DNA of 38,255 nucleotides from Chloroflexota bacterium. GTDB taxonomy: Bacteria; Chloroflexota; UBA6077; SHYK01. Location: contig DASRDP010000060.1 in NCBI GenBank assembly GCA_035652535.1, positions 1 through 38,255 on the forward strand, written 5' to 3'. The translations under genes were made by a program, and so were the position numbers. Of the stretch, positions 1 through 38,255 are shown piece after piece (the first letter of the stretch is position 1; the number at the start of each line of letters is the position of its first letter). A model generated the notes under the pieces. It made no database searches and had not been told where the DNA came from. It was given only the letters and a program-made list of their open reading frames with translations.

Positions 1-2397
1 GAGGTGCGGGACCGGGTGTCGGTGGAGGTGAAGCCGCCCAGTGCGGACCCGGAGGAGGACCGGTGGCGGCTGTACCAGGCGCTGGCGGGATTTCTGAAGA
101 ACGCGAGCAGCGTTCAGCCGCTGTTGATCGTGCTGGAGGACCTGCACTGGGCGGACCGGGGGACGCTGGACCTGCTGGTGTTTCTGGCGCGGCAGCTTAG
201 CGGGGCACGGCTCTTGATCGTGGGGAACTATCGGGACGTGGAGGTGGACCGGGCGCACCCGCTGTCCGGTGCGTTGGCGGAGCTGAGGCGGGGCTCGGCG
301 TTTCTGCGGGTGCCGCTGCGGGGGCTGACGGCGGACGAGGTGCATCGGATGATGGGGGCCATCGCCGGGCAGGAGGTGAGCTGGAGCCTGGCGGAGGCGG
401 TGCATCGGCAGACGGAGGGGAACCCGCTGTTCGTGCAGGAGGTGCTGCGGTATCTGGCGGAGGAGGGGCTCGTCCGGCGGGAGGAGGGGCACTGGCAGCG
501 GACGGCGGCGTTGGAGGAGCACATTCCCGAGGGGCTGCGGGATGTGATTGGGAAACGGCTGTCGCGGCTGGGGGAGAAGGCGAACCAGGTGCTGTCGGTG
601 GCGAGTGTGATCGGGCGGGAGTTTCGGTTGGATGTGCTCCAGCGGGTGGCGGGCGTGGGCGAGGACGAAGTGGTGTCGGCGCTGGAAGAGGCGCAGGGTC
701 GGGCGGTGATCGAGGAGCGGCACGCGCCGGGCTCGGTGGGGTTTCGGTTCACCCACGCGTTCTTTCGGCAGACGCTGTACGAGGAGATCTTCGTGCCGAG
801 GAGGATCCGGCTGCACCAGCAGGTGGGGCGAGCGTTGGAGGAGACCTACGGCAGGCGGATCGAGGAGCACGCGGCGGAGCTGGCGGAGCACTTCTCGCAG
901 AGCACGGAGCCGGCGGACCTGGTGAAGGCGCTGCAATACTCGGAGCTGGCGGCGCAGCGGGCGATGCAGGTGTTTGCGTACGCGGAGGCGGTGCAGCACA
1001 TCGAGCAAGCCCTGCGGACGCAGGAGGTGCTCGACCCGGACGACAAGCAGAAGCGGTGCGACCTGCTGTTGGCCCAGGCCGAGGCCATGCTGCCGCTGGA
1101 GGCGCCACAGCGGATTGCCTCCACTGTGGCGGAGGAGGCGTTTGGGCTAGCGGTAACCTGCGCTGATGCGCGGAGAGCCGCACGCGCATCGATCATCGCG
1201 CTCGAGGCCCTCTGGCGACAGAGCCGCGGAAGCACGGTCGCTGTTGAATTGTCTCGAGACGCGATGCAACAATGGGCAGCCCGCGCCGATGCCCACGCAG
1301 AGACGGGAACTGCGGATCGCGTGTACGCGGACGTGTATCTGGGCATCCCGGGCCTCTCGTCGTCCGGCCCTGCTGCTGCGCATCAGTACCTGCGTCGGGC
1401 GGTGGAGCGGGCGCAGTCCCTTGGGGATAACGGTCTCATCTTCGCGGCCTCCGGATGGGCTCTTTCGCGGCTGTCGGCGCTGCGCGACTGGCCGCTCGTC
1501 GACCGAATCGCAAAAGACATTCGGGATCGGCCGCGGGATGGCGCTCGCAGTCAAGATCTGGGCCAGTGCTTGTACTACGGCGGCCATCGACTGCTCGTCG
1601 GCGGGGACCGCGCCGGGGCGGAAACCCTCTGGGGTGAGTTCGCACAGCTTGCGGATCGCATTCATGACGCGACGCAGGTTATCCAGGCGAGACTGGTCTC
1701 ATGTGACCTTTTGTGTTTGGACGGTCGATTGGAGGATGCCCTCGCCGCTCATCGGTCCGCGGCAACCCTAGCCGAGGAGTTCGGGTTCGCACCGTTTTCG
1801 CCGTCACCGCGCGTGCAATTCCTGCTCGGCCGGCTGACCCCCGAGGGAGTGGATGAGGCCCGGACCGATAGCCGGCCAGGCCAAGCCGTTCGGGCTCTGC
1901 TTCTCGCATACCTGGGGCTCCACGATGAGTCGCGTTTGCTGCGCGAGAAATTTGGCGACGTCGGCGCCGACGAGGATGAGACAGCGGCATGGATCCTCGC
2001 CTTCCTGCTCGAGGCGGCGACTCTCGAAGCCGATCGCAGTGCGGCGCGTAAGATCGCTCGCCGGCTCCGCGCGGTTTCCGGAACGATTTGCTTCTTTTCT
2101 GTCGGGTTCCATTTCAGTATTGCCCGCCTCATCGGCGATGCCGCTGCGCTCGAGGGGGAAGCTGACGAGGCGCTAGCGTATTACAGGCAGGCGCTCGACG
2201 TCAGCGCACGCGCGCGAATTCGCCCAGAGGCGGCCATTACCAGGCTTCATCTGGCCGAGCTGTTGTTAGAGGGGTCTTCGGAGGAGCAAGCGGAGGCACA
2301 GGGCCACCTCGACTTCGCCATCGAAGAGTTCCGCACGATGAAGATGCAGCCGTCGCTCGAGCGCGCGCTCCGCCACAAGGGCTTGCTCCACGCTTGA
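1..2397 (+). CDS. ATPase-TPR regulator, 5' end outside window (LuxR/MalT or cyclase-linked type)
   Basis: The frame is open from the first base, so the gene begins upstream; the nucleotide-binding P-loop and any cyclase or kinase domain would lie there. The visible part opens in an AAA/STAND ATPase: a Walker B stretch (LLIVLEDLHWAD, about residues 40-51 counting from base 4), a sensor-like GNYRD motif near 75 and the TEGNPLFVQEV motif near 137 that is typical of this family. A winged-helix-like segment follows, and then about 500 residues of helical TPR-type repeats to the end. No LuxR helix-turn-helix is seen at the C-terminus, so the output domain, if any, is N-terminal. Up to about base 1140 nearly every codon ends in G (gcg, ctg, gag, cgg); after that codon use becomes mixed like the neighbours. 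The exact signal sensed is unknown. Confidence 0.85.
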   Translation, partial: EVRDRVSVEVKPPSADPEEDRWRLYQALAGFLKNASSVQPLLIVLEDLHWADRGTLDLLVFLARQLSGARLLIVGNYRDVEVDRAHPLSGALAELRRGSAFLRVPLRGLTADEVHRMMGAIAGQEVSWSLAEAVHRQTEGNPLFVQEVLRYLAEEGLVRREEGHWQRTAALEEHIPEGLRDVIGKRLSRLGEKANQVLSVASVIGREFRLDVLQRVAGVGEDEVVSALEEAQGRAVIEERHAPGSVGFRFTHAFFRQTLYEEIFVPRRIRLHQQVGRALEETYGRRIEEHAAELAEHFSQSTEPADLVKALQYSELAAQRAMQVFAYAEAVQHIEQALRTQEVLDPDDKQKRCDLLLAQAEAMLPLEAPQRIASTVAEEAFGLAVTCADARRAARASIIALEALWRQSRGSTVAVELSRDAMQQWAARADAHAETGTADRVYADVYLGIPGLSSSGPAAAHQYLRRAVERAQSLGDNGLIFAASGWALSRLSALRDWPLVDRIAKDIRDRPRDGARSQDLGQCLYYGGHRLLVGGDRAGAETLWGEFAQLADRIHDATQVIQARLVSCDLLCLDGRLEDALAAHRSAATLAEEFGFAPFSPSPRVQFLLGRLTPEGVDEARTDSRPGQAVRALLLAYLGLHDESRLLREKFGDVGADEDETAAWILAFLLEAATLEADRSAARKIARRLRAVSGTICFFSVGFHFSIARLIGDAAALEGEADEALAYYRQALDVSARARIRPEAAITRLHLAELLLEGSSEEQAEAQGHLDFAIEEFRTMKMQPSLERALRHKGLLHA

Positions 2398-2443
2398 CCG
2401 TTCCTCCGATGGGTACGATGCAGAGGGTGGCTTCAGGGGAAAT

Positions 2444-2644
2444 ATGCGCAAGCTGCTCAAGGTTGTTGTCGAGAAACACGATGACGGCTACGTCGCGTAT
2501 CCGCTCGGCGTCAAGGGCGTCGTCGTGGGCGAGGGCGACACGTATGAAGAGGCGCTGGCAGATGTGACGTCCGCACTTCGATTCCATGTGGAGAGCTTCG
2601 GCGCTGGCGTGCTGGGTCCCGGACGAACGAGTGGGTCGCGATGA
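2444..2644 (+). CDS. HicB-like (UPF0150) antitoxin-fold protein, shortened
   Basis: A 66-residue product beginning MRKLLKVVVEKHDDGY. It has the compact beta-beta-alpha HicB/UPF0150 pattern: a repeated hydrophobic strand, a GVVVGEGDTYEEAL segment and an amphipathic helix ending FHVESFG. In relatives I know, this helix is followed by a further 10-20 acidic residues. Here the last dozen residues (GPGRTSGSR end) are read from the antisense of a PAS-gene remnant, so the native C-terminus is probably lost. A purine-rich AGGGGAAAT lies just before the ATG. No HicA toxin gene adjoins it. It may be an orphan regulator or a decaying gene. The family call is firm; function is uncertain. Confidence 0.7.
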   Translation: MRKLLKVVVEKHDDGYVAYPLGVKGVVVGEGDTYEEALADVTSALRFHVESFGAGVLGPGRTSGSR

Positions 2645-3014
2645 CTCTGCCGTCGACCATACGCGAGGTCGCGTTCGCCCCTCCGGTATAGCCTGTCCGT
2701 CCTTGGAGATAAGCGTCGCACGCACGTTCTCGATGGACGCCCCGCTGGCAGCTTGCTGGAACACGGGCTGACAGCGGTTGAGCGACTCCGGATGGATGAT
2801 GTCCCAGACGCGGAGCCGCTCCACCTCTTCCTGGGTGTAACCGAGCTTGTTCCTGGGTGTAACCGAGCTTGGTAAGCCATGCGTGGTTGACGAATTCGAA
2901 GCTTCCATCCGGACGGCAGCGCTGAATCATGTCGGATGCGTTCTCGATGACTGCCCGGTAGCGCTCTTCACTCTCACGGAGGCGACCCTCGACGCTGTCC
3001 TGGGGGGATGACAT
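2615..3014 (-). pseudogene. PAS-domain sensor gene remnant, frameshifted and truncated
   Basis: From an ATG at 3014 the minus strand reads a PAS-domain start (SEERYRAVIENASDMI, then SFEFVNHAWLTKLGYTQE). After that the frame is lost at a 22-bp tandem duplication (2828-2849 and 2850-2871). PAS sequence continues in the next frame (WDIIHPESL, then TLISKDGQAIPEG). Near 2676-2683 an apparent one-base loss puts it back into the first frame (ANATSRMVDGRVIATHSFVRD). The similarity stops where a PAS-kinase or GGDEF protein would run on (expected RDVTERK-like), close to 2615. No kinase, cyclase or regulator domain is left. This is a dead gene fragment; both lesions and the truncation are visible directly. 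Confidence 0.8.
2828..2871. repeat. 22-bp perfect tandem duplication
   Basis: Two identical head-to-tail copies of a 22-base unit starting TTCCTGGGTGTAACC, at 2828-2849 and 2850-2871. Because 22 is not a multiple of three, the duplication shifts the reading frame of the PAS gene on the minus strand. It looks like a replication-slippage event and appears recent, since no base differs between copies. Confidence 0.95.
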
Positions 3015-3269
3015 GCGATCTCCATCCGCGAGAACCGGGCAAACTCGGCGCCTCGCGCAACCGGTCGGCTTCGAGCCGAGTCGTCGAGGCCCGCGCAGCG
3101 CCCGGTTCGCGCACTTTGGTGCAGTGGAGCGAAACACGTGGCAGCGCCCTGCCGTCGGCGCCACCGCTCTGTCACCCCGCGGATCCGCCGGCGACGGTAA
3201 TCGCGCAGCGCGGGCCCTAAAATGTTGGCTGCCGCGCGCCCATTCGATGACGTAAGGAAGTGCTCCACT

Positions 3270-4040
3270 ATGATGCGTGAGAATCCCCTGAAGGCGAAGC
3301 TGAAGTCCGGGCAGACCATCATCGGCGCGTTCCATCCGATTCCGGCTCCGGCCGTCGTCGAGATCTACGGTATGGTCGGGTTCGACTACGTGATCGTCGA
3401 CGCGGAGCATGGCCCGTCGTCGGTGGAGACCCTCGAGGCGCAGGTTCGCGCCGCCGACGCCGTGAATCTCCCGGTCGTGGTTCGCATCGCCGAGAACACG
3501 CCCCAGAACATCCTTCGTCATCTCGATACCGGCGTGCTCGGTGTACAGCTCCCCATGGTGAACACGGCGGAGCAGGCGCGCGCCGTGGTCTCCGCCGTCA
3601 AATACCCGCCCGTCGGCAGGCGGGGCCTGGCCGGCGTCCGTGCAAACGGATTCGGGCTTCTGGGGAGCCTCGGCGACTACACGCGTCTCGCCAACGCCAA
3701 CATGCTCGTCTCTGTCCAGCTCGAGACGCAGGAGGCGATCGATCACCTGGACGAGATCGTAAAGGTCGAGGGGGTCGACCTCGTCTTCATCGGACCCAAC
3801 GACCTCGCCACGAGTCTCGGCTATCCTGGGGAGTCGTCCCACCCGAAGGTGCTGGAGGTGATTGACAGCCTCGTGAAGCGCATTCACGCGGCGGGGCTCG
3901 CGTCGGGCATCACGGCCTACGACAGCGCGGGGATCGCCCGGGCCAAGGAGTGGAAGATCCAATTCATCCTGGGGGGCACGATCCCGCTCCTCATCTCCGC
4001 CTCGCGCGCCTACTTGAAGGAAGTCCGCGGCAGCGCGTGA
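3270..4040 (+). CDS. HpcH/HpaI-family class II aldolase
   Basis: A 256-residue TIM-barrel aldolase of the HpcH/HpaI (2-keto-3-deoxy acid, 4-hydroxy-2-oxoheptanedioate) family, which cleaves 2-keto-3-deoxy acids to pyruvate plus an aldehyde using a divalent metal. Family residues are present: the DAEHG motif with the catalytic His near 47, the Arg of VVRIAE near 72, and metal ligands in QLET (Glu near 152) and GPNDL (Asp near 178). The ATG at 3270 was preferred over an upstream one at 3222 because AAGGAAG (3254-3260) is well spaced from it and homologues begin around MRENPLKAKL. A VOC-fold gene follows after 54 bases, likely in the same transcript; together they suggest sugar-acid or aromatic meta-cleavage side-chain catabolism. 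Confidence 0.9.
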   Translation: MMRENPLKAKLKSGQTIIGAFHPIPAPAVVEIYGMVGFDYVIVDAEHGPSSVETLEAQVRAADAVNLPVVVRIAENTPQNILRHLDTGVLGVQLPMVNTAEQARAVVSAVKYPPVGRRGLAGVRANGFGLLGSLGDYTRLANANMLVSVQLETQEAIDHLDEIVKVEGVDLVFIGPNDLATSLGYPGESSHPKVLEVIDSLVKRIHAAGLASGITAYDSAGIARAKEWKIQFILGGTIPLLISASRAYLKEVRGSA

Positions 4041-4094
4041 CCGCGTCGTGCGGTATATTGGCCGGAACAGCACGGTCCGAGAGGAGGAGCTGAG

Positions 4095-4586
4095 ATGCCG
4101 CGAGTCGGGGGGCTGAGCCACATCGTCCTGCACGTCGAAGACGTGGACAAAATGGTCGCGTTCTATCGCGACGTTCTCGGGCTGACCGTCCATCAGGGCC
4201 ATCGTGATCCGCGTGGCCTCGTGTTTCTCACGTCGAACCCCGAGACCGACGACCACGAGATCGCGTTTGCCCGCGGGCGCGAGGGGAGCGCCAAGATCAT
4301 CGCCCACATCGCGTTTCGCGTCCCGAGCCCGGCGGACGTGAAGGCCTTCTACGACCAGTTCGTTCGCATGGGCGTTCCCATCGACCACACGGTGAGCCAT
4401 TCGTACGTGACCGAGGGGAACACGGTGTCCTGCTACTTCCTCGATCCCGAAGGGAATCGACTCGAGGTTTTTGCCGTCGTCCGCGAGCGCAACGAAAGCG
4501 ATCTGGGGAATCACCCGCTCGACCTCGATCAGGATCTGGACGCGATCATCGCCCAAGCGAGCGGGCTATCAGCCGCGGCGCGGTAG
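4095..4586 (+). CDS. VOC-fold (glyoxalase/extradiol dioxygenase-like) protein
   Basis: A 163-residue protein with two VOC modules. The metal-triad positions expected for extradiol dioxygenases and glyoxalases are filled: His9 in LSHIVLHV, His71 in IAHIAFRV, and Glu124 in GNRLEVF. Single-domain dioxygenase-like members of this size act on catechols or related diols, but glyoxalase, epimerase and resistance proteins share the fold, so the reaction is open. A strong GAGGAGGAG ribosome site precedes the ATG. It lies 54 bases behind the HpcH/HpaI aldolase; the pair would fit ring- or chain-cleavage followed by aldol cleavage, which is inference from context. Confidence 0.85.
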   Translation: MPRVGGLSHIVLHVEDVDKMVAFYRDVLGLTVHQGHRDPRGLVFLTSNPETDDHEIAFARGREGSAKIIAHIAFRVPSPADVKAFYDQFVRMGVPIDHTVSHSYVTEGNTVSCYFLDPEGNRLEVFAVVRERNESDLGNHPLDLDQDLDAIIAQASGLSAAAR

Positions 4587-4630
4587 CGGGGCGACTGCGT
4601 CCGTGCCAAGAGCGTGCGAAGACACGCGTC

Positions 4631-4742
4631 TGTCATCCTGAGCGAAGCGAAGGAATCTCATCACGAGCGGACAGGGCCTCCAAGATTCTTCGGCCTACCG
4701 GCTCGGAACGACGTCGCTTCGCAGGCTCTGAGCCTGTCGAAG
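4631..4742. repeat. REP-like intergenic repeat (CCTGAGCGAAGCG type)
   Basis: Begins with TGTCATCCTGAGCGAAGCG and GAAGGAATCT (4631-4658). A decayed inverse counterpart AGATTCTTCGG... follows (4683-4712), and then a 26-base near-palindrome CTTCGCAGGCTC/GAGCCTG-T-CGAAG with one bulged base (4717-4742). This repeat family is scattered between genes in many environmental bacteria. It sits between two convergent genes and could act as an extended transcription barrier. A degenerate relative lies at 19593-19622. Confidence 0.75.
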
Positions 4743-4766
4743 CGCGGACACTGGGTCGCGGTCCTT

Positions 4767-6056
4767 CTACCCGCGCGCCACGCTAACGCGGGGGTGGCGT
4801 GGCTTTCCCACGATCAGGTGGAGCGTCAGCCCGACGCTCACGAGCCCCGCCACGATCAGATAGAGCGCCGTGTAGCTCCCGGTCCGGTCCAGGAGGGCGG
4901 CCAGAAGGAGCGGGACGACGGCGGTGCTCAAGCCCTGCAGAATCTGGCCGGTCCCGATGATCGAGCCGATGGCCTTGCGGCCAAAGTACTCCGGCCAGAT
5001 TTGCAGCTGCAGCACCAGGTTGCCGCCGAGCCCCAGGCCGAGCACACCCGCCGCCACAAACGCCCAGATCTCGCCCTCCGCGAGCGCCAGCAGCAGGCTC
5101 GCGCAGAGGAGCAGGCACCCCCATAGCACGACGACCCACCGAATGCTCGGAATCCGTCCGGTGAAGGGCGCCCAGAACACGAGCCGTGAGAAGACCTGCA
5201 TCGCGCTCACGGTGCTGATGGCGGTCGCCGCCATGGACGGCTCCATCCCCTTGCTTCCGAGGTAGGAGAACATGAAGACGATGGAGGTGTTGGGCGCAAG
5301 CAGGATGAGCGCCATGCCAGCCGCCACCATCCAGAACGCCCGGCTGTGAATCGCCTCGCGCGCGCTCCAGTCCTCCGCCGAGGCCCCAATCGTCGGCAAG
5401 CGCGTCGGCGCCGCGTCTCCGGGTTGACTCGGATCGGTCTCGTCGCCGTCCGGGCGAAGCCCGATGTCTTCCGGTCGCCGTCGCACGATGAGGAGCGCGG
5501 GGGCGAGCCCCAGCGCGACCGACACGAGCGCGAGCGCGAGCCAGCCGCTTCGCCAGCCGGCGGTCCCGACGACGGCGGCAATCACCGGTGGGAGGACGAA
5601 GTTTGCAACCGGCGGTCCCATCGCCGCGGTCCCATAGGCCACCGATCGACGGCGAACGAACCAGTTCGCGATCATGGCGCCGGGAATCACACTCTGGAGC
5701 GCAGATCGCGCGGCCCCGCCAACGATGCCGAAGGCTGCGTAGAACTGCCACGGCTGCTCCACGGTGCCGCAGACCCCGAGCGCAAGGCCCATCAGAATGA
5801 CGCTCGCGCTGAGCACGAGGCGCGGGCCGCGCCAGTCGACGATCCGCCCGAGGAGCGGCCCCACCAGCGCCGCGGTGATGGAGCTCAGGCTGGAGGCGAC
5901 GACGATCGTGCTCCTCGGCCACCCGAGATCGGACCCCATGGCCGGCAGGAAGATGCTGAAGGTGAAGCCTCCGGTGCTCGCCTGGATGAAGAGGCTGAGG
6001 AAGGCCGTCCCAGCGATGTACCAGCCGTAAAAGGGGTGACGAATTCGAATCGGCAG
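4767..6056 (-). CDS. MFS transporter (12-helix, start codon unclear)
   Basis: Major facilitator with repeated hydrophobic helices, the loop GRIVDWRGPR between helices 2 and 3, and a central charged loop. The first ATG (5939) would remove helix 1. In-frame sequence upstream reads RIRHPFYGWYIAGTAFLSLF and FTFSIFLPAM, which is a typical MFS first helix, so translation must begin before 5939. Between the TAA of the upstream gene (6075-6077) and 5939 there is no ATG, GTG or TTG in frame. A CTG at 6056 or an ATT codon are the only near-cognate choices, and no clear ribosome site is seen. Length from 6056 is 429 residues, normal for oxalate/formate-antiporter-like or monocarboxylate MFS proteins. 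The substrate is unknown. Confidence 0.85.
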   Translation of the reverse strand: MPIRIRHPFYGWYIAGTAFLSLFIQASTGGFTFSIFLPAMGSDLGWPRSTIVVASSLSSITAALVGPLLGRIVDWRGPRLVLSASVILMGLALGVCGTVEQPWQFYAAFGIVGGAARSALQSVIPGAMIANWFVRRRSVAYGTAAMGPPVANFVLPPVIAAVVGTAGWRSGWLALALVSVALGLAPALLIVRRRPEDIGLRPDGDETDPSQPGDAAPTRLPTIGASAEDWSAREAIHSRAFWMVAAGMALILLAPNTSIVFMFSYLGSKGMEPSMAATAISTVSAMQVFSRLVFWAPFTGRIPSIRWVVVLWGCLLLCASLLLALAEGEIWAFVAAGVLGLGLGGNLVLQLQIWPEYFGRKAIGSIIGTGQILQGLSTAVVPLLLAALLDRTGSYTALYLIVAGLVSVGLTLHLIVGKPRHPRVSVARG

Positions 6057-6074
6057 TCCCGAATGGAAAGGCCG

Positions 6075-7088
6075 TTACTGCAGGCGCGTCGACCCAAACC
6101 AATGGTCGATGTAATAGTCCTCGGACAGGCTGGAAATGGCTACCCCGCGATTCTCGTCAACCGCGTGGATGAACTGTCCATTTCCGATGTAGATGCCGTC
6201 GTGGGACAGCCCCTGCTCGTACGTGTCCTTAAAAAATACGAGGTCGCCCGGCTGGAGCGGGCCAGTCGGGTGACTACCCGCATCATACTGGCCGAAGACG
6301 TCGCGCGGGACGTTCCGGCCCGCCTGTGCCTCCACGAACTGGACGAACCCCGAGCAGTCGAAGCCGGAAGGCGCGTCCCCGCCGTACTCGTACGGCGATC
6401 CAATGAGCTGCATGGCAATCTGCACTTCGGCGGGCGCGGCGCCACGGTTCAGGATCGCCGTGCCGGTTGTCGGGCGCCGAAGCGAGGCGACGGGTCCAGC
6501 ACCGGTCGATGCGATCGTGACGCCGTGGTCGGACCCACGCGGAGCCGCGGCGGTCGACGCGGAGGGAATGGTTCGCATGATCGTCGGCGGGGCCTGCGCT
6601 GCCGGCGCCAGGCTCGCCGTGGCTGGTCCAGCGTCGGCGATTCGACCGACGACTCCGGCCGACGCCCCCGCCTGCGGTGCCGCGGAGGTGCTCGCCGGCG
6701 CCGCAGCCTGCGGAGAGGCCAGGGGCACCGCGAGCCGCTGGCCGACGTCCAGAGTGTCGGGGTCCGCCAGCCCGTTCGCCTCGACGATGGCCGACGGGGT
6801 CGTCCCGAATCGCTGGGCAATGGCGTACAGCGTGTCGCCCGTTTGAACCACGTATGTCGCCGATGCGCCCTCGCGCGCCGGGGCGGGACCCGGAGGAGTG
6901 GCAAGCGGAACGTGCTGGGCGTGCGACTGGATCGGCGGAGCCTGCGACTGATCGACCCCCTGCGGAAGCCGGAGGATCGTCCCAGGGTAAATCGTGTCGG
7001 CATCGGATAGCTGGTTCAGAGATACGATGACGTCCACGGTCACGCCAGCGCGATCGGCGATGCCGCCGAGGGTGTCCCCCTCCTGCAC
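6075..7088 (-). CDS. Exported peptidoglycan endopeptidase: two LysM domains plus NlpC/P60
   Basis: Counting from the GTG at 7088: LysM 1 at about 1-42 (first residues missing), LysM 2 at 79-122, an Ala/Pro/Thr-rich linker to about 215, and an NlpC/P60 papain-like domain from 220 to the end. The catalytic Cys245 (FDCSGF), His296 (LSHDGIY) and His308 (FIHA) are visible. It should hydrolyse cell-wall peptide cross-links after export. The frame continues upstream through SYTVQEGDT, completing LysM 1, and through a signal-peptide-like stretch (CAAFAAIVALGPLATARA, about 7133-7180). That reading contains no ATG, GTG or TTG back to a TGA at 7272. The true start may be non-canonical (ATT 7178), or a frameshift may separate it from an ATG at 7221. 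I give the conservative start. Confidence 0.85.
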   Translation of the reverse strand: MQEGDTLGGIADRAGVTVDVIVSLNQLSDADTIYPGTILRLPQGVDQSQAPPIQSHAQHVPLATPPGPAPAREGASATYVVQTGDTLYAIAQRFGTTPSAIVEANGLADPDTLDVGQRLAVPLASPQAAAPASTSAAPQAGASAGVVGRIADAGPATASLAPAAQAPPTIMRTIPSASTAAAPRGSDHGVTIASTGAGPVASLRRPTTGTAILNRGAAPAEVQIAMQLIGSPYEYGGDAPSGFDCSGFVQFVEAQAGRNVPRDVFGQYDAGSHPTGPLQPGDLVFFKDTYEQGLSHDGIYIGNGQFIHAVDENRGVAISSLSEDYYIDHWFGSTRLQ

Positions 7089-7300
7089 CGTGTAGGAGGT
7101 TGGCCGGCGCGGCGTGTCGTCTGCCCGCGCGGTGGCGAGCGGTCCCAGCGCAACGATTGCCGCGAAGGCGGCGCAAATCCACCGAACCGTCGGTAACGCT
7201 CCGGTTACAGGATGGCGCCATAGTACGCCGCGGGTGGTGGGCGCGTCTCCGCTCAGAAGGGGGAAAGTGTCTCAATTACGCCACGGATTTGTCCGGTGAC

Positions 7301-8725
7301 TCATCCGGCGCGAGCGAAATGATCGGCAATGACGTGCGCGATGGCGCACGTTACGCCGCGTGCCATGGGGAGGTGCAGGAACTCATTGGGGCCGTGGGCG
7401 TTCGACTCCGGTCCCAGAACCCCAGTGATAAAGAACTGGGCGGCGGGGAACTTCTCGCCCAGCATCGCCATGAAGGGAATCGTCCCGCCCTCGCCCATGT
7501 AGGCGGCCTCTCGCCCCCAGAACGCTCGCGAGGCGCGGTCCACCGACGCCGTAAGCCACGGCTCGCTGGGCGGCGCACACCAACCCGCGGCCGGCTGTTC
7601 GGGCTCGAAGGTCACGTGGGCGCCGTAGGGTGGGTCGGCCTCGAGTATCTCCTTCAACCGGGCGCTCGCGCGATCCGCGTCGCAGAGCGGCGGGATCCGC
7701 ATCGAGATCTTCACCGCCGTGCGCGGACGGAGGACGTTTCCCGCGCTCTCCAATGAGGGTATGCCTGCCGCGCCGGTGATGGAGAGGGTCGGCCGCCACG
7801 TCCTGTTCAGGATCAGCTCCACGGCGTCGGGCACGACGGGTGTGACGCTGTCCAGGAGAGGGAGATCTCGAGATGGGTCGCCGAGGATGGTTGCCAGATG
7901 CCGCGCCTGCCGCCGACGCTCCTCTGGAATGTCAACGTGGAACTCCGCGGGAAGGATGGCGCCCGATCGTTCGTCCTCGATTCGACTCAGGAGCTGCCGA
8001 AGCACGCGAAAGCTCGAGGCGACCACGCCCGACGCTGATCCAGAATGGACCCCTTCGCGCAGCAGCTCGACCGATAGCGTGCCGGCGACCAGCCCGCGAA
8101 GGGACGTCGTGCCCCAGAGCTGCTCATAGTTGCCGCACCCCGAGTCGAGGCACACGACGAGGCCCGGGGACCCGATCTGGTCGGCGAGCGCATCGAGATA
8201 GTGCGGAAGGTCGACGCTGCCGCTCTCCTCGCACCCCTCGATCAGGACGACGCACCGCGCCCGCTGGGCGCCCTGCTCCGCGATGGAGCCCAGGGCGGCG
8301 ACGGCCGCGAAGACCGAATACCCGTCGTCGGCTCCGCCCCGGCCGTACAGACGATCGTTCTGAAGCACGGGCGACCACGGTCCGAGACCCTCGCGCCAGC
8401 CGGCGAACTCTGGCTGCTTATCGTAGTGGCCGTAGACGAGGATGCATTCGTCCGAGTTGCCTTCGGCCTCGATGATCAGCAGCGGGGTACGACCCTCGAG
8501 GCGGACGGTCTCGACCTTCGCGCCCGGCAGGTTCTGCGATCGGACCCATTCCGAGAGCAGGGCTACGGCGCGCTCCATGTGACCGTGCGCGCGCCACTCA
8601 TCATCGAACGCCGGCGACTTGTTGGGGATGGCGATGTAGTCGTGGAGAGTCGGCACGACCGAGCGCGCCCAGAGATCGTCGACGAATCGCCGGGTGGCGT
8701 GCGGGTCCATCGGTGCGCCCGTCAC
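7301..8725 (-). CDS. M20-family metallopeptidase (dipeptidase/deacylase)
   Basis: A 474-residue di-zinc M20 hydrolase. Visible family features are VYGHYDKQP (metal His100, Asp102), GRGGADDG (bridging Asp133), the catalytic EGCEESGS (Glu166/167), CLDSG (metal Asp) and NAHGPNEF near the end (metal His). The lid/dimerisation domain lies between. Typical substrates are dipeptides, acylated amino acids or carbamoyl compounds. The GTG start at 8725 forms a GTGA overlap with the stop of the upstream flavin monooxygenase gene, which indicates translational coupling; an ATG five codons further in (8710) is the alternative. The tight pairing suggests the monooxygenase product is an amide or carbamoyl compound hydrolysed here, which is inference. 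Confidence 0.9.
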   Translation of the reverse strand: MTGAPMDPHATRRFVDDLWARSVVPTLHDYIAIPNKSPAFDDEWRAHGHMERAVALLSEWVRSQNLPGAKVETVRLEGRTPLLIIEAEGNSDECILVYGHYDKQPEFAGWREGLGPWSPVLQNDRLYGRGGADDGYSVFAAVAALGSIAEQGAQRARCVVLIEGCEESGSVDLPHYLDALADQIGSPGLVVCLDSGCGNYEQLWGTTSLRGLVAGTLSVELLREGVHSGSASGVVASSFRVLRQLLSRIEDERSGAILPAEFHVDIPEERRRQARHLATILGDPSRDLPLLDSVTPVVPDAVELILNRTWRPTLSITGAAGIPSLESAGNVLRPRTAVKISMRIPPLCDADRASARLKEILEADPPYGAHVTFEPEQPAAGWCAPPSEPWLTASVDRASRAFWGREAAYMGEGGTIPFMAMLGEKFPAAQFFITGVLGPESNAHGPNEFLHLPMARGVTCAIAHVIADHFARAG

Positions 8726-9855
8726 AGGGCTTGCGGCCCGGCTTCGCGGAGGCCGGCCCGTTCGAGCCGGGGGATCACCTCACCGGCGAAGAAGGGCAGC
8801 TCCTCGAGGTAGTTCACGAAGTTGAGGACGAGACCATCGAATCCGGCCGCGTGGAGGCGCGCCAGCTCAGCCGCGATGTCGTCCGGGTCGCCGACGGCGC
8901 AAAACGAGCCGCGCGCGAGAACGCGCCGAACGAGCGATTCCTCCCCCGTTCTGCGGTACACGCCCTCGGGGTCCGTCCGGTCGCGCGCGTCGCGGGCGTG
9001 CATCTCGGCCAGGTTCCCGACCGCCCCGGCGTCGGCGTGGGCCACGACGTAATCCGCAAACTCCGCTGCCTCGCGAGCGGAGGGTCGGCAGATTACGCCG
9101 ACCGGGGTCCAGACCTGGATCGATCGGCCGGCGTCGCGTGCCTGTTGTTTCGTCTCTGCGATCCGATCGCGACTCTCCTCCGGCGAGCGTACGCCGTCGA
9201 AGTGCATGTCGGAATACCGGATGGCGAATGCCCTTCCGGCCGGCGAGCTGCCCGCGTTCATCATCAGCGGCGGCTTGCCCTCGAATGGCTGGGGGGACGC
9301 CTCGACGCCCGCCAGGCGATAGAAGGCACCGTCGAAGTCGAAGGGAGGACCGCCCGCCCAGATCCGCTGCACGATCGACCACCACTCTGCCCCCTGGGCG
9401 TACCGATCGTCGTGCTCCTTCTTCGTCACGCCGAACATCCGAAACTCGTCCTCATTCCAGCCGCACACGACGTTGACGCCGAAACGGCCCTTGCCGATGT
9501 GGTCCGCCGTCGTCATCTGTTTCGCGGCGACGACCGGATGATTCAGCGGAACGTGCACCGTCGCGAAGACGTTGATGCGTTGCGTGGCGGCCAGCAAGCC
9601 GCACGCCCACGTGATCGACTCCCAGCTCGTCCCGTTCGGGTTCGTCTCCCCGCCGTAGCCTTTCCATCGCGCGATGGGAACCATGCACTCGATGCCCAGG
9701 TCGTCGGCCATCTGGGCCAGGCGAACGTTGTTTTCCCAGCTCGTGTCCCATCGGTCGGGCGCCGTGATGTAGGATCGGCCTGAGGAACAGTTGGCGCCGA
9801 AGATGCCGAGCTTGAGGTGGTTTCCCTGGGCGAGGATAGCGTTGCGGTGGCTCAT
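8722..9855 (-). CDS. LLM-class flavin-dependent monooxygenase (RutA/SsuD-like)
   Basis: A 377-residue bacterial-luciferase-like TIM barrel of the two-component FMNH2-dependent monooxygenase group. Typical motifs are LGIFGANCSSG near the start, DRWDTSWENN, TVHVPLNHPVVAAKQM, and GRFGVNVVCGWNEDEFRMFG. These resemble pyrimidine monooxygenase RutA and related dimethylsulfone or nitrilotriacetate monooxygenases. ATG 9855 was chosen because GGAGAGGG precedes it and MSHRNAIL matches homologue starts. It needs reduced flavin from a reductase; a flavin-reductase-like gene lies far away at about 32 kb. It is coupled to the M20 peptidase through a 4-base GTGA overlap. A promoter with TACTAT -10 is at 9893-9921. 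Confidence 0.9.
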   Translation of the reverse strand: MSHRNAILAQGNHLKLGIFGANCSSGRSYITAPDRWDTSWENNVRLAQMADDLGIECMVPIARWKGYGGETNPNGTSWESITWACGLLAATQRINVFATVHVPLNHPVVAAKQMTTADHIGKGRFGVNVVCGWNEDEFRMFGVTKKEHDDRYAQGAEWWSIVQRIWAGGPPFDFDGAFYRLAGVEASPQPFEGKPPLMMNAGSSPAGRAFAIRYSDMHFDGVRSPEESRDRIAETKQQARDAGRSIQVWTPVGVICRPSAREAAEFADYVVAHADAGAVGNLAEMHARDARDRTDPEGVYRRTGEESLVRRVLARGSFCAVGDPDDIAAELARLHAAGFDGLVLNFVNYLEELPFFAGEVIPRLERAGLREAGPQAL

Positions 9856-9892
9856 CGGAGACCCTCTCCGCGGCGGCTGGCCGACGACCCGC

Positions 9893-9921
9893 ATAGTATC
9901 TGGTCGGGTAGATGGATACAA
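9893..9921 (-). promoter_or_regulatory. Promoter of the LLM-M20 operon
   Basis: Minus strand: TTGTAT (9921-9916), 17-base spacer, TACTAT (9898-9893). The start codon is about 38 bases downstream. The same TACTAT -10 occurs at two other candidate promoters in the window. Confidence 0.5.
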
Positions 9922-9954
9922 ACCGTCTCGCCGGGCGCATTTCGGCCAATTCGC

Positions 9955-9983
9955 TTGACGATTCCGCCATGCGACGCCACAAT
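9955..9983 (+). promoter_or_regulatory. Promoter of the cyclic-nucleotide-domain gene, predicted leaderless
   Basis: TTGACG (9955-9960), exactly 17 bases, CACAAT (9978-9983). A start site 6-8 bases later would fall at 9989-9991, directly at the ATG at 9992. No purine-rich ribosome site precedes that ATG (CCCTCTT). Both points agree with a leaderless mRNA. Confidence 0.55.
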
Positions 9984-9991
9984 GCCCTCTT

Positions 9992-10921
9992 ATGACAGCA
10001 ACTCCGACCGGAGTAAGCAGCCACTGGCTCTTTTCCGGCTTGTCGCCGGGAGACCTGGCGCCCGTCGTTTCTCAAGCCAAGGAAGTTCGTTTCCTTCCCG
10101 GGCAGGTCGTGTTTCGTGAAGGGGAAGCGGCCGACGGGCTCTACGTCGTCGTGGCCGGGCAGATCCGCGTGGCCGCGGAGAACAAGAACGGAGAGACCCA
10201 GATCGCCGTGGCCGGGCGCAACGGTATCGTAGGGGAAATGGGTGTGCTGGACGGTCAGCCGCGCTCCGGGACCGCGACGTCTGTTGGCGTCTCTGCCGCC
10301 TACTTCGTGCCTGCCGCCCCCTTCCTCGAGGTTCTCGCGCGATCGACGCTGTTGGGGATGCGGCTGTTGGCCGTTCTCGCGCGAAAGATGCGCGATACGA
10401 ATTCGACGTTGGCCGATCTGGCCGGACTCGGTGGCGACGAGGCCCCCACCGAGATTCACGCCCCGTCGCGGCAGTCGCCAGGCGCGCATGCGCTCCGCCC
10501 GCGAACCGAAGTCGATGAGTATCTCACCACAGCATTGCCGATGATGGAGCGCCTCGACGAAGAGTACCGGAGCTGGATGCGCAACGCGTCGGAGGATGCG
10601 CGCACCCTGTCGCTGTCGCGCGATTCCGATGGTCAACACGCGGCGGTCTATCTCTGGCGGGTAACGAAAGACACGCGCGACTTTACTCTGATGCCCGTGC
10701 CGAAAGCCGTGCGCCGGTTTCACGAGGCATATGTTCTGTGTCTGGAAGCGCGCGAGAAGGCCGCGCAGGTCTACAAGGAGGCGGCCGAGGTCGCGCCCGT
10801 CAGGAATCCGACCGCGGGCATAGCCGAGGCGAACCGCCGCATCCTCGAAGCGGAGAGGCAGTGGACCCGCGCGTGGACCGCGCGGCAGGAGATGGAAGGC
10901 GGACTCAGCGCGACCCGGTGA
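9992..10921 (+). CDS. Cyclic-nucleotide-binding-domain protein without HTH
   Basis: A 309-residue protein. Residues 13-130 form a CRP/PKA-type cyclic-nucleotide-binding beta-roll: FREGEAADGLYVVVAGQIRV, then the phosphate-binding cassette GEMGVLDGQPRSGTATS with Glu82 and Arg91. The end (LLAVLARKMRDTN) is the usual C-helix. No helix-turn-helix follows, unlike CRP/FNR. Instead there is an unrecognised charged, helical C-terminal half (about 165-309) with an Ala/Glu/Arg-rich coiled-coil-like tail. It is followed by a membrane-anchored protein and a YetF-like protein on the same strand, so it may sense cAMP or cGMP to control something at the membrane. That role is inferred. Confidence 0.8.
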   Translation: MTATPTGVSSHWLFSGLSPGDLAPVVSQAKEVRFLPGQVVFREGEAADGLYVVVAGQIRVAAENKNGETQIAVAGRNGIVGEMGVLDGQPRSGTATSVGVSAAYFVPAAPFLEVLARSTLLGMRLLAVLARKMRDTNSTLADLAGLGGDEAPTEIHAPSRQSPGAHALRPRTEVDEYLTTALPMMERLDEEYRSWMRNASEDARTLSLSRDSDGQHAAVYLWRVTKDTRDFTLMPVPKAVRRFHEAYVLCLEAREKAAQVYKEAAEVAPVRNPTAGIAEANRRILEAERQWTRAWTARQEMEGGLSATR

Positions 10922-11044
10922 CCGTCGCCGTCGCCGCCAGCGGCATCGGTCGCTGCTCCGGCCGCAGAGCCGCTCGTGTCCCGGGCCACCGGGGCACCCT
11001 GGCGCGGGACCCCGGCGGCAGGATCTCGATGAAGGAGCTGGGCG

Positions 11045-11767
11045 ATGCCGGAATGGCTCCCGTTGGTGGTGTTCCTCGCGGCAGGTGTGATCGTCACGCT
11101 CCTGGGCAACATCGTCGGTCCGCTCGTGGTTTACCGGATCCAGCTCATCGGTCGGCGGCGCTGGGCCGCGGCCCACGGCTACTCCTTCGCCGGAGCCGCT
11201 GAGGCCGCGCGATTTGTGGCGGAGCGCGACGCCCCTGGGATTTTCGGCGTGACCCGGCGCAATCGTTTTTTCGACCTTCTCCAGGCCGATACCGTCGCGG
11301 TGGTCGACTACTCCTACATTCGGGAGCTGGGCGGGGCGTGGCCGAGCGAGCGGACGGATGTTCGCCGGTCGGCGACCGTGGCGCTCGCGCCGATCGGCAC
11401 CTCAGCGCCGCTCGTCCGCGTCGTGCCCTGGGGCCGTGGGAGGCTGGCCGCGCGCCTCGTGGGATCGTTCCCGCGGGTCGGCCGGGAAGCAGCGGCGCTG
11501 TTGGATACGGTAACCTCGAGCGTCGAGACGGGCGACGCGGATTTCGATGGGTACTTCCGTGTTGTCGGAGAGGATGAACAGGCCATTCGATCCTTCCTGA
11601 GCCCGGACGTGCGTGCAATCATCCTCAGCGCTCCCGGCGCCCACGTCGAGGTCACGCCGCCTTCCCTGGTGGTGTTTCAAGAAAAGATGCTCTCTTCGAC
11701 CGAGCTTTCGGGCCTCGTCGACGTCGTCGAACGTCTCCGCGGCGAAATCAATCGCTCCTTCGCATGA
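11045..11767 (+). CDS. Membrane-anchored hypothetical protein
   Basis: I do not recognise the family. One strong transmembrane segment lies at residues 5-30 (LPLVVFLAAGVIVTLLGNIVGPLVV), followed by a basic stop-transfer (RRRW) and a roughly 200-residue soluble domain that should lie in the cytoplasm. The soluble part alternates beta-strand-like and helical stretches, with no Cys pairs and no catalytic signature. It resembles in outline the membrane-tethered DUF3137-like proteins, but I cannot confirm this. AAGGAG (11032-11037) precedes the ATG. It lies between the cyclic-nucleotide-domain gene and the YetF-like gene, 34 bases before the latter, and is probably co-transcribed. Confidence 0.7.
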   Translation: MPEWLPLVVFLAAGVIVTLLGNIVGPLVVYRIQLIGRRRWAAAHGYSFAGAAEAARFVAERDAPGIFGVTRRNRFFDLLQADTVAVVDYSYIRELGGAWPSERTDVRRSATVALAPIGTSAPLVRVVPWGRGRLAARLVGSFPRVGREAAALLDTVTSSVETGDADFDGYFRVVGEDEQAIRSFLSPDVRAIILSAPGAHVEVTPPSLVVFQEKMLSSTELSGLVDVVERLRGEINRSFA

Positions 11768-11801
11768 CGGGCGAGGCTCTGGGCGCCCGGCGAGCCTGGA
11801 T

Positions 11802-12338
11802 ATGACTGGCTTCGCGTCGATCCTGAACCTCGATCCCGCTGATCTGCTCGCCATCATCGTGCGAACAGCGGTCGTTTACGTCGCGCTCCTCTTCCTGCTG
11901 CGCTTGGCAGGAAAGCGGGAGCTGGGGCAGATGACTCCGTTCGATCTCGTCGTGCTGTTGATCATCTCGAACGCGGTCCAGAACGCTATGGTAGGGCCTG
12001 ACACGTCGCTCACCGGTGGACTTGTTGCCGCGATTGTGCTGGTCGTGGTGAACGGCGCCGTGAACCGGCTGTTCGTTCGCTACGGCTGGCTCGGGCGCGG
12101 TGTGCTGGGGACGCCCACCCTGCTGGTGAACGACGGCGCGCTCATCCCAGAGCATTTGCGGCGGGAAGGCCTTGCCGAGTCCGAGGTGCTGCAGGCGCTT
12201 CGGGAGCACGGTGTCGAGAGCGTCGAGCAGGTGAAGATGGCGGTGCTGGAAGTTGACGGCACCATCAGCGTCGTGCCGGCCGATGCCAGAAGCAGCCGGA
12301 CGCGTCGGCGCGTTCGCGGCCGGAAGCCGGCCGGATAG
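11802..12338 (+). CDS. YetF-like DUF421 membrane protein
   Basis: A 178-residue protein with about three N-terminal transmembrane helices and a cytoplasmic DUF421 domain. Recognisable family sequence: LRLAGKRELGQMTPFDLVV, the second helix start ISNAVQNAM, and in the soluble part GTPTLLVNDG followed by L..EHGVESVEQVKMAVLEVDGTISVV. YetF and its relatives are involved in spore or stress physiology in Bacillus, but their biochemistry is not settled. The ATG at 11802 was chosen because the hydrophobic helix begins just after it; longer upstream reading is antisense-type sequence of the previous gene's 3' end. It is the last gene of the plus-strand trio and converges with the ABC solute-binding gene. 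Confidence 0.85.
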   Translation: MTGFASILNLDPADLLAIIVRTAVVYVALLFLLRLAGKRELGQMTPFDLVVLLIISNAVQNAMVGPDTSLTGGLVAAIVLVVVNGAVNRLFVRYGWLGRGVLGTPTLLVNDGALIPEHLRREGLAESEVLQALREHGVESVEQVKMAVLEVDGTISVVPADARSSRTRRRVRGRKPAG

Positions 12339-12386
12339 AGAAGTAGATTTGTCAGGGCCTCGGTGGCACCCGACGACTGCTGGCTA

Positions 12387-14141
12387 TTACAATTCCTTGT
12401 CCCAATCGTAGAAGAACCACGTTTGCGTGATTCCTCCCTCGTGGTCCTTGACCCCCTTGAGCTTCAGCACCGGCACAACTTCCCAGTACAAGGGCATCTG
12501 CGCCAGGTCGCTCATCGCCTCGTGGACGAGCTGTTGGTACAGGGTGGTGAGGGCCCGCGGATCGAGGGTGACGTAGATCCGGTCGTAGATGGCGTCGATT
12601 GTGGGATTGACGTATGCGCCACGGTTGCCGGCGTTGTAGTTGTTCGCGGGACTCGGGATGTAGCGGGAGTCGTAGCGGCCGGCGAAGTTCTGGGCCCAGA
12701 ATTGCTCCTTGTTGACGTTGGTGACGAAGAGGCCGGGATAGCCGGATTCGTACTGTCGGTTTCCGATGAGCGCCGGTGGAATGGTCGAGACGGTCGCCTC
12801 AACGCCCAGCGCCTTCCACTGGTTCGCCGCGACGGTGGCGATTTTGTCCCAGCCGATCGCCTGGTTCGCCCAAATTTCCAGATCGAATCGCTCACCGTCG
12901 CCCTCGTGCACCAGAACGCCGTCGGGTCCTTTCGCCCATCCGGCTTGTGCCAGGAGCCGGGCCGCGTCGGCCGGGTCGGATGGATACTTCGGGATGAAGC
13001 TCTCGACATCCCGACGAATCGCGTCGGTGGGCTCCACCCAGCTATCCGCCAGCGCGCCGAGTCCGCTGCTCCCGACTTCGTTGAGCCCGACCCGGTCCAA
13101 TCCTTCATAGAGCGCCTGACGAACGGTCTTGACGCGCGCTCCGTTCACGGGTCGGGCGACATCCGGTCGATACTGAATCTCGAACTCGATGGGCCGTGCT
13201 GTCGAGTCGGCTCGCACCACGTTTCCCGAGCCTTCCCAACGCCGCTTCACGTCGAGCGCCGCGTCCAAATCGACGCCGGTCGGCAGGACGATGTCCACCA
13301 CGCCAGAGAGGATCGCGGCGACTGCCGCTTGCGGGTCGCCGATGATCTTGACGATGACGCGATCCAACGGTGGACGACCGAGGTAGTAATCGTCGAAGCG
13401 TGAGAAGTCGATCTCGCTTCCGCGCTCCCATTGGTCGAGCTTGTATGGTCCGAGGCCAACAAATTCCGTGCTGAAGTACGGGTTGTTTACGAAGGCTCCC
13501 TGTTTATCGGTGTCGTACGACTCCTGGAGGATGTGCCGCGGAAGCGGCGTCACGCCCGCGAAGTCACCGGCGTAGTTGAGGGCCGACCATGAGATGACCA
13601 TCGTCTGTGCGTCCGGAAACGCGAGCTCGCGCTGCGCGGCCACTGTGGGCGGGATCCTTTTGGGAAGGTCTTTATCTCTCGCGACGACGAATCCGAATTG
13701 AAAATCGTCGACCGTCAGCGGAGTGCCGTCGTGCCATTTGATGTTCGATCGGAGAGTCCACGTGGTCTCCATCGTTCCATCGTCGAAGACTTTCCACGTG
13801 CCGCGCTCGAACGATGGCATCTCCGCGGCCAGCAGGGGATGGTTCACAGTGCTCTTGTCCGCGTAGGTGAGCCCGTCGTTGACGATGGGAAGCACCTGTT
13901 GCGCCCCGCCAGCCGTTGTGCTGCTGGTTCCATAGCCGCCGAAATCGGCCGGCTCCCGCTGGAGCGCAATCGTGAGAATTTTTGGCGACCTAGTGGCGTG
14001 GCCGCCGGAGTCCTCATTGGACGGCGGGGCGCCCGAGGATGGCGACTGCGCACATGCCGCGATGATCACGCCGATACTCAAGAGCGCACAGTGGTTTCGT
14101 AATAGGCGGCAGCTCCGCGGCAGGCGGCAGAATCGCGGCAT
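12387..14141 (-). CDS. ABC-transporter solute-binding lipoprotein, family 5 (peptide/opine type)
   Basis: A 584-residue periplasmic or membrane-anchored binding protein (SBP_bac_5). The start at 14141 gives a basic leader and hydrophobic core ending IIAAC, a lipobox with lipid-anchored Cys30; a GGAGGAGG ribosome site is present. Family landmarks are NDGLTYADKS, TWTLRSNIKWHDGTPLTVDDF, and the C-terminal domain with DVVLPTGV- and QAGWAKGPDGVLV-like segments. It should deliver peptides, opines or other oligomeric ligands to a permease-ATPase set, but no permease or ATPase gene is next to it. Orphan binding proteins of this family are common in such genomes. A well-formed promoter is at 14242-14270. 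Confidence 0.92.
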   Translation of the reverse strand: MPRFCRLPRSCRLLRNHCALLSIGVIIAACAQSPSSGAPPSNEDSGGHATRSPKILTIALQREPADFGGYGTSSTTAGGAQQVLPIVNDGLTYADKSTVNHPLLAAEMPSFERGTWKVFDDGTMETTWTLRSNIKWHDGTPLTVDDFQFGFVVARDKDLPKRIPPTVAAQRELAFPDAQTMVISWSALNYAGDFAGVTPLPRHILQESYDTDKQGAFVNNPYFSTEFVGLGPYKLDQWERGSEIDFSRFDDYYLGRPPLDRVIVKIIGDPQAAVAAILSGVVDIVLPTGVDLDAALDVKRRWEGSGNVVRADSTARPIEFEIQYRPDVARPVNGARVKTVRQALYEGLDRVGLNEVGSSGLGALADSWVEPTDAIRRDVESFIPKYPSDPADAARLLAQAGWAKGPDGVLVHEGDGERFDLEIWANQAIGWDKIATVAANQWKALGVEATVSTIPPALIGNRQYESGYPGLFVTNVNKEQFWAQNFAGRYDSRYIPSPANNYNAGNRGAYVNPTIDAIYDRIYVTLDPRALTTLYQQLVHEAMSDLAQMPLYWEVVPVLKLKGVKDHEGGITQTWFFYDWDKEL

Positions 14142-14241
14142 TGGGGCCTCCTCCGGGTCCCTCCCTGTGGGTACTGGGATCGATTCGACCGATGGCTCTC
14201 CGGCGTCCGCGGGTGGTGGCCGCGGAGCCGGCCCCGTGATC

Positions 14242-14270
14242 ATAGTAGTGGCACGCCGCCGGCCGGTCAA
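14242..14270 (-). promoter_or_regulatory. Promoter of the solute-binding lipoprotein gene
   Basis: Minus strand: TTGACC (14270-14265), 17-base spacer, TACTAT (14247-14242), giving a leader of about 95 bases before the ATG at 14141. It lies in the divergent gap shared with the exported protein gene at 14317. Confidence 0.6.
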
Positions 14271-14316
14271 CGAAACCGGAGGGGCTCGCAGGCCAGCCTG
14301 CTGGAGGGGGTGCAGG

Positions 14317-14994
14317 ATGAAGACGCGCGCGGCATTTGGTACCTTGGCTCTGGCGGCGGTCGTTGCCGGGGTTCTCCTCAGGGATGGTGAGCCGGCCCGG
14401 GGTGGGACGGCCCAACAACCCGTCGACTACGGGACACCCACGCTGCTGAACGTCGCGTTCGGGCCCGCGCAGATCTGGTCCCCTGGCGAAGAGGTCCGCG
14501 CCGATCTCTTTCGCTGCCAGCAGCGGCTGGCGTGTGTCGCGGGCGTGATGATGGCCGACGGGGCAAGCCCAGATGCCATCGCGTTCTTCCACCTCACCGG
14601 CTGGTTTCTGACGGACATTCAGGACTTCGATCCGGTTCAACTCGGCACGATCTTCGTTCCCTGGCGCGCCAACGAAAACACCCAGATGGCATTCCTGGGA
14701 GGGATGCCGGCGGTCATCTATCCCGAGCAGGCGGGGAGCGCATTGCGGCCGGAGCGAGATGCCGACTACCAGGCGATCCTGGCGGAGCACCCGGACGTGC
14801 TCTTCTGGGCGCCCGGCCCATCATTCGAGGGCGTGGAGCCCACCGACGATGGCGGCCAGCGGTTCCTGCTGAAATACCGATTGCTCGATGGGTGCCACGC
14901 GTGCGCCATCCTCGGGTGGGCGCACGCAGCATTCAAATTCGGGCCCGACGGCACGTACGAGGGCGTTCGTCTCCTGAGTGTCGAAGCAACCTGA
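14317..14994 (+). CDS. Exported hypothetical protein with two cysteine pairs
   Basis: A 225-residue product starting MKTRAAFGTLALAAVVAGVLL, a signal-peptide-like N-terminus, after a clear GGAGGGGG ribosome site. The mature part carries four cysteines in two groups (FRCQQRLAC near residues 65-75 and GCHAC near 205), able to form disulfides outside the cell. No catalytic family is recognised. A GMPAVIYPEQAG segment and a conserved-looking WAHAAFKFGPDGTYEG end suggest a compact beta-rich fold. It is divergent from the ABC solute-binding gene and shares its upstream region. Confidence 0.7.
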   Translation: MKTRAAFGTLALAAVVAGVLLRDGEPARGGTAQQPVDYGTPTLLNVAFGPAQIWSPGEEVRADLFRCQQRLACVAGVMMADGASPDAIAFFHLTGWFLTDIQDFDPVQLGTIFVPWRANENTQMAFLGGMPAVIYPEQAGSALRPERDADYQAILAEHPDVLFWAPGPSFEGVEPTDDGGQRFLLKYRLLDGCHACAILGWAHAAFKFGPDGTYEGVRLLSVEAT

Positions 14995-15045
14995 TGGCCA
15001 CGGGGGGCGGGGGTTCATCCTCCGCCGCGACGTCGAGCTGACCCA

Positions 15046-16050
15046 CTAGGTGTCGAGCGTGCTCCCCGCGAAGAGCAGCTCGTACGCCAGTGGTGCGCGG
15101 ATGTGGCCCTGCTCGGCGTTGAAGCGAATGTAGGAGTCGATCGTGCGCTTGTTGGCCGTGATCCCGTACTTGAACGGGTCGCCCCACTTCTCGATCTGCT
15201 CCTCCATATGTTCGCGCAGGTAGAGCACGCCGAAGCCGGCCCGGTCGTTGAGGATGTCCGTATAGGCCATCTCTTTCGATTTCTCGAACGCCTGATAGAG
15301 CTGCATGGCCAGTTCCGGTCGCGCCCGGTCGAGCTTCTTACTCATGACCATGAGATGCACCGGCGTGTATATGCCCTCCTCGCGATAGAGCCGCTCGTCT
15401 TCGGCCTGGTAGCTGGGGAACAGGCGCCGCACGTTGGGACTCGCCTTCAGCGCGCGGATGGCTTCGCCATCGGAGATATCCGTGATCATGGCGTCGACGT
15501 CTCCATCCAGGAGCGCGTTGACGACACTCTTCTGCGGGTCGCGGAACAGCTCCGGCTCGAAGGTCCCGTCGCCCTTGCCGCCATTCTGCGGCGTCGCGTA
15601 GACGGGGAAATGATCCTTGACCCAGACGACCCAGCGCATCTTCGAGATGTCCACGCCGAACCGTTCGCGAAGGAGTCCGCGCGCCCAGATGGTCAGGGAT
15701 GTGCCATACGACCGGGAGGCGACGACCTTGCCCTCCAGGTCCTTGGGGCTCTCAATGCCGCGATCGGTACGGACGAAAATGAACTGGTAGGCGCCTTTCC
15801 GCTTGGAGAAGACCGGGAGGGCAACGATCTCCCATCCCTGCTCGATGGCCTGCGGCCAGTACCCGAGGTTCAGGTCGGCGAGGCCGAAGTTGCCCTCGCG
15901 CAGGGTCGGCTCGTCCTTGTAGATCATGACCGGCGCCTGCCCGATCTGGATCTCGACCCCCTCGATGGGCACCCGTTTCTCGAGAAATGGCCGCATGATG
16001 TCGTAGGTCATACTGGGAACCTGGAGCGTGAGCTGCTTCGTCGCGGCCAT
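15046..16050 (-). CDS. 4,5-dihydroxyphthalate-decarboxylase-like / PBP-fold protein 1
   Basis: A 334-residue protein of the family that holds 4,5-dihydroxyphthalate decarboxylase (Pht5), which shares the type 2 periplasmic-binding-protein fold with NMT1/THI5 proteins. Landmarks are LPVFSKRKGAYQFIFVRTD, SPKDLEGKVVASRSYGTS, LLDGDVDAMIT and IYTPVHLMVMSK. It has no signal peptide or lipobox (starts MAATKQLTLQVPS), so it acts in the cytoplasm, more consistent with an enzyme than a transporter receptor. GGAGGT precedes the ATG. Two paralogues lie at 30234 and 32680. It is divergent from the BNR-repeat gene across a palindromic operator-like site. Confidence 0.8.
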   Translation of the reverse strand: MAATKQLTLQVPSMTYDIMRPFLEKRVPIEGVEIQIGQAPVMIYKDEPTLREGNFGLADLNLGYWPQAIEQGWEIVALPVFSKRKGAYQFIFVRTDRGIESPKDLEGKVVASRSYGTSLTIWARGLLRERFGVDISKMRWVVWVKDHFPVYATPQNGGKGDGTFEPELFRDPQKSVVNALLDGDVDAMITDISDGEAIRALKASPNVRRLFPSYQAEDERLYREEGIYTPVHLMVMSKKLDRARPELAMQLYQAFEKSKEMAYTDILNDRAGFGVLYLREHMEEQIEKWGDPFKYGITANKRTIDSYIRFNAEQGHIRAPLAYELLFAGSTLDT

Positions 16051-16118
16051 TCGACTTTACCTCCGCGGGAATGCAACCGTTTCGTCAGCAGGAAGTCTAC
16101 TCCCGTGGAGCGCAGGCT

Positions 16119-16148
16119 GGACAGGTGAGCTCCATGAGAGCATATATT
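16119..16148 (+). promoter_or_regulatory. Promoter of the BNR-repeat gene
   Basis: TGGACA (16119-16124; 5 of 6 to consensus), 18-base spacer, TATATT (16143-16148; 5 of 6). A 14-base palindrome begins in the -10 box. Confidence 0.6.
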
Positions 16149-16160
16149 CGTGATCACGAA
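16147..16160. promoter_or_regulatory. Operator-like palindrome TTCGTGATCACGAA
   Basis: A perfect 14-base inverted repeat overlapping the end of the -10 box and the expected transcription start. It is followed at once by the AGGAGAGG ribosome site (16161-16168). A dimeric repressor bound here would block the promoter. Palindromes of this size are used by GntR, IclR and MarR regulators; none is encoded nearby. Confidence 0.65.
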
Positions 16161-16171
16161 AGGAGAGGCCA

Positions 16172-17230
16172 ATGCCGGGCAGCGTTCGTCTGTATGCGGG
16201 GACCCATGAAGGCCTGTACGTACTGCGCGAGGGGAGCGGTGGTTGGCGCGAAGAGGCGGTTCACCTGCGGGGCGGAATTGTTGACTCCATCGGCGGTAGC
16301 CTCAAGCGGCCAGAGCGGGTGTACGCCGGCGTCGCCCACGACGGTGTGTACCGAACGGTGGATGCTGGGCGCACCTGGTCGAAAACCCTCGACGGGGACG
16401 TGCGCTCCATCGCGGTGGACCCCGGGAATGACGAGGTCGTGTATGCAGGCATGGAGCCCACCCAGCTCTATCGCAGCGACGACGGCGGCCGGAGCTGGCG
16501 TGAGGTGACGAGCCTGTTCGACATGCCCGAGGAGGTGCGCGACAACTGGTGGTCGCCGGTCTCGGGCGTCGGACACGTTCGGAGCATCTTCGTGCACGAC
16601 GAGGATTCGAATCTTCTGTGTCTCGGGCTCGAACACGGCGGCATCATCCGGAGCTTCGACGGCGGGCAATCCTGGGATGACGTGAGCGGCGGCATCGACT
16701 ACCTCGACATCCACCTCGTCGCCAGCGTGCCGGGGCGATTCGATCGCTACTTCGTCTCGTCCGCCCGCGGCTTTTTCACTGCGAGCGAGCCCGCCCACGG
16801 GTGGACGAGGGCCGAAAATGGGTTCACGCGGGACTACTTCCACGATTTCGTGTTCCTCGCGCCAGAATCCGAGGGGCAGAGCCCGACGATGCTCATCGCG
16901 ACGGCGGACAAGTCGCCGGGCTATTGGCAGCGTCCCGAGGGCGTCTATTCCGCGCGCGCCGCGATCTTCCGGAGCGACGATTGCGCCGAGTCCTGGCGGC
17001 GGGTGGCCGAGGCACAGCCGGAGCCAATCGACGCGATGATCTCGACCCTCATCGCGCATCCCGTCGACGCGAACTCCGCGTTTGCCGGCGTGGGCGAGGT
17101 GAGCCGAGGGCATGCGCACGGCGAGGCCGGCCGCGGCTGGGTCTGGATCACGCGCGATCGGGGCGACACCTGGCGGGACCTGGGCGTTTCCCTGCCCGCG
17201 GACCGCGTCCTCTGGGCCGCGCCGGCATAG
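16172..17230 (+). CDS. BNR/Asp-box beta-propeller (sialidase-like, non-catalytic)
   Basis: A 352-residue protein made of repeated beta-propeller blades with Asp-box turns: TVDAGRTW (62-69), SDDGGRSW (102-109), SFDGGQSW (161-168), SDDCAESW near 268 and TRDRGDTW near 333. Such turns occur in sialidases, Vps10 and photosynthesis assembly factor Ycf48-like proteins. The sialidase arginine triad and catalytic Tyr/Glu cannot be placed, so it is probably a binding or scaffold propeller rather than a glycosidase. It has no signal peptide (starts MPGSVRLYAGTHEG). The gene stands alone behind a good promoter with an overlapping palindrome and is convergent with the racemase-like gene. Confidence 0.85.
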   Translation: MPGSVRLYAGTHEGLYVLREGSGGWREEAVHLRGGIVDSIGGSLKRPERVYAGVAHDGVYRTVDAGRTWSKTLDGDVRSIAVDPGNDEVVYAGMEPTQLYRSDDGGRSWREVTSLFDMPEEVRDNWWSPVSGVGHVRSIFVHDEDSNLLCLGLEHGGIIRSFDGGQSWDDVSGGIDYLDIHLVASVPGRFDRYFVSSARGFFTASEPAHGWTRAENGFTRDYFHDFVFLAPESEGQSPTMLIATADKSPGYWQRPEGVYSARAAIFRSDDCAESWRRVAEAQPEPIDAMISTLIAHPVDANSAFAGVGEVSRGHAHGEAGRGWVWITRDRGDTWRDLGVSLPADRVLWAAPA

Positions 17231-17257
17231 CGCAGAGCGGCGACCGTCCAGAATCGG

Positions 17258-18034
17258 TCAGTCGTACGCGTGCGCCGCGAAGTCCTCCGACCGAAGGGGC
17301 GCGCTCGGGTACGTGACCGGGCTGTGAGACATTCCGTTTCGCACGCACATCTCGGCGAAGCCGATGGCGATCGCCTTCGTGTTCAGGACCGGAATTCCCA
17401 CTTCCCGCTGAAGGTCGCTCGGTGAGACCACGTATGGGATGAGGGCGCCGCCGAGCGGGATGATGCACTGCGGGTTCGTCTCGGCGACGAGGGCGGTCAT
17501 CGTGTCCACGGCCGCGCGAAAGAGCTGGTCCTTTCGCGCGTCCATGTCCTCGCCGTACATCTCGACCGGCCGAATGTCCGTCACGAAGTCCTGCATGCCG
17601 TACGAGCGGATGATCCGCCACGTGTACGGGACGTGTCCCGCCAGGGGCACGGTGATGCCGACCTTGTCGGCCAGGTTCGTGGCGACGTGGAGGGCCGTTC
17701 GGAGGATTCCGATCACCGGGATGCGCACGGCCAGTCGGCCGGCCTCCACACCGGGATCGAAGGTGTTGCTCTGAATGACGGCGTCGTACCCACTATCCTG
17801 GGCCCAGACGGTCTTGCGGATGAGGGCCGCGGTGGCCATCGCATGATGCAAACCCGTCAGCACGCTCTGGGCCCCCATCGCGCGCATAACGCGAGCGCCC
17901 TCGAACTCGTCGGGGTAGCAGAGGTCCAGCTCGGTCCCCGGCGAGGCGTAGCCGCGGAGCAGGGCCTGGGTGCGCTCGTGGACAGCGTCGCCCCTCGGGT
18001 TTCGGGGCGATTGGTTCAGGAACATGATTCGCAT
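17258..18034 (-). CDS. Asp/Glu/hydantoin-racemase-fold protein lacking both catalytic Cys
   Basis: A 258-residue protein of the Asp/Glu/hydantoin racemase superfamily: MRIMFLNQ start, SGYDAVIQSNTFDPGVEAGR near 82-100, RIPVIGILRTA, and a C-terminal CIIPLGG...GIPVLNTKAIAI. The catalytic Cys pair normally found in the DAIVIACFGDP-type and LGC motifs is replaced by Asn90 and Gly196, so ordinary two-base racemisation looks impossible. The start at 18034 has AAGGAG in good position; an upstream in-frame start at 18088 is less likely. It is the downstream neighbour of the enolase-superfamily gene (72-base gap) and probably co-transcribed with it. It may be an arylmalonate-decarboxylase- or isomerase-like enzyme, or a binding protein. 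Confidence 0.8.
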   Translation of the reverse strand: MRIMFLNQSPRNPRGDAVHERTQALLRGYASPGTELDLCYPDEFEGARVMRAMGAQSVLTGLHHAMATAALIRKTVWAQDSGYDAVIQSNTFDPGVEAGRLAVRIPVIGILRTALHVATNLADKVGITVPLAGHVPYTWRIIRSYGMQDFVTDIRPVEMYGEDMDARKDQLFRAAVDTMTALVAETNPQCIIPLGGALIPYVVSPSDLQREVGIPVLNTKAIAIGFAEMCVRNGMSHSPVTYPSAPLRSEDFAAHAYD

Positions 18035-18106
18035 AACGGCTCCTTTCGGTCTGTCGGGCCACATTGCCGACATCTTCCCGCAGCGCACCGCTCTTCGCCG
18101 TCGGGC

Positions 18107-19195
18107 TCAGGCGGTCTCCTCGCCGGTGGGCGGCCTGAGCGCGATTCCCAGCCCCGGCGAATCGCCGACCAGCCAATGGCCGTCGCGGATGGGAGGCGGG
18201 CCGGTGGCGTCTCCGGTGACGGCCAGGCTCTCCCCGATCTCGCACTCGGGCGAGACGCCGGGCAGGGCGGCGGCAATCAGGGCGTGGGCGGCGTCGACCA
18301 CGGCCGGTCGCGCTGAGCCGCCGATGTGGACGCCGACGCCGAACGCCAGGCACAGCTCGGCGATCCGGCGGCATTGGTCCAGAGTGCCCGCCTGGCCGAC
18401 CTTCAGGGAGACCACGTGCGCCGCCCCCGCCTGGCAGACGCGGAGCGCCGATTCAACGCTCGTGATGATCTGGTCCGCCATGATGGGGATCGGGCTGCCC
18501 TTCGTCACCATTGCCAGCCCCGCGATGTCGGCATAGTCCACGGGTTGCTCGAGGAGGCGGACGTCGAAGGGCGCGAGGGCGCGGCACAGGTCGAGCGCCT
18601 CGTCGGGGCAGTAGGCCCCGTTCGCGTCCACTCCGATCCAGAGGTTGTCCCCCAGCTCGCTGCGCAGCGCTCGAATTCGGGCGACGTCTTCGGAGACGCC
18701 GGTCCCCACCTTCACCTTGAAATGCGCGAACCCGCTCTCCACGAGATCCTCCGCCGCGGCGACCAGGTCTCGTGGCGGCTTGATGCCAATCATCCGCACC
18801 ACGGGGATCGATCGGAGCTGTGCGCCGCCCCAGAGCCTGTGGAGGGAGAGACCTGCCGCCTTGCCGAGCAGGTCGTACAGGGCCATATCCACGGCGCTGA
18901 TGGCCGATTGATGAAGCCCGGCGCGCCGCAGCCGCTCCACCAGATCCGTTCGGGCGAGGGCGTCTTCGCCGATGAGCGCATTCGCCGCCGGCCCGTGAAG
19001 GTCGGCGAGAATGCGGCTCGCCTGGATGCCCCGTCCGGGCGGACGGCCGGCGGCCCCGCCCAGGCCTGTCAACCCGTCGGCCCGCACTTCGACGATACAC
19101 GCGTCCACGCTCGTGGCGGCGTACGCAGCGGTCTTCCACGACGGGTCGGTCCGCCCCATCGTGACGATCCAGCTCCGCACGGCGTCGATGCGCAC
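18107..19195 (-). CDS. Enolase-superfamily enzyme (muconate lactonizing / mandelate racemase-like)
   Basis: A 362-residue member of the enolase superfamily, which abstracts the alpha-proton of a carboxylate bound to Mg. An N-terminal capping domain is followed by the barrel. KVKVG holds the catalytic Lys160/Lys162, metal ligands are Asp190 (VDANG), Glu216 (LEQPV) and Asp241 (MADQ), and Lys265 (SLKVG) is the second base. This two-lysine layout is that of the muconate lactonizing enzyme subgroup, which includes dipeptide epimerases, o-succinylbenzoate synthase and N-acylamino acid racemases. The reaction cannot be chosen from the sequence. It leads the pair with the racemase-like gene and is divergent from the SelW-like gene. 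Confidence 0.9.
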   Translation of the reverse strand: MRIDAVRSWIVTMGRTDPSWKTAAYAATSVDACIVEVRADGLTGLGGAAGRPPGRGIQASRILADLHGPAANALIGEDALARTDLVERLRRAGLHQSAISAVDMALYDLLGKAAGLSLHRLWGGAQLRSIPVVRMIGIKPPRDLVAAAEDLVESGFAHFKVKVGTGVSEDVARIRALRSELGDNLWIGVDANGAYCPDEALDLCRALAPFDVRLLEQPVDYADIAGLAMVTKGSPIPIMADQIITSVESALRVCQAGAAHVVSLKVGQAGTLDQCRRIAELCLAFGVGVHIGGSARPAVVDAAHALIAAALPGVSPECEIGESLAVTGDATGPPPIRDGHWLVGDSPGLGIALRPPTGEETA

Positions 19196-19280
19196 CGCGT
19201 CCTCCGACCGGTTCCTGTGCTCGGACTATAGTACTGTCGTGCGAGGCACCATTTGTGTAGGGCAGGTGGAGGATAAGGCA

Positions 19281-19547
19281 ATGGCGCGCAAACCGGTGAA
19301 GGTCACGATCACATATTGCGCCGAGTGTGGGTATGAAGGTCAGGCGCTCGGGCTCGCCCAGGACCTGATGAAGGAGTTCCAGACCGACCTCTCGGCCATC
19401 GAGATCGTGCCGTGGTTCGAGGGCTCCTTCGACGTAAAGGTGGGCGACGACCTCGTCCACTCGATGTATCGCGAGGGCGGCTTCCCGGAATCGCGGGACA
19501 TCGCTGCCGTCGTGCGAGAAAAGCTTCGGGACGACGCAGCCGGATAG
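19281..19547 (+). CDS. SelW/SelT/SelH-family (Rdx) thioredoxin-like protein, Cys form
   Basis: An 88-residue protein with the CxxC redox motif at Cys13-Cys16 (YCAECGY) right after the first beta strand. Next come an alpha helix (LAQDLMKEF), the strand pair IEIVPWFEGSFDVKVGDDLV, and a C-terminal GGFPESRDI helix. This is the Rdx fold in its Cys form, where some homologues carry selenocysteine. Bacterial members are small redox proteins of uncertain partner. The ATG at 19281 follows GGTGGAGG; reading upstream of it is antisense to the enolase gene. The promoter is in the 85-base divergent gap, where TATAGT (19228-19233) may be the -10. A strong hairpin follows the stop. Confidence 0.88.
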   Translation: MARKPVKVTITYCAECGYEGQALGLAQDLMKEFQTDLSAIEIVPWFEGSFDVKVGDDLVHSMYREGGFPESRDIAAVVREKLRDDAAG

Positions 19548-19548
19548 G

Positions 19549-19584
19549 GCCGGGGAGTCGGACTTCTTCGCCCGACTCCCCGGC
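19549..19584 (+). terminator. Terminator-like hairpin after the SelW-like gene
   Basis: Perfect 13-base stem GCCGGGGAGTCGG (19549-19561) with CCGACTCCCCGGC (19572-19584) around a 10-base loop, starting two bases past the stop codon. No T-run follows, so it may need Rho or act on both strands, protecting both convergent transcripts. Confidence 0.65.
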
Positions 19585-19592
19585 GGTTCACC

Positions 19593-19622
19593 GATTCTTC
19601 GACCGCCGGCTCGGCGTGACAG
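19593..19622. repeat. Degenerate copy of the REP-like repeat
   Basis: GATTCTTCGACCGCCGGCT then CGGCGTGACAG resembles the second half of the repeat at 4683-4712 (GATTCTTCGGCCTACCGGCT, CGGAACGAC) and the consensus TTCGCT...GACA. The match is imperfect, so this is a tentative call. Confidence 0.45.
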
Positions 19623-19637
19623 TCTTCGTCCGACCCT

Positions 19638-20102
19638 CTAGCGGTGAATCGTGAAGGGGTTGGAGGGTGGGTGGAACCCGTCCGGCCCGAGGAAGATCTT
19701 CCGTGTCGAGATGAAGTGACCGTCGAGATCGAGCGCGAAGCGCAAGGAGGTGCCCCCGCTGATGGTGAAGTTCACACCATCCTCGGCGCCATATGTATGG
19801 AGCTGCAAAACCAAGGTGTGGCCGCCGTCGACGATCCGCGCGTCGTCTCGACTTTCGAGCCGAACCGTGTCGACGTTCTGAAACACTCCGTCGGTGTGCA
19901 GGCGCGCTGTGAAGAAGTGCTGCTCGCCTGGCCCGTGCGTACGCACGTGGAACCCGTCATCGTGCCAGATGTAGTACCCCGTCGGCGCCTCGGGCGGTAC
20001 GATAGTCGCTCCATCGACACCCCCGCTCCATGCCAGCGCCGAGATCGTCGTCGAGACCAGAACTGCTGTGGCGCCAACGAGCGCCAGAAGACCGCGTGTC
20101 AT
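19638..20102 (-). CDS. Small exported hypothetical protein (154 aa)
   Basis: Starts MTRGLLALVGATAVLVSTTISALAW, a typical signal peptide likely cut near AWS. The mature domain of about 130 residues is beta-rich with alternating polar/hydrophobic strands: YYIWHDDGFHVRTHG, FFTARLHTDGVF, LRFALDLDGHFIS. The gly/asp turns and lack of Cys suggest a secreted beta-sandwich. I recognise no family. It is 51 bases downstream of another small exported protein gene on the same strand, so the two are probably one transcript. Confidence 0.7.
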   Translation of the reverse strand: MTRGLLALVGATAVLVSTTISALAWSGGVDGATIVPPEAPTGYYIWHDDGFHVRTHGPGEQHFFTARLHTDGVFQNVDTVRLESRDDARIVDGGHTLVLQLHTYGAEDGVNFTISGGTSLRFALDLDGHFISTRKIFLGPDGFHPPSNPFTIHR

Positions 20103-20153
20103 GTTTCTCTCCTCAAATTCCGGCTGTTCGGGACGTGGTGTTTTCGGCTGAAC

Positions 20154-20678
20154 TCACGGCGAGGGCGGGCGCGCGCGGTTGCTTGGCCTGCGGACGCCAT
20201 CGGGAAGCACGGTGCTGGGGGCGCCGGCCCGAACGAAGCCCGGGTCGAGCCGTCCCGCGAGGGTGTACGACTCGGCGCCGGATCCCTGCACCGTGATGGT
20301 GACCTGCTGCCCATCGGCGGAGAAGTCCGCGGTGAATTGCACCCGCTGCCGCGATCCGTCGGGCTCTACCAGCGCGCCACCTCCGGTCGCATGGACGGCT
20401 CCGTTCGTCACGGTCAGGGCCCGCACGGCGCCGTTGTAGTAGCCATCGGTCGGCGAGTAGAAGCGCAGGTTGCCGATCGCCTTGTCATTGCGGGCACCGG
20501 CTCGCAGGTCGATGGTGGCGGTTCCGCCGTCCGCCTCGCGGAGCTGGCCCATGGCCACGGCGATGGCCGTCAGCGGGACCCCCTGTGCCTGCTGGTTGCT
20601 TTGGGCGCGGGCGCTCCCGATGCCGATCACGAACGCGGAGGCCGCGACCCCGATTACGATGGCGATGGTTCGTCTCAT
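20154..20678 (-). CDS. Small exported hypothetical protein (174 aa)
   Basis: Signal peptide MRRTIAIVIGVAASAFVIGIGSARAQS, with a likely cleavage after ARA. The mature part of about 150 residues is Gly/Thr/Ala-rich with a repetitive beta character (GGTATIDLRAGAR, LRFYSPTDGYYNGAVR, VQFTADFSADGQQVTITVQG) and an Arg/Pro-rich tail. No catalytic motif or known domain is recognised. It is first gene of a two-gene exported pair and lies back to back with the ECF sigma gene across a 330-base intergenic region, so it is a candidate target of that sigma factor. Confidence 0.7.
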   Translation of the reverse strand: MRRTIAIVIGVAASAFVIGIGSARAQSNQQAQGVPLTAIAVAMGQLREADGGTATIDLRAGARNDKAIGNLRFYSPTDGYYNGAVRALTVTNGAVHATGGGALVEPDGSRQRVQFTADFSADGQQVTITVQGSGAESYTLAGRLDPGFVRAGAPSTVLPDGVRRPSNRARPPSP

Positions 20679-21008
20679 CTCTCACTCCTTTGTGGCGCGC
20701 GGGTCCTACGACCGTGCGCCGAACGGTGGGCTACGCCATCACCCCCGCGGTGGGTGGATGAGCGTGCCGCGTGTTCGCGATCCGCCTCGTGGCGGATGGG
20801 GGGCGATCGCGCACGTCTGCGTTTTCGCCTTCCTGAAATGAGAGTCGCGGAGGTTGCGGGGAACGTACGGGCTGGCGGCAAAATCGGCGAAAATCGGCCG
20901 ACCCGTCCACAGCCGATCGGCTCGCAGAAGTACGGCCGTACGTTTTGTGTGGTGGCCGGCGACTATAGTCATGGCGCCGGCATGGGGTGAACCGATCAAG
21001 GAGGTTGC
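20679..21008. promoter_or_regulatory. 330-base regulatory gap upstream of the ECF sigma gene
   Basis: No gene is supported here. It holds two perfect 12-base palindromes, AGCCGATCGGCT (20911-20922) and GTACGGCCGTAC (20930-20941), eight bases apart. A TATAGT -10-like box lies at 20964-20969, with no good -35. The sigma gene's ribosome site AAGGAGG follows at 20999-21005. It also separates the divergent exported-protein gene. Confidence 0.55.
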
Positions 21009-21590
21009 GTGGACGCGTCAGCCGACGTCGGCGAGATGATCCGCCGCGCCCGAGCCGGAGACGGCCCCGCCTTCGAATCGATCTATCGGTCCACAGTCGT
21101 TCCGATCTACCGGTACGTCGCAGCTCGGGTCGACACGCGCGATCTCGCCGAGGAGGTGACGCAAGACGTGTTCTTCGCGGCCGTCAAAGGGATCGCCACA
21201 TTTCGCGGGGCGGACGAGAACGCGCTGTTGGGCTGGCTCTTCCAGATCGCGCGCCACAAGATCGCCGATGTGCTGCGCGAGCGATATCGCCGCCCGGTTC
21301 GCGCGCTCGAGGACGCGGCCGGTCTGGAGGATGGCGCGCTCGGGCCGGAGGAAGTGGCGCTCGCGAACGGCGACCGCGACGAAGTCCGTCGGGCCCTCGC
21401 GCGCCTGACCGACGACCAGCGAGAGGTCATTGTGTGCAAGTACATCCTGGATTACGACAACCGGCGGACCGCCGCCATCGTCGGGAAGGACGCGAACGCG
21501 GTCAACCAGCTCCACCATCGGGCCCTTGCCAGCCTTCACCGCCTGCTCATGCGCCCGCGAATCGAAGCGCCGAGCGCGGAAAGGAGCTGA
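21009..21590 (+). CDS. ECF-type RNA polymerase sigma factor
   Basis: A 193-residue sigma-70 family protein of ECF size. Sigma2 is at about 10-80, with FESIYRSTVVPIYRYVA, DLAEEVTQDVFFAAV and LLGWLFQIARHKIADVLR; sigma4 is at about 120-180, with the LTDDQREVIVCKYILDY helix-turn-helix and AVNQLHHRALASLHRLL. It starts at GTG 21009, preceded by a strong AAGGAGG. It is followed after one base by a membrane-spanning DUF5667-like protein on the same strand, the position usually held by an anti-sigma or regulatory partner. Such sigma factors respond to envelope or stress signals. Confidence 0.92.
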   Translation: MDASADVGEMIRRARAGDGPAFESIYRSTVVPIYRYVAARVDTRDLAEEVTQDVFFAAVKGIATFRGADENALLGWLFQIARHKIADVLRERYRRPVRALEDAAGLEDGALGPEEVALANGDRDEVRRALARLTDDQREVIVCKYILDYDNRRTAAIVGKDANAVNQLHHRALASLHRLLMRPRIEAPSAERS

Positions 21591-21591
21591 C

Positions 21592-22410
21592 GTGGTCGAT
21601 CCGCACGACTCGGACCCGGCCTTCGCCGCCGCGTTGAGCGACTGCTGCGAGCGGGTACGCGGGGGAGAGCCATTGGACGCCTGTATCGAAAACTATCCTC
21701 TTGCGTATCGGGCGGAGCTGCGGCGACTGGTCCCCATTGGGCGTCGCTTCTCAGCGATCGTCGAGGACCCGACCCCCGAGTTTCAGGCAGCTCTCGAACG
21801 GGGGCTCCATCAGGCGCTGATCGCGGAGCCTGCGCCCAAGCGTCGGTACGGATTGGCGCGCGTGGGGGAGATGTGGCGGGGAGGTCGAGCCGTCCGCTTC
21901 GCCGCTATCGCGGCCGCCGCGCTGGTCGTCCTGGTGGCCGGCGGGTATGGCGTCGTGACAGCCGCGGACGCGAGCCTGCCGGACAGCCCGCTGTATGGTG
22001 TCAAGCAGGCCCAGGAATCGGCCGAGGTGTGGCTCGCGCGCGACGACCTGGCGCGGCTGAGCCTCTATGCGCGGCTGATGCGTCGCCGTGCCGTCGAGCT
22101 GGCGTTGGCAGTGCGAGCCAAGAAAGGTCCGGGCGTGGTCGCGCCGCTGGCGTCCCGGCTCGCCTCGACGACGGACGCGATCGTCGATCAGGCCATCGCC
22201 CTGGAGAACGAGGGAAGTCCCCGGCCGGCGCTGCGCACCGAGGCGGTGATTCGGGAGATGGAGCGGCGCCTGGACATCGTGCTGCAGGACAGTCCGCCCG
22301 AGATTCGTCCTTCCCTCGAACAGCTCCGCGATCACCTCGAGACTCAGCGTGCGCGACTCCCGGGAGAGCGACCGCGCGTCCCGCTTCGCGGCCCGATCCG
22401 GGGCGCGTGA
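21592..22410 (+). CDS. DUF5667-like membrane protein, candidate sigma-factor partner
   Basis: A 272-residue protein starting at GTG 21592, one base after the sigma stop, with AAGGAG (21581-21586) inside the sigma gene's end. A cytosolic N-terminal part of about 95 residues contains CIENYPLAYRAELRRLVPIGRRF, like the short helical N-domain found in these families. One transmembrane helix follows (FAAIAAAALVVLVAGGYGVV, about 101-120). The extracytoplasmic part begins ADASLPDSPLYGVKQAQE, the DUF5667 signature, and is long and helical. The spacing, the single helix and the cytosolic domain fit an anti-sigma role, but no zinc HxxxCxxC motif is present. It is convergent with the amidohydrolase gene. 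Confidence 0.85.
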   Translation: MVDPHDSDPAFAAALSDCCERVRGGEPLDACIENYPLAYRAELRRLVPIGRRFSAIVEDPTPEFQAALERGLHQALIAEPAPKRRYGLARVGEMWRGGRAVRFAAIAAAALVVLVAGGYGVVTAADASLPDSPLYGVKQAQESAEVWLARDDLARLSLYARLMRRRAVELALAVRAKKGPGVVAPLASRLASTTDAIVDQAIALENEGSPRPALRTEAVIREMERRLDIVLQDSPPEIRPSLEQLRDHLETQRARLPGERPRVPLRGPIRGA

Positions 22411-22422
22411 CGCGCCGACTCG

Positions 22423-23640
22423 TTAGCCGGCGGCGACCGCCTGGCGGCTGGAATCGGGCGTGACCGCGACCCCGTCGAGATGGAAGTAGTCGATAGCGTT
22501 CTGGGCCACGATCCGCCGCGTCTCCTCGGCGGGCACCCTCGCGAACATCTTGTCGATGAGGGCCATCGAATTGGGCCACTCGGAGTCCTGGTGGGGGAAG
22601 TCGATGGCCCACATGATTCGATCGACGCCGATGTGGTGGCGCAGCTCCACGCCCACAAAGTCGTGCTGGAAACCCCAAAACACGTGCCGGTGGACGTACT
22701 CACTCGGGAGCCCCTTCAGCGGCTTGAAGCCGAGGAGCTTCTGCGCCCACAGCTCGTGCCGCTCGTAGCGCACGTCGCACATCTCCAGATAGAAGGGGAT
22801 CCAGCCGATCTGCGTCTCGGCGAAAAAGACCTTCAGGTCCGGGAAGCGGTCGAACACCCCGTCCAGAACGAGCTGGATGGCGTTGACGCCGCCGAGGCGG
22901 CCGAACTTGACCATCTGCCCGCAGAAGTCGCGCGGCTCGCTGATGCGATCGATCACGTCCTTGGGTGCGCTGGGGTACTTCAGGAGGGCGCCCGCGCGTG
23001 GGCCGGTGCGGTCGAACTGCTCGTGGGCGGTTATGGCGACCTTGAGGTCGAGGGCCGCGGCCCAGAAGCGGTCGTCCTCGGGGCTGGGACGGCCGAGCCC
23101 ACTGGGGAACGTGCCGAGCATGACGCCTTTCAAGCCCTGCTTCGCGCAGTGCTCCATCTCGGCGATGGCGTCGTCGACGCCCGTCCATGGGATGACTCCC
23201 AGCCCGATGAGGCGATCGGGGGCGACGGCACAGTACTCCTCAGCCAGGAAGTCGTTGTAGGCACGCACGACCGCCAGATAGGCCTGCCGATCGGCGATAG
23301 CGCTCCACAGGCCCGGGCCGGACACGCCGGGGAACATCACTTCCGCGTCGATCCCGTCGCGGTCCTGCTCGGCGAGCCGCTGCTCGGGCGTGCCGGTGCC
23401 GGGCGTCGTCTCGTAGTTCTGTCCGAAGGGCCACCAGCGCTCGCGGCCCTTCCCGCCGTACAGATCCGATGGCACCTCGCGCAACGGACGTCCCTCGATC
23501 ATCCATGCGTCGCCGCCATCCGGCAGGCGAATGACGCGGGGGGCGCGATCGCGATACTGCGCCGGAACGCGGTGAATCCACCGCTGGGAATCGATCTCGA
23601 GATGCGAATCGCCAGAGATATAGCGATACTCGCGTGCCAT
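22423..23640 (-). CDS. Amidohydrolase-2 family metal-dependent hydrolase/decarboxylase
   Basis: A 405-residue TIM-barrel of the amidohydrolase-related (ACMSD-like) family that cleaves C-N or decarboxylates aromatic acids with a metal. Visible: GDSHLEID (Asp11, His13, Glu15) at the start, AITAHEQF (metal His), ETQIGWIPF, and IDFPHQDSEWPNS (metal Asp). Many members are decarboxylases of dihydroxybenzoates or gamma-resorcylate. Two ATGs stand in tandem (23643, 23640); the second has better spacing from GGGAGG. It lies 65 bases downstream of the UbiD-type gene, on the same strand, so both may treat the same aromatic carboxylate. Confidence 0.9.
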   Translation of the reverse strand: MAREYRYISGDSHLEIDSQRWIHRVPAQYRDRAPRVIRLPDGGDAWMIEGRPLREVPSDLYGGKGRERWWPFGQNYETTPGTGTPEQRLAEQDRDGIDAEVMFPGVSGPGLWSAIADRQAYLAVVRAYNDFLAEEYCAVAPDRLIGLGVIPWTGVDDAIAEMEHCAKQGLKGVMLGTFPSGLGRPSPEDDRFWAAALDLKVAITAHEQFDRTGPRAGALLKYPSAPKDVIDRISEPRDFCGQMVKFGRLGGVNAIQLVLDGVFDRFPDLKVFFAETQIGWIPFYLEMCDVRYERHELWAQKLLGFKPLKGLPSEYVHRHVFWGFQHDFVGVELRHHIGVDRIMWAIDFPHQDSEWPNSMALIDKMFARVPAEETRRIVAQNAIDYFHLDGVAVTPDSSRQAVAAG

Positions 23641-23705
23641 CATGCCCTCCCGTGAGAAACGCGGTTCTCCTTCCACTGTTGGCGCTATTATGCGGCTTTC
23701 CGCCG

Positions 23706-25196
23706 TCACGGCCGCTGGCTGGCTAGCGCGTGGCTGGCGCGCGTCGCTTGCGGTCGCGCCCTGCCGTCCGGCGAGAAGAGCTCCGGCCAGTTCGCGCGAA
23801 GCTCCTTCGCCTCGGCATCGCCGACGCGCGCGACGGTTGGAAAGGTCTTCGCCCGATCGTAGGGCCTGCAGGCGTCGATGATCATCCGATTGTTGAAATA
23901 CCGGGGCCCTTCGCCCGCGTAGGCCATGGGGTCGAGCGGCGTGCTCCAGCAGCGCTTCATCACGTCCACATCTTCGACGACGTCCGTGCGCGTGCACATC
24001 GCCCAGAGCACCTGGTTCGTGTCGCACGGGTCGATGTCGTCGTCCACGACCACCACGAAGCGGTTCGCATAAGCGCCAGCGTGGCAGCTCGCCGTCGCCA
24101 TGCCGACCTGCTTGGCGTGGCCCGGATACATCTGCTGGATGGCCACGACGTTGAACATCCGGCCACCCCCAGCCTCGTGCGACCAGACGCCGACGACACC
24201 GGGCACGCCGGACCGCTCGAGCTCGTCCCAGATGAGGGCGGCCCGGAGCGGACTCCGGAAGTAGGTGTTGTCGTTGGGCGGCTTGCCGGGGAGGCAGCCG
24301 AGCACGATCGGGTCGTCGCGATGGAGCACCGACCGAACGCGAATGATCGGCTCGTCCTTCTCGCCGCTCGCGTAGTAGCCGGTCCACTCGCCAAACGGCC
24401 CCTCGGAGCGCATCTCACCTGGCGGAATCTCGCCCTCCAGCACGATCTCGGCCGTCGCAGGGACCGGCAGGCCCGTATAGGGCGCGGAGATCAGCTCGAT
24501 CGGCTTGCGCCGAATCGCGCCCGCGACGTCGTACTCATTGGTTCCGTAGTCGACTTCCAGCCCACCCAGGAGGAGCAGGAGAGGATCTTGCCCGACGCAG
24601 ACCGCGACCGGGCAGGCCTCTCCGCGGCTCCAGTACTTGTCCCGAATGAGGCGGCCGTGCTTGCCCGGCGAGATGTAGATGCCGGCCGTTTGCGCGTCGT
24701 GCATCTGGACCCGGTACGTCCCGGAATTGACCCAGCCCGTGTCCGGATCCCGCATCACCACGATGTTGCCCGTGCCGATGTATCGTCCGCCATCGTCTCG
24801 GTGCCAGATGGGCGCGGGGAACTGGGTGAGGTCGATGGCGTCTCCCCGCTGCTGATTCTCGAGAACGGGGCCGGATTCGACGGTCACGGCCGGCTGCGGT
24901 TTCAGGTCTTTGAGCTGCGTGCGCCATGCCTGGACGAAATCGCGCGGGCCGTAATCGAGGGGGAGATCCAGGCTGATGGCGAGCCTGCGCAGCGACGTGA
25001 AGACGTTGGCGACGATGCGGTGCCCGGGCCGGTACCCTCGGATGTGGTCGAAAAGCAGAGCCGGGTTTCCCATGTCCCACTGGTACAGATCGACGAGCCC
25101 ACCCAGCTCGTACTCGGGGTCCGCGCCGTCCACGCGGGACAGCTCCCCGATCTCGTCAACGCGCTCGATCCATTCGCGGAGGTCCCGTACCGGCAT
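23706..25196 (-). CDS. UbiD-family decarboxylase (prenyl-FMN type)
   Basis: A 496-residue protein of the UbiD family, which uses prenylated FMN to decarboxylate aromatic or alpha,beta-unsaturated acids. Visible landmarks: the MPVRDLREWIERV start, VNSGTYRVQMHD with the cofactor-binding Arg region, GPFGEWTGYYASG with the active-site Glu, and FVVVVDDDIDPCDTNQVLWAM near the C-terminus. Length is in the usual range. A GGGAGGAG site precedes the ATG at 25196. A perfect TATAAT at 25224-25229 indicates its own promoter. A UbiX prenyltransferase, which it would need, is not in the window. It neighbours an amidohydrolase-2 gene downstream and the Mo-hydroxylase operon upstream. The C-terminal tail after 460 is Ala/Arg/Gln-rich. 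Confidence 0.92.
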   Translation of the reverse strand: MPVRDLREWIERVDEIGELSRVDGADPEYELGGLVDLYQWDMGNPALLFDHIRGYRPGHRIVANVFTSLRRLAISLDLPLDYGPRDFVQAWRTQLKDLKPQPAVTVESGPVLENQQRGDAIDLTQFPAPIWHRDDGGRYIGTGNIVVMRDPDTGWVNSGTYRVQMHDAQTAGIYISPGKHGRLIRDKYWSRGEACPVAVCVGQDPLLLLLGGLEVDYGTNEYDVAGAIRRKPIELISAPYTGLPVPATAEIVLEGEIPPGEMRSEGPFGEWTGYYASGEKDEPIIRVRSVLHRDDPIVLGCLPGKPPNDNTYFRSPLRAALIWDELERSGVPGVVGVWSHEAGGGRMFNVVAIQQMYPGHAKQVGMATASCHAGAYANRFVVVVDDDIDPCDTNQVLWAMCTRTDVVEDVDVMKRCWSTPLDPMAYAGEGPRYFNNRMIIDACRPYDRAKTFPTVARVGDAEAKELRANWPELFSPDGRARPQATRASHALASQRP

Positions 25197-25223
25197 CGAC
25201 TCCTCCCATCGGTGGCTGATCGG

Positions 25224-25229
25224 ATTATA
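25224..25229 (-). promoter_or_regulatory. Consensus -10 box of the UbiD gene
   Basis: Perfect TATAAT on the minus strand (25229-25224) in the 62-base gap between the 2Fe-2S subunit stop and the UbiD start. No convincing -35 lies 16-18 bases before it. Confidence 0.5.
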
Positions 25230-25258
25230 GGGAGCGGGGAAATCGAATCCGGTTCGGG

Positions 25259-25759
25259 CTAGCGGCCGGCAGCGAGACGGGCGATCGCCTCGTGCACGGA
25301 GTCGAGGATCTTTACGTAGCTCCCGCACCGACACAGATTGCCCGCGAGATACGCGCGGATCTCCTCGTCGGTGGCGTCGGGCCGCTCGGCGAGGAGCGCC
25401 TTGGTCGTGAGGAGGATGCCGGGCGTGCAGTACGAGCACTGGAAACCCGTTCGCGCCACGAACGCGGCCTGGATCGGGTCCAGGTGCGCGACGTCGCGGA
25501 CGCCCGATTCGTCTGTGGGAATGCCGAGCCCTTCGAGGGTGAGGACCTCGTGGCCTTCCGCCATGGCCGCGAGGGCGAGGCAGGAGCTGATGGGCCGGCC
25601 GTCGACGAGCACCGTGCACGCGCCGCACATGCCGATGCCGCACCCCTCGCGCACGCTGAGCAGCTTCAGCTCGTCGCGGAGTGCCTCGAGGAGCGTGCGC
25701 GAGTTTGGGACGTCGACGACGTGGAGGTCGCCATTCACGTGGAGCGTCACGCCCGTCAA
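25259..25759 (-). CDS. Molybdenum hydroxylase, 2Fe-2S subunit
   Basis: About 166 residues, small subunit of a xanthine-dehydrogenase-family enzyme. A ferredoxin-like cluster site is formed by CGIGMCGACT and a Cys after VDGRPISS; the helical second cluster domain has CSYCTPGI and NLCRCGSY. Both clusters are complete. Start is uncertain: a TTG at 25759 makes a TTGA overlap with the stop of the large subunit and follows GGGGGCGAG, while a GTG at 25750 would begin VTLHVNG. It transfers electrons from the Mo centre to the FAD subunit. It is last of the four-gene operon that runs from 30117. Confidence 0.93.
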   Translation of the reverse strand: MTGVTLHVNGDLHVVDVPNSRTLLEALRDELKLLSVREGCGIGMCGACTVLVDGRPISSCLALAAMAEGHEVLTLEGLGIPTDESGVRDVAHLDPIQAAFVARTGFQCSYCTPGILLTTKALLAERPDATDEEIRAYLAGNLCRCGSYVKILDSVHEAIARLAAGR

Positions 25760-28056
25760 CGGCTCGCCCCCTCTATCGCGTCCAGCACGCGCTCCGGCGT
25801 GAGCGGGATGCGGTTTACGGCTGCGCCGATCGCGTCGCGCACCGCGTTGCCGATGGCCGGCGGAACGGCGGGGAGGCCCGTCTCCCCGAGCCCGTGGACT
25901 TCGGCGTTGGGGTCCGGGCTTTCCGCGAGGGTCGTCGTGAACGGGGCGGGGAAGTCTTCCATGGACGAGATGTTGTAGTCGGAGAGGTTGGGGTTCGTGA
26001 CCTGGCCGTCCTCGAACAGCATCTCCTCGAACAGCGCCTGAGAGATGCCGAACGCGGCGCAGCCCTCGTTCTGCAGCTCGGCGTTTGGGCGGTCGATGAC
26101 GCGCCCGGCATGGGTTGCCAGGTGGAGCTTCAGTAAGGTGACCTTGCCCGTCTCGCGATCGACCTCCACCGTCGCCGCGGCCGCCGCCTGGTGCCAATGA
26201 TGGGACGCCTTACCCTGGCCGGTCTCTGGGTCGACCCCAATCTCCGTTTTGAACCCGCCGACGCCGGCCAGGCTCTCCACGCCGGCCTGCCGGAGCAGGG
26301 CGGCGATGTCGACGGGCTCCCCTTGGCCGACGCGGACGAATCCGCGCTCCGCGGTCACCTCCGATTCAGGGACCTCGAACACCTGACCGGCGAGCCCGCG
26401 AAGCTGACGGTAGAGGTCTTCGGCCGCGACGTGGGCGGCCAGGACGTTGAAGAAGCTGGATCGGCTCGAGCTGGTCCCTTGGTCCGGCGGGGTGGAGCGG
26501 GTGTCCACGAACGGCACGTCGACGCGGTCCTCCGGGACCCCGAGGGCGCGGGCGACTTCGCGGGCGAGCACCGTGCGCGAGCCCTGGCCGATGTCGACGG
26601 TGCTGCTGAGCGCGCTGATGGCGCCGTCGGACCGGAGACGGATCATCAACGTCGTGGTCGCCGGATTGCTGCCCATGTGCTTGATAATGGTCGAGAGGCC
26701 GCGCCCGACGAGCTTGTTGGGCCCAGATGGCTCGGGAAGCGGGCCGTCGTAGTCGATGGCCCGGGCCGCGTCCTCCAGCAGCTCGACGAAGTGGACGTCT
26801 TCCAGCACCTCGCTCGTGGCGAAACGGTCGCCGGTCCGGAGAAGATTCTTCCGCCGAAACTCGAGCGGGTCCATTCCCAGCGCGTGGGCCAGCTCGTCGG
26901 TGTGGCGCTCGTACGCCCACGCGACCTGCGAGACGGCTAGGCCGCGGAACGGCACCGCGTTCGGCCGATTCGTGTACACGGCGTAGGCGTCGACCTTGAC
27001 GTTCGGGATGCCATATGGCCCCGACGCGCCAATTCCGCCCGAGCGCGCGATCGTCCCGCTCCGATCCGCGTAGGCGCCGCCGTTGTAGTGGACCTCGACT
27101 TCGCGCGCGGTGATCGTCCCATCGCGCTTGAGGCCGGTCTTGATGCGGACGCGGGCCTCGTGCTTGGTCGTCGTCACGAAGCCCTCGGCGCGCGTAAGGA
27201 GGAGACGCACGGGCCGCATTGCCTTCTGGGCCAGCACGGCCGCCAGGGGCTCCATGCGCGTGTACGTTTTCGAGCCGTATCCCCCGCCGAGGGTGTAGAC
27301 GAGCACGCGGACGCGCTCCGCGGGGATGCGAAAGACGTCGGCGACCTGTTGCCGGACGAAGTAGGGCATCTGGGTCGAGGACCAGATGGTCAGCTCGTCA
27401 TCCTCCCAGCGCGCCACCGTGACGTGCGGCTCCAGCGGGTAGTGGTGCAGGGCGGGACTCGAGAAGACGTCCTCGTGAACGATCTCCGCCTCGGCGAATC
27501 CCGCCTCGACGTCGCCGCGCCGTACCTTCATGTGGTTGATCAGGTTGGTCCCGTTTTGCGGCTGGATTCCTCCGGCGGCGAACTCGTAATGGCCAACGAT
27601 CTGCTCGTGGACGAGCGGAGCGTCGGGCTTGAGCGCCTCCACGGCGTCGAAGACCGCCGGCAGCTCCTCGTACTCCACCTCCACGAGGTCGATGGCATCC
27701 GCGGCGGCGTCCGGCGTCTCCGCTACGATCGCGGCGACCACGTCACCTACGTGGCGCGCCTTGTCGATGGCGACGATCGGTTGGTCCTTGATGGCGGCGC
27801 CGTAGTAGGGGAACAGGCGACCATCGGACAGGTCGTCGCGGGTCAGCGCGGCGACGACGCCCGGGTGCGCGAGTGCCCGCGAGGCGTCAACGCGAACGAT
27901 ACGGGCGTGAGGATACGGGCTGCGGACGCAGCGGGCGTGCAGCATGCCGGGCAGCTCGACGTTCAGCGCGTACGGGATCTGCGCCGTGACCTTCATGACG
28001 GCGTCGCGGTCGCGCTGGGTCATCTGGGCGCGGGGCGGCGGGATCGTCTGGGTCAT
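25756..28056 (-). CDS. Molybdenum hydroxylase, large molybdopterin-binding subunit
   Basis: A 766-residue catalytic subunit of the xanthine dehydrogenase/aldehyde oxidase family, hydroxylating a carbon of an N-heterocycle, purine or aromatic CoA/aldehyde. Features: the N-terminal a/b hammerhead domain (GMLHARCVRSPYPHARIV), the cofactor-contact motif GGGYGSK, the active-site loop PFRGLAVSQ, and the C-terminal GLGETG with the catalytic Glu. The loop lacks the AYxCSFR signature of form I CO dehydrogenase, so CO oxidation is unlikely. ATG 28056 overlaps the stop of the dCTP deaminase gene by ATGA, a sign of coupled translation. Chaperones (XdhC type) are not in the window. Confidence 0.93.
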   Translation of the reverse strand: MTQTIPPPRAQMTQRDRDAVMKVTAQIPYALNVELPGMLHARCVRSPYPHARIVRVDASRALAHPGVVAALTRDDLSDGRLFPYYGAAIKDQPIVAIDKARHVGDVVAAIVAETPDAAADAIDLVEVEYEELPAVFDAVEALKPDAPLVHEQIVGHYEFAAGGIQPQNGTNLINHMKVRRGDVEAGFAEAEIVHEDVFSSPALHHYPLEPHVTVARWEDDELTIWSSTQMPYFVRQQVADVFRIPAERVRVLVYTLGGGYGSKTYTRMEPLAAVLAQKAMRPVRLLLTRAEGFVTTTKHEARVRIKTGLKRDGTITAREVEVHYNGGAYADRSGTIARSGGIGASGPYGIPNVKVDAYAVYTNRPNAVPFRGLAVSQVAWAYERHTDELAHALGMDPLEFRRKNLLRTGDRFATSEVLEDVHFVELLEDAARAIDYDGPLPEPSGPNKLVGRGLSTIIKHMGSNPATTTLMIRLRSDGAISALSSTVDIGQGSRTVLAREVARALGVPEDRVDVPFVDTRSTPPDQGTSSSRSSFFNVLAAHVAAEDLYRQLRGLAGQVFEVPESEVTAERGFVRVGQGEPVDIAALLRQAGVESLAGVGGFKTEIGVDPETGQGKASHHWHQAAAAATVEVDRETGKVTLLKLHLATHAGRVIDRPNAELQNEGCAAFGISQALFEEMLFEDGQVTNPNLSDYNISSMEDFPAPFTTTLAESPDPNAEVHGLGETGLPAVPPAIGNAVRDAIGAAVNRIPLTPERVLDAIEGASR

Positions 28057-29207
28057 GGCCGTTTGAACTGCTTGCTCAGGGCCAGATCCTGTCCCTGGTA
28101 GGTTGAGCCGATCAATCGGCCGTAGACGCGGTCCGGTATCTCGATCAGCGGCTCGAACTGGAGACGTCCGACCCGCTGACCGTCCTCCAGGACGAAGGGC
28201 ACCTCATGCGAGCGGACTTCCAGCACCGCGTGCGTCCCCTTGATGTCAGAGCTTCCGTATCCGAAGCCGGGATCGAAGAAGCCCGCATAATGGATGCGAA
28301 ACTCCCCGACGGATGGGTCATAGGCGACCATCTCCGCGGCATACGCCGGTGGCACGCGGACCCGCTCCTTCGAGGCGAGGATGTAGAAGTCTTCGGGGTT
28401 GAGGATGAGGCGGCCGGCGCGCGGGCGAGAGATCGGCTCCCAGAACTCGGTGAGATCATAATAGGCGACACGGTCGAGATCAATCAGGGGCGCGTGGGTC
28501 TTCGCGCGATAGCCGATGATGGCGGCGCCCTGCACGCCGTCGAGGTCGACGGAGATCCACAGCCCGTCGGCGATGGTCGGCGACTCGACGGCCTCGTCCT
28601 GCAGGTACAGCAACGTCTGGGTCTGATGGAGGCGCGCCAGGGCGCCGTCGCCGGGCTGGGGCGCCCCGCGGATGAATCGGATCTGGTTCATCCGGGTGCC
28701 GGCGCGAACCAGGATGCTGAACGTCCGGGGGACGATCTCCAGGTACAGGCCGCCACAGTAGCCGGCCGCCACGCGCTCGAACTCGGTTGCGTAATCCGTG
28801 ATCAGCCGGGTGAAGACGTCGAGCCGACCCGTCGTGCTCTTCGGGTTCGCCTTTCCCGAGATGTTCGGGGGCAGGCGCCACTCCTCCATGAGCGGCACGA
28901 GGTAGACGCATCCGCGCTCTAGGACGGCGGGCCGGGTCAGGTCGATCTCGTGGGTCTTGAACTCCTCTGCCTTCTTGAGCACCGTGGACCCTCGGCCGGG
29001 AAGGAAGCTCGCGCGCACCCGGTACGCGACCGGCCCGAGTCGCAGGTCGAGGCTCGCCGGCTGGATCTGGGCCGGCTCGATGGGCGCGGATGAGGGAATC
29101 GAACCGGCGTCGATGAGCGTGCGAATGCTCTGCGATGGCAGAATTCCGGTCGCTCGGTGGGCGGCCACGCCCAGCTCGGGGAAAAGGGTGGGCGACTGCG
29201 CGCTCAT
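28053..29207 (-). CDS. dcd: 2'-deoxycytidine 5'-triphosphate deaminase (two-domain form)
   Basis: A 384-residue protein with two tandem dUTPase-like barrels, matching the long dCTP deaminase type. First domain: GKANPKSTTGRLDVF, FERVAAGYCGG, and the catalytic Glu in LYLEIVP. Second domain: YAGFFDPGFGYG, LEDGQRVGRLQFEPL, and a YGRLIGSTYQGQ tail, the familiar C-terminal motif. It would convert dCTP to dUTP for dTMP synthesis. The start at 29207 was chosen because reading upstream overlaps the adjacent gene; AGGA stands close before it. It lies between the FAD subunit and the large subunit of a molybdenum hydroxylase, 34 bases from one and overlapping the other by four, an unusual place for a pyrimidine-nucleotide enzyme. 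Confidence 0.88.
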   Translation of the reverse strand: MSAQSPTLFPELGVAAHRATGILPSQSIRTLIDAGSIPSSAPIEPAQIQPASLDLRLGPVAYRVRASFLPGRGSTVLKKAEEFKTHEIDLTRPAVLERGCVYLVPLMEEWRLPPNISGKANPKSTTGRLDVFTRLITDYATEFERVAAGYCGGLYLEIVPRTFSILVRAGTRMNQIRFIRGAPQPGDGALARLHQTQTLLYLQDEAVESPTIADGLWISVDLDGVQGAAIIGYRAKTHAPLIDLDRVAYYDLTEFWEPISRPRAGRLILNPEDFYILASKERVRVPPAYAAEMVAYDPSVGEFRIHYAGFFDPGFGYGSSDIKGTHAVLEVRSHEVPFVLEDGQRVGRLQFEPLIEIPDRVYGRLIGSTYQGQDLALSKQFKRP

Positions 29208-29241
29208 TCCTGGTCCCGCCCGCGCGCGCACCCCGCCATCG

Positions 29242-30117
29242 TCAGACCCGTCGCGCGCCGACGTCCCCGGCCGCCGCGGCTTCCAGGGCTCGGCGCACAA
29301 ACACTGCCACCATTCGCGCACGATACGCGGCCGATCCGCGCGCGTCGGCGACGGGCTCCGCCTGGTCGGCATAGGCCTGGCCAATGTGACGGAACAGATC
29401 GACGGTGGCCGGCATTCCGGCGGCGGTCGCGTCGATGGCAGGCAGGCGAAGGGGCGATCCTCCGACGGCGCCGACGGCGACGCGAAGCTCCTCGACGCGA
29501 TTCCCGTCGAGGCGTAAGAGCGCGGTCGCGCCGACGCACGGTCGGTCTTCCGAGGAGCGCGTGACGTACTTCAGGTAAACGCATCGGGCGTTGGATGGAG
29601 GGAGCGGGACCAGCACCTCAGATACGATCTCGTCGGGCGCGAGGCTCGTCTCGTAGAAGTCGGTGATCAGCTCGTGCACCGCGATCTCGCGCTCGCCCCG
29701 GGGGCCGGCGATTCGCACGCGCGCTCCGAGCGCGCAGAGGACGCCCGGTGGATCGGACGCGTAGTCCGCCTCGCAGACGTTTCCGCCGATCGTCGCCGCG
29801 TTCCGCACGCGGACGTTGCCGACGAGGCCGCACGCCTGCGCGAGGACGGGAGCGCCCTGCCGTACGGCGGGCGAGGACGCGATGTCGGCGAGCGTCGCGA
29901 GAGAGCCGAGGTGAAGCGCGCCGTCGTCTCGTCGAACCCCAGATAGGCCGGAGATGCCGTCGAGTCGGACGAGGGCGGCCGGGCGAACAAGCCCCTGGTG
30001 GATCATCGCCACGAGCGCCGTGCCGCCTGCGATGGGTCGCGCCTGGCCGCCGTAGCTGCCAAGCACGTCGACCGCTTCGGCAAGGGTTGTGGGTTTGTGC
30101 AGGGCGAAGTCGCTCAC
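29242..30117 (-). CDS. Molybdenum hydroxylase, FAD-binding subunit
   Basis: A 291-residue subunit of the CoxM/XdhB type. FAD-binding motifs GGTALVAMIHQG and NAATIGGNVCEADYASD are clear, and the C-terminal CO-dehydrogenase flavoprotein domain ends with an Ala/Arg-rich helix. It passes electrons from the Fe-S subunit to an acceptor. GTG at 30117 is taken as start (VSDFALHKPTTLAEAV), with GGAGG about ten bases before; a longer reading from 30186 is less likely. It is the first gene of the operon and is divergent from dihydroxyphthalate-decarboxylase-like gene 2. Confidence 0.9.
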   Translation of the reverse strand: MSDFALHKPTTLAEAVDVLGSYGGQARPIAGGTALVAMIHQGLVRPAALVRLDGISGLSGVRRDDGALHLGSLATLADIASSPAVRQGAPVLAQACGLVGNVRVRNAATIGGNVCEADYASDPPGVLCALGARVRIAGPRGEREIAVHELITDFYETSLAPDEIVSEVLVPLPPSNARCVYLKYVTRSSEDRPCVGATALLRLDGNRVEELRVAVGAVGGSPLRLPAIDATAAGMPATVDLFRHIGQAYADQAEPVADARGSAAYRARMVAVFVRRALEAAAAGDVGARRV

Positions 30118-30148
30118 CAGCGCGAATCCTCCGACGCGAAACTGTACC

Positions 30149-30165
30149 CCATGCTGGAAGCATGG
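30149..30165. promoter_or_regulatory. Short inverted repeat in divergent gap
   Basis: CCATGC-TGGAA-GCATGG, two 6-base arms around five bases, midway between the divergent FAD-subunit and Pht5-like genes. A possible regulator site; arms are short, so chance is not excluded. Confidence 0.3.
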
Positions 30166-30233
30166 CGCCCCCGTCCGGGATTGCATTCCCCCGCGGCATG
30201 CCGGAGGATTTGGCCGACGAGACGGGAGGAGTG

Positions 30234-31208
30234 ATGGGAGACATTCGGCTCACGCTGGCATGTGGCGACTACGACCTGACGCGAGCGCTCATCGACGGGA
30301 CGGTTCGCCCGCCCGGCGTGGAATTGACCGTGCTGCCCATGCCTTCGCCCGAGCGCCACTGGCGCATGATGCGCTTCGAGGAGTTCGACATCGCCGAGCT
30401 GTCGATGTCGCACTATCTCGTCGCCTACGCGGAAAAGCGCGAGTTCACCGCGATTCCCGTGTTTCCCCACCGGCGCTTTCGCCACTCGTTCGTCTTCTGC
30501 CGGGCCGACGCGGGCATCGACCAGCCTCGGGACCTGAACGGCAAGCGAATTGCGCTGCGTACGTTCCAGAACACGGCGGGCGTCTGGACCCGGGGCATTC
30601 TCGCCGACGACTACGGCTTCGACATCGCCAGTGCACGCTGGTACACCCAGGACGAAGAGGAAACGCCGTGGGAGCCGCCGGCCTGGCTCCAGATCCAGCG
30701 GGTCCCGGAGGGCGGCAATCTCGACCGGATGCTGGTGGAGGGGCAGCTGGACGCCGCAATCTATCCAGAGACGCTCCCGTCGTTCGCGAAAGGAGACCCG
30801 CGGGTGCGGCGCCTCTTCGAGCGGCCGAAGGAAGTGGAGGTCGAATATTTCCGCCGAACCGGCATCTTCCCCATCATGCACACCGTGGCGATTCGCAATG
30901 ACGTTCTCCACGCCTATCCGTGGGTGGCGGTGAGCATGCTCCGCGCGTTTCGCGAGGCGAAGGAGCGCTGCTACCGCCGACTTGCGGACCCGCGACAGAC
31001 AGCCCTCGCATGGGTGCAGGATCTCATCGAGGAGCAGCAGAAGGTCCTCGGTCCCGATCCGTGGCCCTATGCTCTGGAGCCCAACCGCGCCGCGCTCACC
31101 GCGCTCATCCGCTACTCGCAGGGTCAGGGGCTGATTCCGACCGCGCCCGAGGTCGAGTCGCTCTTCGTAGAGAGCACGCTCCGGGAAAGTCCGCGTTACG
31201 TGAGCTAA
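30234..31208 (+). CDS. 4,5-dihydroxyphthalate-decarboxylase-like / PBP-fold protein 2
   Basis: A 324-residue relative of the proteins at 15046 and 32680. Shared pattern: FDIAELSMSHYL, AIPVFPHRRFRHSFVFCRAD, QPRDLNGKRIALRTFQNTAG, LVEGQLDAAIYPE, and RRTGIFPIMHTVAI. Pht5 decarboxylates 4,5-dihydroxyphthalate to protocatechuate, but relatives of this fold may decarboxylate other aromatic acids. There is no signal peptide, which argues for a cytoplasmic enzyme. ATG 30234 follows GGGAGGA; a GTG one codon earlier is the other option. It is divergent from the Mo-hydroxylase operon, and its stop overlaps that of the YgjP-like gene on the other strand. Confidence 0.8.
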   Translation: MGDIRLTLACGDYDLTRALIDGTVRPPGVELTVLPMPSPERHWRMMRFEEFDIAELSMSHYLVAYAEKREFTAIPVFPHRRFRHSFVFCRADAGIDQPRDLNGKRIALRTFQNTAGVWTRGILADDYGFDIASARWYTQDEEETPWEPPAWLQIQRVPEGGNLDRMLVEGQLDAAIYPETLPSFAKGDPRVRRLFERPKEVEVEYFRRTGIFPIMHTVAIRNDVLHAYPWVAVSMLRAFREAKERCYRRLADPRQTALAWVQDLIEEQQKVLGPDPWPYALEPNRAALTALIRYSQGQGLIPTAPEVESLFVESTLRESPRYVS

Positions 31209-31945
31209 CCGGCGCCCTCGGTCGGCGCTACCGCGAACTCCATGGTCAGCGACGGGCCAATGGCATTGAGCTTCGCGCGCAACGCCCGATAGTCCGGCAG
31301 GATTCGTCCGACCTCCTCCCAGAACGCCGGGGAGTGATCGAGCACGCGGAGATGGGCCAGCTCGTGGACCACGACGTAGTCGATCACGTCGGCCGGCGCC
31401 ATCACCAGGCGCCAGTTGAAGCGGAGCGTGCCGTCCGCGCCGCAGCTCCCCCACCGGCGGCGCTGGTCCCTGACGCGAACGGCACGCGGCTCCACGCCCA
31501 TCACCACGCCCCAGCGCGCCACGTGGGACGACAGCCGAGTCGCCGCCTCCGCGCGATACCAGCGCTCGATCGCGGCCGAGAGCATTCGACGCCGCTCGTC
31601 CCCGCCGAGCGACGCGGGCTCGATGACGAAGAGCGCGCCTTCGCGGCGCGCCACCAGCGGGCGAGTCGCGGCGCCAGGTTCGACGATAAGGCGGAGGGGA
31701 CGTCCCAGGTAGGGAATGCATTCCCCGCTCGCGAATTGGAGCGGCGCTCGGTCCGGCGGGCGCGCGGCCAGCCGGCTGGCGATCCACCGCCGATGCCGCT
31801 CGACGAAGCGCCGGATCTCCTCGGCCCGGGCCCGCATCGGCGCGGCGACGCGCACCGTCCCGTCCCTCTCCACGGTGAGTGCAAAGGTCCGCCGCCGTCG
31901 CGCGCTCCGGACCACGATGTAGCGGAGGGGTGTGTCCTCGTTCAT
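31205..31945 (-). CDS. YgjP-like (DUF45/M48-type) metallopeptidase
   Basis: A 246-residue protein with the zinc-metalloprotease motif HELAHLRVLDHS (His, Glu, His and a downstream His), preceded by the RRRWGSCG segment that marks the YgjP/WSS1-like family. The N-terminal half is a beta domain (LRYIVVRSARRRRTFALTV). No membrane helix or signal peptide. Function of bacterial YgjP is still debated; a nucleotide-phosphatase activity was proposed for a homologue. ATG 31945 is preceded by GGAGAGG. It converges with the Pht5-like gene 2, and the two stop codons share the four bases CTAA (31205-31208). Confidence 0.88.
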   Translation of the reverse strand: MNEDTPLRYIVVRSARRRRTFALTVERDGTVRVAAPMRARAEEIRRFVERHRRWIASRLAARPPDRAPLQFASGECIPYLGRPLRLIVEPGAATRPLVARREGALFVIEPASLGGDERRRMLSAAIERWYRAEAATRLSSHVARWGVVMGVEPRAVRVRDQRRRWGSCGADGTLRFNWRLVMAPADVIDYVVVHELAHLRVLDHSPAFWEEVGRILPDYRALRAKLNAIGPSLTMEFAVAPTEGAG

Positions 31946-31992
31946 CACCTCTCCGCCGGTGGAGCTGGGCGTGCGCGGCTTCGGCACGGGGA

Positions 31993-32499
31993 TCAGTCGA
32001 TCGGCGGGCCGAGGCGCTGCGTCTTGCCGACGAGCCTCGTGACGGGCGGGTGTGTCTCGTCAACGTGGTACGCGACGGCCTCCACCAGGATCAGGGCCGT
32101 GCTCCCGGCGCTCCCAAGCTCGCGCACCACGCGACATTCGACGCTGGCGTAGCTGTCCTTCACGAGAGGCGGCTTCACGACCTTCGCCGGAAGGGGCGTC
32201 AGTCCCAGAATCGCGAACTTGTCCTCCGTCTCTCGGCCGCTGAGGCCGCGGCTCCGATCGATGGCACCAACGTGCGCTTCCGAACAGGTGTTGACGACCA
32301 CCTCGCCCGTCAGGCGCACCGTCTCGTAGCTGTAGTTGCCCTGCTGCATGCCGATGAGGAGCAGCGGGGGATCCTCGGAAATCCCGATCGCGCGGAAGGC
32401 GAACTGCACATTGGGGTGTCCGTCCCGCGATGTCGTGTAGAGATACAGCCCGCTGGGCGTCGCGCGAAAGGCGGATTTCAGGGGGGCTTCCTGGAGCAC
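31993..32499 (-). CDS. Flavin-reductase-like FMN-binding split-barrel protein
   Basis: A 168-residue split-barrel FMN protein of the flavin reductase family. Features are a beta strand opening (SGLYLYTTSRDGHPNVQFAFRAIG), PLLLIGMQQGNYSYETVRLTGEVVVN with the conserved Asn, and the C-terminal ALILVEAVAYHVDE. It could supply reduced FMN to the LLM monooxygenases of this window (8722 and 33730), a common pairing. The start is a GTG at 32499 preceded by GGAGGAG; the sequence upstream has no other good option. The protein is slightly short compared with the usual 170-200 residues, yet complete. Confidence 0.85.
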   Translation of the reverse strand: MLQEAPLKSAFRATPSGLYLYTTSRDGHPNVQFAFRAIGISEDPPLLLIGMQQGNYSYETVRLTGEVVVNTCSEAHVGAIDRSRGLSGRETEDKFAILGLTPLPAKVVKPPLVKDSYASVECRVVRELGSAGSTALILVEAVAYHVDETHPPVTRLVGKTQRLGPPID

Positions 32500-32624
32500 A
32501 ACTCCTCCATGGGAACGAGGATCGGGCGAGGGCCGGGCGCGCGTGCGGCCGCAGCATTATGGGTCTCAGGATCGTCCGCCGCAACGCGGGCGTGTTGCCT
32601 CAAGACTTAAACCGACCGGACGGG

Positions 32625-32653
32625 TTGCCGCGCCCCGTAGGCGTCGGTACTAT
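32625..32653 (+). promoter_or_regulatory. Promoter of Pht5-like gene 3
   Basis: TTGCCG (32625-32630), 17-base spacer, TACTAT (32648-32653). The start codon is 27 bases further on, with a GGGAG ribosome site between. Confidence 0.5.
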
Positions 32654-32679
32654 TCGATGGATCTTCTCGGGAGTACTGC

Positions 32680-33672
32680 ATGGCCCAATCGACGAGCATC
32701 CACCTGCGCATGGTGATCCCACCCGCCCCCTGGACGCGCGCCATGGAAGATGGGAGCGTCCGCATTCCGGGGCTAACGTGGGAATGCGTTTCGGAGATCG
32801 ACAACGCGCCCGATCGATTCATCGCGACCGAGCAGGGCGACGTAGCGGTGGGAGAGAACGGCGTGCGCCGCCTCGTGCTCGAGCTGCTGAAGGGCCGCCC
32901 CGCGCGGGCGATCCCCGTCTGGTTCGGGCGCGAGCATATGCAGCGGAACATCATCGTGCGCGCGGACTCTCCGCTGCATCACCCGCGCGATCTCGCCGGC
33001 AAGCGAATCGGCTCGCGGCTCACGATCCAATCAGGAACAGGGGCGGCTGTCCTCATGGTCCTCGATCACGCCTATGGCATCGATCTCATGAGCATCGACT
33101 GGTTCATGGGCGATCCCGCCTCCCTCCCAGCGAACGCGATGGGGCTCCGCCTCCACGACGGCCCGACTTCGGAGGAGGCCGAGTTCGCGATGCTGCTGCG
33201 CGGCGACGTGGACGCGGTCATCGAGACCACCGGTCCTCGGTACCATTCGCTATTCGGCGCGGACTCTATCGATCAGCTTCTCGCGCGCTATCCAGGGACC
33301 AGGCCGCTCATTGAGGACCCCGGGGTGATTGCCGAGACGTACCGGCGGACCGGGCTCTATCCGATCTCAGATCTGGCGACGGTCGACCCGGACGTAGCCC
33401 GCGCCCACCCGGAGATCCCTGGCCAGGTTGTCGAGGCCTTCTCCCAGGCGAACCGCCGCGCGGCCGCGTATCGGCCGGCCGACGAGCAAGCCCTCGCCGA
33501 GCGAGAGATCGAGCTGCTCGGCGAGGACCCGCACGTCTACGGATTGAGCGATACGGCGCGCGCAAACATCGCGGCGTTCATCGATTTTCTGCACCGGCTC
33601 GGCGCTTTCGAGCGTCCGGTCCCGCCCGAGGATCTGTTCCATCCATCAACGCTGCCTGGCGGAGGGCGCTAG
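32680..33672 (+). CDS. 4,5-dihydroxyphthalate-decarboxylase-like / PBP-fold protein 3
   Basis: A 330-residue third member of the family in this window, the most divergent of the three. Shared pattern: GDVAVGENGVRRL, AIPVWFGREHMQRNIIVRAD, HPRDLAGKRIGSRLTIQSG, LLRGDVDAVIETTG, and RRTGLYPISDL. The conserved His in the last motif (IMHTV, TPVHL in the others) is absent: ISDLAT. No signal peptide. Own promoter at 32625-32653. It precedes an LLM oxidoreductase on the same strand by 57 bases, likely co-transcribed with it. Pht5-like decarboxylase or a substrate-binding relative; the loss of the His makes catalysis less certain here. Confidence 0.75.
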   Translation: MAQSTSIHLRMVIPPAPWTRAMEDGSVRIPGLTWECVSEIDNAPDRFIATEQGDVAVGENGVRRLVLELLKGRPARAIPVWFGREHMQRNIIVRADSPLHHPRDLAGKRIGSRLTIQSGTGAAVLMVLDHAYGIDLMSIDWFMGDPASLPANAMGLRLHDGPTSEEAEFAMLLRGDVDAVIETTGPRYHSLFGADSIDQLLARYPGTRPLIEDPGVIAETYRRTGLYPISDLATVDPDVARAHPEIPGQVVEAFSQANRRAAAYRPADEQALAEREIELLGEDPHVYGLSDTARANIAAFIDFLHRLGAFERPVPPEDLFHPSTLPGGGR

Positions 33673-33729
33673 GCGGCGACCCAACACGGCATCCTGCACT
33701 CATCACGATTCCGAGAGGAGCGCTCGGGC

Positions 33730-34635
33730 ATGATCCACATCGGCCTCACGATCCCCACCTCTGCCCCCGACGCGGAGGCGAGAACGGCGATCGAATTCGG
33801 CAGAAGCGCCGAGATGGCGGGATTGGACTCGGTATGGGTCAGCGACCGCCTGGTCTTCCCGAACCAGGACCCGCTCGTGACGCTGGCGGCCGTCGCCGCG
33901 ACGACGACGCGCATCGGACTCGGCACCTGCGTCTTGCTGGGCGCGCTTCGCCGCCCTGCCCTGCTCGCCAAGATGGTCGCCAGCATCGATCGGCTCTCTG
34001 GGGGCCGCGTGATTCTCGGCCTGGGCGCAGGAAGCCGGCCAGATGACTTTGCCGCCGGGGAGATCCCATTCGAGCATCGCGGCAGCCGGCTCGAGGAAGA
34101 CGTCCGATTGCTGCGGGCGATCTGGTCCGGCGACGAGGTGAGGCACGCGGGGAACTTTCATCAGATCGACGTGGGGGCTATCGGTCCCCGTCCAGCGCAA
34201 AGCCACATTCCCATCTGGTTCGGCGGCGGCGCGGACTCGGCGCTCAAGCGAATTGTCCGGGTGGGGGACGGGTACATCGGGAGCTCGAGCAGCGGACCCG
34301 CTGGCTTTCGCGCAAATTGGGACAAGATTCGCCGATTTGCCGAAGCGGCCGGCCGCGACATCGGCGAGATCACGCCCGCTGCGCTCGTGTACGCCTGTGT
34401 CGATGACGATCGAGAGCGCGCAGAGGCAAAGGCGCTCGCCTACCGGATGAACTACTACGGCACGCGGCGAATGGACACGACAGGCTTCCTCCTCGGATCC
34501 GCGGACGACTGCGTGCGTGGGGCCCACGAGTACTTTGAAGCGGGCGTGCAAACGATGATCGTCGGCAGCCTGACGGCCGATTTGACGTCCCTCGATCGAT
34601 TCTGCGAACAGGTACTCCCCCGGCTTCGCGCTTAG
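33730..34635 (+). CDS. LLM-class flavin/F420-dependent oxidoreductase
   Basis: A 301-residue luciferase-like TIM barrel. Landmarks are MIHIGLTIPTSAPDAE, SVWVSDRLVF, TRIGLGTCVLLGALRRPALLAKMVASIDRLSGGRVILGLGAG, and IPIWFGGGADSALKRIVRVGDGYIG. These match the one-component F420- or FMN-dependent group more than the RutA-like protein at 8722. It is shorter than that one (301 against 377). GAGAGGAG lies before the ATG. The next gene starts three bases after its stop. The substrate is unknown. Confidence 0.9.
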   Translation: MIHIGLTIPTSAPDAEARTAIEFGRSAEMAGLDSVWVSDRLVFPNQDPLVTLAAVAATTTRIGLGTCVLLGALRRPALLAKMVASIDRLSGGRVILGLGAGSRPDDFAAGEIPFEHRGSRLEEDVRLLRAIWSGDEVRHAGNFHQIDVGAIGPRPAQSHIPIWFGGGADSALKRIVRVGDGYIGSSSSGPAGFRANWDKIRRFAEAAGRDIGEITPAALVYACVDDDRERAEAKALAYRMNYYGTRRMDTTGFLLGSADDCVRGAHEYFEAGVQTMIVGSLTADLTSLDRFCEQVLPRLRA

Positions 34636-34638
34636 CGC

Positions 34639-35361
34639 ATGTGTTTCATCCTTATCCTGACGCGGGTTCGTGACGACTATCCGCTCATTGTCGCGGCGAA
34701 CCGCGATGAATCGCGCGCACGGCCGTCTGAGCCGCCACACCGGTGGGATACCAGCCCGGGGATCTGGGCGGGTCGCGACGTCGCTGCTGGCGGCACCTGG
34801 CTCGGCGTGAACGACCGCGGCGTACTGGCAGCAATCACGAACCGCCGCGATGGCGCGATCGATCGGACCCTGCCCTCGCGCGGCGGGCTCTGCCTCGACG
34901 TGCTCCTCAGCCGGTCGACGGCCGATGCGGAGGGAACCATCAGGGAGCGCCTCGCCGCCTCGCGCTACAACCCGTTCAATCTGCTCTGCGCCGACGTCCA
35001 CGGGAGTTGGTCGATGACGTGGCGGGGCGACCGGCAGGTGTTCGAGCCTGGGCCGCACGTCATCACCAACGAGGGCGACCCCGACGGGCCCGGCTTGCCG
35101 ACCGCCTCGCGCGGCCTCGAGCTTCTCGCCAGGGTCGACTATCGCGGCGATCCCCTCGACGAGGTCTTGCGCCAGCTCGGGCGGATCTGCGCAGACACGG
35201 ACGGCCCCACTCCGATCTGCCGACCGGGCGGCGAGCGCGGGACCGTCTCGTCGAGTCTCATCGCGCTGTCGACCGATGGCCGCATCGCCGCGTATTGGCA
35301 CGCCAACGGCCCGCCGTCGGACGAGAGCTATGCTCCCGTAGAGCTTGGGGCCCAGGGCTGA
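34639..35361 (+). CDS. NRDE-family (TANGO2-like) protein
   Basis: A 240-residue protein starting MCFILILTR with the conserved Cys2 and the NRDE motif at residues 21-24, which give the family its name. Further landmarks are WAGRDVAAGGTWLGVN, RNPFNLL-like RYNPFNLLCAD, and the C-terminal GERGTVSSSLIAL. Bacterial and eukaryotic members (TANGO2/HRG-9) are linked to lipid or heme handling, and some are Ntn-hydrolase-like. Only three bases separate it from the LLM gene, so they share a transcript. The start is fixed by the conserved MC beginning. Confidence 0.9.
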   Translation: MCFILILTRVRDDYPLIVAANRDESRARPSEPPHRWDTSPGIWAGRDVAAGGTWLGVNDRGVLAAITNRRDGAIDRTLPSRGGLCLDVLLSRSTADAEGTIRERLAASRYNPFNLLCADVHGSWSMTWRGDRQVFEPGPHVITNEGDPDGPGLPTASRGLELLARVDYRGDPLDEVLRQLGRICADTDGPTPICRPGGERGTVSSSLIALSTDGRIAAYWHANGPPSDESYAPVELGAQG

Positions 35362-35431
35362 ATCGCCGGCGGCCTTTCCGCGCGAAAGCGGTACGCTTGT
35401 TGTGCAGACTGAGCGAGGCGAGGTGAGCGAC

Positions 35432-35854
35432 ATGGGAGCCGTTCCGTATTTCACGGGGTCGATTGGCCTGAGGGGACAGGCAGAGTTGACAGTCGCGTCG
35501 GAGCACACGGCCGCCTTTGCCAGCGGCGGGAAATTGCCGGCCGTGCTCTCGACGCCGCGCCTGCTGCAGCTCGTCGAGGACGCGACCTATATGCTGGCCG
35601 ACCAGTATCTCGAGGATGGGTACACGAGCGTTGGGTTCGAGGTCGTGCTGGAGCATCTCGCGCCGAGCCGCGTAGGCGACACCGTCACCGCCGACGTCCT
35701 GCTCGAGGTCGCCGAGGACCGCGATCTGGTCTTCCGGTTCACAGTACGGAACGCGGGATCGCTTCGCGAGGTCGCCCGCGGGACCCAGACCCGCAAGATC
35801 GTGCTCATGGAAGAATTCATGCGAAAATTGGGGGCGGATCGCTCGCGATTGTGA
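35432..35854 (+). CDS. FlK-like hotdog thioesterase
   Basis: A 140-residue hotdog-fold acyl-CoA thioesterase. The catalytic triad of fluoroacetyl-CoA thioesterase FlK (Thr, Glu, His) is present at Thr41 (VLSTPRLL), Glu49 (LVEDA) and His75 (VLEHLAPSR), at nearly the same positions as in FlK. The sequence VGDTVTADVLLEVAEDRDLVFRF is the usual strand region. The ATG at 35432 was chosen over the longer reading from 35345 because GAGGTGA precedes it and the family starts here. It probably hydrolyses a small acyl- or aryl-CoA. It lies between the NRDE gene and a Paa-like diiron protein gene. Confidence 0.87.
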   Translation: MGAVPYFTGSIGLRGQAELTVASEHTAAFASGGKLPAVLSTPRLLQLVEDATYMLADQYLEDGYTSVGFEVVLEHLAPSRVGDTVTADVLLEVAEDRDLVFRFTVRNAGSLREVARGTQTRKIVLMEEFMRKLGADRSRL

Positions 35855-35915
35855 GGCGAGTGGCCTGCGCGATCGACGGGATGCGCCGAACTTGGCGAAG
35901 GAGCGACACCAGTCA

Positions 35916-36674
35916 ATGCAGACACGAGACATCCAGTGGGGCGAGATGAAGGGCGTGCGGAAGTTCGAACATGCCCACGAGCTTCCAGACGAATACCGCG
36001 ACTTCCTGATCAAGCTGCTGTGGGTGCAGGCGGATACCGAATTCGCATCGGTCCAGCAGCACCGCCCCTGGCTCGACAAGGCGCCGACGTTCGAGGATCG
36101 GTGGATCGAGGCGCGGATCATCGCCGATGAGATGCGCCACGGCTGGCAGATGGTCAAGCTCCTCGAGGACTTTGGGGCCGATGGACGCAGATATATCGAG
36201 GACCTCTTGCACCGCAAGGAGCACGAGCACAAGCTCGACTCCTTCAACATGGACTTCGAGACGTGGCAGGACGTCGCGGCGTTCGCTTGCCTGGTCGACC
36301 GGGTGGGCATGTACCAGCTGCGGGCCTTTCAGGAATGCAGCTACGGTCCGCTCGCCCGCGCCATACCCCAGATGCTTGCCGAGGAAAATCTCCACATCGG
36401 CGCGGGTCGAAACACCCTGAACCGAATCGCCAACGATCCGGATTACTACGGCAATCGTGAGCTGGCGCAAGCCGCCGTCAACAAGTGGTACCCGCGCGCC
36501 CTCGACATGTTCGGCCACACGGGCTCCGCGGGCAGCGAGATGGCCGTCCGCCTCGGCGTCAAGCGGTGGCGGAACGAAGAAGCGCGGCGCATGTACATCG
36601 ACGAAGTTGCCCCGATCCTGGAGAAGATGGGGCTGAGTGCCCCCGACGAGCACTTCGATCGACGCGTCGCTTAG
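35916..36674 (+). CDS. Phenylacetyl-CoA-epoxidase-like (PaaA/PaaC) diiron protein
   Basis: A 252-residue ferritin-like four-helix protein of the phenylacetic acid catabolic protein family (PaaA/PaaC, BoxB-like). Iron-ligand motifs: Glu42 in QADTEFAS, Glu72/His75 in ADEMRHGW, a helix with DRVGMYQLRAFQE, and Glu157/His160 in LAEENLHIGAG. PaaA-type catalysis forms a ring epoxide of an aryl-CoA with O2, using a PaaC partner and a PaaE reductase; those subunits are not visible here. ATG 35916 is used; AAGGAG stands 12 bases before it, and TTG 35892 is an alternative. The hotdog thioesterase 61 bases upstream suits a CoA-ester pathway. The C-terminus (GLSAPDEHFDRRVA) is normal. Confidence 0.85.
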   Translation: MQTRDIQWGEMKGVRKFEHAHELPDEYRDFLIKLLWVQADTEFASVQQHRPWLDKAPTFEDRWIEARIIADEMRHGWQMVKLLEDFGADGRRYIEDLLHRKEHEHKLDSFNMDFETWQDVAAFACLVDRVGMYQLRAFQECSYGPLARAIPQMLAEENLHIGAGRNTLNRIANDPDYYGNRELAQAAVNKWYPRALDMFGHTGSAGSEMAVRLGVKRWRNEEARRMYIDEVAPILEKMGLSAPDEHFDRRVA

Positions 36675-36716
36675 CGGCGCTGCCCGCGACGTGGCCGGCA
36701 TCGATCACGCGAGAGA

Positions 36717-37640
36717 ATGCGCGGGCTCGACGCGAGCTCCGCGCCCGAGGCGACAGTGAAACGCACCGATAAGCGATCGCAACCTAATCGCAGGGAAGGC
36801 CGCGCTCCCCAGGATCCCCCGCCCGCGGAGTTGCATCAGCGCACCGAGGTGCTGGAACGCCTCCTCGACCTGGCATACGACGTCAGCTCCTATCTCCGAC
36901 ACCAAGCGCAGCCGACAATTCGGCTCTCCGCCGCCCTCCTGCTCGCGGCGTCGCTGGCCGCCTGCAGCAGCGCCGGGGGTGAAACAGCGGTTCCAAGCGT
37001 GCAACCCCTGACGCAGGAGGTCCGGTCCGGCCTGCCGACGCAATCGGGCAGCTATCCCGTGGTCGCCAATTCCATCACGCGCGATCCTCAGGGCGTGTAT
37101 CAGTTCTCCTGGCTACAACCTGGCGCTTCGGGGGGCCAGGGTACACCCGCCCGCGTGAGTCTCTTGCGCCTTGCCGAGGCCGACGGGAATCCCACATTAG
37201 AGGTTCCCATCTCCGGCGATCCTATCCTGCATCTGTCGGCCGACACCCCGATCCAGCTTGCTGGCGTCCAGGGGGGCGCCGCCACTCCGACGGCCCAGAA
37301 TCGCGACTACGTCTATTGGCGACCCTTCTACGTCGGTGGCGGGTACTACGGCGGGTACTCCGGGCCACGATACTATGACCCGCCGTCCCAAACAGCCCCG
37401 AGCACGGGAACCGTCGATGGCTCGACGGCCTCCGTGGCCCCGCGGCCCGCTGCGGAGCGCACATTTGGCGCCAGCCACGCCGTGAGCGGACGCGCGGGGG
37501 GCGCCGGCGCCGGCGTGGCGGCAACGAACAAGAGCGGAGCCAGTGTCAGCGCGGTCGGTGGCAAGAGCGCGTCGGTGGCGCCCAAGTCGGGAGGGTTCTC
37601 GGCGGGAGCGAGGGGTGGAGCATCGGCGAGCAGCAGTTGA
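36717..37640 (+). CDS. Lipoprotein-like protein with Gly/Ala/Ser-rich tail
   Basis: A 307-residue product. A lipobox-like LAAC (cysteine near residue 83) ends a hydrophobic stretch LSAALLLAASLAAC, but it is preceded by about 65 polar, Arg-rich residues instead of a short leader, so the true start may lie further in (for instance the TTG or GTG codons near 36830-36855). The middle is a beta-like domain (YPVVANSITRDPQGVYQFSWLQPG). The end has a YVGGGYYGGYSGPRYY segment and a long low-complexity Ala/Gly/Ser tail. No enzyme motif. The last codons overlap the next start as TTGA. The family is unknown. Confidence 0.6.
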   Translation: MRGLDASSAPEATVKRTDKRSQPNRREGRAPQDPPPAELHQRTEVLERLLDLAYDVSSYLRHQAQPTIRLSAALLLAASLAACSSAGGETAVPSVQPLTQEVRSGLPTQSGSYPVVANSITRDPQGVYQFSWLQPGASGGQGTPARVSLLRLAEADGNPTLEVPISGDPILHLSADTPIQLAGVQGGAATPTAQNRDYVYWRPFYVGGGYYGGYSGPRYYDPPSQTAPSTGTVDGSTASVAPRPAAERTFGASHAVSGRAGGAGAGVAATNKSGASVSAVGGKSASVAPKSGGFSAGARGGASASSS

Positions 37641-37837
37641 CCGCGCGGGAGCAACGGGAGTTGGCGCGCCTGATCCGCCGCAGCCCGCTCCTCGACCCCA
37701 CGTCGCGTCGGAGATGGCTCGAGGTACTCCCCCATCTCAAGCCCGTCGACGGCGCGCGCCTGCGTCAGATTCTCGCCGCCGGCGGAGAGGCCGGGGGGCA
37801 AGCAGCGACGTCCGAGTCAACGCCTGGCGCCCGTTGA
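37637..37837 (+). CDS. Small TTG-start protein coupled to the lipoprotein gene
   Basis: A 66-residue product, TREQRELARLIRRSPLLDPTSRRRW-like: basic, helical, with LEVLPHLKPVDGARLRQILA, which could be a small helical bundle. The TTG start shares TTGA with the preceding stop (37638-37640), and its own stop again makes TTGA with the next gene. No domain is recognised. The chain of overlaps supports a real gene more than its length does. Confidence 0.5.
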   Translation: MTAREQRELARLIRRSPLLDPTSRRRWLEVLPHLKPVDGARLRQILAAGGEAGGQAATSESTPGAR

Positions 37838-38255
37838 TCGTCCCGACGGGTCGCCTGCTGGCCCAGGCGCTCCGTCGATGGCAGCGGGCGGCCGGACCGT
37901 ACTGGATGTACGTCTGCGCGGCGCCATTTCTCCAACCCGTCCCAATTCGGGAACCCAGCTACCGCCGAATCGACCCGTCGCTCCTGGCTGCAATCCGCGA
38001 TAGCGGCGGTGACCGACCCCACGTGTTCGTGGATCGCGGGAACCCAGAGTCGGCGCTCGCGCTCACGCCGGCCCTCATGGACGCGGGACTTCGCGTCGTC
38101 CCGATCGCGCAGCGCTGGGTCTCCGCGGACGCGGTGGTGCCGTCGGCGGGTTTGGTCGCGTCGCTTCTCGCCTTCGCACCGGCCGTGTCCCGGCCAGATC
38201 CCGCGTGTGGCTACGTCTTCGTCCTCGACGGCGCTCGACGAGGGATGGAGGGGCG
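37834..38255 (+). CDS. Hypothetical protein, 3' end outside window
   Basis: Open from a TTG at 37834 (TTGA overlap with the stop of the previous gene) to the window end, 140 codons without a stop. The frame also extends upstream as VNAWRPLIVPTGR. Sequence includes PYWMYVCAAPFLQPVPIREPSY, RPHVFVDRGNPESALAL and GLRVVPIAQRWVSADAV, with alternating strand and helix; a short hydrophobic stretch follows. No family is recognised. Confidence 0.5.
   Translation, partial: MIVPTGRLLAQALRRWQRAAGPYWMYVCAAPFLQPVPIREPSYRRIDPSLLAAIRDSGGDRPHVFVDRGNPESALALTPALMDAGLRVVPIAQRWVSADAVVPSAGLVASLLAFAPAVSRPDPACGYVFVLDGARRGMEG

Follow-up and report, generated by a model that had tools for sequence, protein, structure and literature searches.

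The window, meaning the whole 38,255-nt stretch analysed here (contig DASRDP010000060.1, contig C60 of its genome), carries a run of minus-strand genes in which a dCTP deaminase (DCD) gene lies between two subunit genes of a molybdenum hydroxylase. The features, in window coordinates, are as follows.

22423..23643, minus strand: Amidohydro_2 gene (PF04909, 80 bits)
23706..25196, minus strand: UbiD-family decarboxylase gene (PF01977, 220 bits; NCBIfam TIGR00148 above cut-off)
25259..25744, minus strand: [2Fe-2S] subunit gene, start uncertain and possibly as far up as 25762 (PF01799, PF00111)
25756..28056, minus strand: large molybdopterin subunit gene (MoL), 766 aa (PF02738, PF20256 and PF01315, all above cut-off)
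28053..28056, minus strand: ATGA, the DCD stop overlapping the large-subunit start (read in the sequence)
28053..29207, minus strand: two-domain dCTP deaminase gene (product P0001), 384 aa, ATG start (NF005734/PRK07559, PDB 2r9q)
29208..29241, minus strand: 34-nt spacer from the FAD-subunit stop to the DCD start (read in the sequence)
29242..30117, minus strand: gene for the FAD-binding subunit of a molybdenum hydroxylase in the xanthine-oxidase family, 291 aa (open reading frame; PF00941, 151 bits; PF03450, 65 bits)
30234..31208, plus strand: substrate-binding-protein-like gene (SBP1), divergent from the FAD-subunit gene (PF12974, 29 bits)

The FAD-subunit gene has a GTG start, with an in-frame ATG further upstream at 30186. 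Its reading frame ends at 29242 and the DCD start codon occupies 29207-29205, which agrees exactly with the 34-base interval given by an earlier sequence-only reading of this DNA. The ATGA overlap described there is likewise present, the TGA of the deaminase (28055-28053) sharing bases with the ATG of the large subunit (28056-28054). Downstream, the UbiD-family gene is separated by a gap of 62 nt from the hydroxylase genes and is probably on the same transcript; the Amidohydro_2 gene is likely the end of the run.

The deaminase itself was called two-domain from the sequence, and Pfam finds both halves. The parts of the protein relevant here are listed below.

28665..29150, minus strand: N-terminal domain (DCD_N), residues 20-181 (PF06559, 241.8 bits)
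28065..28643, minus strand: C-terminal domain (DCD_C), residues 189-381 (PF22569, 259.1 bits)
28824..28841, minus strand: N-domain motif K123-S124-T-T-G127-R128 (KSTTGR), aligned with KSSLGR of the M. tuberculosis DCD
28218..28220, minus strand: C-domain residue E330, placed opposite the LEL glutamate of the M. tuberculosis DCD in the alignment
28089..28100, minus strand: Y370-Q-G-Q373, the C-domain lid, aligned with the YQGQ lid at the C-terminus of single-domain DCDs

P0001 scores 525.2 bits against the NF005734/PRK07559 equivalog (cut-off 283), with residues 16-382 covering positions 5-366 of the 368 in the model, and the nearest solved protein is PDB 2r9q (E=7e-126). In the C-domain, AGFFDPGF...LEV and GSTYQGQ align with AGFIDPGF...LEL and GSKYQGQ of the M. 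tuberculosis enzyme. In the E. coli DCD these motifs form the active site and the glutamate activates water; the counterpart of E330 there is the catalytic Glu138. All 81 homologues compared share residues K123, S124, G127, R128 and E157 of the N-domain together with E330, Y370 and Q373, and Q371 is conserved in 79 of the 81. A changed substrate through loss of motif residues was considered and dropped on these grounds. Judged by curated model, domain pair and motif residues together, P0001 is a member of the two-domain dCTP deaminase class. It resembles the NF005734/PRK07559 type (2r9q) in full length, in both Pfam domains and in its motifs, and departs from it only in where the gene lies in the genome, within a hydroxylase operon, and in the phylum of its host. 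The dUMP-forming dCTP deaminase/dUTPases of M. jannaschii (1ogh) and M. tuberculosis (2qxx) belong to the same superfamily and give weak profile matches to each half of P0001, but each has a single domain and a length of about 190-204 aa, unlike the 384-aa, two-domain P0001.

The surrounding enzyme is, on its domain content, a hydroxylase of the xanthine-oxidase family, as the large, FAD and 2Fe-2S subunits all carry the expected domains. The large subunit contains MoCoBD_1/MoCoBD_2 and Ald_Xan_dh_C, and the FAD subunit FAD_binding_5 and CO_deh_flav_C, in each case over the Pfam cut-offs. In this the operon is like those of the xdhABC and 4-hydroxybenzoyl-CoA reductase types, whose FAD, molybdopterin and 2Fe-2S subunits are all represented. 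Unlike in xdhABC-type operons, a dCTP deaminase gene here parts the FAD gene from the large-subunit gene, and the large subunit reaches no NCBIfam equivalog cut-off. It scores 415 bits against a cut-off of 780 for XdhA, 385 against 784 for PucD and 277 against 850 for xanthine_xdhB, all xanthine dehydrogenase models, and 264 against 991 for the aerobic CO dehydrogenase large subunit (TIGR02416). A purine link by way of the large subunit gained no support, as no curated xanthine dehydrogenase model passed. To judge by the neighbouring UbiD and amidohydrolase genes, the hydroxylase may act on a carboxylated, possibly aromatic or heterocyclic, compound.

The source genome (G000) comprises 4.45 Mb in 168 contigs, is an estimated 98.3% complete with 4.6% contamination, and has Chloroflexota MAGs as its nearest named relatives. 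The sequence-only reading had proposed looking for a second dcd or dut gene, and neither turned up in G000. Neither the P0001 protein query nor the PF22769 profile found a second DCD-fold gene. The trimeric dUTPase (PF00692) was not found in G000 or in three relatives from the same family (G001, G002 and G004), and the dimeric dUTPase (PF08761) was found in none of the five family genomes, G000 to G004. The single PF00692 match in G003 overlaps that genome's single-domain DCD-fold gene (G003:C3:450863-451294), an addition that makes G003 the sole family member with both DCD types. The missing dUTPase is in itself unremarkable, because known dUTPase genes are reported absent from many bacterial phyla (PMC5122711). 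G000 has a ThyX-type thymidylate synthase and two MazG-like matches, and DCD is present in all five genomes. Where a genome has ThyX and a single DCD, that DCD would be expected to supply the dUMP.

The gene order was compared in these four relatives, which represent four other genera of the same Chloroflexota family (G001, assembly JAERMM01; G002, assembly WHTR01; G003; G004). Half of the arrangement recurs in each of the first two. In G001, DCD (75% identical) begins about 50 nt beyond a FAD gene (61%), and the next gene, on the opposite strand, encodes a solute-binding protein; DCD thus comes last after the FAD gene, with a 52-nt leader of its own. The G001 orthologs of the large subunit (70%) and the 2Fe-2S subunit (69%) are on a separate contig, where another gene precedes MoL; the DNA upstream of the large-subunit gene is the end of a different protein and holds no DCD remnant. 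In G002, DCD (73%) overlaps MoL (73%) through a stop/start overlap similar to that of the window, a Kelch-repeat gene occupies the expected place of the FAD gene, and the SBP1 ortholog (82%) comes after it. The best G002 matches to the FAD and 2Fe-2S subunits, only 48% and 60% identical, sit side by side at another locus and are probably paralogs. Different genes flank the two-domain DCD of G003 and G004, and in each of these genomes purM is the next gene but one.

The deaminases of the window, G001 and G002 group together (SH-aLRT 95), and a single clade of all five family deaminases is compatible with the data (p-AU 0.67). Because the FAD-DCD adjacency recurs in G001 and the DCD-MoL overlap in G002, the order FAD-DCD-MoL was most likely present in the common ancestor of these two and the genus of the window. 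This implies that G001 and G002 later broke the cluster on opposite sides of DCD, each retaining DCD itself. The two relatives are incomplete, many-contig MAGs (80-83% complete), in which some breaks could be contig ends or results of binning; both break points beside DCD fall within contigs. At a separate G002 locus (L143, G002:C308:10765-12261), a remnant of just 40 residues of a large-subunit C-terminus lies between FAD and 2Fe-2S subunit genes, which suggests deletion of the large-subunit gene there.

For a wider comparison, genome contigs were scanned, which returned 317 relatives, the best 80 of which were kept; these are mostly from Nitrospirota and Pseudomonadota (Alphaproteobacteria). 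Among these best 80 of 317, hydroxylase subunit genes flank DCD only in G001 and G002, with flanks of up to 6 kb, and 76 further homologous loci have no hydroxylase genes near DCD in flanks of the same size. In the literature collection searched, no paper mentions DCD, xanthine dehydrogenase and operons together. Two-domain DCD is found in this family and most other Chloroflexota examined have single-domain DCD-fold genes; therefore the two-domain gene may have come into the family from outside.

We consider it very likely that P0001 is an ordinary dCTP deaminase, the only one of its genome, whose gene was placed ancestrally in a hydroxylase operon, is co-expressed with it without shared chemistry, and has since been separated from one or other partner in two relatives. 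The housekeeping role is argued from its being the sole DCD-fold gene of a 98.3%-complete genome with ThyX, from the equivalog score and from the invariant motifs. The insertion of a housekeeping gene was one of two explanations offered by the sequence-only reading, and it is the one that these results favour, together with the position near purM in two family genera. The enzyme would hydrolyse dCTP to dUTP, the source of the dUMP used by thymidylate synthase, here ThyX. In an ancestor of at least three genera, its gene would have moved between the FAD and MoL genes of one of the family's many hydroxylase operons. Given the 34-nt spacer upstream and the 4-nt stop/start overlap downstream, it would now be carried on the hydroxylase message, with the ATGA probably giving translational coupling. 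The result would be co-expression without metabolic coupling, in a neutral arrangement. The link to purine- or heterocycle-hydroxylase genes that had been read from the sequence thus stands as gene order and goes no further. Absence of a second deaminase and of a conserved neighbourhood had been said to point to chance; no second deaminase indeed exists among the genes found, yet part of the neighbourhood is conserved inside one family, as half-clusters in G001 and G002 and not in G003 or G004. Chance in this genome alone is the wrong description, with FAD-DCD recurring in one other genus and DCD-MoL in another.

The other explanation in the sequence-only reading gave the deaminase fold an unusual pyrimidine as substrate, one related to the compound that the hydroxylase acts on. 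In a broader form, the deaminase would act on, or assist in metabolizing, a pyrimidine or heterocycle that the hydroxylase also uses or makes. Tight spacing, the ATGA overlap and a linkage common to three genera speak for such a coupling, but we regard it as highly improbable. The unusual-pyrimidine reading fails because the motifs are intact, there is no second DCD and DCD is readily parted from either partner: the conserved residues are all invariant, the match is at equivalog level, no other DCD is available for the housekeeping job, and the relatives have lost different halves of the cluster. The linkage is also missing from the 76 other loci, within 6 kb, and the UbiD and amidohydrolase-2 genes further downstream point to carboxylated, possibly aromatic, compounds rather than pyrimidines. 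Somewhat less improbable, and still unlikely, is that co-expression was selected without shared chemistry, the operon promoter being well suited to the amount or timing of dCTP deaminase needed, so that the arrangement was retained for a while. That it lasted in three genera, at about 73% identity, and the similar stop/start overlap with MoL in G002 fit this idea; the differing contexts do not, since DCD comes last after FAD in G001 and first, without a preceding FAD gene, in G002. We give almost no credence to an assembly or binning artefact that joined unrelated pieces into one contig. The MAG-like assembly, with its 168 contigs and estimated 4.6% contamination, leaves room for such errors, but JAERMM01 and WHTR01, assembled independently in other projects, show the same junctions, and the G+C content of DCD (66%) is near that of its neighbours (67-71%) and of the window (67%).

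The favoured explanation, an inherited and neutral placement of a housekeeping deaminase, can be set against a crude estimate of how surprising the placing is. With about ten FAD/MoL junctions in roughly four thousand gene junctions, the chance is a few in a thousand per gene. By this estimate one such placing is expected across the hundreds of housekeeping genes, and the placing is therefore weak evidence of function. Against neutrality, the linkage has persisted while the proteins of these genera diverged to about 73% identity, and chance neighbours are usually parted sooner; co-expression may therefore bring some advantage. The placing is real, shared with relatives and easily undone, and it gives no reason to expect a new enzyme function. 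This settles a lead that came from guilt by association: the adjacency over three genera most likely reflects inherited operon structure and not shared metabolism.

The family also exposes a gap, as it combines a dCTP deaminase, ThyX in G000 and no recognised dUTPase, a setting that would make it important what reaction the two-domain deaminase catalyses. It is conceivable, though we think it rather doubtful, that the two-domain DCD itself covers both steps and yields dUMP directly in this Chloroflexota family, where neither the trimeric nor the dimeric dUTPase turned up. If so, the PRK07559 type would be a second, independently built dUMP-forming deaminase.

The hydroxylase genes are numerous in these genomes. 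G000 has 11 matches to the FAD subunit and 30, including some fragments, to the large subunit; large-subunit matches are similar in number in G001 and G002 and fewer in G003 and G004. Paralogous operons in which MoL directly follows FAD occur at G001:C72, G002:C17 and G000:C126. The window holds three related substrate-binding-protein-like genes of the PF12974/NMT1 type beside catabolic genes (15046-16050, 30234-31208 and 32680-33672), with no transporter membrane genes noticed near them. A YgjP-like metallopeptidase gene (31205-31987; PF01863, 203 bits) also lies among the catabolic genes. Two luciferase-like oxidoreductase-type reading frames and one of enolase-superfamily type, all named by eye, are present in the window as well. 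Together with the roughly 30 large-subunit matches in G000, these resemble the expansion of catabolic paralogs described for SAR202, a clade of Chloroflexota (PMC6946804, PMC10444878).
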